The position numbers were made by a program, and so were the translations under genes. From contig NZ_CP069535.1 in NCBI RefSeq assembly GCF_016889805.1, forward strand, positions 3,162,001-3,226,000: DNA of 64,000 nt, in the 5' to 3' direction. The notes under the pieces are model-generated. The model searched no databases. It saw only the letters and a list, made by a program, of their open reading frames with translations, and had not been told where the DNA came from. Below, one piece after another: positions 1-64,000 of this stretch. This stretch comes from Rhodanobacter sp. FDAARGOS 1247 (GTDB lineage Bacteria; Pseudomonadota; Gammaproteobacteria; Xanthomonadales; Rhodanobacteraceae). The first letter of the stretch is position 1. Each line of letters opens with the position of its first letter.

Positions 1-32
1 CAGTCCGAACGCCGGCGGTGCCGGGATGGGCG

Positions 33-1235
33 CTACGCGGGTTGGGCTTCGCCTGCGGCCTGGCGGCCCATCCGGCGCGCGCCGGCGATCACCAACGGTA
101 GCCACAGCACGGTGAACGCCGCGGCGCAGACGAACACGCCATCCGGCCCGAGCCGGCCCAGCGCCATGCCGCCCAGGGTGCCGCCCACGAAGGCGCCGAT
201 GAACTGGCTGGTCGAGTACGCGCCCATCGCGGCGCCGCGCAAATGCCCCGGCGCCAGCCGCGAGACCAGGCTGGGCAGCGCGGCCTCCAGCAGGTTGAAG
301 GCGGAGAAGAACACCGCGGCGGCCACGCCGAACGCGGCCAGGTGGCTGCCCGAGAACGCGAAACCCAGCAGGGCCAGCCCGATCGCCACCACGCAGACCA
401 TCACGATGCGCAGGCTCTGCGCCACCTCGCGCATGTGGTGCAGGCTCGCGCCCATCACGAAGGCCGCCACCGTCATCACCGGCAGGTACAGCTCCCAGTG
501 CCGGCTCACCGGCAAATGCAAGGTGTTCGCCAGCAGCAGCGGCAGGCCCACGAAGCTGGCGGTGAGCAGCGCGTGCAGGAAGAACACCGAGCCGTTCAGC
601 ACCAGCATGCGGCCATCGCGCAGCATCGCCAGCACGGCGCCGAAGCCCGCCGCGGCAGGTGCCCGCGCACGTTCCGGCGTGGGCACGATCAGCCACAGCA
701 GGATCAGCGACAGCAGGGCCAGCATCGAAGTGGCGCCGAACAGGCCGGGCAGCCCGGCAATCGCCTCCAGCGGCGGCCCCAGGATCAGCGCCAGCAGGAA
801 GGCCAGCCCGATCGACACGCCGATGATGCCCATCGCCTTGCCGCGGTTCTCCTCGGCGGTGAGGTCGGCCACCAGTGCGATGCCGGCGCCCGCCACCGCA
901 CCCATGCCCTGCACCGCGCGACCGATCACGATGCCGGTGAGCGTGTGCGACATCGCCGCGATCAGTCCGCCAATGGCGAACAGGATCAGGCCCAGGGTGA
1001 TCGCCGGCTTGCGTCCGATGCGGTCGGACAGCAGCCCCAGCGGGATCTGCAGCAGCACCTGGCCGATGCCGTAGACGCCCAGCGCCAGTCCGATCATGAA
1101 GCCGGTGGAGCCGGGCATCGTCTTCGCGTACAGCGAGAACACCGGCATGATCAGGAACAGCCCGAACAGGCGCAGGCTGATCACGCAGGCCAGGGTCAGC
1201 GCGCTGCGCAGTTCGGGACGCGAGAGTTTGCTCAC
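33..1235 (-). CDS. MFS transporter, YajR-like drug/metabolite efflux type
   Basis: Inner-membrane major facilitator protein of about 400 residues with roughly 12 hydrophobic segments. The first half holds the family's loop 2-3 signature (LGLLSDRIGRKP), followed by an Arg-containing TM4 (VIGRAVQGMG), as in proton-coupled exporters of the YajR/Bcr group. The C-terminal cytoplasmic YajR domain is absent, because the protein ends soon after the last membrane segment. The open frame reaches ATG 1307, but a TATAAT box lies inside that extension (minus strand, 1269-1274). I therefore prefer the GTG at 1233-1235 (protein starting VSKLSRPEL). It is divergent from ispB. The substrate cannot be inferred. 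The family call is firm; the start is moderate. Confidence 0.85.
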   Translation of the reverse strand: MSKLSRPELRSALTLACVISLRLFGLFLIMPVFSLYAKTMPGSTGFMIGLALGVYGIGQVLLQIPLGLLSDRIGRKPAITLGLILFAIGGLIAAMSHTLTGIVIGRAVQGMGAVAGAGIALVADLTAEENRGKAMGIIGVSIGLAFLLALILGPPLEAIAGLPGLFGATSMLALLSLILLWLIVPTPERARAPAAAGFGAVLAMLRDGRMLVLNGSVFFLHALLTASFVGLPLLLANTLHLPVSRHWELYLPVMTVAAFVMGASLHHMREVAQSLRIVMVCVVAIGLALLGFAFSGSHLAAFGVAAAVFFSAFNLLEAALPSLVSRLAPGHLRGAAMGAYSTSQFIGAFVGGTLGGMALGRLGPDGVFVCAAAFTVLWLPLVIAGARRMGRQAAGEAQPA

Positions 1236-1268
1236 CGGAAGTCGGACATCGAGAAAGTCATGGCCGAC

Positions 1269-1274
1269 ATTATA
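1269..1274 (-). promoter_or_regulatory. Candidate -10 box of the MFS gene
   Basis: Perfect TATAAT on the minus strand, 34 bp upstream of the preferred GTG start. The -35 region at 17-bp spacing reads AAACGG and is weak. If this is the true promoter, translation cannot begin at the upstream ATG at 1307. Confidence 0.4.
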
Positions 1275-1333
1275 AGGGGAGGCCTTGTCACCCGTTTGCG
1301 GCGACATGTCGCGGCGCAGGTTCCTGCAGCCCG

Positions 1334-1339
1334 TATAAT
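1334..1339 (+). promoter_or_regulatory. Candidate -10 box of ispB
   Basis: TATAAT 27 bp upstream of the ispB ATG. No good -35 hexamer sits 16-18 bp upstream (GCGGCG at 17 bp). Together with the minus-strand TATAAT at 1269-1274 it forms a compact divergent promoter region. Confidence 0.45.
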
Positions 1340-1366
1340 CGCGGTCTACGCCGCTGTGATGCCTCC

Positions 1367-2368
1367 ATGAATTCGATGCCCGCCGACGCTCCCCGACCCG
1401 CCGACTTCGCCCAGGTGCGCGACCTCGCCGCCGCCGACATGCAGCGGGTCGACGCGTTGATCCGCCAGCGGCTGTCCTCCGACGTGGTGCTGATCAACCA
1501 GATCGCCGACCACATCATCGCCTCCGGCGGCAAGCGGCTGCGCCCGATGCTGCACGTGCTGGCCGCCGGCGCCGCCGGCTACCGCGGCGAACACCACACC
1601 AAGCTCGCCGCGATCATCGAGTTCATCCACACCTCCACCCTGCTGCACGACGACGTGGTCGATGAGTCCGATCTGCGCCGCGGCCGCAAGACCGCCAACG
1701 CGCTGTGGGGCAACGCCGCCAGCGTGCTGGTCGGCGACTTCCTCTACTCGCGCTCGTTCCAGCTGATGGTGGAACTGGACGACATGCGCATCATGCGCAT
1801 CCTCGCCGACACCACCAACACCATCGCCGAGGGCGAGGTGCTGCAGCTGCTCAACATCGGCAACGCCGACGTCAGCGAAGCGGCGTACCTCGCCGTGATC
1901 GAACGCAAGACCGCGGTGCTGTTCGCCGCCGCCACCGAACTGGGCGGCATCCTCGGCGGCCTGCCGGAAAACCAGATCGCCGCGCTGCGCCGCTACGGCA
2001 TGGAGCTGGGCTACGCCTTCCAGATCGCCGACGACCTGCTCGACTACACCAGCGACGCCGGCACCCTGGGCAAGAACATCGGCGACGACCTCGCCGAAGG
2101 CAAGCCGACCCTGCCGCTGATCTACGCACTGGAAAAAGCCAGCCCGGAACAGGCGCAATCGCTGCGTCACGCCATCGAACACGGCGGCCTCGATTCGCTC
2201 GACCGCATCATCGCCGCCATCGGCGAATCGGGTGCGCTGGAGCGCACCCGCGAGCGGGCCCTGCAGCATGCCGACGCGGCGCGCGAAGCGCTGGCCATCC
2301 TCGCGCCTTCGGCGCACCGCGACGCGCTGGCCACCCTGGCCGACTACTCGGTGCAGCGCACGTTCTGA
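1367..2368 (+). CDS. ispB: Octaprenyl diphosphate synthase (polyprenyl synthetase)
   Basis: Cytoplasmic trans-prenyltransferase that extends farnesyl diphosphate with isopentenyl diphosphate to make the ubiquinone side chain. The 333 residues match the family's usual length. The first aspartate-rich motif is LLHDDVVDE (D95, D96, D99) and the second is FQIADDLLDY (D222, D223, D226). The GGKRLRP motif lies near the N-terminus and the basic RRG follows the first DDxxD. The ATG at 1367 is used; a second in-frame ATG three codons on is an alternative. The gene is monocistronic, divergent from the MFS gene and followed by a repeat-rich gap. The exact chain length (C40 or other) cannot be read from the sequence. 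Confidence 0.93.
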   Translation: MNSMPADAPRPADFAQVRDLAAADMQRVDALIRQRLSSDVVLINQIADHIIASGGKRLRPMLHVLAAGAAGYRGEHHTKLAAIIEFIHTSTLLHDDVVDESDLRRGRKTANALWGNAASVLVGDFLYSRSFQLMVELDDMRIMRILADTTNTIAEGEVLQLLNIGNADVSEAAYLAVIERKTAVLFAAATELGGILGGLPENQIAALRRYGMELGYAFQIADDLLDYTSDAGTLGKNIGDDLAEGKPTLPLIYALEKASPEQAQSLRHAIEHGGLDSLDRIIAAIGESGALERTRERALQHADAAREALAILAPSAHRDALATLADYSVQRTF

Positions 2369-2600
2369 GTCGCCATCGGGGCGCTGCGCGTTTGCACGAT
2401 GCCTGTTCGTGCGCACGCACATTTGCGCGTCCACATGTCTGTCCGCACATCTGTGGTAGCGCATATCACACTCGTCATTTCCGAAGGCCGGGACAGCTTT
2501 AAAACAGCGAAGCTGGTCATCGCACTTGCCGTTGCGGACGGCGCTTTTGCGTGCCCCTGCGCATCAGAGCAAAAGCTTTCGTCTGCCTACGGCAGCCGAG

Positions 2601-2632
2601 CCACCTTTCTCTGAGTGGCCAGAGAAACGTGG
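2601..2632. repeat. Inverted repeat, 12-bp arms
   Basis: Arms 2601-2612 (CCACCTTTCTCT) and 2621-2632 pair with one mismatch across an 8-nt loop. It belongs to the larger intergenic array and has no T tract. Confidence 0.6.
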
Positions 2633-2812
2633 CCCAAAGAGAGGCCACCCCGCTTCCGCGCCTTGCGGACATCCTGTCCGCAAGGTCCGCGTGCGGGTTG
2701 CGGGGTTTGTCGACAGGGCATCCTGCCCTGACGCCAAACTGACCGGCATCCATGCCGGTCACCCTGCGGGCTGGTCCTCCACCCGCCCGCCGCTGCAGAG
2801 GGGCCCCGGATA

Positions 2813-2952
2813 GAGCAGCGGGCCATCGTGGCCCGCACTTTTCAGAAGAGCCAGATCAAGAGCTAAAGCGGCGACCCGGAGCTTTTGCTCTGGCTTTTCG
2901 CTTTTGCCTTTCAGCTTCATCACCGAGTGCGGGCCACGATGGCCCGCTGCTC
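2813..2952. repeat. 27-bp perfect inverted repeat pair
   Basis: 2813-2839 and 2926-2952 are exact reverse complements, and the match continues imperfectly outward for about 10 bp. Each arm itself holds the short palindrome GGGCCATCGTGGCCC. The two copies frame an 86-bp centre rich in AGCTTTTGCTC-like sequence. They look like two copies of one repeat unit inserted in opposite orientation. Confidence 0.65.
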
Positions 2953-3130
2953 TACCGGGGTCCCTTGTGCGGCGGTGAGACGGGGCTGACAGGCCGCGCA
3001 GCGGGCGTTGCCAGGGATGGCAACGCCTTTTCGCACGGGCAGGATGCCCGTTCGAAAAGCCCGGCCCCGGCTCACGGACTTGTTGGGCAGGACGCCCAAC
3101 AAGCGCCAAGCGGGGTGTCATTTTCTCTTG

Positions 3131-3166
3131 GTTACTTCTCTTTTGGACAAGCAAAAGAGAAGTAAC
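3131..3166. repeat. 15-bp perfect hairpin
   Basis: GTTACTTCTCTTTTG (3131-3145) and its exact reverse complement (3152-3166) enclose a 6-nt loop. This is the most stable hairpin of the intergenic array. It is followed by 3183-3231, which is the inverted counterpart of 2537-2583. Confidence 0.65.
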
Positions 3167-3435
3167 TCGCCCTCCGAAGGAGGACGAAAGCTTTTCGCTC
3201 TGATGCACAAGGCCACGCAAAAGCGCCGCTCAAAAACAGCAAGCGCGATGCCGGCCTCCACCGGAATGACGAACGCGCAGGGGCGCCGTTACAAGGAGGG
3301 AAGCAGGCATCGCCTCGTTCCAACCGGAGCCGGGCGCAGGAAACCCCTCACCCACCTCCGTGGGATCACCAGAGAAACCCACCGTTCACTCCCTGATGCT
3401 GGCAGCCGCGCCGCCGATCGGCCAGACTTCGCCCC

Positions 3436-4056
3436 ATGTCCTGCTTGCGCCCAACCCGCTGGCTGTGGTGCCTTGCGGCAATGCTGTTGCCGCTGGCGGC
3501 GGCGCGTGCCGCGGAAAATACTTGGCGTTATGACACGGTGCACAGCCAAGTCGTCTTCAGCATCAGCCACAACGGCTACTCGCGGCCGTTCGGACGGCTG
3601 CACATCGCGCGCGGCTGGCTGCGTTTCGATCCGCAGGACTGGAGCAGCGCCGCGACCGAGCTGGATATCGACCTGGCCGGCGTCGACATGGGCGATGCCG
3701 ACTGGAACAAGGCCGTGTGCAAGTCGTCCCTGCTGGATTGCGCGGGTCAACGCCAGGCGCATTTCGTCAGCACCGGTGTCGAGCGCAAGGATGACCGGCA
3801 CGGCGTGCTGCATGGCCAGTTGACCCTGCACGGCGTCACCCGGCCGCTGGACCTGGCGTTCACCTTCAACCGGGCGGCCAGGACGATTTACGAAACCCAT
3901 GAAGTCATCGGCTTCTCGGCCACCGCGATGCTCGACCGCAACGACTACGGCATCACCGCCAACCCCAACTCGATCGGCGCGCAGGTCAGCGTGTGGCTGG
4001 AGCTGGAGGCCGTCCGTGACGACCACGCCATGACATCCGGCAAGGAGAATCCATGA
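3436..4056 (+). CDS. YceI family periplasmic lipid-binding protein (first copy)
   Basis: 206 residues with a signal peptide (hydrophobic run ending AAARAA, residues 10-26) and a lipocalin-like YceI beta-barrel. The family pattern is visible: YDTVHSQVVFSISHNGYSRPFGRL near the N-terminus in two blocks, then LTLHGVTRPLDL and GFSATAMLDRNDYGI. YceI proteins bind polyprenyl or other hydrophobic chains in the periplasm; the ligand here is unknown. Two cysteines (C95 and C101, in VCKSSLLDCAG) sit in a loop that the second copy lacks. The stop overlaps the next gene by ATGA, so the two are translationally coupled. Confidence 0.88.
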   Translation: MSCLRPTRWLWCLAAMLLPLAAARAAENTWRYDTVHSQVVFSISHNGYSRPFGRLHIARGWLRFDPQDWSSAATELDIDLAGVDMGDADWNKAVCKSSLLDCAGQRQAHFVSTGVERKDDRHGVLHGQLTLHGVTRPLDLAFTFNRAARTIYETHEVIGFSATAMLDRNDYGITANPNSIGAQVSVWLELEAVRDDHAMTSGKENP

Positions 4057-4622
4057 GCCTGCGCAGCAACGAACGCCAATGGGGTTCGGTCGCGAAGTTC
4101 TTCCACTGGACCATCGCGCTGGCGATCCTCGGCAACGGCACGTTCGGCCTGCTGATGGACCTTGCCCACTCGCCGATGCAGAAGATCAACTGGCTGGCCC
4201 TGCACAAGTCGATCGGCCTCACCGTGCTGGCGCTGGTGCTGCTGCGCGTGATCTGGCGCTGGCGCGACGGTCGCCCACTGGAAGAGGCGGCACCGCGCTG
4301 GCAGCAATGGAGCGCGCGCATCGTGCACGCGCTGTTGTACCTGCTGATCGTGGCGATTCCGCTCAGCGGCTGGTGGTTCAACTCGGTCACCGGCAAGCCG
4401 TTGCAATGGTTCAAGCAGTTCAACCTGCCCGCGCTGGCGGCGAAGAACGACGAGTTGCGCGCCTTTGCGCACGGCGTGCACGAGTACCTGTTCTGGTTCC
4501 TCATCCTGCTGCTGGTGGCCCACGTCGGCGCCGCGCTGAAGCATCATGTGTTCGACCATGACAACGTGCTGCGCCGGATGCTGCCATTTGGCCGTCCGAC
4601 TTCCGAAGGAGACCGCTCATGA
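4053..4622 (+). CDS. cybB: Cytochrome b561 family protein
   Basis: 189-residue four-helix inner-membrane dihaem cytochrome b. Histidines sit where the family has its haem ligands: FFHWTIALAIL in helix 1, LHKSIGLTVL in helix 2, RIVHALLYLL in helix 3 and LVAHVGAALKHH in helix 4. It overlaps both neighbours by ATGA, making a tight yceI-cybB-yceI operon. In E. coli a b561 (YceJ) is likewise paired with YceI. The set probably shuttles electrons between the quinone pool and a periplasmic partner, with the YceI proteins binding a hydrophobic carrier; that coupling is inferred. Confidence 0.9.
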   Translation: MSLRSNERQWGSVAKFFHWTIALAILGNGTFGLLMDLAHSPMQKINWLALHKSIGLTVLALVLLRVIWRWRDGRPLEEAAPRWQQWSARIVHALLYLLIVAIPLSGWWFNSVTGKPLQWFKQFNLPALAAKNDELRAFAHGVHEYLFWFLILLLVAHVGAALKHHVFDHDNVLRRMLPFGRPTSEGDRS

Positions 4623-5164
4623 AACGACTCGCCATCCTGCTCGCCCTCGCCCTGCCCTTCACTGCCGCAGCCACCGACTACACGGTGCAACCGGCATCGA
4701 GCACGCTCGGTTTCAGCAACACCTTCCAGGGCGAATCGTTCGACGGAAAGTTCGGCCGGTGGACCGCCGCGATCAGCTACGACGTCGCGAACCTCGCCAG
4801 CTCGAAGTTCGACGTCGAGGTGGACCTGGCCAGCGCGAAGACCGGCGACAGCGATCGCGACAGCGCCCTGCCCGGCTCGGATTTCTTCGACGTGGCGAAA
4901 TTCCCCAAGGCACACTTCGTCACCACCGGCTTCCGCCAGGTCGGCGGCAAGGTGATCGCCGACGGCACGCTCACCCTGCGCGGCATCAGCAAGCCGGTGA
5001 GCCTGGACGTGACGTTCAAGCCGCAGGCCGGCGGCGCCACGCTGGACGTGGCCGGCACGGTGAAGCGGCTGGACTTCGGCGTGGGCACCGGCGACTACGC
5101 CGACACCTCGGTGATCGGCGGCGACGTGAAGGTCACCGCGCATCTGCAGCTGGCGGCGAAGTAA
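4619..5164 (+). CDS. YceI family periplasmic protein (second copy)
   Basis: 181 residues with a clear signal peptide (MKRLAILLALALPFTAAA) and a full YceI barrel. Recognisable blocks are YTVQPASSTLGFSNTFQGE, LPGSDFFDVAKFPKAHF and LTLRGISKPVSLDV. It is closer to the standard family than the first copy and lacks its two-cysteine loop. The start overlaps the cytochrome stop (ATGA), with a GAAGGAG ribosome site just upstream. Paralogue of 3436-4056 and 10403-11005. Confidence 0.9.
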   Translation: MKRLAILLALALPFTAAATDYTVQPASSTLGFSNTFQGESFDGKFGRWTAAISYDVANLASSKFDVEVDLASAKTGDSDRDSALPGSDFFDVAKFPKAHFVTTGFRQVGGKVIADGTLTLRGISKPVSLDVTFKPQAGGATLDVAGTVKRLDFGVGTGDYADTSVIGGDVKVTAHLQLAAK

Positions 5165-5172
5165 GCCGCACG

Positions 5173-6537
5173 ATGCCGAACGACAGCCTGTGGCGGCGCC
5201 TGCGCGGATGGGTCGGCAGCGGCCGTGCCGAACGGGCCACCACGCCGCCCGTGCGCGCGAACGCGGGCTCCGCCCAGGTGGCCGACAGCCTGCGCGCCCT
5301 GCTGGATGACCCGGGCATTCCGGCGTCGGTACGCAGCGAACTGGCCGCGGATTTCAGCCGCATCGAGCAGATGCTGGACAAGCTCCAGCGTGGCGAACTG
5401 CACGTAGCCGTGTTCGGCCGCGTCTCCGCGGGCAAGTCGGCGCTGGGCAATGCGCTGCTCGGCCGCGAGGCGTTCACCGTGGGCGTCCTGCACGGCACCA
5501 CCACCGATGCCGAGCACGCCCTGCTCGACGAGGCCCAGCACGACGGCCTGGTGCTGATCGACACACCCGGCATCAACGAACTCGACGGCGAGGCACGCGA
5601 AAAACTCGCGTTCGAGGTGGCCGAGGTCAGCGACCTGGTGATCTTCGTCTGCGACGGCGACCTTACCCGCGAAGAACTCGACGCGCTGAAAAATCTCGCC
5701 GCAACCCAGCGCCCGCTGCTGCTGGCACTGAACAAGGCCGACCGCTACGGCCGCGACGAACTGGACGGCCTGCTGGAACACCTGCGCCTGCGCGTGGCCG
5801 GGCTGGTGCGCGCCGATGACGTGCTGGCGGTGGCGGCCCACCCGGCCCCGCAACGCGTGGTCGAGGTCGACGCCCGCGGCCACGAACAGCAACGCGAGCA
5901 AGCACGCACGCCGGACGTCGCCGCGCTGCGCGAGCGCCTGCTGGCGATCGCCGCCCGCGAAGGCAAGACGCTGTCGGCGATCAACGCCGGCCTGTACGCC
6001 GGCCGGCTCACCGACCAGGTCAGCGCGCGCATCGCCGAAACCCGCAAGGCGGTGGCGGCAAAACTGATCCATCACTACTGCATCGCCAAGGGCGTCGCGG
6101 TCGCGCTGAACCCGATCCCGGTCGCCGACCTGCTGGCCGCCGCGGGACTGGATGCGGCGATGGTAGTGCAACTGTCACGCGTCTACGGCCTGCCGCTGAC
6201 CCGCGCCGAATCCGGCCGGCTGGTCGCGGTGATCTCCGCCCAGCTGGCCGCGCTGATGGGCGCGATCTGGGGCATGCAACTGGTCGCCTCGGCCCTGAAA
6301 GGCGTCAGTGCCGGGTTGTCCGTCGTGGTCACCGCCGCGGCACAGGGCGCGCTGGGCTGGTACGCCACCGTGCTGATCGGCCGCGCCGCGGAGCGTTATC
6401 TGGTCGGCGGAAAATCCTGGGGCGAAGCGGGCGCCAAACGCGCCGTCGCCGACATCGTGGCCAGCCTCGATCGCGATTCGATCCTGCGCGAGGCGCGCGA
6501 GGAAATCCTGAAGCGCTTGAAAAGCCGGCGCGGGTAG
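5173..6537 (+). CDS. Era-like GTPase with C-terminal DUF697 membrane domain
   Basis: 454 residues starting 8 bp after the second yceI. The GTPase motifs are P-loop GRVSAGKS (82-89), G3 DTPG (130-133) and G4 NKAD (in LLALNKADRYG). The C-terminal part, from about residue 300 (HHYCIAKGVAVALNPIPVAD), is the DUF697 type with hydrophobic helices that associate with the inner membrane, as in E. coli YcjF-like proteins. The frame is open far upstream (to 4546), but that stretch is the out-of-frame shadow of yceI. The role is unknown; such GTPases are linked to envelope stress or ribosome functions. No transcription stop is visible before it, so it may be the last gene of the yceI operon. Confidence 0.82.
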   Translation: MPNDSLWRRLRGWVGSGRAERATTPPVRANAGSAQVADSLRALLDDPGIPASVRSELAADFSRIEQMLDKLQRGELHVAVFGRVSAGKSALGNALLGREAFTVGVLHGTTTDAEHALLDEAQHDGLVLIDTPGINELDGEAREKLAFEVAEVSDLVIFVCDGDLTREELDALKNLAATQRPLLLALNKADRYGRDELDGLLEHLRLRVAGLVRADDVLAVAAHPAPQRVVEVDARGHEQQREQARTPDVAALRERLLAIAAREGKTLSAINAGLYAGRLTDQVSARIAETRKAVAAKLIHHYCIAKGVAVALNPIPVADLLAAAGLDAAMVVQLSRVYGLPLTRAESGRLVAVISAQLAALMGAIWGMQLVASALKGVSAGLSVVVTAAAQGALGWYATVLIGRAAERYLVGGKSWGEAGAKRAVADIVASLDRDSILREAREEILKRLKSRRG

Positions 6538-6549
6538 CCGCTTTTTTTT

Positions 6550-6656
6550 CCTCCCCCTGCTTGCAGGGGGAGGGTAGGGAGGGGGTCGCTTTTGACCTTG
6601 CAATCACGATCAAGAGCGAACCCCACCCCAACCCTCCCCTGCTGCGCAGGGGAGGG
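6550..6656. repeat. Two related C-rich/G-rich hairpins
   Basis: Hairpin 1: 6550-6560 with 6563-6573. Hairpin 2: 6632-6642 with 6646-6656. Both have perfect 11-bp arms of the form CCTCCCC(C)TGC. They occupy the gap between the converging GTPase and glutaredoxin-like genes. The run of eight T (6542-6549) lies before rather than after the hairpin on the plus strand, so neither is a classical terminator. They are more likely copies of a dispersed repeat. Confidence 0.55.
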
Positions 6657-6659
6657 AGC

Positions 6660-6890
6660 TCACTTCGTCAGGAACCTGCGCACCGCAGCCGCATCGAACG
6701 GCCAGTCCAGCTCGCGCCCGTCGCGCGTATCGCGCAGCACCGGCACGCGGGTGCCATAGCGCTGTTCCAGTTCGGCCGAATCGTCCACCCATTCGCTGTC
6801 GAACTCCGGCGCACGCGCCTCGGCCATCACCGCCAGGGCGAGATCGCACAAGTGACAGTAGTCGCGCTGGTACAGGATCAGGTCGGACAT
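6660..6890 (-). CDS. Small glutaredoxin-like (DUF836 type) protein
   Basis: 76 residues. The N-terminal beta strand and redox motif read LILYQRDYCHLCDLA (CxxC at C12 and C15), followed by a RVPVL cis-proline segment (P50), giving a minimal thioredoxin fold without extra domains. This matches the short glutaredoxin-family (DUF836) proteins, which may reduce disulfides in the cytoplasm; the partner is unknown. The start is the ATG at 6888-6890; a longer open frame upstream overlaps sdaA antisense and was discarded. It is divergent from sdaA. Confidence 0.85.
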   Translation of the reverse strand: MSDLILYQRDYCHLCDLALAVMAEARAPEFDSEWVDDSAELEQRYGTRVPVLRDTRDGRELDWPFDAAAVRRFLTK

Positions 6891-6956
6891 GCGGCTGCGA
6901 ATGGCTGGGGACGCCGCGTAGAATAACCGGTCAACCCACACCCAAGCAGCGCACTC

Positions 6957-8339
<1,383 letters not shown>

Positions 8340-8589
8340 GGCTGCGTCGCGGAATTTTCACCGACAAAAGCGAAGGGCTTTCGGGCCGCAGGCGCACGAA
8401 AGCTTCGGCCCTCGATCATTGCGATAACAACCGACGCGCAGCGGCTCAAGAAGCCGGATCAAGAGCCATCCTTTCCTCCAGGAAAGGGAGCAAAACAGGC
8501 TCCATGACCACCGACAGGTGACATCCCCCGCCCGATTCTGCAACCATCGACCCCTTTACGGCGTGCTCGGCGCCGCTACGGGAACCTCC
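8340..8589. other. Intergenic gap with a short hairpin, no gene seen
   Basis: 250 bp between sdaA and the permease. It has a compact hairpin (8470-8477 with 8480-8487, CCTTTCCT arm) and an imperfect GGCTTTCG/CGAAAGC pair near 8380-8412. Neither has a T tract. I find no known riboswitch or tRNA here. Confidence 0.4.
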
Positions 8590-10254
8590 ATGACACAAGA
8601 ACGCGCGATTCGCCGCGACGTCGGCCCGTTCGCCCTGATGCTTACCGGCCTGGGCTCCATCATCGGTTCGGGCTGGTTGTTCGGCGCCTGGCGCGCCGCG
8701 CAGATCGCCGGCCCCGGTGCGATCTGGGCCTGGGTGCTGGGTGCGGCGATCATCATGACGATTGCGCTGACCTACGCGGAGCTGGGCGCGATGTTCCCCG
8801 AGTCCGGCGGCATGGTGCGCTACGGTCACTACTCGCACGGTTCGCTAGTGGGCTTCATCGCGGCGTGGGCGAACTGGATCGCGATCGTCTCGGTGATCTC
8901 GGTGGAGGCGGAAGCGTCGGCGCAGTACATGTCGTCGTGGAAGTGGGACTGGGCGAAGGACCTGTACCACAAGGTGCCCGGCGGCCACGGCGAGCTGAGC
9001 ACCAATGGCCTGCTGATCGCGGCGGCGCTGGTGATCGCGTACTTCCTGTTCAACTTCTGGAGCGTGAAGCTGTTCGCCCGCTCGAACACGGCGATCACGC
9101 TGTTCAAGCTGATCATCCCCGCGCTCACCGCGGTGCTGCTGATCATGAGCGGCTTCCATCCGGAGAACTTCAGCGTCGGCATCCACGGCGAGCTGCACAA
9201 GACCGATTTCCCGTCGATCCTCACCGCAGTGGCGATCGCCGGCATCGTGTTCAGCTTCAACGGTTTCCAGAGCCCGGTGAACCTGGCCGGCGAAGCGCGC
9301 AATCCGGGTCGCAGCATTCCGTTCGCGATCGTCTGCTCGATCGCGCTGGCCACCGTGGTCTACGTGCTGCTGCAGGTCTCGTTCATCGGCGCGGTGCCGC
9401 GCGAGATGCTGGCCAACGTGGGCTGGCACGGCATCGACTTCTCGTCGCCGTTCGCCGACCTGGCGATCATCCTGGGCCTGCAGTGGCTGGCAACCCTGCT
9501 GTTCATCGACGCGGTGATCAGCCCCAGCGGCACCGGCATGACCTACACCGCCACCACCGCGCGCATGCTCTACGGCATGGAGCGCAACGGCACGCTGCCG
9601 AAGATCCTGGGCCGCGTGCATCCGAAGTGGGGCGTGCCGCGTCCGGCGATGTGGGTGAACCTGGTGGTGTCGTTCCTGTTCCTGTTCTTCTTCCGCGGCT
9701 GGGGTTCGCTGGCGGCGGTGATCTCGGTGGCGACGATCATCTCCTACCTCACCGGTCCGGTCAGCGTGATGACGCTGCGTCGCACCGCGCCGGAGCTCAA
9801 CCGCCCGTTCCGGCTGGCCGGCCTGCCGATCCTGGCCGGCATCGCCTTCATCATGTCGACCGAGCTGCTGTACTGGGCGAAGTGGCCGCTGACCGGCGAG
9901 ATCATCCTGCTGATGGTGGTCGCGCTGCCGGTGTACTTCTACTACCAGGCCAAGGCCGGCTGGCACGACTTCGGCCGCCAGATGAAGGGCGCCTGGTGGC
10001 TGGTCTGCTACCTGCCCGCGCTGGCCGTGGTGTCGTGGGCCGGCAGCACCACCTTCGGCGGCAAGGGTTACCTGCCGTATGGCTGGGACCTGCTGCTGGT
10101 CGCGGTGATCGGCCTGGCGTTCTACCTGTGGGGCGTGAAGTCCGGCTGGCGCACGCCGTCGGTGGAAGCGGCGCGGATGGAAGCGCATGACGATCCGGAT
10201 GCGCCGCTGGTGCCGCCGGACGAGGAAACCGCCGAGCGGGTCACCGGGCACTGA
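8590..10254 (+). CDS. APC family amino acid permease (possible aspartate:proton symporter)
   Basis: 554-residue polytopic inner-membrane transporter of the amino acid-polyamine-cation superfamily. The TM1 signature is [20 protein letters not shown], followed by [20 protein letters not shown], the family's TM2 region. About 12 membrane segments are evident, with an acidic hydrophilic tail of some 25 residues. The wide TM6 motif [20 protein letters not shown] resembles the YveA-like aspartate symporter branch, but substrate assignment is inference. An in-frame TTG/ATG extension to 8518 exists; the ATG at 8590 puts TM1 at the usual distance. A strong terminator follows. Confidence 0.85.
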
Positions 10255-10279
10255 CACCGGCCCCTTCGTTCCACCACAG

Positions 10280-10310
10280 CGCGCAGCCATCGGCTGCGCG
10301 TTTTTGTTTT
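10280..10310 (+). terminator. Rho-independent terminator of the permease
   Basis: Perfect 9-bp stem CGCGCAGCC/GGCTGCGCG (10280-10288, 10292-10300) with a 3-nt loop, followed directly by TTTTTGTTTTT. A textbook intrinsic terminator. Confidence 0.9.
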
Positions 10311-10402
10311 TGCGCTGCGCCCATGTCGAAAATGCCCGTGGCCATTCGTCGCCATGGCAGACCCGCGCAAACCGCCACGCCGCCCAACCCGAGGAATCAC
10401 CC

Positions 10403-11005
10403 ATGTCACCCAAGACCTGCCGCTCGCTCAACACGCTGTGCTTCGCCGCCCTGCTCGCCTTCGGTTCGGCGGCCAGCGCCGCCACGGTCAAGTACAACAT
10501 CGATCCCGACCACACCTATCCCAGCTTCGAGGCCGACCACATGGGCGGGTTGTCGGTGTGGCGCGGCAAGTTCAACCACAGCAGCGGCACGGTGATGCTG
10601 GACAAGGCCGCAGGCACCGGCTCGGTGGACGTCATCGTCGACATGAAGAGCGCCGATTTCGGCCAGGACCAGCTCAACGCCGGCACCCAGGGCGAGGAAC
10701 TGTTCGACACGGCGAAGTACCCGCAGGCGCACTACACCGGCAAGCTGGTCGACTTCGTCAACGGCGCACCGACCCGGGTCAGCGGCCAGCTGACCCTGCA
10801 CGGAGTCACCCATCCGCTGGACCTGAAGATCAACAGCTTCAAATGCATGCCGCACCCGATGTTCAAGCGCGAGGTCTGCGGTGCCGATGCGCTGGCTACG
10901 TTCAAGCGCGACGCGTACGGCATGGACGCAGGCAAGGCCTACGGTTTCGACATGACGGTGACCTTGCGCATCCAGGTCGAGGCGATCGCCGCACCGGCAA
11001 GCTGA
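10403..11005 (+). CDS. YceI family periplasmic protein (third copy)
   Basis: 200 residues with signal peptide (cleavage near [11 protein letters not shown]) and a YceI fold: [48 protein letters not shown]. It carries two cysteines (in [10 protein letters not shown] and REVCGADA), which may form a disulfide in the periplasm. GAGGA lies 8 bp before the ATG. It stands alone with its own upstream terminator, unlike the two copies coupled to cytochrome b561. Ligand unknown. Confidence 0.9.
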
Positions 11006-11011
11006 GCGACC

Positions 11012-12094
11012 TCAACCCAGCGCCAGCACGTCCCCCAGCAAGGCCTGCGCGGTCACTTCCGGGCCGGCGCCCGGGCCCTGGATCACCAGCGGCTGGGTGT
11101 TGTAGCGGGTGGTGGTGAGGGCGAACTGGTTGTCGGTGCCGTACAGCCGCGCGGCGGGATGGGTGAGCGGCACTTCGGTCAGGCCGACGCGGGCCTGGCC
11201 GCGCTGGTTCAGGCGGGCGAGGAAGCGCAGCACGCAGCCGCGCGAGCTGGCTTCGGCACAGCGCGCGGCGAGTGCGGCGTCCAGCTCGTCCAGCCGCGTC
11301 ATGAACGCCTCGGTGTCCAGCGCGCACAAGGACGGCGGCACCAGGCCTTCCACCTGCACCTCGTCGGCGCCCAGGGCGTAGCCCGCGTTGCGGGCGATGA
11401 TCAGCAGCTTGCGCGCCACGTCCTCGCCGGACAGGTCCGAGCGCGGGTCGGGTTCGGTATAGCCAAGCTGGCGCGCCTCGCGCAGCAGTTCGGAGAACGG
11501 GCGGCTGCCGTCGTACTGGTTGAACAGCCACGACAGCGAACCGGAGAAGACGCCTTCCAGGGTCAGCAAGGCGTCGCCGCAATGGCGCAGCCGGCGCAAC
11601 GTCGACAGCACCGGCAGGCCGGCGCCCACGGTGGCCGAGTCGCCATAGCGCCCCCCTTGCGCCAGCGCGGCCTGCAGCGCGCGCCAGCCGGACAGCTCGC
11701 CGCCGGCCAGCGCCTTGTTGGCGGTGACCACGTGGTAGCCCTGCGCCAGCCACTCGGCATGGCGCGTGGCCAGGGTCGCGCTGGCGGTGGCGTCGATGAT
11801 CACCCTGACCGGCGCGCCGCTGGCGTCCAGCGCCGCCAGCAGGCCGGCATCGTCGCGTGGTGCGCCGTGCTGGTTCAGCTGTTCGCGCAGGTTGCGCTGG
11901 GCCAGCCGGGCCGGCTCGGTCTGCTGGCGCCGCGAATTGGCCGCGCCGACCAGCCGCAAGGCACTGGCCGACGAGGTGTTCAGCAGCTTCAGCAAGGCGC
12001 CGCCGACCACGCCGGTCCCCAGCAGGACGACGGCGATCGCAGGCGCGGACTCCGGCCGCGGAAGCAGGGCCGGCTCGGCCAGCACGGCGCTCAT
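11012..12094 (-). CDS. hom: Homoserine dehydrogenase
   Basis: 360 residues. NAD(P)-dependent reduction of aspartate semialdehyde to homoserine, the branch point to methionine and threonine. The dinucleotide loop is VVLLGTGVVGGALL (from about residue 22). Catalytic-domain signatures are TANKALAGGELSGW, GAGLPVLSTLRRL and DLSGEDVARKLLIIAR. It has no aspartokinase part and no C-terminal ACT domain, so it resembles the ThrA/MetL dehydrogenase half as a free enzyme. The ATG overlaps the metB stop (ATGA), making it the third gene of the metX-metB-hom operon. Confidence 0.93.
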   Translation of the reverse strand: MSAVLAEPALLPRPESAPAIAVVLLGTGVVGGALLKLLNTSSASALRLVGAANSRRQQTEPARLAQRNLREQLNQHGAPRDDAGLLAALDASGAPVRVIIDATASATLATRHAEWLAQGYHVVTANKALAGGELSGWRALQAALAQGGRYGDSATVGAGLPVLSTLRRLRHCGDALLTLEGVFSGSLSWLFNQYDGSRPFSELLREARQLGYTEPDPRSDLSGEDVARKLLIIARNAGYALGADEVQVEGLVPPSLCALDTEAFMTRLDELDAALAARCAEASSRGCVLRFLARLNQRGQARVGLTEVPLTHPAARLYGTDNQFALTTTRYNTQPLVIQGPGAGPEVTAQALLGDVLALG

Positions 12095-13278
12095 GCAGGC
12101 ACCCGGCGTTTGGACGTCTTTACGGCGATGGCGCGCTGCAGCCCCGCGTCCAGATCGCGCAGCAGGTCGTCGCCATCCTCGATGCCCACCGACAGCCGCA
12201 GCAGGCTGTCGGAAATGCCGGCGGTGCGGCGCGCCTCCGGCGCCATCGAGGCGTGGGTCATGCTGGCCGGATGGGCGACCAGGCTCTCCACCCCGCCCAG
12301 CGATTCGGCCAGCGAGAAATGTTGCAGGCCATCGACGAAGGCCTCGACCTGGGCCACGTCGCCGTCCAGCTCGAAGCTCAGCATGGCGCCGAAGCCCTGC
12401 TGCTGGCGCCCCGCCAGCACGTGGCCGGCATGGCTGGCCAGGCCCGGGTAATAGACGGTGCGCACGGCCGCGTGGGCCTCCAGGCGTTCGGCGATGCGGG
12501 CGGCGCTTTCCTGGTGCTGGCGCAGGCGCACGCCCAGGGTGCGCAGGCCGCGCAGGGTGAGGTAGCTGTCGAACGGCGCGCCGGTGAGGCCGTTGCAGTT
12601 GGCCCACCACTTCAGCTGCTCGGCCACCGCCGCGTCGCGCGCCACCACGGCGCCGCCGACCACGTCACTGTGGCCGTTGATGTACTTGGTGGTCGAATGC
12701 ACCACCACGTCCGCGCCCAGCAGCAGGGGCTGCTGCAGCGCCGGCGACAGGAAGGTGTTGTCCACCACCAGCAGGGCGCCCACCGCATGGGCGGCCTGCG
12801 CCACGTGGCGAATGTCGGTGATCCGCAGCAGCGGGTTGGATGGGGTTTCCACCCACACCAGCGCCGGGCGGCGCGCCAGGCCGGCGGCCAGCGACACCGG
12901 ATCGGTGAGGTCGGCGAACTCGACGCTGAAGCGGCCCTTCTTCGCCCACGCATCGAGCAGGCGCCAGGTGCCGCCGTAGCAGTCGTGCGCCGCCAGCACG
13001 GTGGCGCCGGCCGGCACCAGTTCCAGCGCCAGCGCCACCGCCGACATCCCGCTGGAAGTCACCACCGCGCCCACGCCCTGCTCCAGGTCGGCCAGGGCGT
13101 CGCCCAGCAGGTCGCGGGTGGGGTTGCCGCTGCGCGAGTAGTCATAGGCGCGCTTGCGACCGAAGCCGGCGAAGCTGTAGTTGGTCGACAGATGCAGGGC
13201 CGGCACCACGGCGCCGTGCTGGGTGTCGCTTTCGATGCCGGCGCGCACGGCGCGGGTACAGGGGGCGGGCGAGGTCAT
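12091..13278 (-). CDS. metB: Cystathionine gamma-synthase / O-succinylhomoserine sulfhydrylase type PLP enzyme
   Basis: 395 residues of the Cys/Met PLP family, cytoplasmic. Visible motifs are YDYSRSGNPTRDLL (phosphate-binding Tyr/Arg), SSGMSAVALAL, VDNTFLSPALQQP and the PLP-lysine motif STTKYINGHSD. Its place between metX and hom indicates it uses the acylhomoserine made by MetX to form cystathionine or homocysteine; which thiol it uses cannot be told from sequence. A good ribosome site (GGAGATTGAG) precedes the ATG at 13276-13278. A longer in-frame ATG (13365) lies inside the inverted repeat upstream and was rejected. Confidence 0.92.
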   Translation of the reverse strand: MTSPAPCTRAVRAGIESDTQHGAVVPALHLSTNYSFAGFGRKRAYDYSRSGNPTRDLLGDALADLEQGVGAVVTSSGMSAVALALELVPAGATVLAAHDCYGGTWRLLDAWAKKGRFSVEFADLTDPVSLAAGLARRPALVWVETPSNPLLRITDIRHVAQAAHAVGALLVVDNTFLSPALQQPLLLGADVVVHSTTKYINGHSDVVGGAVVARDAAVAEQLKWWANCNGLTGAPFDSYLTLRGLRTLGVRLRQHQESAARIAERLEAHAAVRTVYYPGLASHAGHVLAGRQQQGFGAMLSFELDGDVAQVEAFVDGLQHFSLAESLGGVESLVAHPASMTHASMAPEARRTAGISDSLLRLSVGIEDGDDLLRDLDAGLQRAIAVKTSKRRVPA

Positions 13279-13317
13279 CTCAATCTCCAGGTCTTTCAGC
13301 AAGCGGTGGCTTTCTTC

Positions 13318-13390
13318 GTAGGGCGGGCACTGCCCGCCGGCTTTTCGACATTGCCGCCGCGTCAACGGCGGCGGGCAGTGCCCGCCCTAC
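13318..13390. repeat. Long inverted repeat between metX and metB
   Basis: Arms 13318-13338 and 13370-13390 are exact 21-bp reverse complements (GTAGGGCGGGCACTGCCCGCC), and the centre adds a GCCGCCG/CGGCGGC stem. The downstream arm contains the metX stop codon (13387-13389), so the element was either inserted there or supplies the gene end. In an operon mRNA it would form a strong hairpin between metX and metB that could protect or pause the message. Confidence 0.7.
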
Positions 13391-14427
13391 AGGGTCAGGG
13401 CTTCGCGCAGCAGGGGGGCGAGTTGTTCGGGTTCTTTCAGGAAGGCGTCGTGGCCGTACGGCGACTCGACCACTTCCAGCGTGGCCGGCCCGCGCAGGCG
13501 ACGCTGCAGTTCGCACAGGTCGGCCAGCGGCACCAGCCGGTCCGACGGGAAGCCGATCAGCGTGGTCGGCGTGGGCACCTGCTCGGGCGCCACGTCGTGC
13601 AGGTCGATCGACTCGGACAGGGCGAGGAAACGATCGGCGTCGAAGCGCTCCACGAAGCGGCGGCCCTGGTGTTCCAGGTAGTCCTCGACCGGGAAGTGGA
13701 AGCGATCGTCGCGGAATGCCGGGGCGCCGGCAAATCGGCGGCCGAACTCGGCGCTGCCGCGGTAGGTGGTGATCGCCAGCTGCCGCGACAGCGCCAGCGC
13801 CTCATCGACGTGGCCGCTGGCCTGGCCCAGCCGCACGATGCCGCGCTGCACGCTGCGCTGGGCGGTGCTGAGCGGATGGGCGCGATGGGCGCCGGCCAGC
13901 AGCACCAGCCGTTCCAGCTGGCGCGGATGGCGGGCGGCGAAAGCCAGCCCCACCATCGCGCCATACGACGAGCCGACGAAGGCGTGCACCTGGGTCAGGC
14001 CCAGCTCGCGCAGCAGCGCGGCCAGCGCGTCGGCCTGGTCTTCGCTGGAGATGGACGCGGTGCCCAGTTGCGCCGGGGTCAGCCAGTCGATCGCCAACAC
14101 CCGGCAGCGGGTCAGGTCGATCGCCGCACCGTCGCCGACCAGCTCCTGCCACCAGCCCGGGGCCGCCGCACCGGCCGGGGCGCTGACGTCGCGATCGGCC
14201 GAGATGCCGCCCTGCACGATCACCGTGGGCGCGCCTGCCGCGCCGTGCCATGCATAGCTCACCTCGACCGCGCGCGCGCCGGCGCCGTACTTCGGGCTGA
14301 GCTGCAGCCGGCGCGTGCCGCGCTGGGCGGTGAGGCGGGCGCGCGGCTCGATGGAAGACGGGGACGCGCTGTCGGCGGCGCCGCTACAGCGCGTCTCGAT
14401 ACAGCGGGCTTCGGGCAGGAAGGTCAT
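13387..14427 (-). CDS. metX: Homoserine O-acyltransferase, MetX family
   Basis: 346-residue alpha/beta hydrolase-fold enzyme that acylates homoserine, the first committed step to methionine. The nucleophile elbow is FVGSSYGAMVG, with acid and base regions IGFPSDRLVPL and SPYGHDAFLKE. In Xanthomonadales, MetX-type enzymes are reported to use succinyl-CoA rather than acetyl-CoA; the donor cannot be decided here. GGAGAG (14434-14439) lies 6 bp before the chosen ATG (14425-14427); upstream in-frame ATGs lie within the leader RNA. First gene of metX-metB-hom, under a SAM-I riboswitch and tandem met boxes. Confidence 0.92.
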   Translation of the reverse strand: MTFLPEARCIETRCSGAADSASPSSIEPRARLTAQRGTRRLQLSPKYGAGARAVEVSYAWHGAAGAPTVIVQGGISADRDVSAPAGAAAPGWWQELVGDGAAIDLTRCRVLAIDWLTPAQLGTASISSEDQADALAALLRELGLTQVHAFVGSSYGAMVGLAFAARHPRQLERLVLLAGAHRAHPLSTAQRSVQRGIVRLGQASGHVDEALALSRQLAITTYRGSAEFGRRFAGAPAFRDDRFHFPVEDYLEHQGRRFVERFDADRFLALSESIDLHDVAPEQVPTPTTLIGFPSDRLVPLADLCELQRRLRGPATLEVVESPYGHDAFLKEPEQLAPLLREALTL

Positions 14428-14433
14428 CTCGCG

Positions 14434-14470
14434 CTCTCCGGTCGACATCGCCCTGCGAGCTACCGGAAAG
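14434..14470 (-). promoter_or_regulatory. Putative Shine-Dalgarno-sequestering helix of metX
   Basis: On the minus strand, CTTTCCGG (14463-14470) can pair over all 8 positions, with one G-U, with CCGGAGAG (14434-14441), which holds the metX ribosome-binding site. This would close the site between the riboswitch aptamer and the ATG, suggesting translational control. Inference from complementarity only. Confidence 0.45.
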
Positions 14471-14516
14471 GTCGTCATCCATGGCACGACGGCAGCACGC
14501 CGCGAACCGGATCACG

Positions 14517-14628
14517 CCCATCTACCGGTGGATGCCGAAGCATCCCCGCAGGAGTTGGCACCGTGGCGGAAACGTTCCGCAGGTTGCCCCGGCTTCAAAG
14601 GGCCTGTCCCTCAGCCGGTCTCGATGAG
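14517..14628 (-). promoter_or_regulatory. SAM-I (S-box) riboswitch aptamer
   Basis: Minus-strand leader with the family's core: CTCATC for P1, then ACCGGCTGAGGGACAGGCCC, TTTGAAGCCGGGGCAACC, GGTGCCAACTCCTGC, a GGATGCTTCGGCATCC hairpin, and GATGGG closing P1 (14517-14522 with 14623-14628). These are the conserved S-adenosylmethionine-binding blocks of Rfam SAM-I. It precedes metX by about 90 nt. SAM binding should lower metX-metB-hom expression. No U-tract terminator follows, so control is probably at translation. Confidence 0.9.
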
Positions 14629-14636
14629 TGAGGCGG

Positions 14637-14665
14637 ATCTTGAGGCCTTGCCAATCAACTGTCAA
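14637..14665 (-). promoter_or_regulatory. Sigma-70 promoter of metX-metB-hom
   Basis: Minus-strand TTGACA (14660-14665), a 17-bp spacer, then CAAGAT (14637-14642). Initiation would fall at about 14630, right at the first base of the SAM-I aptamer. A perfect -35 with ideal spacing and a fitting start point. Confidence 0.75.
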
Positions 14666-14666
14666 T

Positions 14667-14690
14667 AGACGTCTAAACATCTAGACGTAT
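14667..14690. promoter_or_regulatory. Three tandem met boxes (MetJ operator)
   Basis: Abutting 8-bp units AGACGTCT (14667-14674), AAACATCT (14675-14682) and AGACGTAT (14683-14690). The first is the exact MetJ consensus; the others match 6 and 7 of 8. MetJ dimers bind such contiguous 8-bp arrays cooperatively. The array ends one base before the -35 hexamer of the metX promoter. A MetJ-domain protein is encoded at 60556-61107. Confidence 0.8.
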
Positions 14691-14822
14691 ATATGGACAC
14701 AACTCACAAAATGCTTAAAGAGCGACTTTCCACCCGACATCCGGCCCGCTGAACCGCCTCGCAACCGCGACCACCCCGGGCGGTGCAAGGCCGTCGCCGC
14801 GCCTTCCGCGTCCTGCTAACGT

Positions 14823-15563
14823 ATGCCGATGACTCCCCACCCCGACACGTCCGCCCTGCATGCCCGGCTGCAGCGCGACGGTTTTGCCTTCGTCACCGCC
14901 GAGATCATGCGAGACCTGCTGCCCGCCTCGGCGCTTACCGACTGGCCCGCCTTCGTCGCCAGCTGGAACGACCTGGCGCCGGACAGCTACCTGGCCGCCA
15001 GCGGTCGCCATCGCCGGCGCCGGCACGCCACCTTCTCCGCCGATGCTGGATACGGCGTGCGCGCCGAAGCGCACCAGCCGCATTACCAGAGCCTCCACTA
15101 CAACCCGCTGCAGGGCGACATCCTGCGCTGGTTCGAGCCGGTACTGCCGGCGATCGCCGACGGCGCCAGCCTGCGCCGCATCCTCGCGTTCTGCCACGAG
15201 CGGTTCGGCGCGCTGGCGCCGCAGGTGCGCCACTGGCATGTCGAGGTGCACCAGTTCCGCATCGAGGCCCGCGCGGACGAGGCCGGCGAACCCACCCCCG
15301 AAGGCGTGCACCGCGACGGCGTCGACTACGTGCTGGTGCTGCTGATCGACCGCGAGAACATCGAGCGCGGCACCACCACCATCCACGCGGCCGATCGCCG
15401 CGAAGTCGGCCAGTTCACCCTGACCCACCCGCTGGACGCCGCCCTGGTCGACGACCACCGTGTCTTCCACGGCGTGACCGCGGTGACCCCGCTCGATCCC
15501 GCGCAAGCGGCACATCGCGACGTGCTGGTGGTGACCTTCCGGCGCGACGCCGCACCGCGCTGA
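14823..15563 (+). CDS. 2-oxoglutarate/Fe(II) dioxygenase family protein (PF10014 type)
   Basis: 246 residues. The iron-binding triad appears in GVHRDGVDYVLVLLIDREN (His and Asp of HxD) with a later His in VDDHRVFHGVTAV, and an Arg follows (VLVVTFRRD). ERGTTTIHAAD fits the family's glycine/threonine turn. PF10014 includes bacterial L-isoleucine 4-hydroxylase, so hydroxylation of a free amino acid is possible, but the substrate is unknown. An alternative start two codons in (ATG 14829) cannot be excluded. It is divergent from the metX operon, across the met boxes. Confidence 0.78.
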   Translation: MPMTPHPDTSALHARLQRDGFAFVTAEIMRDLLPASALTDWPAFVASWNDLAPDSYLAASGRHRRRRHATFSADAGYGVRAEAHQPHYQSLHYNPLQGDILRWFEPVLPAIADGASLRRILAFCHERFGALAPQVRHWHVEVHQFRIEARADEAGEPTPEGVHRDGVDYVLVLLIDRENIERGTTTIHAADRREVGQFTLTHPLDAALVDDHRVFHGVTAVTPLDPAQAAHRDVLVVTFRRDAAPR

Positions 15564-15727
15564 GAGGTTGTGATTTTTCAACCTCGAAGCCCGGCCACGG
15601 ATGGCCGGACGCGGATCGGTCACGCAAGTGACTGATCCGCGTGAGCACGTCCGGGCATGTACCGGACGTGCGATAGAAGCAAACCACAGGAAGTGGTTTT
15701 CTTCACAAGCTCTCAGAGGTCGTGATT
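15563..15727. repeat. Intergenic repeat cassette: hairpin chain between 13-bp direct repeats
   Basis: The near-identical 13-mers AGAGGTTGTGATT (15563-15575) and AGAGGTCGTGATT (15715-15727) bound a chain of hairpins: 15565-15570/15579-15584, 15591-15597/15602-15608, 15611-15623/15628-15640 (one mismatch), 15645-15654/15662-15671 and 15681-15687/15693-15699. No gene fits. The layout is like a MITE or composite REP element with target duplications; the first 13-mer overlaps the stop codon of the dioxygenase gene. Confidence 0.65.
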
Positions 15728-15793
15728 GCGGGCGACCGGTTCGACTGCAACACTGCGGTCCAGCCACTCCTCTCGCCAGCCAGGGAACCCGCC

Positions 15794-16156
15794 ATGTCCG
15801 TTGCCGCCAACATCGTGATCGCGCTGATTGCGCTGCTGCACCTGTGGTTCCTGGTGCTGGAGATGTTCCTGTGGACACGGCCGTCCGGGCGCCGCGCATT
15901 CGGCACCACGGCGGAGTTCGCCGAACAGTCGAAGGCGCTGGCAGCGAACCAGGGGCTCTACAACGGCTTCCTCGCTGCCGGACTGGTGTGGGGACTGCTG
16001 CTGGGCAACGGCGGCGCCGGCTTCAGCGTGAAGCTGTTCTTCCTCGTCTGCGTGCTGATCGCCGGCATCTACGGCGGACTGACCGCGGCGCGGAAGATCC
16101 TGTGGTTCCAGGCCCTGCCCGCGCTGGTGGCGCTGGTGTTGATCCACCTGGTCTGA
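15794..16156 (+). CDS. DUF1304 family small membrane protein
   Basis: 120 residues with four predicted membrane helices. Family blocks are LIALLHLWFLVLEMFLWTRP at the N-terminus, FGTTAEFAEQSKALAANQGL and YNGFLAAGLVWGLLLG in the middle, and a C-terminal helix pair. The start is the ATG at 15794; the longer frame to 15722 begins inside the repeat cassette. Function unknown; the genes before and after give no pathway. The M24 gene begins 13 bp after its stop, so the two may be co-transcribed. Confidence 0.85.
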   Translation: MSVAANIVIALIALLHLWFLVLEMFLWTRPSGRRAFGTTAEFAEQSKALAANQGLYNGFLAAGLVWGLLLGNGGAGFSVKLFFLVCVLIAGIYGGLTAARKILWFQALPALVALVLIHLV

Positions 16157-16169
16157 TGGTCCGTCACCC

Positions 16170-16832
16170 ATGACTTCACTCCCCCGCGAAGCGGTCGGCC
16201 AGCGCTACGACCCGGCACTGATGCAGCGCGCCCGCGAGCGCAGCTGGGACGCCCTGCACGGCATCCGCCAGCGCATGCGTCCGGGCATCAGCGAGGAAGA
16301 GGCCAAGGCCGAGGCGATGGAGGTGTTCCGCGAACTGGGCTGCGAGCGGCTGTGGCATCCGGTGCTGGTACGCATCGGCGCGAATACCACCAAGGCCTAC
16401 CGGCAAGCCTCCGATCCTGGCGTGCGGCTGGGCGAGAACGACAGTTACTTCATCGATCTCGGCCTGGTCTTCGACGGCCATGAAGGCGATGTCGGCGACA
16501 CCTTCGTGATCGGGGATGCCCCGCAACAGCAGGCCTGCGCCGAGGCGGCGCGCGCGCTGTTCCACGAGGTGGCCGACGCCTGGCGTGGCCAGGGGCTGAG
16601 CGGCCAGGCGCTGTATGCGTTCGCCGAGGCGCGCGCCGCCGCGATGGGCTGGCGCTTCAACCAGGCCACCAAGGGCCACCGGGTGGGCGACTTCCCGCAC
16701 GCGATCCACAAGGGCGGCGACCTGGCCGACCTGGGCGCGCCGCCGTCACGCGACCTGTGGATACTGGAGATCCAGATCGCGCACCCCACCGAACCGTTCG
16801 GCGCGTTCTACGAGGACCTGCTGTCCGGCTGA
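16170..16832 (+). CDS. M24 (aminopeptidase P/creatinase-like) metallopeptidase family protein
   Basis: 220 residues covering only the C-terminal pita-bread catalytic domain, without the N-terminal domain of full aminopeptidase P. Candidate metal ligands appear in YFIDLGLVFDGHEGDVGDTF (two Asp), HAIHKGGD (His) and LWILEIQIAH (Glu). The second Glu of the usual five-ligand set is not obvious: the C-terminus reads FGAFYEDLL. It may be an active di-metal peptidase or a non-peptidase pita-bread protein. Cytoplasmic, no signal peptide. Confidence 0.75.
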   Translation: MTSLPREAVGQRYDPALMQRARERSWDALHGIRQRMRPGISEEEAKAEAMEVFRELGCERLWHPVLVRIGANTTKAYRQASDPGVRLGENDSYFIDLGLVFDGHEGDVGDTFVIGDAPQQQACAEAARALFHEVADAWRGQGLSGQALYAFAEARAAAMGWRFNQATKGHRVGDFPHAIHKGGDLADLGAPPSRDLWILEIQIAHPTEPFGAFYEDLLSG

Positions 16833-16935
16833 CGGCGTGGCCGTCGCACCGCCTGCATTGAAAATCCCCGCAACAGACGGCATCTGAGCCGTCTGTTCCC
16901 GACACGTCATCGTGCCGCCCTATGGAGTTCTGCCC

Positions 16936-19065
16936 GTGGCCCGCAACAAACCCCTGAATCTGTACCGCAACATCGGCATCATCGCGCACATCGACGCGGG
17001 CAAGACCACGACCACCGAGCGCGTGCTGTATTACACCGGCAAGAAGCACCAGATCGTCGACGTGCACGACACCAAGGAAGGCAAGGGTTCCACCACCACT
17101 GACTACATGGAGCAGGAGCGCAAGCGCGGCATCACGATCCAGTCGGCCGCGGTGTCGGCGGTGTGGAAGGGCCACCAGATCAACGTCATCGACACGCCGG
17201 GACACGTCGACTTCACCATCGAGGTGAACCGCTCGCTGCGCGTGCTGGACGGCGCCGTGGTGGTGTTCGACGGCGTCGCCGGCGTGGAGCCGCAGACCGA
17301 GACCAACTGGCGCCTGGCCGACCAGTACAAGGTGCCGCGGCTGTGCTACGTCAACAAGATGGATCGCATCGGCGCCAACTTCGCGCATTGCGTGAAGGGC
17401 ATCCGCGAGCGCCTCGGCGCCAACGCGCTGCTGTGCCAGGTGCCGCTGGGCAGCAGCGACGAATTCGTGGGCATGGCCGACCTGGTCGCCGGCACGGGCT
17501 ACATCTGGGCCTCCGACGACAAGGACAGCGTGTGGGAGAGCGTGCCGCTGGAGCAGCTGAAAGACCGCCTGAAGTTCGGCTCCGACGCCGACAACGCGTG
17601 GATCGCCGACCTGCCCAGGCTGCGTGAGGACCTGCTGGAAAGCGCGCTGGCGCTGGACGACGACGCGTTCGAACATTTGATCAACACCGGCGAATTCGAC
17701 CCGGCCGTGCTCAAGCGCTGCATCCGCAAGGGCACCGTCACCGGCGAGCTGGTGCCGGTGTTGTGCGGCTCGTCGTACAAGAACAAGGGCGTGCAGCAGT
17801 TGCTGGATGCCGTGGTCGACTACCTGCCCTACCCCGGCGAGAACGGCGGCATCGCGATGGTCGACGAGGACGGCAACGTCGTCGGCGAACAGGCGGTGAC
17901 CGACGACGCGCCGGCGCGCGCGCTGGCGTTCAAGGTGATCAACGACCAGTTCGGCACGCTGACCTTCTGCCGCATCTACTCCGGCGTGATCAGGAAGGGC
18001 GACACCCTGCTCAATGTCACCCGCGGCAAGAAGGAGCGCGTGGGCCGCATCGTCGAAGTGCAGGCCGACGACACGAAAGAGATCGATGAGGTCCGCGCGG
18101 GCGACATCTGCGCCTTCGTCTCGATGAAGGACACCGAGACCGGCGACTCGCTGAGCGATCCGGCGCACCCAGCGCTGCTCGAGCGCATGCGCTTCCCCGA
18201 CCCGGTGATCAGCGTGTCGGTCGAGCCGAAGAGCCGCAACGACGTCGACAAGCTGTCCACCGCGCTCTACAAGATGGTCAAGGCCGATCCGTCGCTGCGC
18301 ATGGAAGTGGACCAGGAAACCGGCCAGACCGTGCTCAAGGGCATGGGCGAGCTGCACCTGGAAATCACCATCGACCGCATGCGCACCGAACTGGGCGTGG
18401 AAGCGAGCATGGGCAAGCCGCGGGTGAGCTTCCGCGAGGCATTCGGCCAGACCGTCGAGCACACCTATACGCACAAGAAGCAGAGCGGCGGCTCGGGCCA
18501 GTTCGCCGAGGTGAAGATGATCTTCGAGCCGGGCGAACCGGGCTCGGGCGTGGTGTTCTCCGACGAGGTGGTCGGCGGCCGCGTGCCCCGAGAATACATC
18601 CCCGCGGTCGAGCACGCGATCAAGACCGAATCGCGCGAAGGCCAGATCGCCGGCTACGAGGTGGTCGACTTCAAGGCACGCCTGATCGACGGCAAGTTCC
18701 ATGACGTCGACTCCTCCGCGCTGGCCTTCGAGATCGCCACCCGCCAGTGCTTCCGCGAAGCGCAGAAGCTCAGCAAGCCGAAGCTGCTGGAGCCGATCAT
18801 GAGCCTGGAGGTGGTCACCGAAGCGACCTACCTGGGCGACGTGATCGGCGACATCAACCGCCGCCGCGGCACCATCACCGACCAGGGCCAGAAGGGCACC
18901 TCGGCCTTCGTGCAGGGTTTCGTGCCGCTGTCGGAAATGTTCGGCTACATCAACTTCCTGCGCTCGGCCACCAGCGGCCGCGGCAACTTCTCGATGATCT
19001 TCGATCACTACCAGGAAGTGCCCGCCAGCATGGTCGACAAGCTGATGGAGAAGGAAGCGAAGTAA
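16936..19065 (+). CDS. fusA: Elongation factor G paralogue
   Basis: 709 residues with the full EF-G plan: G domain ([27 protein letters not shown]), domain II, III, a domain IV with [16 protein letters not shown], and domain V ([20 protein letters not shown]). It is a five-domain translocase family GTPase. The usual str-operon neighbours (rpsL, rpsG, tuf) are absent. Switch I reads [19 protein letters not shown], about five residues longer than in the common bacterial EF-G. This is probably the second EF-G of the genome rather than the housekeeping copy, though that needs the rest of the chromosome. The GTG at 16936 has GGAG 8 bp upstream; a GTG at 16912 is also open. Confidence 0.88.
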
Positions 19066-19108
19066 GGCCCACACACGCCACGACGAGGATCGCCGCGACG
19101 TACTGCAG

Positions 19109-19143
19109 CAGGCCCGGGGGCTCGTATCCCGGGCCTGTTCTGT
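19109..19143 (+). terminator. Terminator after EF-G gene
   Basis: Perfect 10-bp stem CAGGCCCGGG/CCCGGGCCTG (19109-19118, 19128-19137) with a 9-nt loop and a short T-rich tail TTCTGTT. The tail is weak but placement right after the gene fits. Confidence 0.7.
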
Positions 19144-19333
19144 TGGGGCGACCACCACGACCACGGGATTTTTTACGCGAATTTTATGCTGTTGCCGCAC
19201 GACGCTATGCCGTTGTTACAGCCTGACGCCCAGACTGCGCGCCTGATCCGTTCCAGGTACTGCAGATGTTCTACATCCCCGCTCCTCACATCGCACCGGC
19301 TTCTGCCCAAGCCCGCGCCACCGACCAGCGCGC

Positions 19334-21211
19334 ATGAGCAACTCTCCACAAAAGCGCCGCCTCGCCGCGCTGGCGCTCGGCGCCGTGGGCGTGGTCTACG
19401 GTGACATCGGCACCAGCCCCCTGTACACGCTGAAGGAAGTGTTCGGCGCGCATGGCGTGCCGGCCTCTCCGGCGAATGTGCTGGGCGCGCTGAGCCTGGT
19501 GTTCTGGTCGCTGATCATCGTGGTCTCGATCAAGTACCTGCTTTTCATCATGCGCGCCGACAACCGCGGCGAGGGCGGCATCATGGCCTTGCTGGCGCTG
19601 GCCCAGCGCAGCGCGCGGCACGTGCCACGGCTGCGCATGAGCCTGATTGCGCTGGGCCTGTTCGGTGCTGCGCTGTTCTACGGCGACGGCGTGATTACCC
19701 CGGCGATCTCGGTGCTGTCGGCGGTCGAGGGACTGAAAGTGGCCGCGCCCGCGCTTGAACGCTGGGTGGTACCGATCACCATCGGCGTCATCGTCGGCCT
19801 GTTCTGGCTGCAGAAGCACGGCACCCACCGCATCGGCGCCGTGTTCGGCCCGGTCTGCGCGGTCTGGTTCATCAGCATCGCCGGGCTCGGCGTGCTGGGT
19901 ATCGCGCGCAACCCGGAAGTCCTGCTGGCGCTCAGCCCGGGCTACGGCTTCGACTTCTTTCTGCGCAATCAGGCCGAAGCCTTCTTCGCGCTGGGTGCGG
20001 TGGTGCTGGCGGTCACCGGCACGGAGGCGCTTTATGCGGACATGGGCCATTTCGGCAAGCGGCCGATCCAGCTGGCCTGGTTCAATTTCGTGTTGCCGGC
20101 GCTGGTGCTGAACTACTTCGGCCAGGGCGCGCTGATCCTTCACGACCCCGCTGCGGTGGCCAACCCGTTCTACCACCTGGTACCGCGGTTCATGCTGTAC
20201 CCGATGATCGCGCTGGCGACCGCGGCCACCGTGATCGCCTCGCAGGCGGTGATCTCCGGCGCATTCTCGATGACGCGCGAGGCGATGCAACTGGGCTACA
20301 TGCCACGCATGCCCGTGGTGCACACGTCACACGAGATGGCGGGGCAGATCTTCGTGCCGTGGATCAACCGGGTCCTGCTGGTCCTGATCGTGGCGGCCGT
20401 GCTCGGCTTCCGCTCGTCGGACAACCTGGGCGCCGCCTACGGCATCGCGGTCACCGGCACCATGGTCATCACCACCCTGCTGGCCCTGGTGGTGGCGCGC
20501 TACCAGTGGCGCTGGCGTCTTCCCGCGGTGCTCGCCACCGGCGCCTGCCTGCTCACCGTGGACCTTGGCTTCTTCAGCGCCAACCTGGTCAAGGTCGAGC
20601 ACGGCGGCTGGTTTCCGCTGGCGCTGGGCCTGGGCGTTTTCGTGGCGATGACCACCTGGCGCCGCGGGCGCGAGCTGGTGGTGCGCGAAATCCAGCAAGG
20701 CGGCCTGGCGCTGGCGCCGTTCATCCGCAACCTGGCCGATCACCCGGCGACGCGGGTACCCGGCACGGCCGTGTTCCTTACCGCCAACCCCGAGTCGATC
20801 CCCAGCTCGCTGCTGCACAACCTCAAGCACAACAAGGTATTGCACGAACGCAACGTGCTGCTCACGGTGGAGACCCTGGATACGCCCCGGGCCGAGCCCG
20901 CCGAATGGTTCGAATGGACGGCGCTGGGCGAAGGATTCATTCGACTGCGCCTGCGCTTCGGCTTCGGCGAGGACCCGGATGTACCGCTGCGGCTGGCGCA
21001 ATGCGGCCCGGCCGGCCTGCCGTTCGACATGATGGAAACCACCTTCTTCGTGTCGCGCGAGACCGTGGTGGCCGGCCGCCATGCCCACGGCATGGCGGCG
21101 TGGCGTGACCGCCTGTTCGCCTTCATGGCGCACAATGCGCTGTCCGCGACGGCGTTCTTCCAGATTCCTGGCAATCGGCGCATCGAGCTCGGATCGGAGG
21201 TGGAGATATGA
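19334..21211 (+). CDS. kup: Low-affinity potassium transporter Kup
   Basis: 625 residues, the family's usual length. About 12 membrane helices followed by a cytoplasmic C-terminal domain from about residue 460. The KUP signature VYGDIGTSPLYTLKEVFG is at residues 21-38, and the K+-path segments GEGGIMALLAL, FYGDGVITPAISVLSAVEGL and GTEALYADMGHFG are intact. It imports K+ with protons. Start ATG 19334. Two downstream genes on the same strand encode a KdpD/KdpE-like pair, which suggests K+- or turgor-responsive control of this transporter. Confidence 0.95.
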   Translation: MSNSPQKRRLAALALGAVGVVYGDIGTSPLYTLKEVFGAHGVPASPANVLGALSLVFWSLIIVVSIKYLLFIMRADNRGEGGIMALLALAQRSARHVPRLRMSLIALGLFGAALFYGDGVITPAISVLSAVEGLKVAAPALERWVVPITIGVIVGLFWLQKHGTHRIGAVFGPVCAVWFISIAGLGVLGIARNPEVLLALSPGYGFDFFLRNQAEAFFALGAVVLAVTGTEALYADMGHFGKRPIQLAWFNFVLPALVLNYFGQGALILHDPAAVANPFYHLVPRFMLYPMIALATAATVIASQAVISGAFSMTREAMQLGYMPRMPVVHTSHEMAGQIFVPWINRVLLVLIVAAVLGFRSSDNLGAAYGIAVTGTMVITTLLALVVARYQWRWRLPAVLATGACLLTVDLGFFSANLVKVEHGGWFPLALGLGVFVAMTTWRRGRELVVREIQQGGLALAPFIRNLADHPATRVPGTAVFLTANPESIPSSLLHNLKHNKVLHERNVLLTVETLDTPRAEPAEWFEWTALGEGFIRLRLRFGFGEDPDVPLRLAQCGPAGLPFDMMETTFFVSRETVVAGRHAHGMAAWRDRLFAFMAHNALSATAFFQIPGNRRIELGSEVEI

Positions 21212-21253
21212 CGCGACGCCAGCCAGCAACCCCGGCACCGAGGCGCCTGCAGC

Positions 21254-22684
21254 ATGCATGAGCCGGCGTCACGCCGCCGACGCGGTTCGATCGTAGCCGA
21301 CTACCTGTTTGCCACGATGGTCACGCTGGCGGCCTTTGCGCTGGCTTTCGTCGCCGACCGCTACCTGTCGATCGCCAACCTGTCGCTGATCCTGCTGACC
21401 GCGGTGCTTGCCGTTGCGGTGCGCAAGCGCATGGCCGTGGCCGTCTATACCGCCGTGCTCTGTTTCATCGGCGACAACTTCTTCTTCACCCGGCCACGCC
21501 ACACGCTGGCAGTCGCCAGCGCCGACGACGTGCTGGCGATCGGCCTGTTCCTGATCGTCGCCCTGGTCTGCAGCCGCATGGCCACCCGGCTCTCCAGCCA
21601 GGTCGTCTCGCTGCGTGCCGCCCAGTTGCGGGCACGCACGCTGTTGCAGCTTGGCAAGCAACTGGCTACCGCCAGCGATGCTGCAGCGATTCGCGAGGTC
21701 GGCGCGCGCGCACTGACGCAAGCTGTCGGTGCAACCGCGCGCATCGACCCTGCCGAGGGCGAATCCACGGTCGAACGGAACGGCGATTCTGACGATCGCT
21801 GGGTGGTTCCGTTGACCGTTGGCGCACATGACCATGGCAGGGTGACGTTTGCCACGCCGGGTTCGGACGAACCCGACGTCGAGCGGCGCGAGCTGGCGCT
21901 CGCAATGGGTCAGGACATTGCGCTGGCACTGGAACGCGCCCGTTTGGCGCACGAGCTGGAGCAGGCGCGCGTGCAAGGTGAAACCGAGAGACTGCGCAAT
22001 GCCCTGCTCTCCTCCGTCTCGCACGACCTGCGCTCGCCGCTGGCATCGATGATTGGTGCTGCCGACACCCTTGTCATGTATGAAACGCAACTGCCGCGCG
22101 GCGAGCGGCAGGAGTTGCTGCAGTCGATCGTGCATGAGGGCCAGCGGCTGGACCGCTACATCCAGAACCTGCTGGACATGACCCGGCTCGGCCATGGCGC
22201 GCTCAGGCTGCATCGCGACTGGGTCGATGCGACCGAAGTGGTGGTCGCCGCCACCGACAGGTTGCGCCGGTTCTTCCCGGAACTCGCCATACGGACGGCA
22301 CTGCCGCAGGAGACGGTGCTGCTCTACGTGCACCCGGCACTGATCGAGCAGGCGCTGTTCAACGTGCTGGAAAACGCCGCGCATTTCTCGCCGCCCGGCG
22401 AGGCCGTGAACGTGGAGGCGGCCGTGACCGGCGAACAGCTGCAGATCGAAGTGATCGACCACGGCCCGGGCATTCCGCCGGACGAGCGGTCGCGTATCTT
22501 CGACATGTTCCATTCGGTCTCGCGTGGCGACCGCGGCAACAAGGGCACCGGGCTGGGACTGTCGATCTGCCGCGGCATGATCGGCGCGCATGGCGGCAGC
22601 GTGGAAGCCTTGCCCACGGCCGGTGGCGGCACCACCATCCGCATCACCCTGCCACTGCCACCTGCACCGGAGACCAGCGCTTGA
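21254..22684 (+). CDS. KdpD-like sensor histidine kinase lacking the N-terminal KdpD domain
   Basis: 476 residues. It begins directly with the four-helix KdpD membrane unit (DUF4118, residues about 15-115, including FIGDNFFFTRPRHTLAVAS), then a GAF-like region, HisKA (SVSHDLRSPLASMIGAADTL, H257) and HATPase_c (NVLENAAHFSPPGEA, IDHGPGIPP, GTGLGLSICRGMIGAHGG). E. coli KdpD is nearly 900 residues and carries a cytoplasmic KdpD/USP sensor half before these helices; that half is missing here. The N-terminus looks complete, with only ~40 bp after kup. It overlaps the regulator gene by TTGA. No kdpFABC in the window. Confidence 0.85.
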   Translation: MHEPASRRRRGSIVADYLFATMVTLAAFALAFVADRYLSIANLSLILLTAVLAVAVRKRMAVAVYTAVLCFIGDNFFFTRPRHTLAVASADDVLAIGLFLIVALVCSRMATRLSSQVVSLRAAQLRARTLLQLGKQLATASDAAAIREVGARALTQAVGATARIDPAEGESTVERNGDSDDRWVVPLTVGAHDHGRVTFATPGSDEPDVERRELALAMGQDIALALERARLAHELEQARVQGETERLRNALLSSVSHDLRSPLASMIGAADTLVMYETQLPRGERQELLQSIVHEGQRLDRYIQNLLDMTRLGHGALRLHRDWVDATEVVVAATDRLRRFFPELAIRTALPQETVLLYVHPALIEQALFNVLENAAHFSPPGEAVNVEAAVTGEQLQIEVIDHGPGIPPDERSRIFDMFHSVSRGDRGNKGTGLGLSICRGMIGAHGGSVEALPTAGGGTTIRITLPLPPAPETSA

Positions 22685-23400
22685 ACACGTCCGCGCCACG
22701 CGTGCTGGTGATCGATGACGAGATGCAGATCCGTCGCTTCCTCGACATCGGCCTGCGTGCCGAGGGTTATCAGGTACTGCTGGCGGCCAGCGCGGCGGAA
22801 GGTCTGACACTGGCTGCCACGCAGTCGCCCGACCTGGTCATCCTCGACCTGGGCCTGCCCGATCGCGAAGGCCACGAAGTGCTGGCCGAACTGCGCCAGT
22901 GGAGCTCGGTGCCGGTGCTGATGCTGTCCGTGCGCAACGCCGAGAGCGAGAAGGTGCGCGCGCTGGACAACGGCGCCAACGACTATGTGACCAAGCCGTT
23001 CGGCATGCAGGAACTGATGGCCCGGCTGCGCGCCCTGCTGCGCCACCATCCCGCAACCGGCACGACCGACCTGCCGCCACGTTATGACGATGGCCATCTG
23101 GCGATCGATCTGGTACGACGTGAAGTCAGCCTCGATGGCCACGAGGTCGCGTTGACCCGCAAGGAATACGCCGTGCTCGCGCTGCTGCTGCGCCATGCCG
23201 GCCGCGTGGTCAGCCAGCAACAGTTGCTGCGCGAGGTATGGGGTGCCAGCCACGTGCAGGACACCCACTACCTGCGCATCGTGCTGGGCCGCCTGCGCCA
23301 GAAGCTGGGCGATGATCCAGCCGCGCCGCGCTGGCTGAAGACCGAGCCTGGCGTAGGTTACCGCTTCCTGGAAGGCACCGGCGAATTACCGCCTGGCTGA
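22681..23400 (+). CDS. KdpE-like OmpR/PhoB family response regulator
   Basis: 239 residues: receiver domain with D56 as phospho-acceptor (LVILDLGLPDREG), Lys in YVTKPFGM, then a winged-helix DNA-binding domain (RKEYAVLALLLRHAGRVVS, THYLRIVLGRLRQKLGDD, GVGYRF). The segment order and KdpE-like REGHEVLAELRQWSSVPVLMLS region mark it as the KdpE group. The start is TTG 22681, sharing TTGA with the kinase stop, so the two are translationally coupled. It likely regulates kup or a K+ system elsewhere; target unproven. Confidence 0.88.
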   Translation: MNTSAPRVLVIDDEMQIRRFLDIGLRAEGYQVLLAASAAEGLTLAATQSPDLVILDLGLPDREGHEVLAELRQWSSVPVLMLSVRNAESEKVRALDNGANDYVTKPFGMQELMARLRALLRHHPATGTTDLPPRYDDGHLAIDLVRREVSLDGHEVALTRKEYAVLALLLRHAGRVVSQQQLLREVWGASHVQDTHYLRIVLGRLRQKLGDDPAAPRWLKTEPGVGYRFLEGTGELPPG

Positions 23401-23459
23401 AGTCGTGCAGACCGGCATCGTCCCTGCCGCATCCATCGGCTCGCGGCTTCGCTGCTTGC

Positions 23460-24620
<1,161 letters not shown>

Positions 24621-24711
24621 TGCCTGTCTCCGTCACTTCGCGGCTGCATTCCCTGAGACCCTGTCTAACATACACCCGTGGGTTCCGGGCAAAAAATCCG
24701 TGATCGGCGCG

Positions 24712-27700
24712 TTACTGCGGAAGCGCATCGAGCGCCGTCAGCGCCGCCTCAAAATCGAAAGCCGACATGGCACGCGCCACGTCATGAAAAGCGGATGCAT
24801 GCGAAGTCCCTCCGGTGAGCCGGAGGATCTCCTCGATCACCGCGGCAGCCTCCGCGTCGCCATCGAGCAGCAGGATGCGCAGGCGCTGGACCAGTCCCTG
24901 CAGGTACTCCGGGTCCGCGCCGGCAGACCCGGCGATTGCCTCCGGCTCATGCGTGGTGAGGGCGGCGAGGCCAGCCATGACCTTGTCCAGTTCGACGCAG
25001 GTACGCTGCAACAGATCGACGATGCGGTCCGCGCCCGCACTGTTGATGCAGGCAAGTTCCAGTGCGGCGGCGCACGTCTCCAGCGCCCGTGCACCGAGGG
25101 TGCCGGCCAGGCCTTTCAGGGTATGCGCCGCACGCTGTCGATCGGCCGGATCGCCCTGCTCCGACGCCTTCAGGAAGCGTGTTTCGAAATCGCGCTGACT
25201 GTCGCGGAACATCGTCAGCAGGCGCGTGTACAGCGCCACGTCGTCCATCGCCGCGGCAAGGCCGACCTTCGTGTCGATGCCCGGCAACGGCGGCAGCAGG
25301 CCGTCGGTCGGGCCGGTGATGCCGGACGAGGGGTTTTCCTGCACCGGCATGGCGCCCTTCTGGACGGCCGCAGTTGACGAAGCGGCAGGCCTGACCCATT
25401 TCGCCAGCGTCGCGAACATGTCGGCGACGCGCAGCGGCTTGGCGATGTGGTCGACCATGCCGGCATCGATGACCTTCTCGCGGTCGCCGATCATCGCGTT
25501 GGCGGTCATCGCGATGATCGGCAGTCCCGCCAGCGCAGGCTGGGCGCGGATCGCCCGGCTGGCTTCGTAGCCATCCATCACCGGCATCTGGCAGTCCATC
25601 AGCACGGCGTCGAAATGGCTGTCACGGGCCAGTATGTCGAGCGCTTCCTGGCCGTGACCGGCAACCACCACTTCCATGCCGGCCTGGGCCAGGATCTCCC
25701 TGGCCAGTTCCTGGTTGACGTCGTTGTCCTCCACCAGCAACACGCGGGCGCCACGCAGCCGACGCAAGGCCTCGTTGTTGCGTTCGGCCTTGCGATGGAC
25801 GCGGGAGTCGACAACCTTGCCCTTGCCCAGCGCCTCGACCACGGCGTCGAACAACGACGAGAAGGTCACCGGCTTGGTCAGCACGGCCTGGACCCGGACG
25901 CCGCTTCTTGCCGCCGCATCGAGTGCTTCATCGCGACCATGGGCGGTCACCATGATCACCGCGGGGAAGGACGTCATGGCGGTGTATTCCTGCAGACGGC
26001 GAATGGTTTCCACACCATCCATCGTCGGCATTTTCCAGTCCGTCAGCACCACGTCGTAAGGATGACCGCCGGCCGCCGCCGCGGCCTCGGCAATCATCAC
26101 CAGGGCCTGGCCACCGCCACTGGCGGTATCGGCGTCCACGCCGAACTCGGTGGCGATCGTCGCCAGGATTTCGCGTGCCACGGGGTTGTCGTCGACGATC
26201 AGCAGGCGCAATCCGTTGAGATCGTCGGCATACAGTTCGGGGCGAAGCGAAGGCATGGCCTGCACGCCCAGCAGCGCATGAAAATGGAAGGTCGAGCCCT
26301 GGCCCGGCTCGCTGTCGACCCATATCTCGCCACCCATCATGCCGACCAGCCGGCGCGAAATGGCCAGGCCCAGGCCGCTGCCGCCATATTTGCGCGTGGT
26401 CGAACTGTCGGCCTGGGAGAACGACCTGAACAGCGCCGAGACCTGTTCGCCGGTCATGCCGATTCCCGAATCGCGCACCTGGAAATGCAGTTCGACCTGG
26501 TCGCCTTTCATGGCAACCCTCTCGACGCTGACCACCACCGCGCCCTTCTCGGTGAACTTGACGGCGTTGTTGCCCAGGTTGACCAGGACCTGCCCCAGTC
26601 GCAGCGGGTCGCCGACCAGCGCGGTGGGCACGTCCGGAGCGATTTCGAACAGCAGTTCGAGGTTGCGCTGTTCGGCCTTCAGGCCGACCAGGTTGGCAAG
26701 GTTGTCCATCACGTCTTCCAGACGGAAGTCGACCGATTCCATGGCCATCTTGCCTGCCTCGATCTTCGAGAAGTCGAGGATGTCGTTGATCACCCCGAGC
26801 AGGTTCTCGGCGGCGCGGTGGACTTTCTCGATGTAGTTGCGCTGGCGCGGGTCCAGCGTGGTCTGCAGGGCGAGGTAGGACATGCCGATGATCGCGTTCA
26901 TCGGCGTGCGTATCTCGTGGCTCATGTTGGCCAGGAAGTCGCTCTTGGCGCGGGTCGCCTCCTCGGCAATGTCCCTCGCCCGCAGCACCTCGCCCTGGAC
27001 ACGCTTGCGCTCGGTAACGTCGACCAGCCAGCCGATGATGCCGTCCTCGCCATCGAACGACAGCGGAACGTAGGTGCCCTGCATGTCGCGAACGCTGCCA
27101 TCACGGACAACCAGGTGGGTTTCCGCGTTCCTGGCGAATCCGTCGCGCCGGATGATCTCCATCAGGTCTTCGCGTTCGCGCAAGTCCACGTACAGACGAC
27201 GCCAGTCGTCGCCCGGCCCCAGACCGAAGGTCTTCATGAACCGGGGATTGGCGAACTTGATCTTCCCGTCCACCGAGAAGTCGATATTGATCGGACTGGT
27301 ATCCAGGATCATCTGGAGACGCTCACGCTCGCCGGCCAGCTTGACGGTCTGCTCGCCGACCTTCGCCTCGAGTTCGTCGGCAAAGCGCCGCAGCGCCTCG
27401 CTGGCGCGAACCTCGATGGTGTTGTCCACGCCGACGGTGGCCACGCCCACCGGTGCCTTCTCACCCGAAACCTCGATGGGAAACCGCACCAGCTGGTGGT
27501 GTCTGGTCTGGCCCTGGGCATCGGTGAAGCTGATGTCGAATCGCGTGGGCTCGCGCTTCCGCAGCACTTCGTCACGTTGCCGCTCGCGTTGAAGCCGATG
27601 CTCCGACTCGGTGCTTTCGTAGCCCGCGGCATCGACGAAGATGTCGAGCAGCGGCGCGATCGCATCGAATCGCGAGTTGGTCTGCACATACCTTCCATCG

Positions 27701-28893
27701 GCGGCCTGGATGCACATGTAGGCGGGCGCGTTGCTGAAGAAGCTGACAAGCCGTGCCTCGCTGCGCTGCATGTCGCGACGCAAACGTGCGTCGCGGTACG
27801 ACAGCAGCAACAACAAGGTCACCGCGGTCGCCGCCAGGGCGTAGACCCAGAACGCGGCGAATCGGGAAGGCCGATACGCCTCGGACTCGTCGATTTCCAC
27901 GATCAGGCCAAGATTCATGCCCTGCAGCCATTGGCCCGCGCCCACCACCGGGACCCGACGGTAGTCGAGGTAGTCGTCCATGAACCAGCTTTCGCCGCCG
28001 TTCGAGGCGAGGAGCGCCTGCGCCAGCCGCGTCGGCGGATCGCTGCCCAGCGGAAGCGGCAGCTTGTCCGATGCCGCCGGGTGGCCCGAGGGGACGCGAG
28101 CGTACAACCGGCTGACGTGATTGCCCTGCGGCGTCGACAGATTTCCCTCAAAAGCCGATTCGAAGCGGCTCGGCGTGCGCAGGCGCGCATCGCGACCGAT
28201 CAGCATCGCCTCGCCGGTTTCTCCCTGCCAGCCCGCCGCAAGCAGGGGGAACAGCAACTTGCGCGGGTTGGAGCCGATGCAGAAGTAGCCCAGTACCCGC
28301 GTCCCGTCAGCCACGGTGCGACAGGCCAGCTGCACGAAGTCGCGGTCGCCCTCGGCCCTCGCCTGAGCTGACAGCTTGGTCGCGCGGAACGGCGCGGAAA
28401 CCGCATAGCCGTCGGCGTCGAGCTTGGGCAGCATCGCGGTCAGCACTTGCGAAGTGTCGCCGACATGCACCGGATCATCCACGGCGAGGATCGTACCCGC
28501 GGGGTTGTAGAGCACGTAGATCCTGAAGCCGTACTGGGTCTGGCGATGGGCCGCCCACGCAGTCATCCTCGACCGCGCCCCGGCATCTGCCGGATTCAGC
28601 GAAAACGACCGGATGAGGTCGATCAACTCGGGGTCTTTCACGATGGCCGCGGTAGCCTCGATCTGGTTCCTGTACAGCACCTGCAGCAGATCGGCGGCGG
28701 CGTCGAGGCTGGCCTTGAGCTGGGAACGCACCGACTGCTGGTCGAGCACGCGAATCCGGTTCGCCGCCACGACGCTGAACAACACGATGACGATCGCGCT
28801 CGACGCGGCGACCAGTGGCAGCCAGTTGCGGAAGGGCGTGACGCCACCGCCACGCCCTTGAACGAACGAGATCAGGCTGGCCACGAACTTCAT
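24712..28893 (-). CDS. Hybrid sensor histidine kinase (Cache-PAS-PAS-HisKA-HATPase-REC-REC-HPt)
   Basis: 1393-residue inner-membrane phosphorelay kinase. TM1 is at about 25-45, a large periplasmic Cache-like sensor spans about 50-340, and TM2 at about 345-365 ([17 protein letters not shown]). Two PAS-like segments follow, with a coiled coil into HisKA ([20 protein letters not shown]659). HATPase motifs are [18 protein letters not shown] and [15 protein letters not shown]. The first receiver has [13 protein letters not shown], the second [12 protein letters not shown], and the HPt histidine lies in [14 protein letters not shown]. It resembles BarA/EvgS-type kinases. The REC-HD-GYP gene follows, so it likely steers cyclic-di-GMP levels. 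Ligand unknown. Confidence 0.92.
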
Positions 28894-29054
28894 GGGTGGC
28901 CCAGGCCGGCGAAAACGATCGCAGCCGGATTCCCGGCTGCCGGGCGGGGCACGGGCACCCGCGCGGGGCCGGCGCTGCCAGGGATGATGCGCGTCAGCGC
29001 GAAGCCGCCCATCGACAGGATCGGGACGAACTTTCCTTGCAGCCTCGAGCCCAT
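28890..29054 (-). CDS. Possible 54-residue leader ORF upstream of the hybrid kinase
   Basis: ATG at 29052-29054 has a strong ribosome site GGGGAG five bases upstream, and its TGA overlaps the kinase ATG (ATGA). The peptide ([20 protein letters not shown] at the start) has a mixed hydrophobic N-terminus and an Ala/Pro/Gly-rich C-terminus. It matches no family I know. Strong initiation signal plus stop-start overlap suggest translational coupling to the kinase. It could be chance in GC-rich DNA. Confidence 0.4.
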
Positions 29055-29169
29055 GTGAACTCCCCGCAAAGCGACAGAGATTGCATGCGCGATGGTGTCA
29101 CACGCGCTTCCACTCCACGTTCACATGCCGGTCGTGCATGCGCCATGAAAGTACGCTGCGCGCGTGACC

Positions 29170-29736
29170 TCAAGCCGACAGGTGCTCGTACACGATCACC
29201 GCGCCCACGCCGATCAGGATGATGCCGCCAATCACCTCGGCGCGTCGACCCACCATCGCACCAAGCACGCGGCCCAGCATGACGCCCAGCGTGACCATGC
29301 TGAACGTGCACAGGCCAATCACCACGGCAACCACGGCGATCGGCGTATCGACGAAGGCCAGCCCCACGCCCACGGCCAGCGCATCGATGCTGGTGGACAG
29401 GCCGGTCAGTGCAAGGCCGATGAAGCCATGCTTCTTCATATCGTCGGCCGGTTCGTCCGACTCCGGCTTCACGCCGTTCCAGATCATGTGCAAGCCCAGC
29501 GCCAGCAGCAGGGCGAACGCGGCCCAGTGATCCCAGGCCTGGATATAACGCGAAGCGCCCCTGCCCAGCAGCCAGCCGACCACCGGCGTGATCGCCTCGA
29601 TGACGCCGAAGATCAGCCCGGCGCGCATGGCCTGGGACAGCCGCGGGCGCGTCATGCCCGCACCCTTGCCGATCGCCGCGGCGAACGCGTCGGTGGACAT
29701 GGCGAAGCCGAGCAGCAGGATGGAAACGGGATTCAT
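29170..29736 (-). CDS. mntP: Manganese efflux pump MntP
   Basis: 188 residues, exactly the family's usual length, with six membrane helices in two related halves. Half 1 carries [16 protein letters not shown] and half 2 [17 protein letters not shown], whose Asp residues lie in the transport path. It exports Mn2+ from the cytoplasm. The ATG (29734-29736) has AAGG about 8 bp upstream. A yybP-ykoY manganese riboswitch lies in the leader. Divergent from prfC. Confidence 0.96.
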
Positions 29737-29748
29737 GCAATGCCTTGT

Positions 29749-29787
29749 GGTCGGGCCAGGCGCAACGGCAGCACGGCGCGCCCGACC
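29749..29787 (-). promoter_or_regulatory. Hairpin between the Mn riboswitch and mntP
   Basis: Perfect 8-bp arms GGTCGGGC/GCCCGACC (29749-29756, 29780-29787) end just upstream of the mntP ribosome-binding site. No U tract follows. It may be part of the expression platform acting on translation; this is inference. Confidence 0.4.
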
Positions 29788-29804
29788 TCCGTGGCGCCGT
29801 GAAC

Positions 29805-29912
29805 CGCTGGTCTCGCCAACCGGAATCGGTGTCTTCGCCACGGCGGATGGACGCCGAGCATGTTGACGAAGACGCCTCGTCGCAACGAGGCAGGCTACTC
29901 CCCAAGGGGTGT
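29805..29912 (-). promoter_or_regulatory. yybP-ykoY manganese riboswitch
   Basis: The minus-strand leader contains the diagnostic blocks TTGGGGAGTAGCC, CGTCAACATGCTCGG and GGCGAGACC in the right order, with a CCTCG..CGAGG stem between the first two. Rfam yybP-ykoY aptamers sense Mn2+ and turn on mntP-type exporters. End points are approximate. Confidence 0.9.
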
Positions 29913-30021
29913 GGTCGAGCCGGCCGGGCCGGCACAACCGGGGGCAAGCGTAACACGGCGTCCGGGGCCATCGGCATTCCACGCTACAATTGCCGGTTCG
30001 CGTCCCCATTGACACATCTCC

Positions 30022-31623
30022 ATGTCCAGCCATCTCCAGGAAACCCGCCGTCGCCGCACCTTCGCCATCGTCAGCCACCCTGACGCGGGCAAGACGACGC
30101 TGACCGAAAAACTGCTGCTGTTCGGCGGCGCGATCCAGCTGGCAGGCTCGGTGAAGAGCCGCAAGACCTCGCGCAGCGCCACTTCGGACTGGATGGCGCT
30201 GGAGAAGGAGCGAGGGATTTCGGTGACCTCGTCGGTGATGCAGTTCCCGTACGAAGGCAAGATCGTCAACCTGCTCGACACGCCGGGACACGCGGACTTT
30301 TCCGAGGACACCTACCGCGTGCTGACCGCGGTGGACTCGGCGCTGATGGTGATCGACTGCGCCAAGGGCGTGGAGGAACGCACGATCAAGCTGATGGAGG
30401 TGTGCCGGCTGCGCGACACGCCGATCATGACCTTCATCAACAAGCTCGACCGCGAAGGCCGCTCGCCGATCGAGCTGCTCGACGAGGTGGAGTCCGTGCT
30501 GGGCATCGCCTGCGCCCCGCTGACCTGGCCGATCGGCATGGGCAAGCGGCTGAAGGGCGTGTACCACCTGGCGCTGGACGAGGTGCACGTGTTCGAGCAG
30601 GGCAAGAATTTCACCCGGCAGGACTCCACCATCTTCAAGGGCCTGGACGCACCGGGCCTGGTCGAACGGATCGGCGAGGAGGCCATGCGCGAATTGCGCG
30701 AGGAACTCGAACTGGTGCAGGGCGCCGCGCCCTCGTTCGACCTCGACGAGTACCTGGCCGGCCGGCAGACGCCGGTGTTCTTCGGCTCGGCGGTGAACAA
30801 TTTCGGCGTGCAGCTGCTGCTGGACTTCTTTGTCGAGCACGCGCCGTCGCCGCAGCCGCGCGACACCACCTCGCGGGCGATCGAGCCGGAAGAGGAAAAG
30901 CTGTCCGGCTTCGTGTTCAAGATCCAGGCCAACATGGACCCGGCGCACCGCGACCGCGTGGCCTTCATGCGCGTGTGTTCGGGCACCTACAACGCGGGCA
31001 TGAAGATGGTGCAGACGCGCACCGGCAAGGAAGTGCGCATCGCCAATGCGCTGACCTTCATGGCCAGCGATCGCGAGATCGTCGAGACGGCCTACCCCGG
31101 CGACGTGATCGGCCTGCACAACCACGGCACCATCACCATCGGCGACACCTTCACCGAGGGCGAGCAGGTTTCCTTCACCGGCATCCCCAACTTCGCCCCC
31201 GAACTGTTCCGCCGCGCCCGCCTGCGCGATCCGCTGAAGATGAAGGCGCTGCAGAAGGGCCTGGCGCAGCTGTCCGAGGAGGGGGCGACCCAGTTCTTCC
31301 GCCCGCTGATGTCGAACGACCTGATCCTGGGTGCAGTGGGCGTGCTGCAGTTCGAGGTGGTCGCCTATCGGCTGAAGGACGAGTACAACGTCGACGCCAC
31401 CTTCGAGCCGGTCACCGTCAGCACCGCGCGCTGGGTCCACTGCGACGACGAGAAGAAGCTGGAGGAGTTCCGCGAGAAGAACGCGATGAACCTGGCCATC
31501 GACGGCGCCGGCGAACTGGTCTACATCGCGCCGACCCGGGTCAACCTGCAGCTGGCGCAGGAGCGCTGGCCACAGGTGCGCTTCGCCAACACGCGCGAGC
31601 ATGCGGCGGCCGTCGACGTCTGA
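30022..31623 (+). CDS. prfC: Peptide chain release factor 3
   Basis: 533 residues, the normal RF3 length. GTPase motifs are [15 protein letters not shown] (G1), a switch I region with [34 protein letters not shown] (G3) and INKLDREGR (G4). The RF3-specific [16 protein letters not shown] and C-terminal [13 protein letters not shown] are present. It releases RF1/RF2 from ribosomes after termination. A TACAAT box lies at 29985-29990, about 30 bp before the ATG. Monocistronic, divergent from mntP. Confidence 0.96.
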
Positions 31624-31708
31624 ATTTCCGGCGGCATGACGGTCGTCACTGGGCAACCCGGTGACTGACCGCTAACCTGCGCTGATTCCAACCGGGGGAA
31701 ACCAGCAC

Positions 31709-32605
31709 ATGCCGCAGCCAGCCGTCGCCTTCGTCACGCCCGCCGATGCACCCCCGTGGAAACGCTGGCTGGTGTATTCGGCCGGGGCGCGCATCGTGAT
31801 CTTCATCGCGTTGTTCATCGTGCTGAGTTTCGCCGCTGGCGCCGTGCTGCACCTGCTGGGTCTGGGCAAGGCCTCACCGCCGCTGGAACGCGCTTTCGGC
31901 CAGTTTGTCATCCGCGCCCTGATCCCGCTGCTGGTCTACCTGATCCTGGTGAAATGGATCGAGCGCCGGCGCATGCGCGAACTGGCGCCAGCCACGCTGC
32001 TGCCGCAAGGCCTGCTGGGCGTGGCGTTCGGCGTGGTGCTTTTCAGCATCATCGTCGGCGTGATGTACCTGCTGGGCAGCTACCAGGTGACCGGAACCAA
32101 CCCGGATGCGGCATGGCTGCCGGCCTTGCTGGTGGTGGGGCTGGGCGCGGGCATCGGCGAGGAGATCATGTTCCGCGGCGTGCTGTTCCGCATCGTCGAG
32201 GAAGGCATGGGCACCTGGGCCGCGCTGATCATCTCGGCACTGTTCTTCGGCGCCGTGCACCTGGGCAACCCCGGCGCCACGCTGTGGAGTTCGCTGGCGA
32301 TCGCGATCGAGGCCGGACTGCTGTTCGGCCTGCTGTACCACGTGACCCGCTCGTTGCCGCTGTGCATGGGCCTGCACGCGGCGTGGAATTTCACCCAGGG
32401 CACGATCTACGGCATCCCCGTTTCGGGCACTGACGCCGACGGCTGGCTGGTGTCCAGCCGCAGCGGCCCGGACTGGCTCAGCGGCGGCGTGTTCGGAGCG
32501 GAGGCTTCGGTAGTCGCGCTCGCGCTGTGTTCACTGTGCACGCTGGGCCTGCTGGTGATGGCACTGCGTCGGGGTTCGATCGTCCCGTTGCGCTCACGCC
32601 GCTGA
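31709..32605 (+). CDS. CPBP family intramembrane metalloprotease
   Basis: 298 residues with about eight membrane helices. The CAAX-protease/bacteriocin-processing motifs are GIGEEIMFRGVLFR (EExxxR), FFGAVHLGNP (FxxxH) and GLHAAWNFTQG (HxxxN). These residues form the active site of Rce1-like proteases. Substrate unknown; family members process prenylated proteins or peptides, or act as membrane scaffolds. Start ATG 31709, 85 bp after prfC. No bacteriocin genes nearby. Confidence 0.88.
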   Translation: MPQPAVAFVTPADAPPWKRWLVYSAGARIVIFIALFIVLSFAAGAVLHLLGLGKASPPLERAFGQFVIRALIPLLVYLILVKWIERRRMRELAPATLLPQGLLGVAFGVVLFSIIVGVMYLLGSYQVTGTNPDAAWLPALLVVGLGAGIGEEIMFRGVLFRIVEEGMGTWAALIISALFFGAVHLGNPGATLWSSLAIAIEAGLLFGLLYHVTRSLPLCMGLHAAWNFTQGTIYGIPVSGTDADGWLVSSRSGPDWLSGGVFGAEASVVALALCSLCTLGLLVMALRRGSIVPLRSRR

Positions 32606-32742
32606 GCGGCAGGCGGTGAAGCCGGTGGCTGGCCCGGAGCTGAATTCGCCACGAAACGCGGTTGGGGTTTGGTCGGCGCAGCGGCTACCCTGAGGAGGGG
32701 TCGCCGACCGGCGCCCCCTCCTCGCCGGTTTCGGACATCGCC

Positions 32743-35700
32743 ATGGCCACCCACAATCCGCAGCAGCCCGGTTACCGCAGGAAGATCTCGTGGCTGGCCA
32801 ACCAGCCACTGACGCGCAAGATGATGCTGGCCATCGGCCTGCTGCTGGGCGTGTTTCTGGTTGCCAACGTGGTTACCCTGCACTCCCTGCAGACGCAGGA
32901 AAACAACCGGCGCTGGGCCAGTCATACGTATAAGGTGCTGCTGCAGATCGACACGGTGCAACGCGCCGCGCAGACCGGACAGGTGGGCGCGCGCGGCTAT
33001 CTGCTGGCGGGTTCGGCCAACGAGCTCGCATTGTTCCAGAAGTCCACGCGCGAGCTGGACCTGCGCATTCGCGAATTGCGCCAGTTGGTGGCAGACAACC
33101 CCTTGCAACAGGGCCGGCTCGATGCCGTGGCCGCCATGGCCAGCCGCTGGCAACGCGAGGTGGTCGACCTGGGCATCACCCCGTTGAAGCGGTTGGACCC
33201 GGGCGTCCCGGACGCCGCCCTGGAGCGTCAGCGCATCCAGACCGGATACATCGCCGGGCGCACCGTGCGCGTCGAGGACATGTCCGCGGCGCTGGATCAG
33301 ATGGCCGGCGAAGAAAACCGCCTGCTGGCCCTGCGCAACCAACAGCTGGACCAGACCCTGCGCAACACCAAGGCGCTCAACGCGCTTTCCATCCTGCTCG
33401 GCATCCTGCTCGGCATCACGGTCATCCGGCTGACCTCGCAACTGGTGATCCGCCCGCTGCGCCGGCTCACCGACCAGATGACCCAGCTCTCCCACCACAA
33501 CCACGACTTCGAGATACGCCGGCTGGATCGCCGCGACGAGGTGGGCGAGATCGCCCGTGCGCTGCAGGTGTTCAAGCAGATGTCGCTGGACACCGATGCG
33601 CGGTCGTGGACTCGCTCCAGGGTGGCGGACATTTCCCAGGTGCTGTTGCAGGCCACCACCCACAAGGACTTCGCCCAGTGGCTGACCAGCGAAGTGGTGC
33701 CGCTGTGCAACGCGGGCCTGGGCCTGTTCTACTCGTTCGACGACGCGCGCCATCGGCTGGACCTGCTGGGCAGTTACGGCCTGCGCCTCAGCAACCGGTC
33801 CGCCGACCAGTACATGCCCGGCGAGGGCCTGGTGGGTCAGTGCGCGGTGGATCGCAAGGCGATCATCCTGGACCAGGTGCCGGCCGATTACCTGCGCATC
33901 GATTCGGGCAGCGGCGAGGCGGTGCCTACCCACGTCGCGATCCTGCCGGTGATCTATCGCGAGACCCTGATCGGCGTGCTGGAGCTGGGCAGTTTCGCAG
34001 CGCTGACCGCCCTGCAGCGGCAGCTGCTGGACGAACTGCTGCCGATCGTGGCGCTGGCGCTGGAGAACCTCAACCAGGCCGTGCACACCCAGGACCTGCT
34101 GCAGCAGACGCAGGAGCAGGCGGACGAGCTGCGCCTGTCCGAGCTGGTGATGCGCCAGCAGAAGGAGGTGCTGCACGAAAGCAACGCCACGCTGCAGGCG
34201 AAGACCGCCGAGCTGGAGGAGCAGTCGCAGCGCCTGATCGCCTCCGAGGAGGAGCAACGCGTGCAGGCCGAGGAGCTGCGCTCCTCCAACGAAGAGCTGC
34301 GCGACATGACCGATAGCCTGAACCGGCAGAAGGTCGTGCTGGAAGATCTGCAGCGGGAAACCGAGGAAAAGGCCACCGAGCTGGCGCGCGCCAGCCAGTA
34401 CAAGTCCGAATTCCTGGCCAACATGTCGCATGAGCTGCGCACGCCGCTGAACAGCCTGTTGATCCTGTCGCGCAGCCTCGCCGACAACGACACCGGCAAC
34501 CTCGACGACGAGCAGATCGAATCGGCGCAGATCATCCATGACGCCGGCAACAGCCTGTTGCACCTGATCAACGACATCCTGGACCTGTCCAAGGTCGAGG
34601 CCGGCAAGATGGAGCTGATGGTCGAGCAGGTCTCCCTCGCCGAGCTCGGCAGGCGCTTGCAGCGCAACTTCGCCCACGTCGCCAGCGACAAGCACCTGGG
34701 CTTCGAGCTGGCGATCGACACGGGGCTGCCCGACGTCATCTCCACCGATGGTGGCAAGGTCGAACAGATCGCCAACAACCTGCTCAGCAACGCGTTCAAG
34801 TTCACCGCCAGCGGAGCGGTGAACCTGGACATCGGCCGTCCGCGGGCCGACCTGGAAATTCCTGCGGCGCTGTCCGGCCAGCCGCTGCTGGCGATCACCG
34901 TGAGCGACACCGGCATCGGCATTCCGCCGGACAAGCTGGAGCGCATCTTCAACGCCTTCGAGCAGGTCGACGCCAGCACCAGCCGCCAGTTCGGCGGCAC
35001 CGGCCTGGGCCTGGCGATCTCGCGCAAGATGGCGCAGCTGCTGGGCGGCGACGTGGTGCTGCGCAGCGAAGACGGACGCGGCAGCCGGTTCACCCTGTTG
35101 CTGCCGGAAACACCGCCGGCCACCACCGCACCGGTCGTCGAAGCGGAAGCCGCACGCGATACGCAGACCCGGCGCATCGCTGCGCCGGCACTGCTGCCCG
35201 TCGCCATCGAGGACGACCGTCAATCGCTGCTGCCGGGCCAGGTCACCATCCTGGTGATCGAGGATGATCCCGCCTTCGTGCGCATCCTGATCGACCTGAT
35301 CCATCGCCGGGGCTATCGGGCGCTGGCCGCGATGGATGGCGAGTCCGGCCTGCGGCTGGCGCGCGAACATCACCCGTCAGGCATCCTGCTGGACGTGTCG
35401 CTGCCGGTGATGGACGGCTGGACGGTGCTGGACCGGCTCAAGGTGGATGAGGCCACGCGCTCGATCCCGGTCCACTTCGTGTCGGTCAGCGACGTCGGCC
35501 GGCGCGGCATGGAACGGGGCGCGGTCGGCTTCCTGACCAAGCCGGTCAGTCGCGAGGCGATTGCCGGGGCGCTGGACCGCCTGCTGCGCTTCGGCGAGGG
35601 CCAGCGGCGCCGGCTGCTGGTGGTGGAAGATGACGCCGCCTCACGCAAGGCCATCCGCACCGCGCTGCGCGCCCACCACGTGGAGGTCGACGAAGCCGAC

Positions 35701-36402
35701 TCGGCCGAGGACGCGCTGCCGAAGATCGCCGAGATCAGCTACGACTGCATCGTGCTGGACCTCGGCTTGCCGGGCATGTCGGGCCTGGAATTGATGGAGC
35801 ACCTGTCGGCCCGGCCGGAAGCGATGCCGCCGGTGGTGGTGTACTCGGGGCGCGAACTGGACTCGGCCGAACAGCTGAAACTGCGCCAGTACGCCGACGC
35901 CATCGTGCTCAAGGGCGCGCGTTCCAGCGAGCGGCTGCTGCAGGAAGTGGGTGCGTTCCTGCAGGACATCCCGCCACCCGCAACGCCGCCCGCAACGACG
36001 GAGGCTCCCGCAACCCGGCTGGCCGGTCACCGCGTACTGCTGGTGGACGACGACATGCGCAACCTGTTCGCGCTGTCCAAGGTGCTGCGTGGCTGGGGTC
36101 TGCAGGTCGACATGGCCCAGGATGGCTACAAGGCGCTGGCCGCCTTGCAGACCGGCGAGCGGCCCGACCTGATCCTGATGGACATCATGATGCCGGGCAT
36201 GGACGGCTACACGACGATACGCAACATCCGCGACATGGCCGGCTTCACGACCCTGCCGATCATCGCCGTGACGGCCAAGGCGATGACCGGCGACCGCGAG
36301 GTGTGCCTGCAGATGGGCGCCAGCGACTACCTCTCCAAACCGATCGACATCGACAAGCTCGCCGTCATGTTGCGTAGCTGGCTGACGAGCGAACCGTCGT
36401 GA
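32743..36402 (+). CDS. Hybrid histidine kinase (CHASE3-HAMP-GAF-HisKA-HATPase-REC-REC-REC)
   Basis: 1219 residues. TM1 (about 25-45) and TM2 (about 210-230) flank a CHASE3 sensor ([32 protein letters not shown]). Then HAMP, GAF (about 285-440), a coiled coil rich in Glu/Gln, HisKA ([21 protein letters not shown]563) and HATPase ([44 protein letters not shown]). Three C-terminal receivers follow: D884 in [13 protein letters not shown]1006 in [12 protein letters not shown] and D1147 in [13 protein letters not shown]. No HPt domain, so phosphotransfer needs a separate protein. ATG 32743 puts TM1 at a normal distance; the frame extends to 32662. The REC-GGDEF gene follows. Confidence 0.92.
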
Positions 36403-36517
36403 GCGCCTGCCGCGACATGCTGCCAGGCAGCGTCGCGCCGGTGGAAGCGGACCGGGTTCACGCCGCACGACGGCCGCATCGGCTACGGTGGCCTCCCGGA
36501 AGCAGGGAGCAGCGGGC

Positions 36518-37528
36518 ATGACCAGCGAATCGATGAAGCCGAAGATCCTGATCGTCGACGACACGCCGGCGAACCTGGTGGCGATGCGCCGCCTGCTCGC
36601 CCACAGCGGCGCGCAACTGTTCGAGGCGACCAGCGGCAACCAGGCGCTGGCGCTGTGCCTGGATCACGAGTTCGCGTTGATCCTGCTTGACGTCAACATG
36701 CCGGACATGGACGGTTTCGAAGTGGCCAGCCTGCTCGGCGACGCCGAGCACCTCGGCGGGACGCCGATCATCTTCGTCACCGCCGCCTACGCCGACGACA
36801 TGAACCGGCTCAAGGGCTACCACTCCGGTGCCGTGGATTACATCGCCAAGCCGATCAACGACGTGATCCTGCAATCCAAGGTGCGCGTGTTCCTGGAGCT
36901 CCATTCGGCGCGGATGAAGCTGCGCGAGGCGATGGCCGAGCTGGCCGAGCGCAACGAGGAACTGCAACGCGAGATCGCCGAGCGCAAGCTGATCGAAACC
37001 ATGGTGCGCCACCAGGCCAGCCACGATCCGCTGACCGGCCTGCCGAACCGGATCCTGTTCCGCGACCGCCTGCAGGGAGCGATCCAGCGCGCCAACCGGC
37101 ATCACAGCCGCTTCGCCCTGGCCTGCATCGACATCGACGGCTTCAAGGGCGTCAACGACCGCCACGGCCACGCCGCCGGCGATGCGCTGCTGCAGGAGAT
37201 CGCCAGCCGCCTGCCCACGCACCTGCGCAGCAACGACACCGTGGCCCGCCTGGGCGGCGACGAATTCGCGCTGGTGCTGGAGGAAATCGACGACCCGCAG
37301 GTGGCGCTGCAGCTGTGCGAGAAACTCTGCGCCGCGCTGGGCGAGCCCTACAGCCTGCGCATCAACAGCGAGCGGGTCGAGGTGCGCGTGGGCGCCAGCA
37401 TCGGCGTCGCGCCATACACGCCGAGCGGACACGCCGATGCCGAAGAGCAGCTGATGCACGCGGCGGACAATGCGATGTACGAGGCCAAGCGCAACGGCAA
37501 GAACTGCTGCGTGCTGGCGAACACGTGA
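36518..37528 (+). CDS. Response regulator with GGDEF diguanylate cyclase domain
   Basis: 336 residues. Receiver with D58 in LILLDVNMPDMDG and Lys in YIAKPI, a short coiled linker, then GGDEF domain (DPLTGLPNRILFRDRL, DIDGFKGVNDRHGH, intact GGDEF at 246-250). The inhibitory I-site RxxD (RSND) sits five residues before GGDEF, so feedback inhibition by cyclic-di-GMP is likely. GGGAG precedes the ATG at 36518. It directly follows the triple-receiver hybrid kinase, its probable input, and ends in a strong hairpin. Confidence 0.93.
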   Translation: MTSESMKPKILIVDDTPANLVAMRRLLAHSGAQLFEATSGNQALALCLDHEFALILLDVNMPDMDGFEVASLLGDAEHLGGTPIIFVTAAYADDMNRLKGYHSGAVDYIAKPINDVILQSKVRVFLELHSARMKLREAMAELAERNEELQREIAERKLIETMVRHQASHDPLTGLPNRILFRDRLQGAIQRANRHHSRFALACIDIDGFKGVNDRHGHAAGDALLQEIASRLPTHLRSNDTVARLGGDEFALVLEEIDDPQVALQLCEKLCAALGEPYSLRINSERVEVRVGASIGVAPYTPSGHADAEEQLMHAADNAMYEAKRNGKNCCVLANT

Positions 37529-37533
37529 AACGG

Positions 37534-37560
37534 GCCGCGCCACCCGTCAGGTGGCGCGGC
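37534..37560. terminator. Hairpin between convergent genes
   Basis: Perfect 11-bp stem GCCGCGCCACC/GGTGGCGCGGC with a 5-nt loop, in the 44-bp gap between the GGDEF gene and fadE. No T tract on either side; a probable bidirectional transcription stop. Confidence 0.55.
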
Positions 37561-37572
37561 GATCCTTCGAAC

Positions 37573-40032
37573 TTACTGGCCGGCCGAATTCTGCGGACGG
37601 ATCTTGAACGCGCGCAGCTCGTCGGTGTCGAAGTCGTCCACCGAGATGAACTCGAACACGCCTTCGCGCACGCGGCGCAGCAAGTCCGTTTCGGCCTCGG
37701 AGATCACTCCCGCCTGCTGCGCCTCGGCGAGCTGACCCAGGTAGTCGTGCGAAGCGAACTGGCCCGACTTCAGCGCCTTGCCGAACTTGCGGTCGACCGG
37801 CTCGGCGGCGATCACGTCGGGCAGCAACGCCTTCATGCGGCCGATCGTGTTGTTCGCCGTGGGCGTGGTGTAGACCCAGTCGGTGAGGCGGTCGAGCGCC
37901 TCGTTCGGCGCGGTGAGCAGCGCGGCCACGCGACGGCCCAGGCGATCGGACGGCGGCACCTCGCGGCGACCCAGCGGGAACACCAGCACGCGCAGCAGCC
38001 ACGCCACCGGGCGCACCGGGAAGTTGCGGATCGCGCCATCCAGCGCGTTCTGGATCAGCCACATGCACTGGTGGAAACCCCAGGCCAGGAACGGGCGATC
38101 CGCTTCCGGCCGGCCGTTGTCCTCGTACTGCTTGAGCATGGCGCTGGCGATGTACAGGTAGCTGAGCACGTCGCCCAGGCGCGCGGACAGCTTCTCCTTG
38201 AACTTCAGCTTGCCGCCGAGCACGCCCATGAACACGTCGGCGCACAGCGCCAGCGCGGCGGAGTAACGGTCGAGCTTGCGGTAGTAGCGGCGCGTATAGG
38301 CGTCACCCGCGGTCTCGCCGATGCTGGCGCCACTGAGGCCCATCGCCAGGCTGCGCACCGCGTTGGAGATGCCGAAGCCGATGTGGCCGAACAGCAGGCG
38401 ATCGAACACCTTCAGCTGCTCGCCGCGATCGGCGATCGACAGCGCCTGCATTTCCTTCAGCACGTAAGGATGGCAGCGGATCGCGCCCTGACCGAAGATC
38501 ATCAGGCTGCGCGTCATGATGTTGGCGCCTTCCACCGTGATCGCGATCGGCACCGCCGACCAGCCACGCCCGGCATAGTTGCTCGGCCCCAGCTGCACTG
38601 CCTTGCCGCCGTGCACGTCCATGGTGTCGCTGGCGATCTGCCGCGCCCATTCGGTGGCGTGGTACTTGGCGATCGCGGACGGCACCGCCGGCTTCTCGCC
38701 ACGATCAACCGCGGCCGCGGTGGCGCGTGACAGTGCCGCGGTGGCGTAGGTCAGGCCGCCGATGCGCGCCAGCGCTTCCTCGACACCCTCGAAACGGGCC
38801 ACCGCCAGGCCGAACTGCTTGCGCATGCGCGCATACGCGCCGGTGGCCAGCGCCGAGGCGCGCATGCCGCCGGTGGCATTGGACGGCAGCGAAATCGCGC
38901 GACCCACCGACAGGCACTCGACCAGCATGCGCCAGCCGTGGCCGGCCATCTGCGGGCCGCCGATCAGCACCGACAGCGGCGCGAAGACGTCCTTGCCGCG
39001 CACCGGCCCGTTCTGGAACGGGATGTTCAGCGGGAAGTGGCGACGGCCGATTTCCAGCCCCGGCGTCGAGCGCGGCAGCAGCGCCAGGGTGATGCCGAGG
39101 TCTTCCTTGTCGCCCAGCAGGTGCTCCGGGTCGAACATGCGGAAGGCCAGGCCGACTACGGTGGCCACCGGCGCCAGCGTGATGTAGCGCTTGTCGAAGG
39201 TGAGCTTGATGCCCAGCGTCTCGACGCCGTCGACGACCTGCTTGCAGACGATGCCGGTGTCGGGGATCGAGGTGGCGTCGGAACCGGCGTACGGGCCGGT
39301 CAGCGCGAAACACGGGATTTCCTCACCTACGGCAAGCCGCGGCAGGTAGTGATTCTTCTGCTCGTCGCTGCCGTAGTGCAGCAGCAGTTCGGCCGGCCCC
39401 AGCGAGTTCGGCACGGCCACCGTCGAGGCGACCGTGGCCGACATGCTGTTGAGCTTCTGCAGCACCGCCGAATGCGCCAGCGCGGAGAACTGCAGGCCGC
39501 CGTACTGCTTCGGGATGATCATGCCGAAGAAGCGGTTCTTCTTGATGAAGTCCCACACGTTCGGCGGCAGGTCGGCCAGCTCGTGGGTGATCTGCCAGTC
39601 GTCGATCATGGCGCACAGCCGTTCCACCGGGCCGTCCATGAAGGCCTGTTCTTCCACGCTGAGTTCCGGCTTCGGCTGCTTCAGCAGCTCGTGCCAGTCC
39701 GGCTTGCCGGAGAACAGCTCGCCCTCGAAGCCCACCGTGCCCGCTTCCAGCGCGGTCTGCTCGGTCTCGGACAGTTTCGGCGTGACCCTGGCGAACATCT
39801 TCAGCAGCGGCGCGCTGACCTGCTTGCGGCGGAAGTCGACCAGCAGCAGCGGTACGGCGATCGCCAGTTCGATGATCAGCAAGATCGCCGTGGTCCACGG
39901 CGCGTGCACCAGCAGGCCGACCACCAGCGTGGTGACGATGGTGGCGATCGCCCACGTGCGCAGGCTGGTGCGATGGTAGGCGCAGGCGCCGGTGGCAATC
40001 AGCGCCGCCAGCAGGGTCAGTAGCACGGACAT
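37573..40032 (-). CDS. fadE: Acyl-CoA dehydrogenase, FadE type
   Basis: 819 residues, the size of the long membrane-associated FadE group and about twice that of ordinary acyl-CoA dehydrogenases. Two N-terminal hydrophobic helices (about 1-65) are followed by the FAD-dehydrogenase core (FGMIIPKQYGGLQFSALAHS, FALTGPYAGSDATSIPD, MAGHGWRMLVECLSVGR) and a long FadE C-terminal extension. It catalyses the first step of fatty acid beta-oxidation. It lies 9 bp after an alpha/beta hydrolase gene on the same strand, with a TetR regulator divergent. Likely induced by fatty acids through that regulator. Confidence 0.93.
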   Translation of the reverse strand: MSVLLTLLAALIATGACAYHRTSLRTWAIATIVTTLVVGLLVHAPWTTAILLIIELAIAVPLLLVDFRRKQVSAPLLKMFARVTPKLSETEQTALEAGTVGFEGELFSGKPDWHELLKQPKPELSVEEQAFMDGPVERLCAMIDDWQITHELADLPPNVWDFIKKNRFFGMIIPKQYGGLQFSALAHSAVLQKLNSMSATVASTVAVPNSLGPAELLLHYGSDEQKNHYLPRLAVGEEIPCFALTGPYAGSDATSIPDTGIVCKQVVDGVETLGIKLTFDKRYITLAPVATVVGLAFRMFDPEHLLGDKEDLGITLALLPRSTPGLEIGRRHFPLNIPFQNGPVRGKDVFAPLSVLIGGPQMAGHGWRMLVECLSVGRAISLPSNATGGMRASALATGAYARMRKQFGLAVARFEGVEEALARIGGLTYATAALSRATAAAVDRGEKPAVPSAIAKYHATEWARQIASDTMDVHGGKAVQLGPSNYAGRGWSAVPIAITVEGANIMTRSLMIFGQGAIRCHPYVLKEMQALSIADRGEQLKVFDRLLFGHIGFGISNAVRSLAMGLSGASIGETAGDAYTRRYYRKLDRYSAALALCADVFMGVLGGKLKFKEKLSARLGDVLSYLYIASAMLKQYEDNGRPEADRPFLAWGFHQCMWLIQNALDGAIRNFPVRPVAWLLRVLVFPLGRREVPPSDRLGRRVAALLTAPNEALDRLTDWVYTTPTANNTIGRMKALLPDVIAAEPVDRKFGKALKSGQFASHDYLGQLAEAQQAGVISEAETDLLRRVREGVFEFISVDDFDTDELRAFKIRPQNSAGQ

Positions 40033-40041
40033 CTCAACACC

Positions 40042-40947
40042 TCATTGCGATTGAACGGCGGCGGCGAGCCGGCCGACGGGTAATGAATCAAGACTCTGCA
40101 CGAAGCGCACGACCTCGCGCGTGAAGGCATCGTTCGCGTCACCGGCCACCATGTGCGTGGCGTGCGGCAACTCGACGTGTTCGGCGTGCGGCACCAGTTG
40201 CAGGAACTCGTCGACCGTGGCGCGCGACACCACGTCGCTGCGGGCGCCGGACAGCAGCAGCACGGGCACGGAAATCTTCATCGCGGCGGCCTGCAGGCGC
40301 GGCTGGTAGCGCTCGCTTTCCTGCACCAGGTCGCCCGCCAGCAGGGCCGGGTCCCAGTGCCAGCGCAGCCGGCCGTCGACGCCCTCGCGCAACAACGGGC
40401 GCAGTTGCTGTTCGCTCTTGCGCTCGCGTCGCTGCGGCAGGTATGCGGCGATCTGCTCGGCCGCGTCGGCGTAGTTGTCGAAGCCGTCCGGGTGCGCCTG
40501 CATGAAGGCCAGGATGCGTTCCACGCCGGCGGTTTCCCAGCGCGGGGTGATGTCGACCAGCACCAAGGCGCGAAACGGCGAAGGATGGATCTCGCCAGCC
40601 AGCACCATGCCGAGCAGGCCGCCCATCGACGCGCCCACCAGGATCGGCGGCTGCGGTTGTGCATGGGCCAGGCGCAGCAGGTCATCGGCGAACTGGTCCA
40701 TGTGATAGCCGACACCGTGGGGAACCCGATCGCTTTCGCCATGGCCACGGCTGTCGAATGTCACGCAGCGACAGCCCGCATCGGCCAGCGCCGTCGCCGC
40801 GCCCGTCCAGGCATGGCGGGTCTGGCCGAAGCCATGGGCAAACAGCAGGCTGGGATCGCCATCGGCATGGCGTGTCTCCACCGCCAGATCCAGGTCGGCG
40901 ACGGGGAAGCGCAAGCAGGCAGCGGGGTGGCGATCACTCTGAACCAT
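40042..40947 (-). CDS. Alpha/beta hydrolase
   Basis: 301 residues, no signal peptide. Oxyanion motif LLFAHGFGQTRHAW, nucleophile elbow LVGASMGGLLGMVL, a cap region in the middle, an acid in LLLSGARSDVVSR and the catalytic His in LPHATHMVAGD. A full Ser-Asp-His triad is therefore likely. The substrate may be an ester or acyl thioester, given its place in the fadE operon. The ATG at 40945-40947 lies inside a short CCATAC/GTATGG inverted repeat. First gene of the operon, divergent from TetR. Confidence 0.85.
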   Translation of the reverse strand: MVQSDRHPAACLRFPVADLDLAVETRHADGDPSLLFAHGFGQTRHAWTGAATALADAGCRCVTFDSRGHGESDRVPHGVGYHMDQFADDLLRLAHAQPQPPILVGASMGGLLGMVLAGEIHPSPFRALVLVDITPRWETAGVERILAFMQAHPDGFDNYADAAEQIAAYLPQRRERKSEQQLRPLLREGVDGRLRWHWDPALLAGDLVQESERYQPRLQAAAMKISVPVLLLSGARSDVVSRATVDEFLQLVPHAEHVELPHATHMVAGDANDAFTREVVRFVQSLDSLPVGRLAAAVQSQ

Positions 40948-40961
40948 ACGTCAGAGTATGG
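40944..40961. promoter_or_regulatory. Possible TetR operator at the fadE operon start
   Basis: CCATAC (40944-40949) and GTATGG (40956-40961) form an inverted repeat with a 6-bp spacer; the half-site CCATACGG recurs just before the TetR gene (from 41063). Such symmetric sites in a divergent TetR intergenic are candidate operators. Short, so tentative. Confidence 0.35.
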
Positions 40962-41073
40962 ATTGCCTCGACGAACCTCGTCAACCGTGCCGCCAGCGCG
41001 GGTTGGCCGCCGCGCGCCCGGGTTCGACGCCCACACACATTACAAATGCACGGCGTCTGGCTACCATACGGAC

Positions 41074-41652
41074 ATGAATGTCAGCAGCAAGCCAGAACGT
41101 ACCCGGCTGTCAGCCGAAGATTGGGAACTCGCCGCCCTGCAGCTGATCGCCGAGCAGGGCGTGGGCGCGTTGGCGGTGGAAGCTCTCGCCCGCCAGCTCG
41201 GCGTGACCAAGGGCAGTTTCTACTGGCATTTCCGCACCCGTGAAGCGCTGCTGCACGCGGCGCTGGAACGCTGGGAACAGTACGGCGAGCGCGAGGTGCT
41301 GGGCCAGATCGAACAGATCAGTGACCCGCGCAAGCGTCTGCCGGAACTGTTCCGCCGGGTTGCCCACGAATTGCAGCCGCACCGCGTGTATGCCGCGCTG
41401 CTGAAGGCGCTGGATCACCCCCAGGTGGTGCCGGTGATGGCGCGCGTGTCGCAGCGACGGATGGAGTTCCTGACCACGGCCTACCGTGAATCCGGCCTGC
41501 CGCCGCCGCAGGCCTTGAACCGTGCCCGGCTGACCTACGCCGCCTACGTCGGTTTCCTGCAGCTCAATTTCACCCTGGGGCTGCCACGACTGAACCTGGA
41601 GGAGTTCGACGCCTATGTCGAACACATGATCGCGACCCTGATTCCGGCCTGA
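41074..41652 (+). CDS. TetR/AcrR family transcriptional regulator
   Basis: 192 residues. N-terminal helix-turn-helix: ELAALQLIAEQGVGALAVEA then LARQLGVTKGSFYWHFRTRE, a typical TetR recognition helix. The C-terminal ligand domain is all-helical and of no group I recognise. It is divergent from the hydrolase-fadE operon and so probably represses it in response to an acyl-CoA or fatty acid; this role is inferred from position. ATG 41074 with no strong Shine-Dalgarno. An intrinsic terminator follows directly. Confidence 0.9.
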   Translation: MNVSSKPERTRLSAEDWELAALQLIAEQGVGALAVEALARQLGVTKGSFYWHFRTREALLHAALERWEQYGEREVLGQIEQISDPRKRLPELFRRVAHELQPHRVYAALLKALDHPQVVPVMARVSQRRMEFLTTAYRESGLPPPQALNRARLTYAAYVGFLQLNFTLGLPRLNLEEFDAYVEHMIATLIPA

Positions 41653-41675
41653 ACAGGAAGCTGCGGAAAGCCCCG

Positions 41676-41704
41676 AACGGCGCCATCTGGCGCCGTTTTT
41701 GTTG
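41676..41704 (+). terminator. Rho-independent terminator of the TetR gene
   Basis: Perfect 9-bp stem AACGGCGCC/GGCGCCGTT (41676-41684, 41689-41697), 4-nt loop, then TTTTTGTTG. Confidence 0.9.
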
Positions 41705-41779
41705 CATGAAACCTTGCAATACCAGTGCCTGCAAACTACCGTTTCAGATCACTTTTTGAAAAAACCTCAAGAGGACACG

Positions 41780-43564
41780 ATGGCCAGCAAGCTGGAAGCG
41801 CTCGCGCAGTGGGTCGATGAAGTTGCCGCCCTGACCCGCCCCGCGAAGATTCACTGGTGCGACGGCTCGGATGCCGAATATCAATCCCTGGTGCAGGAGA
41901 TGCTGGCCGACGGCACCCTGATCGAACTGAACCAGCAGACCCATCCGGGCTGCTACCTGCACCGCTCCCACCCCACCGATGTGGCCCGGGTCGAACACCT
42001 CACCCTGGTCTGCCACCCGAACCGGGAAGACTCGGGCCCGAACAACCACTGGATGGACCCGGCCGAAGCGCACGCGAAGATCGACGCCCTGTTCGACGGC
42101 TGCATGGCAGGCCGCACCATGTACGTGATCCCGTACTGCATGGGCCCGATCGACTCGCCGCTGTCGCGCTGCGGCGTGGAGATCACCGATAGCCCGTACG
42201 TGGTCGCCAACATGAAGATCATGACCCGCATGGGCGCCGCCGCGCAGGCGCGCATCGAGCGCGAGGGCAGCTTCGTCAAGGGCCTGCACTCGAAGGGTGA
42301 ACTCGACCCCGAGCGTCGCTGGATCATGCATTTCCCGGCCGAGCTGTCGATCAAGTCCTACGGCTCCGGCTACGGCGGCAACGCCCTGCTGGGCAAGAAG
42401 TGCCACGCACTGCGCATCGCCTCGAACCAGGCCCGCACGGAAGGCTGGCTGGCCGAGCACATGCTGATCGTGGGCATCGAGAACCCGCAGGGCGAAACGC
42501 ACTACGTCGCCGCCGCGTTCCCCTCCGCCTGCGGCAAGACCAACCTCGCCATGCTGATTCCGCCGGAAGGCTACCGCCAGGCCGGCTGGAAGGTGTGGAC
42601 CGTGGGCGACGACATCTGCTGGATGCGTCCCGGCGCGGATGGACGGCTGTATGCAATCAACCCGGAAGCGGGTTTCTTCGGCGTGGCGCCGGGCACCAGC
42701 AACGCCACCAACCCGAACGCGCTGAAGAGCATTTCGCACGACACCATCTTCACCAACGTGGCCGTCACCGCCGACAACCAGCCGTGGTGGGAAGGCCTGC
42801 CCGGCACGCCGGTCACCGACTGGCAGGGGCGTCCGCATGACCCGGCCAATGGCCCGGCCGCGCATCCCAACTCCCGCTTCACCGTCAGCGCGAAACAGTG
42901 CCCGACCTGGTCGGAAATAGCCGAGGCGCCCCAGGGCGTGCCGATCAGCGCAATCGTGTTCGGCGGTCGTCGCCCCTCGCTGCTGCCGCTGGTGATGGAA
43001 TCGCGCGACTGGACGCACGGCGTGCTGATGGGCGCCGCGATGGGTTCGGAAACCACCGCCGCCGCCACCGGCGCGGTCGGCGTGCTGCGCCGCGACTCGA
43101 TGGCGATGAAGCCGTTTGCCGGCTATCACTACGGCGACTATTTCGCGCACTGGCTGTCGTTCGACCAGCCAGGCGCGAAGCTGCCGAAGGTGTTTCACGT
43201 CAACTGGTTCCGCAAGGGCGCCGACGGCAAGTTCCTGTGGCCAGGCTTCGGCGACAACCTGCGCGTACTGGAATGGATGATCGATCGCGCCGAAGGCCGC
43301 GTCAGCGGCGTGGAGACGCCGATCGGCATCCTGCCGGCCGAAGGCGAGCTGAAGCTGGACGGCCTCAAGCTCGACCAGGCGCAACTGGACGAACTGCTCG
43401 ACGTGGACCAGGCCGGCTGGCAGGCCGAACTGGCCGCCATCGGCGACTACCTGCAGACCTTCGCCCCGCGCCTGCCCGAGTCGTTGCACCGGGAGCAGCA
43501 GCGGGTTGCCGACGCACTGGACAGCGCCGCTGACCAGCCGCGCCGCGAAGCAGCGGCGTCCTGA
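41780..43564 (+). CDS. pckG: Phosphoenolpyruvate carboxykinase (GTP)
   Basis: 594 residues, the GTP-dependent class. The nucleotide P-loop is FPSACGKTNLAML, the substrate loop has YGGNALLGKKCHALRIA, the guanine/metal region GWKVWTVGDDICWM, and the C-terminal FGDNLRVLEWMIDR. It converts oxaloacetate to PEP, the entry to gluconeogenesis. ATG 41780 has AGAGGA 6-11 bp upstream; the frame extends to 41699 inside the leader. Its place next to fadE fits growth on fatty acids, where gluconeogenesis is required. Monocistronic between two hairpins. Confidence 0.95.
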   Translation: MASKLEALAQWVDEVAALTRPAKIHWCDGSDAEYQSLVQEMLADGTLIELNQQTHPGCYLHRSHPTDVARVEHLTLVCHPNREDSGPNNHWMDPAEAHAKIDALFDGCMAGRTMYVIPYCMGPIDSPLSRCGVEITDSPYVVANMKIMTRMGAAAQARIEREGSFVKGLHSKGELDPERRWIMHFPAELSIKSYGSGYGGNALLGKKCHALRIASNQARTEGWLAEHMLIVGIENPQGETHYVAAAFPSACGKTNLAMLIPPEGYRQAGWKVWTVGDDICWMRPGADGRLYAINPEAGFFGVAPGTSNATNPNALKSISHDTIFTNVAVTADNQPWWEGLPGTPVTDWQGRPHDPANGPAAHPNSRFTVSAKQCPTWSEIAEAPQGVPISAIVFGGRRPSLLPLVMESRDWTHGVLMGAAMGSETTAAATGAVGVLRRDSMAMKPFAGYHYGDYFAHWLSFDQPGAKLPKVFHVNWFRKGADGKFLWPGFGDNLRVLEWMIDRAEGRVSGVETPIGILPAEGELKLDGLKLDQAQLDELLDVDQAGWQAELAAIGDYLQTFAPRLPESLHREQQRVADALDSAADQPRREAAAS

Positions 43565-43574
43565 ACTGACCGAT

Positions 43575-43603
43575 CGCGGGCAGGCCGCCACGGCCTGCCC
43601 GCG
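43575..43603. terminator. Hairpin after pckG
   Basis: Perfect 12-bp stem CGCGGGCAGGCC/GGCCTGCCCGCG with a 5-nt loop, 10 bp after the stop. No T tract, so the stop would be weaker or Rho-assisted. Confidence 0.6.
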
Positions 43604-43680
43604 CGGCTTCAAACCCTTTCGCGCGGTGGCGCATCCAAGCTGGCAAGATGAACGCCGCCTGCCCCGCTCTCGGAAGCACC

Positions 43681-44226
43681 ATGTCGCCTGCCCCAGCGGG
43701 AACCAACGACAGCGATGACGTGCGCGCCGCCGCTGCCGGCGACCGCCGCGCGTTTCAACGGCTGTACCAGTTGCACGTGGGGCGGGTGCACGGCGCGGTG
43801 TACCGGCTCGCCGGCTACGACCATGCGCGCGCCGAGGATCTCACCCAGGATGCCTTCATCCGCGCGTGGCAGAAGCTGCCAGGCTTCCGTCATGAAAGCG
43901 CGTTCGGCACCTGGTTGTACCGGCTGGCGGTGAACGTGGCGCTGATGGACATCCGCGCCCGCGGCGCCGATCCGGTCAGCATGATGGACGAGGAAGACCT
44001 GCCCGATGCCGGCAGCACGCCGTTCTGCGCCGCCGAGCGCGAGGAGCTGGAACATGCCGTGGGCAAGCTGCCGCCGCGGGCCCGCGCGGTGCTGGTGCTG
44101 CACGACGTCGAAGGCTGGAAGCACGAGGAAATCAGTGCCGAACTGGGCATGGCGGTGGGCACCTCGAAGGCGCAGTTGCACCGCGCCCGCGGCCTGCTGC
44201 GCAAGGTATTGGGAGAAAGCTCATGA
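43681..44226 (+). CDS. ECF-type RNA polymerase sigma factor
   Basis: 181 residues, with region 2 (DLTQDAFIRAWQKLPGFR, WLYRLAVNVALM) and region 4 (LPPRARAVLVLHDVEGWKHE, AVGTSKAQLHRARGLLR). Region 1 and 3 are absent, as in the ECF group. GGAAG lies upstream of the chosen ATG; another in-frame ATG at 43648 is possible. Its stop overlaps the next ATG (ATGA), which encodes a membrane protein of anti-sigma type, so the pair probably works as a switch. Regulon unknown; a DUF4097 protein follows in the operon. Confidence 0.92.
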   Translation: MSPAPAGTNDSDDVRAAAAGDRRAFQRLYQLHVGRVHGAVYRLAGYDHARAEDLTQDAFIRAWQKLPGFRHESAFGTWLYRLAVNVALMDIRARGADPVSMMDEEDLPDAGSTPFCAAEREELEHAVGKLPPRARAVLVLHDVEGWKHEEISAELGMAVGTSKAQLHRARGLLRKVLGESS

Positions 44227-44666
44227 ATGAATTCGAATGGCGTCGACAGATGCGCGAGCTGCGCCAGCCGGTGTCGCCATCGCGCGACCTCTGGGCGGGC
44301 ATCGACTCGGCGCTCGATCAGGCCGAACACCGCGACGGGAGCGCAGGCAGCCATGCCCCCGCGCATCGGCGACGCTGGCTGTTCGGCGCGGCACTCGCCG
44401 CATCGCTGCTGCTGGCCGCCGGCATCGGCTGGCACGCCACGCGCGGCCCGGCCGACATCGTGACCACCCGGGTCGCCGCGAACACCACCTCGTGGAAGCC
44501 GTCCGACCCACGGCTCAGCGGCGCCGCCATCGAACTGGATGCCGCCCGCATGGAGCTGCAACTGGCGATCCGGCAGGCGCCTGACTCGCTCGCGCTGCAA
44601 CGTCTGCTCGGCCGCACCGAACAGCAACAATCCCAACTTCGCCAACTGGCCAACCAGTCCGGCTGA
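44223..44666 (+). CDS. Putative membrane anti-sigma factor
   Basis: 147 residues: a cytoplasmic N-terminal region (about 1-50), one membrane helix (WLFGAALAASLLLAAGIGW, about 52-70), and a periplasmic C-terminal domain with heptad-like Leu/Gln (LAIRQAPDSLALQRLLGRTE). Coupled by ATGA to the sigma factor. This is the topology of RseA/RsiW-type anti-sigma factors, though no zinc-binding HxxxCxxC motif is visible. Function therefore rests on context. Confidence 0.72.
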   Translation: MNEFEWRRQMRELRQPVSPSRDLWAGIDSALDQAEHRDGSAGSHAPAHRRRWLFGAALAASLLLAAGIGWHATRGPADIVTTRVAANTTSWKPSDPRLSGAAIELDAARMELQLAIRQAPDSLALQRLLGRTEQQQSQLRQLANQSG

Positions 44667-44683
44667 TATATCAAGGAACAAGC

Positions 44684-45589
44684 ATGAAAACCGCACGCTA
44701 TCTTCCGTTGCTGCTGTGCTTCTGCATCGGCCAGGCCCTGGCCGACACGCCGATCAACCTGCACCACGACGCCTCGGCTAACGCCAGGGTCAGCATCAGC
44801 AACGTCGCCGGCACGGTGAACGTGATCGCCTGGGATCGCAACGAGGTGCAGGTCAGCGGCCGCCTCGGCGAGGGCGCCAAGCCATTGGCGATCACCGGCA
44901 GCAAGGACCACCTGGAAATCAAGGTGGAACCCAAGGGAAGCTCCGGCGGCTGGTTCAACTGGGGCGGCGACAACAACATGTCCGCCACCACGCTGGAACT
45001 GCACGTGCCCAGGGCCGCCTCGCTCGAGGTCGACGTGATCAGCGCACCGCTGGTGATCGACGGCATGGACGGCGGCAGCATCGAGGTCAACACCGTGAGT
45101 GGCAAGGCGCGCATCAATGCACGCACGCCCTCGCTGACGGTGGACAGCGTCAGCGGCGGCATCGAGCAGGCCGGGCATGCGGACAAGGTCGAACTGCAGA
45201 CGGTCAGCGGGGACATCCTCGCTCCCTCGCTCGGCAACCAGGTCGAGCTGCAAACCATCTCCGGACGCATCCAGGCCAGCGGGGGCCCGTGGCAGAAACT
45301 CACGCTCAGCACCGTGTCGGGCAATGTGCAATTGAACGGCGGGCTGACCGCCGGCGGCAGCATCGATATCGACAGCATGAGCGGCGACGTGCAACTGCAG
45401 GTCCCCGCCAGCACGGACGCCAGCCTGCACGCCACCAGCTTCAGCGGCAATCTGCGCAGCGACTTCGGCACGGCGACGCAGCCCGAACACGGCCCGGGCA
45501 GTTCGCTCGATGCCCGCCTGGGCAACGGCCAAGGCAAGATCAACGTCGAGACCTTCAGCGGTGACCTGCGCGTGCGTCGGCAGGATTGA
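44684..45589 (+). CDS. DUF4097 family (adhesin-like beta-helix) exported protein
   Basis: 301 residues with a signal peptide (LLLCFCIGQALA). The mature part is a repeating beta-helix of short strands such as VEVNTVSGKARI, LTVDSVSGGIEQ, VELQTVSGDILA and VELQTISGRIQA, the SG-turn pattern of DUF4097. Located 17 bp after the anti-sigma gene, so it is in the same operon and likely belongs to the envelope response governed by the sigma factor. Cell location periplasmic or surface. Function otherwise unknown. A strong terminator follows. Confidence 0.85.
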   Translation: MKTARYLPLLLCFCIGQALADTPINLHHDASANARVSISNVAGTVNVIAWDRNEVQVSGRLGEGAKPLAITGSKDHLEIKVEPKGSSGGWFNWGGDNNMSATTLELHVPRAASLEVDVISAPLVIDGMDGGSIEVNTVSGKARINARTPSLTVDSVSGGIEQAGHADKVELQTVSGDILAPSLGNQVELQTISGRIQASGGPWQKLTLSTVSGNVQLNGGLTAGGSIDIDSMSGDVQLQVPASTDASLHATSFSGNLRSDFGTATQPEHGPGSSLDARLGNGQGKINVETFSGDLRVRRQD

Positions 45590-45627
45590 ACAGGCCAGGC
45601 GTGGCCCAGCCCGCCACGCACAAATGA

Positions 45628-45658
45628 AAACGCCGTCGCGCAAGCGACGGCGTTTCTG
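45628..45658. terminator. Bidirectional terminator
   Basis: Perfect 12-bp stem AAACGCCGTCGC/GCGACGGCGTTT with a GCAA loop. T run on the plus side and A run on the minus side allow it to stop both the DUF4097 operon and the convergent gene. Confidence 0.9.
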
Positions 45659-45688
45659 TTCGGGCTGCGACGAGCGCTGCCGCGTCGC

Positions 45689-46600
45689 TCAGAGATCCTG
45701 GTGGTACTGCACGTATGGCGTACGCGACTGGTCCGGCTCGGGACCCACCGGCGTGTTGGCCGGCGTACCGGAGGACCACAGGTTCTGCGCGCCGACGCTC
45801 AGCGAGCCGCGCCACGGCAGGCGCCATGTCACGCCCAGATCGATGCTGTTCCAGCGGCGATCGGCGTTGAGGTCGCCGGGAATGGCCACTTGCGGCTGCA
45901 TCGTGCGCCCCGTCAGCACACCGCTCAACGAGCCGTGGTCGACACCGAAACTCAGCACCTTCTGGTCCAGCGTATCGACGCCGAGCAGATTGCCGGGAAG
46001 CAGGTGGATGCGGCCGACGCTGGCCCCCAGGTCGATGCCGCTCTTGCTGCCCAGTGCGAGCCGGCCGCGGGCATTGAGCTGCGCGCTGTTGTCAAAACTG
46101 GAAAGGCCATCCACGCCCGGCGCCGCACCCGGCAGGACGCGCGGCAACACATTGCCCGCGTTCGGTGCGCTGTTGGTGCCCACGCTGACGCCCACGCTGT
46201 AGCGGCCGGTCGCATAGGTGGCGCCCACTTCGCTGCCGCGCAAACGCTGCCCCGGATGGGTCCAGGAAAGCTCGCTCACCTCGGCATGCGCCTGCAAGCG
46301 GGGGCCGAGGCCGTATTCCACACCGGTGCTGGTCACGCTGGACCCGTCCAGCACGCGCAAGGCCAGCGGAGAATGACTGGCCATGGTCTCGGCCGTGCTG
46401 CTGCGATCGGTCTTCAGCGACAGCACGTGGCCATCGGCCGTGCGCCACAGCGGCACCAGCATGCCCGCTTCCGCCTGGGTGGCGGAGGCCGCCGGCTGCG
46501 CCAGCAGATCATCGGCCATCCTGTTGTCGGCGCCCACGGACTGACCGGCCGCGGCAAGCGGCAACGCAACGGTCAGCAGGAGGGCGGAGAGGCGGCGCAT
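45689..46600 (-). CDS. Exported, probable outer-membrane beta-barrel protein
   Basis: 303 residues with a signal peptide (MRRLSALLLTVALPLAAAGQ). The mature part alternates short hydrophobic strands and polar turns (SLKTDRSSTAE, GVEYGLGPRLQAHAEVSEL, ATGRYSVGVSVGTNSAP), which suggests a beta barrel. The C-terminus is VQYHQDL and lacks the usual final Phe. I do not recognise a named family. ATG at 46598-46600; the frame extends seven codons further. Convergent with the ECF operon, sharing its terminator. Confidence 0.6.
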   Translation of the reverse strand: MRRLSALLLTVALPLAAAGQSVGADNRMADDLLAQPAASATQAEAGMLVPLWRTADGHVLSLKTDRSSTAETMASHSPLALRVLDGSSVTSTGVEYGLGPRLQAHAEVSELSWTHPGQRLRGSEVGATYATGRYSVGVSVGTNSAPNAGNVLPRVLPGAAPGVDGLSSFDNSAQLNARGRLALGSKSGIDLGASVGRIHLLPGNLLGVDTLDQKVLSFGVDHGSLSGVLTGRTMQPQVAIPGDLNADRRWNSIDLGVTWRLPWRGSLSVGAQNLWSSGTPANTPVGPEPDQSRTPYVQYHQDL

Positions 46601-46842
46601 GGTCGGAAACCGGTAACTCACTCGAGCGAAAGCGTGATTGGGTGCAAGTGTACCTCGTTTTACGTTTTACTAACACCCTGAAAAGCTGCCGAAACGCACA
46701 TATTGGGACTCGGCGAGGACATTCGACCCCTGACCCGCGCCGGGGTTCCCCGGCTCGACGCTAGCGGCGAAGCGGGCTTACACGATATAAAGGCGTGTCG
46801 TCCCGGCTCAACCAGGTCGTCCCGGAAGCAGCCTTTAGCCTC

Positions 46843-49743
46843 ATGAGCGCCACACCGACGATCCGCCCCTCTTCGTCACCACCGGTGTCGCGAGACCCTG
46901 CGGCCCTGCACGCGGCGGTCGAACGCCTGTTCGAGGCGGCGGATGCCGCCGGCGTGATGGAGATTTGCGAGCTGGTGCTGACCCATTTCGGTGTCCAGGG
47001 ACATCTGCGCTGGCGGCGGCGGGACGAACAGGTCGCGCACCTGGCCGGCCAGCTGGACCTCGCCGAAGACCCGCAAGGTTCGCGCACCCTGATCCTGGAA
47101 TGGGCCGACCTGCCGCTGGCCGATGTCACGCGCGACCAGCTGGAGTGGCTGGGTCGGCTGGCCGACATCCGCCTGCGCCAGCTTGCCGAGACCAGCCGCC
47201 TGTACGAGGCCATTTCGCGCCTGGCCCTGGCCGAGCGCCTGCAACGCGCGCTCTACGCCATCGCCGAACAGGCGGGCGCCGGGCACGACATGCCCGAGAT
47301 GATGCGCTCGCTGCATGCCATCGTCAGCAGCCTGATGTACGCGGAAAACTTCTACATCGTGCTGTACGACGCGGCAACCGACACGGTCCGCTTCCCCTAT
47401 TACGTCGACATCGCCGACACCGATCCGCCGCCGCCGGACCAGAGCGTGCCGATGCACGAGCTGCTGCACAGCCTGACCTGGAACCTGTTGCAGGAAGGCC
47501 GGCCACTGATGGGTTCCATCGACGAGCTGAGGCAGCAGTTCGGCGACCGCTTCGTGCTGGTCGGCCCCAGCTGCGAGCACTGGCTCGGCGCACCGCTGCT
47601 GCGTGCCGGTCGCGTGGTCGGCGGCATCGTGATGCAGAGCTACCGGCCGGATACGCATTATTCGCGGCACGACCTGGACCTGCTCAACTACGTGGCCCAG
47701 CACGTGCAGACGGCGCTGGAACGACGCGAGGCGCACATCGAACTGGGCCGCCGCGTCACCGACCGCACGGCGGCGCTGCGCGAGGCCAACCGCGTGCTGC
47801 GCCAGCAGGTGCTGCAGCGGCAGCGCGGGGAACGCCTGCAGGCGGCGCTGTTCCGCATCGCGGAACTGGCCAACACCGCCGAAAGCCTGGAGAAGTTCTA
47901 CGCCGCTACCCACCAGGTGATCAGCGGCCTGCTGTACGCGCGCAATTTCTACATCGCCCTGGTCGACGAGGAAAGCGGGCAGCTCACCTTCCCGTATTCG
48001 GTGGACGACATCGACAACGTGCGCCCACCACGGGCGCATGGTCGCGGCGCGACGGAATACGTGCTGCGCCATGCGAAGCCGCTGCTGGCGACGCCGGCCG
48101 AGATCGAGCGACTCAGCGCGCTCGGCGAGATCAGCCATTTCGGCACCCGCTCGGTGTGCTGGCTTGGCGTGCCGCTGATCTGGGGCGGCAAGGCGACCGG
48201 CGTGCTGGCGCTGCAAAGCTACTCGCCCGAACACACCTACAACGAGCGCGACCAGGAACTGCTGACCTTCGTCAGCTACCACATCGCCAACGCGCTGCAA
48301 CGCAAGCAGGCGGCAACCTCGCTGAAGCAGGCCTACGCCGGGCTGGAACGCCGCGTCACCGAACGTACCCGCGCCCTGGCACTGGCCAATCGCGACCTGC
48401 GTGAACAGATCGCCGAGCGCGAGCGCGTCGAGCGCCGGTTGAAGTACGAGACGCTGCACGACTCGCTGACCGGCCTGCCGAACCGCACCCTGCTGCTGCA
48501 ACGCCTCGAACAGGCGATGCAGCGCTACATCGCCAGTCCGAACGAACAGTTCGCGGTGCTGTTCATCGACCTGGACCGCTTCAAGGTGATCAACGATTCG
48601 GTCGGGCACCTGGTCGGCGACGACCTGCTGTTCCAGGTGGGTGGCCGGATTCGCGCCTGCCTGAAAACGCGCGACGTGGTGGCGCGGCTGGGCGGCGACG
48701 AATTCGCCGTGCTGCTGGAAGGCATCGTGGACACCGCCAAGCCGATGCTGATCGCCGATCGCATCATCAGCGAACTGCAGACGCCGTTCCGGCTCGGCAC
48801 CAAGGAGATCTTCACCTCGGCATCGATCGGCATCGCACTGTCCAGCCCGCATTACCGCCAGCCCGAGGAGCTGCTGCGCGACGCCGACGCGGCGATGTAC
48901 AACGCGAAGGATGGCGGCCGCCACCGCGCGGCGATGTTCGACGACCGCCTGCGCCGCGAGGCGCTGTCGCTGCTGGACATGGAAAGCGACCTGCGCCACG
49001 CGCTCAGCCGCAACGAATTCGAGCCGTTCTATCAGCCGATCGTGGAACTCTCCGACGGGCGCGTCACCGGCTACGAGGCGCTATTGCGCTGGCATCATCC
49101 CGAACGCGGCCTGCTGTCGCCGGGCGATTTCCTGCTGATCGCCGAGGAATGCGGCTGCGCCGAGGCAATCGACTGGCAGATCTTCGAGCAGGTGTGCACC
49201 CAGGCCGTGCGCCTGATCGGCACCGAAGGCTTCATCAGCATCAACGTGTCCGGCCGGCACTTCCGGGTGGCCGATCTCGACCAGCGCCTGCTGGCGCTGT
49301 TCAACCAGTACGCCGTGCCCACCCGCTGCATCCGCATCGAGGTCACCGAGCATGCGCTGCTGGAGAATCCGACCCAGGTCAAACAGATGCTGCAGAACCT
49401 GCGCAGCCACGGCGTTGGCATCGCGCTGGATGACTTCGGCACCGGCTATTCCTCGCTCAGCTATCTTCACCAGTATCCGTTCGAGACGCTGAAGATCGAT
49501 CGCTCCTTCATTACCGAGCTGCCGCCGGACGACACCGAGACCCAGGGCCTGGCGCTGGTGCGCGCGATCCAGGTGCTGGCCGACTCGCTGCAGATGAAGG
49601 TGATCGCCGAAGGCATCGAGGAAGAGTCGCAACGCCAGGCGCTGATGCGCGTGGGTTGCCGCTACGGCCAGGGATTCCTGTTCGCCCGGCCGCAACCGGC
49701 CAGCACGTGGCTCAGTGCGGACAAGCCCCTGCTGCTGGCCTGA
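46843..49743 (+). CDS. GAF-GAF-GGDEF-EAL bifunctional cyclic-di-GMP protein
   Basis: 966 residues, no membrane segment. Two GAF repeats (each with SLMYAENFYIVLYD / GLLYARNFYIALVD and an HWLGAPLL / CWLGVPLI core), a coiled coil, GGDEF domain (DSLTGLPNRTLLLQRL, DLDRFKVINDSVGH, intact GGDEF) and EAL domain (GYEALLRWHHP, FISINVSG, LDDFGTGYSSLSYL, LKIDRSFI, AEGIEEESQ). Both active sites look intact. The I-site position reads KTRD, not RxxD, so feedback inhibition is probably lost. A TATAAA box at 46786-46791 favours the ATG at 46843 over a GTG at 46795. Confidence 0.92.
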   Translation: MSATPTIRPSSSPPVSRDPAALHAAVERLFEAADAAGVMEICELVLTHFGVQGHLRWRRRDEQVAHLAGQLDLAEDPQGSRTLILEWADLPLADVTRDQLEWLGRLADIRLRQLAETSRLYEAISRLALAERLQRALYAIAEQAGAGHDMPEMMRSLHAIVSSLMYAENFYIVLYDAATDTVRFPYYVDIADTDPPPPDQSVPMHELLHSLTWNLLQEGRPLMGSIDELRQQFGDRFVLVGPSCEHWLGAPLLRAGRVVGGIVMQSYRPDTHYSRHDLDLLNYVAQHVQTALERREAHIELGRRVTDRTAALREANRVLRQQVLQRQRGERLQAALFRIAELANTAESLEKFYAATHQVISGLLYARNFYIALVDEESGQLTFPYSVDDIDNVRPPRAHGRGATEYVLRHAKPLLATPAEIERLSALGEISHFGTRSVCWLGVPLIWGGKATGVLALQSYSPEHTYNERDQELLTFVSYHIANALQRKQAATSLKQAYAGLERRVTERTRALALANRDLREQIAERERVERRLKYETLHDSLTGLPNRTLLLQRLEQAMQRYIASPNEQFAVLFIDLDRFKVINDSVGHLVGDDLLFQVGGRIRACLKTRDVVARLGGDEFAVLLEGIVDTAKPMLIADRIISELQTPFRLGTKEIFTSASIGIALSSPHYRQPEELLRDADAAMYNAKDGGRHRAAMFDDRLRREALSLLDMESDLRHALSRNEFEPFYQPIVELSDGRVTGYEALLRWHHPERGLLSPGDFLLIAEECGCAEAIDWQIFEQVCTQAVRLIGTEGFISINVSGRHFRVADLDQRLLALFNQYAVPTRCIRIEVTEHALLENPTQVKQMLQNLRSHGVGIALDDFGTGYSSLSYLHQYPFETLKIDRSFITELPPDDTETQGLALVRAIQVLADSLQMKVIAEGIEEESQRQALMRVGCRYGQGFLFARPQPASTWLSADKPLLLA

Positions 49744-49749
49744 AGCAGT

Positions 49750-50649
49750 TCACTGGGCGGTATCCGGCGCCGCCGGCGCCGCACTTTCACTGAGCAGATG
49801 CTCGGCATCGATGCGGTCGAAGTGGTAGCGCTGCGCACAAAACTCGCAGATCACCTCGATCTCGTTGTCGCGGGCCAGCAGGGCCGCTTCCACTTCCTCG
49901 CGACCCAGCGAACGCAGCATCGCCGTCACCCGTTCGCGGCTGCAGCTGCATCCGAATGCCAGTGGCCGGGGTTCGAACAGGCGCACCGACTCCTCGTGAT
50001 AGAGGCGGTACAGCAGCTGCTCCGGCGCAACGCCCAGCAACTCCTCCACGCCCAGGGTCGCGGTGAGCTGCAGCACGCGGTTCCACGCATCCTCGTCGTG
50101 CACGGCGTCGATGCCACCCTCGCCGGGCATCTTCTGCAGCATCAGCCCGACGGCGTGTTCGCCATCAGCGGCCAGCACGATGCGCGCCGGCAACTGTTCG
50201 GACTTCACGAAATAGTCTTCCAGCGAATCGGCCAGGCCGGCGTGCCGCAACTCGACCAGGCCCTGGTAACGCTGGCCGCGATCCACGTTGCCGATGGTGA
50301 TCGCCATGATCGCATCGGACAATGCGTCCAGTGCCAGCGGTGCAGGCAGGGGTTCGCTCCAGCGTGCCAGTCCGCGCAGGTGTCCCTGATCGTTGCACTC
50401 GGCAAACAGCAGGCGCAGCGCGCCGGAGCTCTTCAGTTCCAGCGACAGCGCGCCATCGAGCTTGATGTTGCCGGTAAGCAGCGCGCTGGCCGCCAGCGCC
50501 TCACCAAGCAGGCTGCGCAGTGGCAGCGGATACTCCGCGCGCGTGGCCACTTCGCGCCAGGCCGGTCCGAGCCGGACCAGCGCCCCGCGCACGCCGGCGC
50601 GTTCCAGCAGGAAGCGATGCAGTACGTCTTCGACAGGCAGGTTTTCCAC
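49750..50649 (-). CDS. hslO: Redox-regulated chaperone Hsp33
   Basis: 299 residues. The zinc/redox switch is FGCSCSRERV (CxC) and ICEFCAQRYHFD (CxxC) near the C-terminus. N-terminal blocks LRSLLGEALAASALLTGNIK and KSSGALRLLFAECN match Hsp33. Oxidation forms disulfides at these cysteines, unfolds the linker and activates holdase function in the cytoplasm. ATG at 50647-50649. Convergent with the GGDEF-EAL gene. Confidence 0.95.
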   Translation of the reverse strand: MENLPVEDVLHRFLLERAGVRGALVRLGPAWREVATRAEYPLPLRSLLGEALAASALLTGNIKLDGALSLELKSSGALRLLFAECNDQGHLRGLARWSEPLPAPLALDALSDAIMAITIGNVDRGQRYQGLVELRHAGLADSLEDYFVKSEQLPARIVLAADGEHAVGLMLQKMPGEGGIDAVHDEDAWNRVLQLTATLGVEELLGVAPEQLLYRLYHEESVRLFEPRPLAFGCSCSRERVTAMLRSLGREEVEAALLARDNEIEVICEFCAQRYHFDRIDAEHLLSESAAPAAPDTAQ

Positions 50650-50716
50650 AGGCGGTGATTCCGTTTCGATTCAATCGGCCGAGATGGGGTCGCCATGGCG
50701 CCCGCACAACGCCCCT

Positions 50717-50722
50717 TATACT
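50717..50722 (+). promoter_or_regulatory. Candidate -10 of mtgA, possible leaderless start
   Basis: TATACT lies only 7 bp before the mtgA ATG (50730), so transcription would begin at or next to the start codon. No Shine-Dalgarno is present, which fits a leaderless mRNA. Confidence 0.4.
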
Positions 50723-50729
50723 GCCAGTC

Positions 50730-51479
50730 ATGCCCGCCTTGTTCAGCCATCCCCTGCTTCGTCGCCTGCTGCGATCGCTCGCCATTCTGCTTCTCGGCTG
50801 GCTGGCGCTGAGCTGGCTGCTGGTGCTGGTGCTGCGCTTCGTGCCGCCATGGACCTCGGCCGTCATGCTGGAACGGCAGCTCGGTGCCCTGATCCATGGC
50901 GAGAAGGACTTCCACCTGCGCCATCACTGGGTGCCGTGGAGGCAGGTTTCGCCCTGGGTGCCGCTGGCGATGGTGGCCGGCGAGGACCAGAAGTTTCCCT
51001 ATCACCACGGCTTCGACCTCGACTCGATCCAGGACGCCCTCGATGCCGCCGATGACGGCAAGCGCCTGCGCGGCGCCAGCACGATCAGCCAGCAGACCGC
51101 CAAGAACCTGTTCCTGTGGAACGGCCGCAGCTTCGTGCGCAAGGGGCTGGAGGCGTACTTCACCGTGCTGATCGAGCTGACCTGGCCCAAGCAGCGCATC
51201 CTCGAGGTGTACGTGAACATCGCCGAGCTGGGCGATGGCGTCTACGGTGTCGGCGCAGCCAGCGATGTCTATTTCCACACCACGCCGGCACGACTGGGGC
51301 CGGCCCAGGCCGCCCGTCTGGCCGCGGTCCTGCCCAGTCCGCGCCGCATGCACGCGGACCGGCCAAGCGCCTACGTGCAGCGCCGGACGAACTGGATCCA
51401 GCAGCAGATGATGCAGCTGGGAGGAACCGGCTACGTCGAGGGCCAGGCCCCTGCACATCCGCCACGCCGGAGCCGCTGA
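50730..51479 (+). CDS. mtgA: Monofunctional biosynthetic peptidoglycan transglycosylase
   Basis: 249 residues with an N-terminal membrane anchor (LLRSLAILLLGWLALSWLLV) and a GT51 domain: AGEDQKFPYHHGFDLDSI (catalytic Glu in the EDxxFxxHxG motif), RGASTISQQTAKNLFLW, KQRILEVYVNIAELGDGVYG. Polymerises lipid II glycan strands at the periplasmic face. The length matches the family. Start ATG 50730; the frame continues upstream to 50520 over the hslO start region and was rejected. Divergent from hslO. Confidence 0.95.
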   Translation: MPALFSHPLLRRLLRSLAILLLGWLALSWLLVLVLRFVPPWTSAVMLERQLGALIHGEKDFHLRHHWVPWRQVSPWVPLAMVAGEDQKFPYHHGFDLDSIQDALDAADDGKRLRGASTISQQTAKNLFLWNGRSFVRKGLEAYFTVLIELTWPKQRILEVYVNIAELGDGVYGVGAASDVYFHTTPARLGPAQAARLAAVLPSPRRMHADRPSAYVQRRTNWIQQQMMQLGGTGYVEGQAPAHPPRRSR

Positions 51480-51603
51480 ATCCGGCGGCGGCCACGGGCT
51501 TCCTGCCGCGCGCCACGATTCACAACTTCACTACACGCGCGAACGAAGGCAGCGCTAGACTCGGCATCGGACAGCCCGTCCGTAGCCGAATGGGGATCCG
51601 CGC

Positions 51604-52032
51604 ATGACCCAGGTCAAACATCTGCTGCAAGGCAAGGGCAATGCGATCTACCGCGTTGCACCGGAAACCCCCGTGCTCGAAGCGATCAAGCACATGGCCG
51701 AGCATCGCGTCGGCGCGCTGCTGGTGATGCATGGCGAGAAACTGGTCGGCGTGATGTCCGAGCGCGACTACGCGCGCAAGGTGATCCTGCAGGGCCGCTC
51801 CTCCTCGCAGACCGCGGTGTCCGACATCATGACCGGCACCCCGCTCACCGTCGGCCCCGACACCGACGTGTTCGACTGCATGCGCCTGTGCACCGACAGC
51901 CGCATCCGCCACCTGCCGGTGGTCGAAGGCGACACGGTGGTCGGGGTGATCTCCATCGGTGACCTGGTCAAGGCGGTGATCGATGCGCAGGCCGAGCAGA
52001 TCGAGCATCTGGAGCGTTACATCACCAGCTGA
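51604..52032 (+). CDS. Tandem CBS-domain protein
   Basis: 142 residues consisting of a CBS pair. First repeat: PVLEAIKHMAEHRVGALLVM, VGVMSERDYARKV. Second: IMTGTPLTVGPDTDVFDCMR, RHLPVVEGDTVVGVISIGDLV. CBS pairs bind adenosine nucleotides and regulate partners; no partner domain is fused. Start ATG 51604 directly after a line of TAGACT-like promoter sequence (51556-51561). Function open. Confidence 0.9.
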   Translation: MTQVKHLLQGKGNAIYRVAPETPVLEAIKHMAEHRVGALLVMHGEKLVGVMSERDYARKVILQGRSSSQTAVSDIMTGTPLTVGPDTDVFDCMRLCTDSRIRHLPVVEGDTVVGVISIGDLVKAVIDAQAEQIEHLERYITS

Positions 52033-52051
52033 GATTCGGGAGAGCACCGCC

Positions 52052-53341
52052 TCAAAGCGGTGCTTTCGCATCCGCGTTCGCGCGCACCTTTTCTTCCGGT
52101 TCCAGGTCGGGCGACCAGCCCGCACGGCGGGACACCAGCGTCGCCAGCGCCGCGACACCCGCGCCGGCGAGGGCCAGTCCGCCGATGCCCCAGCCCAGCA
52201 TCCGCAGCCAGCTCACCGCGCTGGTCACCACCAGGTCGCCGAAGCGCCACACCGCGGTCTCGACGAAGTTCTTGCCCTTGTAGCGCATCTCGCGGGGCAC
52301 CCGCGTATACAACGCATCCACCGCGGGCTTGGTCATGCCATAGGCAAAGCCGCGCGTGATCACCAGCATCACCGCCAGCAGCAAGGGCACGCTGTAGCCG
52401 AAGAAAGAAACGCTGCCGCTGCCGATCAGCGCCACCGCAGCGAGCAAAACCAGATTCACCAGCGACGGCACGACCAGCCCCCAGCCGGCGCCGCGACGCA
52501 CCAGCAGCCACGGTGTGATGCTGAGCTGCAACGCTGCGCCAAGCAGGTTGGTGGCCAGATCCAGATTGTTGTAGAACGCCGTACGCGCCACGGCATCGGC
52601 GAAATTCGCCTTGGCGTAATCGGCCACCATCGCATACGCCAGCGTGCCGATGCCGTCACCGAACAGCATCAGCAAGGCCATGTAGCGCAGGAAGGGATGC
52701 GACCACAGTTGCTTGATGCCAGCCCACAACGAGCCGCCGATCACCTCGTCACCTCGGCTGCCGGGCTGCCGATCGTGACTGGCGGAAAGACGCAGTAACA
52801 GGATCATCGACGCGGTCAACGACACCGACGACACCAGCAGCAGTGGCGCGACGCCGATCAGATGCACCAGCAGCTTGGTCACCAGCGGCCCGAAGATCGC
52901 ACCGGCCATGCCCCCCAGCGCGATCAGCGAGAACACGCGCCGCGCCTGGCCGCTGGAAAAGATGTCCGCCATGAAGCTCCAGAACAGCGACACCACGAAC
53001 AGGTTGAACACGCTGACCCAGACGAAGAACACCACGCCCAGTTCGCGCGCACCGATCCGGTCCTGCGCCATGAAGGCCGGCACGAACCCGAGCAGGCACA
53101 CGATGAAGAAGCTGTAGCTCCAGCCCAGCAGCTGGCGACGCGGGAAGCGCGCCACCAGGGCACCGAACAGCGGCGTCATCAACAGCATCACCACGAACAC
53201 CGCGCCGTAGAACAACGGCAGCGACTGCGAGCCGACCGCGCCGCTCAACTGGTCACGCACCGGCCGGATGATGTAATACGAAGTCATCACGAAGAAGAAC
53301 GCCAATGCGGAGAGCATCGGCGCTGCAGCTTGTTTCACCAT
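52052..53341 (-). CDS. MFS transporter, Npt1/Npt2-like
   Basis: 429 residues with about 12 membrane helices. SALAFFFVMTSYYIIRPVRD at the N-terminus resembles the NTP/NDP exchanger-like MFS branch, as do FGPLVTKLLVHLIG and TRGFAYGMTKPAVDALYTRV. Substrate uncertain; similar proteins are widespread in free-living bacteria and need not carry nucleotides. Start: I use the ATG at 53339-53341; an ATG ten codons upstream (53371) is also open. Convergent with the CBS gene, 19 bp apart. Confidence 0.78.
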   Translation of the reverse strand: MVKQAAAPMLSALAFFFVMTSYYIIRPVRDQLSGAVGSQSLPLFYGAVFVVMLLMTPLFGALVARFPRRQLLGWSYSFFIVCLLGFVPAFMAQDRIGARELGVVFFVWVSVFNLFVVSLFWSFMADIFSSGQARRVFSLIALGGMAGAIFGPLVTKLLVHLIGVAPLLLVSSVSLTASMILLLRLSASHDRQPGSRGDEVIGGSLWAGIKQLWSHPFLRYMALLMLFGDGIGTLAYAMVADYAKANFADAVARTAFYNNLDLATNLLGAALQLSITPWLLVRRGAGWGLVVPSLVNLVLLAAVALIGSGSVSFFGYSVPLLLAVMLVITRGFAYGMTKPAVDALYTRVPREMRYKGKNFVETAVWRFGDLVVTSAVSWLRMLGWGIGGLALAGAGVAALATLVSRRAGWSPDLEPEEKVRANADAKAPL

Positions 53342-53433
53342 GGTCCGACGATACAGACTCACTTCGCACATCCGGCGTGGGGCGCGGCAAGCCTAGCACG
53401 CGACCATGTCCACTCTTCGGGGGCAGCAGATTG

Positions 53434-55041
53434 ATGAATCGCCATGACTACATCATCGTCGGCGCCGGCTCGGCCGGCTGCGTGCTGGCCAACCGGCTCA
53501 GCGCCAATCCGGCCACGCGCGTGCTGCTGCTGGAAGCGGGCCCGACCGACTGGAACCCGCTGATCCACATGCCCGCCGGCATCGCGCGGCTGGCCAACAA
53601 TCGCCGCCTCAACTGGAACTACCGCACCGAAGCGGAGCCTGCGCTCAACCAGCGCCGACTGTGGTGGCCGCGCGGCAGGACGCTGGGCGGTTCCAGCTCG
53701 ATCAACGCGATGTGCTACATCCGCGGGGTCGCTGCCGATTACGACGAGTGGGCCCGGGTCACTGGCGACCCGCGCTGGTCGTGGAACGAGGTGCTGCCCT
53801 GGTTCGTGCGCAGCGAAGACAACAGCCGCGGCGGAAGCCCGTTGCACGGCATGCACGGTCCGCTCGGCGTATCCGACCTTCGCCACGTCAACCCGTTGTC
53901 ACGGATGCTGATCGAGGCGACCGCCAATGCGGGGCATCCGCGCAACGACGATTTCAACGGTGTCGGCCAGGCCGGCTTCGGCCTGTACCAGGTCACCCAG
54001 CGTGACGGCGCCCGCTGCTCGACGGCCGCGGCGTTCCTGAAACCGGCGCGCGGTCGCGCCAACCTGCAGGTACGCACGGGCGCGCTGGTCGAGCGCGTGC
54101 TGATCGAGCACGGTCGCGCCGTCGGCGTGCAGTTGCGCCGCGGCCGGCACGGCACGGGACGGATCGAGGGCGGCGAAGTGATCCTTGCCGCGGGCGCAAT
54201 CAACTCGCCGCAACTGCTGATGCTGTCGGGACTGGGCCCGGCCGATCACCTGCGCGACCACGACATCGTGGTGCAGGCGGACCTGCCCGGCGTCGGCGGC
54301 AACCTGCAGGACCATCTGGACATCTGCACGCTCGATGGCAATGCCACCCGGATCAGCTACGACCACCTCAACGAACTGTCCGCGGGCCTGCGCTGGCTGC
54401 GCCATCGCGATGGACCGGGCAGTTCCAACGTGGCCGAGGCCGGCGGTTTCGTGCGCAGCCGCTTCGCCGGCGACGAGCGTTGCGACCTGCAGTTCCATTT
54501 CGTGCCGGCACTGCTCGACGATCACGGCCGCCACCGCCTGCCAGGCTACGGCTACACCCTGCACGCCTGCTACCTGCACCCGCGCAGCCGCGGCCGGTTG
54601 CGCCTGCACTCGGCCGATCCGGCGCAACCGATCGCGATCCACGCGAACTACCTGGGCGACCCGGAAGGCCATGACCTGAAGCTGATGATCGAGGCAGCGC
54701 GGCTGTCGCGCGAGATCCTGGACCAGCCCGCGTTCGCGCCCCATCGTGGCGCCCCGGTGTTTCCCGAACGCCGCATCGACACCGACGCCGAATACACCGA
54801 CTTCATCCGGCGCAAGGCGGAGACCATCTATCACCCGGTCGGTACCTGCCGCATGGGCAACGACGATCGCGCGGTGGTCGACAGCGAATTGCGCGTGCGC
54901 GGCATCGACGGCCTGCGCGTGGTCGATGCTTCGGTGATGCCGGCGCTTCCCACCGGCAACACCAATGCGCCCACGATCATGATCGCCGAGCGGGCAAGCG
55001 CGTTGTTGGCGGGAAGCGGCGCGAATCAGACAGCGGCCTGA
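53434..55041 (+). CDS. GMC family FAD oxidoreductase (choline dehydrogenase-like)
   Basis: 535 residues. FAD dinucleotide motif DYIIVGAGSAGCVLANRLSA at residue 4 on, GMC signature WPRGRTLGGSSSINAMCYIR, second signature GAINSPQLLMLSGLGP, and the C-terminal YHPVGTCRMGND and GNTNAPTIMIAERA blocks that carry the catalytic His/Asn region. Resembles BetA, and also alkanol dehydrogenases of the AlkJ type; no betaine aldehyde dehydrogenase is adjacent, so the substrate is open. ATG 53434. The 3' end overlaps the convergent M48 gene by 16 bp. Confidence 0.9.
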   Translation: MNRHDYIIVGAGSAGCVLANRLSANPATRVLLLEAGPTDWNPLIHMPAGIARLANNRRLNWNYRTEAEPALNQRRLWWPRGRTLGGSSSINAMCYIRGVAADYDEWARVTGDPRWSWNEVLPWFVRSEDNSRGGSPLHGMHGPLGVSDLRHVNPLSRMLIEATANAGHPRNDDFNGVGQAGFGLYQVTQRDGARCSTAAAFLKPARGRANLQVRTGALVERVLIEHGRAVGVQLRRGRHGTGRIEGGEVILAAGAINSPQLLMLSGLGPADHLRDHDIVVQADLPGVGGNLQDHLDICTLDGNATRISYDHLNELSAGLRWLRHRDGPGSSNVAEAGGFVRSRFAGDERCDLQFHFVPALLDDHGRHRLPGYGYTLHACYLHPRSRGRLRLHSADPAQPIAIHANYLGDPEGHDLKLMIEAARLSREILDQPAFAPHRGAPVFPERRIDTDAEYTDFIRRKAETIYHPVGTCRMGNDDRAVVDSELRVRGIDGLRVVDASVMPALPTGNTNAPTIMIAERASALLAGSGANQTAA

Positions 55042-56966
55042 TTCACCTCGTCACCGAGCGGCACCGGGCAATGCAGGCTGGCGCAGATCACGCGCAGCAG
55101 TTCGGCTTCTTCCACGCTGACCAGGTCGTCGGCGTTGATTGCCGCCACGAGAGCCTGGATCACCAGCTCCTTGGCGATCGGCAGGAGGTCGTCCAGATCA
55201 TCCATCGCGCGCTCGAACGGCGCCTGCCAGGCCGCCGGCGGCGGCGTCCATTCGATCGCCTCGCCGGGAAAGACGCTCTGCATCGCCACCAGCCAGGCGC
55301 GCCGCGCGCGGGCTTCGCCGGAACAACCGCCCGCGGCAACCACGGCGCAGACCATGACCACGCTGGCGCGGCAAGCCGGCAGCTTCTTCGCGCCATCGAC
55401 CGGCGCACGTCGAGGCTGCTGCGCCTCGCGCAACTGCAGGCGCAGGAGCCGGGCCAGACAATATTCGTTGAGGTCGACCCGGCCATCGGCATTGACCACC
55501 GCATCAAGCGTGTTCTGCAAAATCTGCTGACGCGCCGGCGGCAACTGCTTCAGCGCGGGAAAGGCCAGCGAGGCCAGCGGCAGCCGGGCACTCGGCGGCA
55601 GCTTCGCCACTTCGGCGGCGAAGTTCCGCACCGCCTGATGCACATCGTCGCCAAAGGCATCGGCGATGATGCGCCGTTGCGACGGCTGCGGTTCGGCCGC
55701 CGAGGCGGCCAGCGCCAGCACCACGGCAAGCGCCGGCTCGGGCTGCTGCACGGCTTCCCGCAAGCGCGTGGGCAGCGCCTGATGCAATGCGGCGGCGCGC
55801 TGGAACTGTCCGCTGGCCGGCATGCCGGCGCTCGCCGGCGCGCCGGCCAGCAGCGCCGGCGATACGGGAGGGATCGCCACTCCGGGAATGACCCCGGCAC
55901 GCATCGCTGCCACAGCCGGTGCCGATGCCGACAAGGGGCTGGCCGCGGCTCGCATGGCCGCGCGCTGCATCGCCACGCCAATCCGGACCAGTTCCTCTTC
56001 GCGAAAGCCCGGTTCCAGTGCACGAATGCGCTGCAGCAGCGGCGGGTGGGTGGCGAACAGCGCATTGAAACGGCCGGCCTCACCGAACAGCATGTGTGCT
56101 ACCTCCTGCTTGTTCGCCATCTGCAGGCGCGAGCCTTCGCCGAGCGCCGCGATCTTCTTCAGCGCGCCGGCAATGCCGTCGGTCTGGCGGGTGAACTGCA
56201 CGGCCGAGGCATCGGCCAGCGCCTCGCGCGAGCGCGACACCGCAGCCTGGATCAGCCTCGCGAAGAAGTAGCCGATGTAGCCGACCACGATCAGCGCCAG
56301 CCCGATCAGCACCACCTGACCGCCGCCACGTCGACTGCTGCGGCCACCGCCGAACCCGATCACCCGCCGCCCTGCGATCGCCAGCACCAGGATGCCGAAC
56401 AGCAGGCCCATCAGCCGGATGTTCAGTCGCATGTCGCCGTTCAGCACATGGCTGAACTCGTGCGCGATCACGCCCTGCAATTCATCGCGGGTGAGCTGGT
56501 CCAGGCAACCGCGGGTCACGCACACCGCGGCGTCCGATGCCGAATAGCCCGCGGCAAACGCGTTGATGCCGGGCTCGTCCGCCAGCAGGCAGATGTCCGG
56601 CACCGGCACGCCGGCCGCAATCGCCACTTCCTCGATCACGTTGCGCAGCTGGCGCAATGCGGGGTCGCGGGTATCGACCGCTACCACCACCGCGCCCACG
56701 CTTTCGGCGACGGCCCTGCCGCCGCCGGACAGGCTCCTGATGCGGAACCACGAACTGAGCCCGATGCCGGCGATCACCGCCAGGCTGCTGCCGAACAGCA
56801 GCGGCAGGTTCGAGCGCGCCGGCTCGCCGTCCACCGGGTGATGACCCAGCGTAAACCACACCACGGCGTCGATCGCCGCCACGATGGCAGCCACCGCCAG
56901 CACGAACAGCACGACCAGGCGCCGGCTGCTGCCACGCACGCGAGCCTGCTGCGCAAAGAAATCCAT
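55026..56966 (-). CDS. M48 family membrane zinc metalloprotease (HtpX-like)
   Basis: 646 residues. Two N-terminal membrane helices, then the zinc site VIAHEFSHVLNGDMRLN (HExxH) with the third ligand Glu likely in SREALADASAVQF, and two more helices between. This is the HtpX plan. The C-terminal half (from about residue 310) is a long Ala/Pro-rich and helical extension of no family I recognise, about as long as the protease itself. Downstream of lemA in the same direction; LemA and M48 proteases are often paired. Overlaps the GMC gene end by 16 bp. Confidence 0.87.
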   Translation of the reverse strand: MDFFAQQARVRGSSRRLVVLFVLAVAAIVAAIDAVVWFTLGHHPVDGEPARSNLPLLFGSSLAVIAGIGLSSWFRIRSLSGGGRAVAESVGAVVVAVDTRDPALRQLRNVIEEVAIAAGVPVPDICLLADEPGINAFAAGYSASDAAVCVTRGCLDQLTRDELQGVIAHEFSHVLNGDMRLNIRLMGLLFGILVLAIAGRRVIGFGGGRSSRRGGGQVVLIGLALIVVGYIGYFFARLIQAAVSRSREALADASAVQFTRQTDGIAGALKKIAALGEGSRLQMANKQEVAHMLFGEAGRFNALFATHPPLLQRIRALEPGFREEELVRIGVAMQRAAMRAAASPLSASAPAVAAMRAGVIPGVAIPPVSPALLAGAPASAGMPASGQFQRAAALHQALPTRLREAVQQPEPALAVVLALAASAAEPQPSQRRIIADAFGDDVHQAVRNFAAEVAKLPPSARLPLASLAFPALKQLPPARQQILQNTLDAVVNADGRVDLNEYCLARLLRLQLREAQQPRRAPVDGAKKLPACRASVVMVCAVVAAGGCSGEARARRAWLVAMQSVFPGEAIEWTPPPAAWQAPFERAMDDLDDLLPIAKELVIQALVAAINADDLVSVEEAELLRVICASLHCPVPLGDEVNQAAV

Positions 56967-57014
56967 GGAGACTCCCGGACCTGCTTCGTGGCGTGGGCCA
57001 CGAAGCAGCGGCGA

Positions 57015-57602
57015 TCAGCTGAAGGAAACCTTCGGCACGTCGCGCACGGCGGGGTTCTCGATCTTCAACGATTCGGCGGCGGCGAAACCGAAACTGTTGG
57101 CCACGAACGAGGCAGGAAACACTTCGCGCTTGTTGTTGTAGGTCAGCACGGAATCGTTGTACGCCTGCCGCGCGAAGGCCACCCGGTTCTCGGTCGAGGT
57201 GAGCTCTTCGGACAGCTGCATCATGGTCTGGTTCGCCTTCAGGTCGGGATAGGCCTCCTGCAGCGCGAACAAATGACCCAAAGTCTGTGTCAAAGCATTT
57301 TCAGTGCTGGCCAGCTGCTGCATCGCAGCCGCGTCACCCGGCTTGGCCTTGGCGCCGGCCAGCCCGTTCACCGCCGCGTTGCGCGCCTGCACCACGGCCT
57401 CGAGGGTACCCCGCTCGTGGGCGAGGTAACCCTTGGCCGTCTCGACCAGGTTCGGTATCAGGTCATGTCGGCGCGTCAGTTGCACGTCAATCTGCGCGAA
57501 CGCGTTCTTGTAGCCGTTGCGCGAAGTCACCAGTCCGTTGTAGATCGCCACGAAGTACAAGACAATCAGAACGACGACAATCAGAACAATGATCAGACCC
57601 AT
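57015..57602 (-). CDS. lemA: LemA family protein
   Basis: 195 residues with one N-terminal membrane helix (GLIIVLIVVVLIVLYFVAIY) and the LemA helical bundle: NGYKNAFAQIDVQLTRRHDL, IPNLVETAKGYLAHERGTLE, NRVAFARQAYNDSVLTYNN. The C-terminus faces the periplasm in this family. Function unclear; commonly adjacent to M48 proteases, as here. ATG at 57600-57602; eleven upstream codons are also open. Divergent from the serine hydrolase. Confidence 0.93.
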   Translation of the reverse strand: MGLIIVLIVVVLIVLYFVAIYNGLVTSRNGYKNAFAQIDVQLTRRHDLIPNLVETAKGYLAHERGTLEAVVQARNAAVNGLAGAKAKPGDAAAMQQLASTENALTQTLGHLFALQEAYPDLKANQTMMQLSEELTSTENRVAFARQAYNDSVLTYNNKREVFPASFVANSFGFAAAESLKIENPAVRDVPKVSFS

Positions 57603-57657
57603 CGACAAATTCCTCACCCTGAGGCGCATCCCCACGCCGGAACCAGATCAGAATACC

Positions 57658-58974
57658 ATGCAGTTTCACAAGCTCTTCCTGCTGGTCGCAGGCGCTCTCG
57701 GGCTGGCCTGTGCGCCGCTTTGCGCGAAGGCAGCGCCCTCTTCCGCCACACCGGCGCCAGCGCCCACCAGCGTGGGCCAGACGCCACAGAAGTTGCCGGC
57801 GGCACGCGTCAAGCAGACCCTTGCGGACTACCAGCGCTGGCTCAATCGCGTCGCGCAGCGCGATGCAGTAGCCGGACTCGCCACCGCGGTGGTGATCGAC
57901 GGCAAGGTGGCCTACGAGGGCACGATCGGCTACACCGATGCCACCACGAAGGACCCGATCACGCCGCAGACCGTGTTCCGCCTGGCATCGCTGTCCAAGG
58001 CCTTCGCCACCGCGATGACCGGCCTGCTGGTCGACGACGGCAAGCTCGGCTGGGACACGAAACTGCTCGACGTGCTGCCGTACTTCAAGCTGAAGGACAT
58101 GCAGGCTGCCGCACGGGCCACCGTCGGCGACATCCTGGGGCAGCGGCTGGGGCTGCCGCGAAACACCTACGACAACATGCTCGAAGGCGACACGTCCTAC
58201 GAGGAACTGGTGCGCAAGCTGGACGAGGTCGACATGGTCTGCGGCGTCGGTCAGTGCTACGGCTACCAGAACGTCGCCTTCAGCATGATCGGCGACGTGG
58301 TGCTCGCGCGCACCGGCGACTTCTTCTATCACCAGGTCGACAAGCGCATCTTCTATCCGCTGGGCATGACCACCGCGAGCTATGGGCGCGCCGCCCTGGA
58401 ATCCAGCAAGAGCTGGGCGCGCCCGCATCGTGGCAGCAGCCGTGGCTGGATTCCGTTCGATCCGAACGAGACCTACTACCGCGTGGCACCCGCCGCCGGC
58501 GTCAACGCCAGCATCCGCGACATGGAGAAATGGCTGATCGCGCAGATGGGCGGACGCCAGGACGTGTTGCCGACCTCGCTGCTCGACGTGCTGCATGCTC
58601 CGGGCGTATCCACACCCAGCGAACTGCACGCCACGCCCTGGCGTCGCGCCCGGCTCACCGATGCCCACTACGCGCTGGGCTGGCGCGTGTACGAATACGG
58701 CGGTGAAACCCTGATCTATCACGCCGGCGCCGTAGCCGGTTACCGCACCATGATCGGTTTCTTCCCGAAGTACCGTGCCGGCGTGGTCACCTTGTGGAAC
58801 TCCACCGGCCCCACGCCCAGCGGACTGATGCCGATGGTGCTGGACGGCCTGCTCGGCCTGCCGCACGTCGACTGGGCCGAAATCGAAGGGCCGGCCAAGG
58901 CCGCCGCGCCGACCAGGGCCAGGAAACCGAAGCACAAGCCACGCGCGCGCCATCGGCCGGCACGCAAGCACTGA
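57658..58974 (+). CDS. Beta-lactamase class C-like serine hydrolase
   Basis: 438 residues, signal peptide (LFLLVAGALGLACAPLCAKA), mature domain of the class C/esterase family. Catalytic motifs: LASLSKAFATAM (SxxK), CYGYQNVAFSM (YxN), LIYHAGAVAGYRT (H-A-G in place of KTG). The HAG form points to an esterase or D-amino peptidase rather than a true cephalosporinase. The C-terminus has a Lys/Arg-rich tail. ATG 57658. Located in the periplasm or anchored. Divergent from lemA. Confidence 0.88.
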   Translation: MQFHKLFLLVAGALGLACAPLCAKAAPSSATPAPAPTSVGQTPQKLPAARVKQTLADYQRWLNRVAQRDAVAGLATAVVIDGKVAYEGTIGYTDATTKDPITPQTVFRLASLSKAFATAMTGLLVDDGKLGWDTKLLDVLPYFKLKDMQAAARATVGDILGQRLGLPRNTYDNMLEGDTSYEELVRKLDEVDMVCGVGQCYGYQNVAFSMIGDVVLARTGDFFYHQVDKRIFYPLGMTTASYGRAALESSKSWARPHRGSSRGWIPFDPNETYYRVAPAAGVNASIRDMEKWLIAQMGGRQDVLPTSLLDVLHAPGVSTPSELHATPWRRARLTDAHYALGWRVYEYGGETLIYHAGAVAGYRTMIGFFPKYRAGVVTLWNSTGPTPSGLMPMVLDGLLGLPHVDWAEIEGPAKAAAPTRARKPKHKPRARHRPARKH

Positions 58975-59046
58975 GGGCTGGCTTTCGCGGAAGGCGGTAC
59001 CCGCTCACGCCGTGACCGTGCCCGCCGCGCGAGTCCGCACACCGAG

Positions 59047-59074
59047 GAAGAAGGCGCGCGCAGTCGCCTTCTTC
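59047..59074 (+). terminator. Hairpin after the serine hydrolase
   Basis: Perfect 10-bp stem GAAGAAGGCG/CGCCTTCTTC with an 8-nt loop. The nearest T run (59086-59090) is about 11 bp further on, so the terminator is imperfect. Confidence 0.5.
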
Positions 59075-59097
59075 ACGGCCCCGGATTTTTGCTGGTC

Positions 59098-59132
59098 GAA
59101 AAAAAGGCGGCGCATGCAGAACATGCGCCGCC
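59098..59132 (-). terminator. Rho-independent terminator of the TonB-like gene
   Basis: On the minus strand a perfect 11-bp stem (59122-59132 with 59106-59116, 5-nt loop) is followed by seven T (59099-59105). It lies 22 bp past the stop codon. Confidence 0.85.
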
Positions 59133-59153
59133 AGTCCATCGGTCACTTCCGGA

Positions 59154-60197
59154 TCAGAGCTTGAACTCGATCCGCTGCTGCTTGATGCTGGACACCGCCT
59201 CACCATTCTTCATCGCCGGCGTGAAGCGGTAGCGCTCCACGGCATCGATGGCCGCACGGTCGAACACATGGCGCGGCTGCGACTCGAGCACCTTCACGTC
59301 ACTGGTCTTGCCGTCGGGGTCGACGGTGAACGTGACCACGACCCAACCCTGCTGGCGTGTGCGCATGGCCGCGGTGGGATAGCGTGCCGGAGCGGCCTTC
59401 ACCAGCACGGCGGCGGTGTTGGCCCCGCTCGCGCCGGACTGGTCCGCACCTGCTGCCGCAGCGCCGGTCGAGTCGGCGGCGTTGGCCGTCGTCGAGGTCG
59501 GCTGACTGGCCTGTTGCGCCGTGCGTGCCTGCTGCGCCTTCTGCTGTTCGGCGGCCAGCGCCTTCTGCTGTTCGGCCAGCTGATCGGCAGCGGCCTTGTC
59601 CGCCGCCGCCTTCTGCGCAGCGAGCTGCGCCGCCTTCTCCTGGTCGAGGGCCAACTGCTGCTGCTTGTCCAGGGTCTTGCGCTGGGCATCCAGCTTCGAA
59701 CGCAGGATGGTCAGCGTGAAGTTCGCCGGATCCGCCTTGGCCAGCAGATCGATCTGGCGCTGGGCTTCATTGAAGTCACGCGAGTTGATCGCCTGCTCCG
59801 CCGAATTGGCAGCGAACGGGAACGTCTCGCGCAAGGCATCCGAAGCCACCTTGTTGCCCGGCTCCTTCTCCAGCACGCGCAGGTAGAACTCGAAGGCATT
59901 GTTGCCGGCCGGCGCCAGATAGCGCTGCTCGTTCATGGCCGTGCGAGCCTCGGCGAGCAGCTGGTTCAAATCCATCGCCGCCACGTTGGCCGGTGGCGGC
60001 GCCGCCCGCGTTGCGGTGGAAACCGGCGTGGACGGATGGCCACCCGAGTCGGCCATCACCAGGTCCTGGTGCGGCTTGATGATGAGGAACCACGCGCCTA
60101 CGGCAAGCAGGACAACGATGGCGATGATGGCAATCATGGTGGGGCGAATGGCCCCGCGCGCATGCCGGCGCGTATCTAGTATGTATCGGGTATCCAT
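59154..60197 (-). CDS. TonB-like energy transducer with TPR/coiled-coil linker
   Basis: 347 residues. One membrane helix (TMIAIIAIVVLLAVGAWFLI, about 20-40), then a helical region with TPR-like segments (FEFYLRVLEKEPGNKVASDA, AINSRDFNEAQRQIDLLAKA), a Gln/Ala/Lys coiled coil, a low-complexity Ser/Thr/Ala stretch and a C-terminal TonB domain (RYPTAAMRTRQQGWVVVTFT, VLESQPRHVFDRAAIDAVER). It replaces the usual Pro-rich spacer of TonB with a coiled coil. No ExbB/ExbD genes lie next to it. May serve a subset of outer-membrane receptors or another envelope function. Confidence 0.85.
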   Translation of the reverse strand: MDTRYILDTRRHARGAIRPTMIAIIAIVVLLAVGAWFLIIKPHQDLVMADSGGHPSTPVSTATRAAPPPANVAAMDLNQLLAEARTAMNEQRYLAPAGNNAFEFYLRVLEKEPGNKVASDALRETFPFAANSAEQAINSRDFNEAQRQIDLLAKADPANFTLTILRSKLDAQRKTLDKQQQLALDQEKAAQLAAQKAAADKAAADQLAEQQKALAAEQQKAQQARTAQQASQPTSTTANAADSTGAAAAGADQSGASGANTAAVLVKAAPARYPTAAMRTRQQGWVVVTFTVDPDGKTSDVKVLESQPRHVFDRAAIDAVERYRFTPAMKNGEAVSSIKQQRIEFKL

Positions 60198-60555
60198 GGT
60201 CTCTCACTGAGTGTCGACAGATACCCGCGCTTTTTCCCCCTGTACACCCAGGAGCGACGAATCCCCCGGATTCACCGCGGCGCGGATGTGCAGAAGGTAA
60301 CTCCAATGGGACAGCACGGCAAATGGCGCAGATTCCGGACCGCCGGGGAAAGACGCCTCACCCGCCGGCGACTCGCCGGGCCCGGACGCGATGCGGGCCA
60401 GCGGGCCCCGCGCCTCCCGCCGGAAACTTTTCCGTCGCCGGAAACGAAGCGTCCCGGCCAGGCCGGGACGAATCTTTCGAAGTGCTCTCCCCGCGCTGGG
60501 CACCGCGGGGAGAGAAGTCGATTGCTTGTCTTATTGTTGGGTAACGCGGGTCGGC
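60198..60555. other. Intergenic gap with two strong palindromes
   Basis: 358 bp between the TonB-like gene and the MetJ chimera. Two perfect inverted repeats are seen: 60450-60459/60461-60470 (CGTCCCGGCC, one-base centre) and 60485-60495/60504-60514 (CTCTCCCCGCG, 8-nt loop). The second lies about 40 bp past the chimera's stop codon and may help end its transcript. No gene seen. Confidence 0.5.
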
Positions 60556-61107
60556 TTACTTCTTCGCTTTGGCTTTGGCGGTCTTGGTGGCCTTCACCAC
60601 CTTGGCCGGTGCAGCTTTCTTGGCGGCAGCCTTCTTCGGCGCAGCCTTCTTCGCAACCTTCTTCACGGCAGCTTTCTTGGCAGCAGCCGGCTTCTTGGCA
60701 GCAGCCTTCTTGGCGGCCGGCTTCTTGGCGGCAACCTTCTTGGCTGCCGGCTTCTTCGCTACCGGCTTCTTGGCGGCAGCCTTCTTGGCGGCAACCTTCT
60801 TCACGGCGGGCTTCTTGGCGGCGGCCTTCTTGGCGGCCGGTTTCTTTGCAGCGGGTTTCTTGGCAGTGGCCATGGTTCGTCTCAGCTCCTCATCAGTTGG
60901 CAGTGGTTGCCCAGTAAAAGCGTGCAGGAACGCTTCGACCAACACGTCACTGTTGGTAGCGTGCCGAAGATTGTTCACTTGACGATGCGTGCGCAAATCA
61001 GAAAGCCGCCGCAATACATGCAGCGGAATCGAGACAGTGATCTTGCGTACTGCATTCGCCTTTTCACCGTGTTCGACGTACGGCTTGATGAATTTGGTTG
61101 TTGCCAT
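60556..61107 (-). CDS. metJ: MetJ-type methionine repressor fused to a histone H1-like Lys/Ala tail
   Basis: 183 residues. Residues 1-77 are a MetJ ribbon-helix-helix domain: [15 protein letters not shown], the DNA-contacting strand [12 protein letters not shown] (21-32), [12 protein letters not shown] (42-53) and [13 protein letters not shown] (58-70, the SAM-binding region). E. coli MetJ goes on with an acidic C-terminal helix; here it is replaced from residue 79 by ~105 residues made only of Ala, Lys, Pro, Val and Thr (KKPAAKK-type repeats), like histone H1, AlgP or Hc2. The ATG (61105-61107) has GGGGA about 11 bp upstream. A SAM-dependent repressor with chromatin-like binding is expected. 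Likely targets: met boxes at 14667-14690. Confidence 0.9.
60559..60873 (-). repeat. Lys/Ala-coding tandem repeat in the chimera tail
   Basis: Irregular 12-15-bp units, on the plus strand of the form TTCTTGGCGGCAGCC or TTCTTGGCGGCCGGC, encode KKPAAKK/KKAAAKK blocks. The unit length varies in steps of three, so slippage would lengthen or shorten the tail without frameshift. Variation between strains is likely. Confidence 0.7.
60871..60891 (-). promoter_or_regulatory. Possible internal ribosome site for a free H1-like protein
   Basis: Inside the chimera, GAGGAG (coding E-E) lies 12 bp before ATG 60871-60873 (M79), and the tail begins [11 protein letters not shown], just like free-standing bacterial H1-like proteins. 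Internal initiation could give a separate 105-residue tail protein. Spacing is longer than ideal. Confidence 0.35.
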
Positions 61108-61135
61108 AAAACGCATTCCCCGTGATCTGTTGCGA

Positions 61136-61164
61136 AAGCTATCCCTGAAGATTTCTGGTGTCAA
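61136..61164 (-). promoter_or_regulatory. Promoter of the MetJ chimera
   Basis: TTGACA (minus strand, 61159-61164), 17-bp spacer, then TAGCTT (61136-61141). Perfect -35 and spacing, weak -10. The start would lie near 61129, giving a leader of about 22 nt. Confidence 0.6.
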
Positions 61165-61186
61165 TTGATTTCAATCATGAAATCAA
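61165..61186. promoter_or_regulatory. Palindrome abutting the chimera promoter
   Basis: TTGATTTCA (61165-61173) and TGAAATCAA (61178-61186), perfect 9-bp arms with a 4-bp centre, directly upstream of the -35. A candidate operator for an unknown dimeric regulator. It does not resemble a met box. Confidence 0.5.
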
Positions 61187-61839
61187 CCCGCCCGACCGAC
61201 CGCGATCCGCCCGGAACCACCACGCGACGCGGCCTGCGGGGTTTGCATGCATCTTTCAATTGGACGTCCATACTTCCAAACGGATTTTGGTCAGAATTTG
61301 ACCAACACCTTGAAAGCCTTGTCCTGCAAGGCTTTCGCCATGCGCGATGAAAAAATGTCGAAAATCTGTCGCGCGAGAGTGCGTGTCTGGCGCGGGGCCA
61401 AACGGCCACCACAACACCGTCGCCGGCAGATGAACGGGACGCGACTGAAATCATTTTTCCGACCAGCCGAAAGATGGCCCCGATCCCGGGCCGGGCAGGT
61501 CCGGAACGCGTCGTCGACCGGATGAGGCGTCCCGACTTCTCCAGGAAGGACGACGTGCGAGCACGCGCTCGCGGACCGATCGATCGTCGCCGCGCTCCGT
61601 CCGAAAACTGCGTGACGGAAAATTGCCGAGGAAGATTGCAGCGAAAAATCCACGCGAACTTGCCGACGATTCACCGCTGATCCTGCGCTGCCGTGCCGGG
61701 AAAATGCGGCGCGATTCGCCTTGCGAAAAGAGCGCTCCGACGCAGCACGGCTAACCATCCCGAGCAGGCAAACCGCTATCGCAAAAACGGCGCCGGCCGC
61801 AAAAGCGGCCGGCGGAACATCACTCGACGAGCGAAAGAC
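61187..61839. other. 650-bp gap, no gene recognised
   Basis: Open frames on both strands are short, rich in Arg/Ser and unlike any family. A single palindromic GGACGTCC (61262-61269) resembles one met box, but its neighbouring 8-mers match poorly. GC is lower than in genes around it in places (61240-61330). It may hold a small RNA or a decayed gene; nothing can be named. Confidence 0.4.
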
Positions 61840-62235
61840 TCAGTGGTCTTCGTTCTCGACCACATCCTGGTAGTCGTTCGCATCCAGCAGCTCGTCGAGC
61901 TCGGCCCGATCGCTGGGACGCACCAGGAAGATCCAGCCTTCACCGAAGGCATCCTCGTTGATGGTTTCCGGCTTGTCATTGAGCAGCTCGTTGACCTCGA
62001 CAACCTCGCCCGAGACCGGGGAGTAGATGTCCGAGGCCGCCTTCACCGACTCCACCACGGCAGCGCCGGCGCCGGCCTTCACCGCCGAACCGACTTCAGG
62101 CAGCTCGACGTAGACGAGGTCGCCAAGCTGGCCCTGCGCGTGATCGGAGATGCCCACCCGTACCAGGCCGTCGTCTTCGACGCGGGCCCACTCGTGGGAT
62201 TTGAGAAATTTCAGATCGCCGGGAATCTCGCTCAT
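61840..62235 (-). CDS. gcvH: Glycine cleavage system H protein
   Basis: 131 residues, the usual length. The lipoyl-lysine lies in [20 protein letters not shown], and [20 protein letters not shown] and [14 protein letters not shown] are family blocks. The lipoylated arm carries the aminomethyl group between P, T and L proteins. ATG at 62233-62235; upstream in-frame codons are untranslated leader. Downstream of gcvT with a 99-bp gap, probably one transcript. The P protein is not in the window. Confidence 0.95.
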
Positions 62236-62334
62236 GATCGGGGTCCACTCATTGGGTTGGGTTGCAGGCGGTGATTCTAGCCACATCCGCCTGCGGGAAG
62301 AATGTGCCGCGAGCGGCACGCACATGACGACAGC

Positions 62335-63435
62335 CTAGATCCCTTCGCAGGGTTTGCCGTCGCGCACGAAGGGATATTTCACCAGACGCACCGGCACCTC
62401 GCGACCGCGGATGTCGACGCGCACGTCACCCGGCGCGCCAGCCGGGATGCGCGCGAACGCCACCGCCTTGTTCAGGGTGGGCGCAAAGCTGCCCGAAAGG
62501 ATCTCGCCCTCGCCGTTCGCGGTCAGCACCTTCTGGCCGTGACGCAGCACGCCCTTGTCATCCAGCACCAGCCCGACCATCACGCGCGGCACGCCGGCAG
62601 CCTTCTGCTGCTCCAGCGCGGCGCGACCGATGAAGTCGCGTCCCTCGTCCAGCGCGATGGTCCAGGCCAGGTTCGCCTCCCACGGCGTGACCGTCTCGTC
62701 CATGTCCTGGCCATACAGGTTCATGCCCGCCTCCAGGCGCAAGGTGTCGCGCGCGCCGAGGCCGGCCGGTGCGACACCCGCCGCAGCCAGCGCCTCCCAC
62801 AGGGCGACGGCATGCTCGGCGGGAACCACGATCTCGAAACCGTCCTCGCCGGTGTAACCGGTGCGCGCCACGAACAGTGGCATGCCGTGCGGCCCCTGCG
62901 CCGCGGCAGCGGCAAACTTGCCGAGCTTCTCGATGCGCGCGCGATCCACTTCATGCAACAGTCCCAGCACCTTGGCGCGGGCAGCCGGACCCTGCACCGC
63001 GATCATCGCGAACTCGGGACGCTCCTTCACCTGCACCTCGAACGCCTGCGCCTGAAGCTCGATCCAGGCCAGGTCCTTGGCGCGGGTGCCGGCGTTGACC
63101 ACCAGCCGGTAGAACTCGTCGCCCAGGTAATACACGATCAGGTCGTCGATCACGCCGCCACGCTCGTCGAGCATGCAGGAATACAGCGCCTTGCCTTGCA
63201 CCTTCAGCTTGTCGACGCTGTTGGCCAGCAGGTGGCGAAGGAAGTCGCGGACCCGCGCACCGTGCAGATCGATCACGGTCATGTGCGAAACGTCGAACAT
63301 GCCGGCCTCGCGGCGTACCGCGTGATGCTCCTCGATCTGCGAGCCGTAGTTGATCGGCATGTCCCAGCCACCGAAATCGACCATGCGTGCACCGAGTGCG
63401 CGATGGGTGGCATTGAGTACGGTCTTCTCGGTCAT
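62335..63435 (-). CDS. gcvT: Glycine cleavage system T protein (aminomethyltransferase)
   Basis: 366 residues. Folate-binding family blocks: [73 protein letters not shown]. It releases ammonia from the H-protein-bound aminomethyl group and makes methylene-THF in the cytoplasm, supplying one-carbon units that also feed methionine synthesis. ATG at 63433-63435. A GATAAT box lies about 30 bp upstream. I see no glycine riboswitch in the short leader. Confidence 0.96.
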
Positions 63436-63465
63436 TGCGACGCAGCCTAGCGGAGGGAATGGGCC

Positions 63466-63494
63466 ATTATCCCCGCCAGCACCCGGCAATCCAA
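63466..63494 (-). promoter_or_regulatory. Candidate promoter of gcvT-gcvH
   Basis: Minus-strand TTGGAT (63489-63494), 17-bp spacer, GATAAT (63466-63471). -10 good, -35 moderate. Confidence 0.5.
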
Positions 63495-63516
63495 GCCGAG
63501 CCCCCTGCCTGCCCGC

Positions 63517-63768
63517 TCAGTCCAGACCGGGCAGGCTGGCGATGACCTGTTCGGCCAGTGCCTCGGCACGCCGACCGTCGGCCAGCAGGTGGACTTCCGC
63601 CGCCTCGGGCCTTTCATAAGGTGCATCAATGCCGGCGAAATTGCGGATCGCGCCGGATCGCGCCTTGCGGTACAGCCCCTTGAGATCGCGTCGCTCGCAT
63701 TCCTCCAGCGAGGCGTCCACGAACACCTCGATGAACTCGCCCGGCTCGAACATGTCGCGCGCGGAACG
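63517..63768 (-). pseudogene. cysC: 5'-truncated adenylylsulfate kinase (cysC) remnant
   Basis: The frame encodes the C-terminal third of APS kinase: [59 protein letters not shown], then the natural end. The P-loop (GLSGAGKST-like) and the middle of the enzyme are missing: upstream the frame runs into unrelated sequence, and another gene ends at 63911. No ribosome site fits. It looks like what remains after deletion of most of a cysC or cysNC gene. Not expected to be active. Confidence 0.7.
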
Positions 63769-63910
63769 GTTACCGGGTGCGGAAGGCCAGCTGCACTTCG
63801 CGCAGAATGTGAACACGCCCGGCTTCGAGCTCGTCGAGATGGGATGAGAGCCTCGCGATGCGAGATCAGGAGCGGCGTCGATGCGGCAGGTACCGCGTGT
63901 CAGCCGATCC

Positions 63911-64000
63911 TCAGGCAAGCACCGGATAGGTCGGGTCGGCATCCAGCGTCGCCGCGCATACTGCCGCCAGTTCCAGCAGGCGCAGATCCGAACCGCGCGC
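63911..64000 (-). CDS. C-terminal end of an unidentified gene (runs off window)
   Basis: Minus-strand frame open from the window edge to TGA at 63911-63913. The 29 visible residues (ending [15 protein letters not shown]) show a helical, Leu/Ala-rich C-terminus. Too short to assign a family. The cysC remnant lies just past its stop. Confidence 0.45.

Follow-up and report, generated by a model that had tools for sequence, protein, structure and literature searches.

The genome of Rhodanobacter sp. FDAARGOS 1247 harbours a gene that joins, in a single reading frame, the Met repressor MetJ to a polycation resembling histone H1 and AlgP. On balance, sequence comparison favours the reading that this is a variant of the Met repressor shared by the whole family Rhodanobacteraceae, and that its gene most likely makes two proteins. 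The gene lies on the minus strand of the window, which here means the whole 64-kb stretch of DNA analysed, and is organised as follows:

60556..61107, minus strand: metJ-tail fusion gene, 183 amino acids plus stop, one open frame recognised with two profile libraries.
60874..61107, minus strand: residues 1-78, the ribbon-helix-helix MetJ domain, which lacks the C-terminal portion present in E. coli (PF01340, NF003622, 1cma).
60559..60873, minus strand: histone-H1-like tail, residues 79-183 (105 amino acids, charge +41), also the entire predicted second product (composition, profile searches).

The frame opens with the ATG at 61107, its stop ends at 60556, and its 183 codons contain no internal stop (60556-61107). 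Pfam's MetJ family PF01340 covers residues 5-87 with 119 bits, where the cut-off is 25, and the NCBIfam MetJ equivalog NF003622 covers residues 4-88 with 124.4 bits, where it is 110, which places the protein in both families. Among the solved structures found, the sequence matches were exclusively Met repressors, the best at 3e-30. The earlier note, which named no strand, had assigned residues 1-77 to MetJ, and the two profile libraries bear this out for residues 1-78. No second MetJ gene was found in the 3.92-Mb source genome, and the closest named metJ loci belong to Rhodanobacter; over the 80-residue query, two are 100% identical. An AlphaFold model of the fusion, made from 32 alignment rows, reached a mean pLDDT of 50.8 and is too poor to support anything.

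The tail consists of 43 Ala, 41 Lys, 9 Pro, 8 Val, 3 Thr and 1 Met, that is 41% alanine and 39% lysine, and the Ala/Lys/Pro extension of about 105 residues that had been noted from residue 79 onwards is confirmed as residues 79-183. The net charge of the MetJ domain is +4 versus +41 for the tail. Against the HC2 profile PF07382 the tail scored 36.5 and 37.8 with hmmscan, where the curated cut-off is 40, and 54.9, above that cut-off, in a six-frame search of the genome in which the translation was read through the stop. Scores against two NCBIfam H1-like models were under their cut-offs. The tail opens with a methionine, residue 79, and a ribosome-binding-like site lies ahead of it. At the end of the tail (60556-60610, minus strand) a protein motif of 12 letters appears, by eye, to be kept in many genera while the remainder drifts. 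The source genome also possesses two further H1-like proteins (G000:C1:2522880-2523689 and 3438608-3439390) and a TopA-like protein that likewise ends Lys-rich. On the plus strand at 57589-58974 there is a beta-lactamase-fold serine-hydrolase-like protein, under the curated cut-offs, with a basic tail TRARKPKHKPRARHRPARKH at its end.

A MetJ domain was present in 193 of the 197 genomes of the family, the four others being assemblies of 83-93% completeness. The Lys-rich tail follows at an identical junction in all 26 genera, each read from at least one member, with 41 to 183 residues and a charge of +18 to +75 in the genus representatives; one fusion protein (L082) has 387 amino acids. A protein search gave 1140 matches, and PF01340 was found in 120/120 among the matches listed, most of which also carry PF07382. 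Two metJ matches were observed in Dyella jiangningensis SBZ 3-12 (CP007444.1; L221 and L226), a duplicate gene or an assembly overlap. That two genes were fused by an error of assembly or sequencing is hardly credible: a join was rejected because the same junction occurs in the representatives of 26 genera, and it is identical in 80/80 named loci too. Nothing in favour of such an artefact was found, and no slippery heptamer for programmed frameshifting was seen by eye.

Across the order, MetJ was counted in 72 of 250 genomes, 52 of them of Rhodanobacter's family and 20 of three others (f9, 13 genomes; f12, 6; f8, 1). Thirteen f9 genes and one f12 gene (L107) possess neither a Lys-rich tail nor an E. 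coli-type C-terminus, and the six other sister-family genes (f12, f8) were assessed from open-frame length alone. In a different order MetJ was detected in 162/197 genomes, and four genes of that order end as E. coli MetJ does. Frames longer than 150 amino acids among the matches listed for it are those of G852, G797, G816, G873, G781 and G896, of which G852 alone was read and has no tail. When the class was sampled evenly, no more than 5/369 genomes had MetJ, two from Rhodanobacter's family and three with open frames of 112-118 amino acids. Among the genes read, the tail was found solely in Rhodanobacter's family.

A C-terminal helix is a feature of E. coli MetJ. It is absent from the metJ-tail protein, where the tail stands in its place. 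By sequence, MetJ proteins that have lost the E. coli-type C-terminus are more widespread than those with the tail. A one-step exchange of one for the other is improbable, since sister-family MetJ of the same order lack both, and the picture of a replacement needs revising accordingly. For the same reason, the E. coli-type C-terminus is not treated here as a requirement for MetJ.

Residues 37-43 of MetJ read DERTRRQ in most genera and DLRTHRQ in Rhodanobacter, and are changed in several others. This segment belongs to helix A, which we take to lie near the SAM site. The response to SAM is therefore unsure, and the SAM pocket of Rhodanobacter MetJ is possibly altered.

Met boxes and related features were located at metX and upstream of metJ:

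14667..14690, no strand assigned: three met boxes in tandem ahead of metX (two overlapping 16-mers, 0.12 expected from shuffles).
14515..14630, minus strand: SAM-I riboswitch separating the met boxes from metX (RF00162, 78.8 bits, gathering score 44.4).
13387..14487, minus strand: metX, first gene of a putative metX-metB-hom run, start codon uncertain (NF006449, 369.6 bits, cut-off 296).
61262..61277, minus strand: GGAAGTATGGACGTCC, a degenerate tandem met box with five mismatches that precedes metJ by 155-170 nt.
61136..61164, minus strand: promoter-like TTGACA-N17-TAGCTT of metJ, identified by eye; both hexamers occur in all 15 upstream regions compared.

The met-box consensus used in the scans is general knowledge. 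The source genome contains 27 met-box pairs with up to three mismatches versus 6 for a reversed-pattern control, and 59 genomes of the family together contain 223 versus 33 with up to two mismatches; in 8 of the 59, pairs were no more frequent than in the control. Within the metX-metB-hom run, metX and metB exceed their curated cut-offs and hom stays under its own. Riboswitch and three met boxes together give the metX leader (14515-14690) SAM-linked controls of both RNA and protein type. Nineteen loci with boxes in relatives were inspected by eye, of which 11 have a metX-like neighbour, one a metB-like neighbour, and seven were unassigned. The best pair of the genome, with one mismatch (L048, G000:C1:3045535-3045558), lies by eye upstream of a TonB-dependent-receptor-like gene, a possible target in methionine or cobalamin uptake.

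Upstream of metJ, a pair with up to five mismatches was present in 23/26 genera, always at -165 to -183, and in 4.6% of block shuffles. These boxes suggest autoregulation. The consensus promoter scan reported nothing at the TTGACA-N17-TAGCTT site. Adjoining that site, at 61165-61186 (minus strand), there is a palindrome TTGATTTCA-N4-TGAAATCAA, also seen in L002 and L004, where it is one base longer, and absent from 12 other loci examined. The table of Leyn 2014 (PMC4239095) gives no MetJ for its four Xanthomonadales genomes, which raised the idea of a repurposed MetJ without a regulon; this was rejected because met boxes are present. In the part of PMC12146267 drawn on here, a data set for strain R12, which we take to be a Rhodanobacter, has MetJ up while four methionine enzymes are down. 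The operators of a MetJ regulon, at metX and at metJ itself, are evident in the sequence. At sequence level, the proposal is supported that an H1-like polycation continues, in the same frame, a sequence-specific MetJ domain whose operators are retained.

At the junction of the two parts the following features were found:

60868..60921, minus strand: silent-site-conserved block GCTTTTACTGGGCAACCACTGCCAACTGATGAGGAGCTGAGACGAACCATGGCC (codon conservation over 26 genera, tightest up to GAGGAG and looser in the last 12 nt).
60886..60891, minus strand: Shine-Dalgarno (SD)-like GAGGAG, 12 nt before an internal ATG (100/101 loci; anti-SD duplex -8.6 kcal/mol).
60871..60873, minus strand: internal in-frame ATG (Met79), putative second start (ATG in 99/101 loci).

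Over the 26 genera, the junction codons are GCT (23), TTT (24), ACT (26), GGG (25), CAA (25), CCA (23 of 24 Pro), CTG (23) and CCA (25), followed by ACT (21), GAT (19), GAG (25), GAG (26), CTG (20), AGA (23 of 23 Arg), CGA (18), one variable codon and the ATG. The variable codon, +9, changes freely, and silent sites in the remaining MetJ domain vary far more than those of the junction. Excess codon identity is 0.42 at the 15 junction codons (-6 to +8) versus 0.11 at 60 others, and the rank-test p of 2e-6 for codon identity is descriptive only, because the sequences are related. At fourfold sites, with genus g21 excluded, the commonest third base has a share of 0.96 at six junction sites versus 0.59 at 14 others. 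Ten of the 16 codons preceding the internal ATG are rare in the source genome; in a count over eight of the window's genes, AGA accounts for 1 of the 187 codons for Arg, ACT for 5 of 135 for Thr, CCA for 8 of 136 for Pro and CAA for 7 of 106 for Gln. The 73 nt of DNA at 60858-60930 were matched in 58/59 genomes and 25/26 genera, once per genome save for one fragmented assembly with two matches. In the tail-less f9 genes (n=13), several codons are used at every junction position.

The two loci without the internal ATG are L074 of genus g21, which has GTG, and one ended by the contig end. The spacing between GAGGAG and ATG is 12 nt in 93/99 loci and 9 nt in six; the usual optimum is 5-9 nt, so that 12 nt is longer. 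Both GAGGAG and ATG were present in all 80 named loci, a set that overlaps in genomes with the 101 loci. Methionine is otherwise found at 4 of 2471 tail residues. In 23/26 genera the RNA around the internal ATG opens more easily than at 12/12 sampled positions of the same gene; a few of these background positions are as open in g32 and g36, and all are in g21. Anti-SD pairing at the internal site lies between -8.1 and -8.6 kcal/mol in 25/26 genera, in eight of which 4-8% of 48 background positions pair equally well, while pairing at metJ's own start is weaker (mean -5.1 kcal/mol). Genus g21, with GTG for ATG, has no GAGGAG, closed RNA and ordinary codons; its silent conservation is gone, and its tail has the lowest share of Lys+Arg, 0.30.

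GAGGAG or CCA alone is no sign of a start, since the tail-less L107 has both and GAG GAG encodes Glu-Glu. Taken together, the conserved codons, GAGGAG, the ATG, the open RNA, the loss in g21 and the variation in f9 make an internal start the best explanation. Ribosomes most likely start at codon 79 as well, which would give a free, 105-residue H1-like protein whose sequence begins MATAKK. Tails made from internal in-frame starts have a precedent in the rpn genes, as described in the portion of PMC10327210 drawn on here. The earlier note assumed a single product; comparative evidence at the junction points to a start that would additionally yield the tail alone.

The same block could be read as a translational pause, the fusion being the sole product and the rare codons giving the MetJ domain time to fold ahead of the emerging polycation. 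The ten rare codons do lie at the domain boundary, and two of the looser positions sometimes change to other rare codons (Leu to CTA, CTT or TTA in 6/26, Arg +8 to AGA in two). A pause requires rarity, however, and not identity, and equally rare synonyms are absent outside g21 at the tightest positions, Thr -4 (ACT 26/26), Gly -3 (GGG 25), Pro +1 (CCA 25) and Arg +7 (AGA in 23/23 Arg). As a pause also accounts for neither the retained ATG nor the low structure, we regard this explanation as doubtful. We consider a different role at the nucleic-acid level unlikely for the block, be it as a target of a small RNA or RsmA/CsrA, a hairpin or an internal promoter, with the ATG incidental. Conservation does begin about 30 nt upstream of GAGGAG (60892-60921, minus strand), beyond the need of a ribosome site, and RNAalifold gives a small hairpin, GGCA-ACCAC-UGCC. 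This hairpin is weak, however, and broken in 3/26 genera without changes on both sides, and as a conserved RNA structure it was rejected. No Rfam family reached its gathering score at the junction; the sole overlap, Hammerhead_II (E 2.7, 16.4 bits versus 37), lies in its upstream part over codons that vary, and a riboswitch or ribozyme was rejected. The consensus scan found no promoter in the block, and the in-frame ATG persists where the linker length is altered, as in L104 (genus g29), whose linker is one codon shorter.

Two further alternatives concern the tail itself, and not all of the alternatives weighed here are incompatible with the favoured reading. It might be a tolerated low-complexity extension of an ordinary MetJ, given that its length and repeats drift over the range noted above and that TopA and the H1-like proteins of the source genome have basic tails too. 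Against this, the tail is kept in 26/26 genus representatives with its charge conserved while the sequence drifts, and on a protein that binds DNA, a free tail with a charge of +41 is presumably not neutral; a passive tail is thus improbable. We hold it very improbable that the tail, in the manner of AlgP, tethers the protein to polyphosphate or senses it, moving MetJ off its operators in starvation rather than clamping DNA. In the section of PMC9239181 relied on here, AlgP losing its KPAA-bearing C-terminus disturbs the spacing of polyphosphate granules. The present data, though, contain no link of the metJ-tail gene to polyphosphate, and such tails bind DNA too.

On the favoured reading, a family-wide repressor with an internal start, the full frame would give the MetJ-tail protein and the ATG at codon 79 the tail alone. 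A MetJ dimer would carry two tails (+82 in total) to the met boxes, where they might clamp adjoining DNA non-specifically, with longer residence time and more cooperativity, and repression would perhaps depend less on SAM. A chromatin-like action of the tail is plausible by analogy. The free tail might coat DNA generally, competing with the fusion or assisting it. According to the part of PMC1282579 used here, the corepressor SAM influences MetJ mainly by way of its positively charged sulphur. The charge of +41 per chain might override or retune this electrostatic response. If the boxes upstream of metJ do mean autoregulation, both products would follow SAM status. We put forward only tentatively the wider proposal that one frame supplies, across the family, a SAM-gated H1-tailed repressor and a free nucleoid protein whose ratio, set at the internal ribosome site, would couple SAM to DNA compaction, both local and global.

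A natural MetJ with a charge of +41 on every chain lends itself to asking how electrostatics determine specificity and the response to ligand. If the internal start is true, one gene serves both a regulator and a nucleoid protein, and the silent-site signature could serve to find further cases. Many of the named matches listed are called plain MetJ, and automatic naming can thus hide a changed protein.

The literature searched, with most subscription journals outside it, did not turn up a MetJ with an H1-like tail or a separate tail product; each component is already known, and the combination of MetJ, tail and putative internal start appears to be new. The earlier note knew of no characterised protein of this build, yet regulators that end H1-like have a precedent in AlgP, and in the related tail of PhaF. 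Similar to the metJ-tail protein, Pseudomonas AlgP (AlgR3) has a structured N-terminal part and a disordered tail of K/P/A repeats that varies in length. AlgP and PhaF carry H1-like KPAA tails without a MetJ domain, and to our knowledge neither is a SAM-dependent operator-specific repressor. In the passages of PMC9239181 considered here, AlgP is a regulator with an H1-like C-terminus and PhaF has a related tail in Pseudomonas, binding to DNA holds for KPAA peptides and for a portion of AlgP's tail, and the K/P/A tail of AlgP organises granules. The rpn genes-within-genes (RpnL/RpnS) also obtain a C-terminal tail from an internal in-frame start; in the part of PMC10327210 used, they form a toxin-antitoxin pair and their start is proven, whereas that of metJ is predicted.

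The bacterial H1-like proteins HC2 (PF07382) and the Burkholderia type (NF038053) are alike in composition to the tail, which differs in being encoded inside metJ and in scoring mostly below their cut-offs. The MATAKK-type N-terminus of the putative free product presumably resembles those of bacterial H1-like proteins. The sister-family MetJ of f12 and f9 share the lack of an E. coli-type C-terminus and, unlike that of Rhodanobacter, have no Lys-rich tail. E. coli MetJ (PF01340, NF003622; PDB 1cma, 1mj2) shares the domain above the cut-offs and the tandem boxes at metX and metJ; it has its own C-terminus, whereas Rhodanobacter MetJ carries the +41 tail instead, together with a probable internal start.
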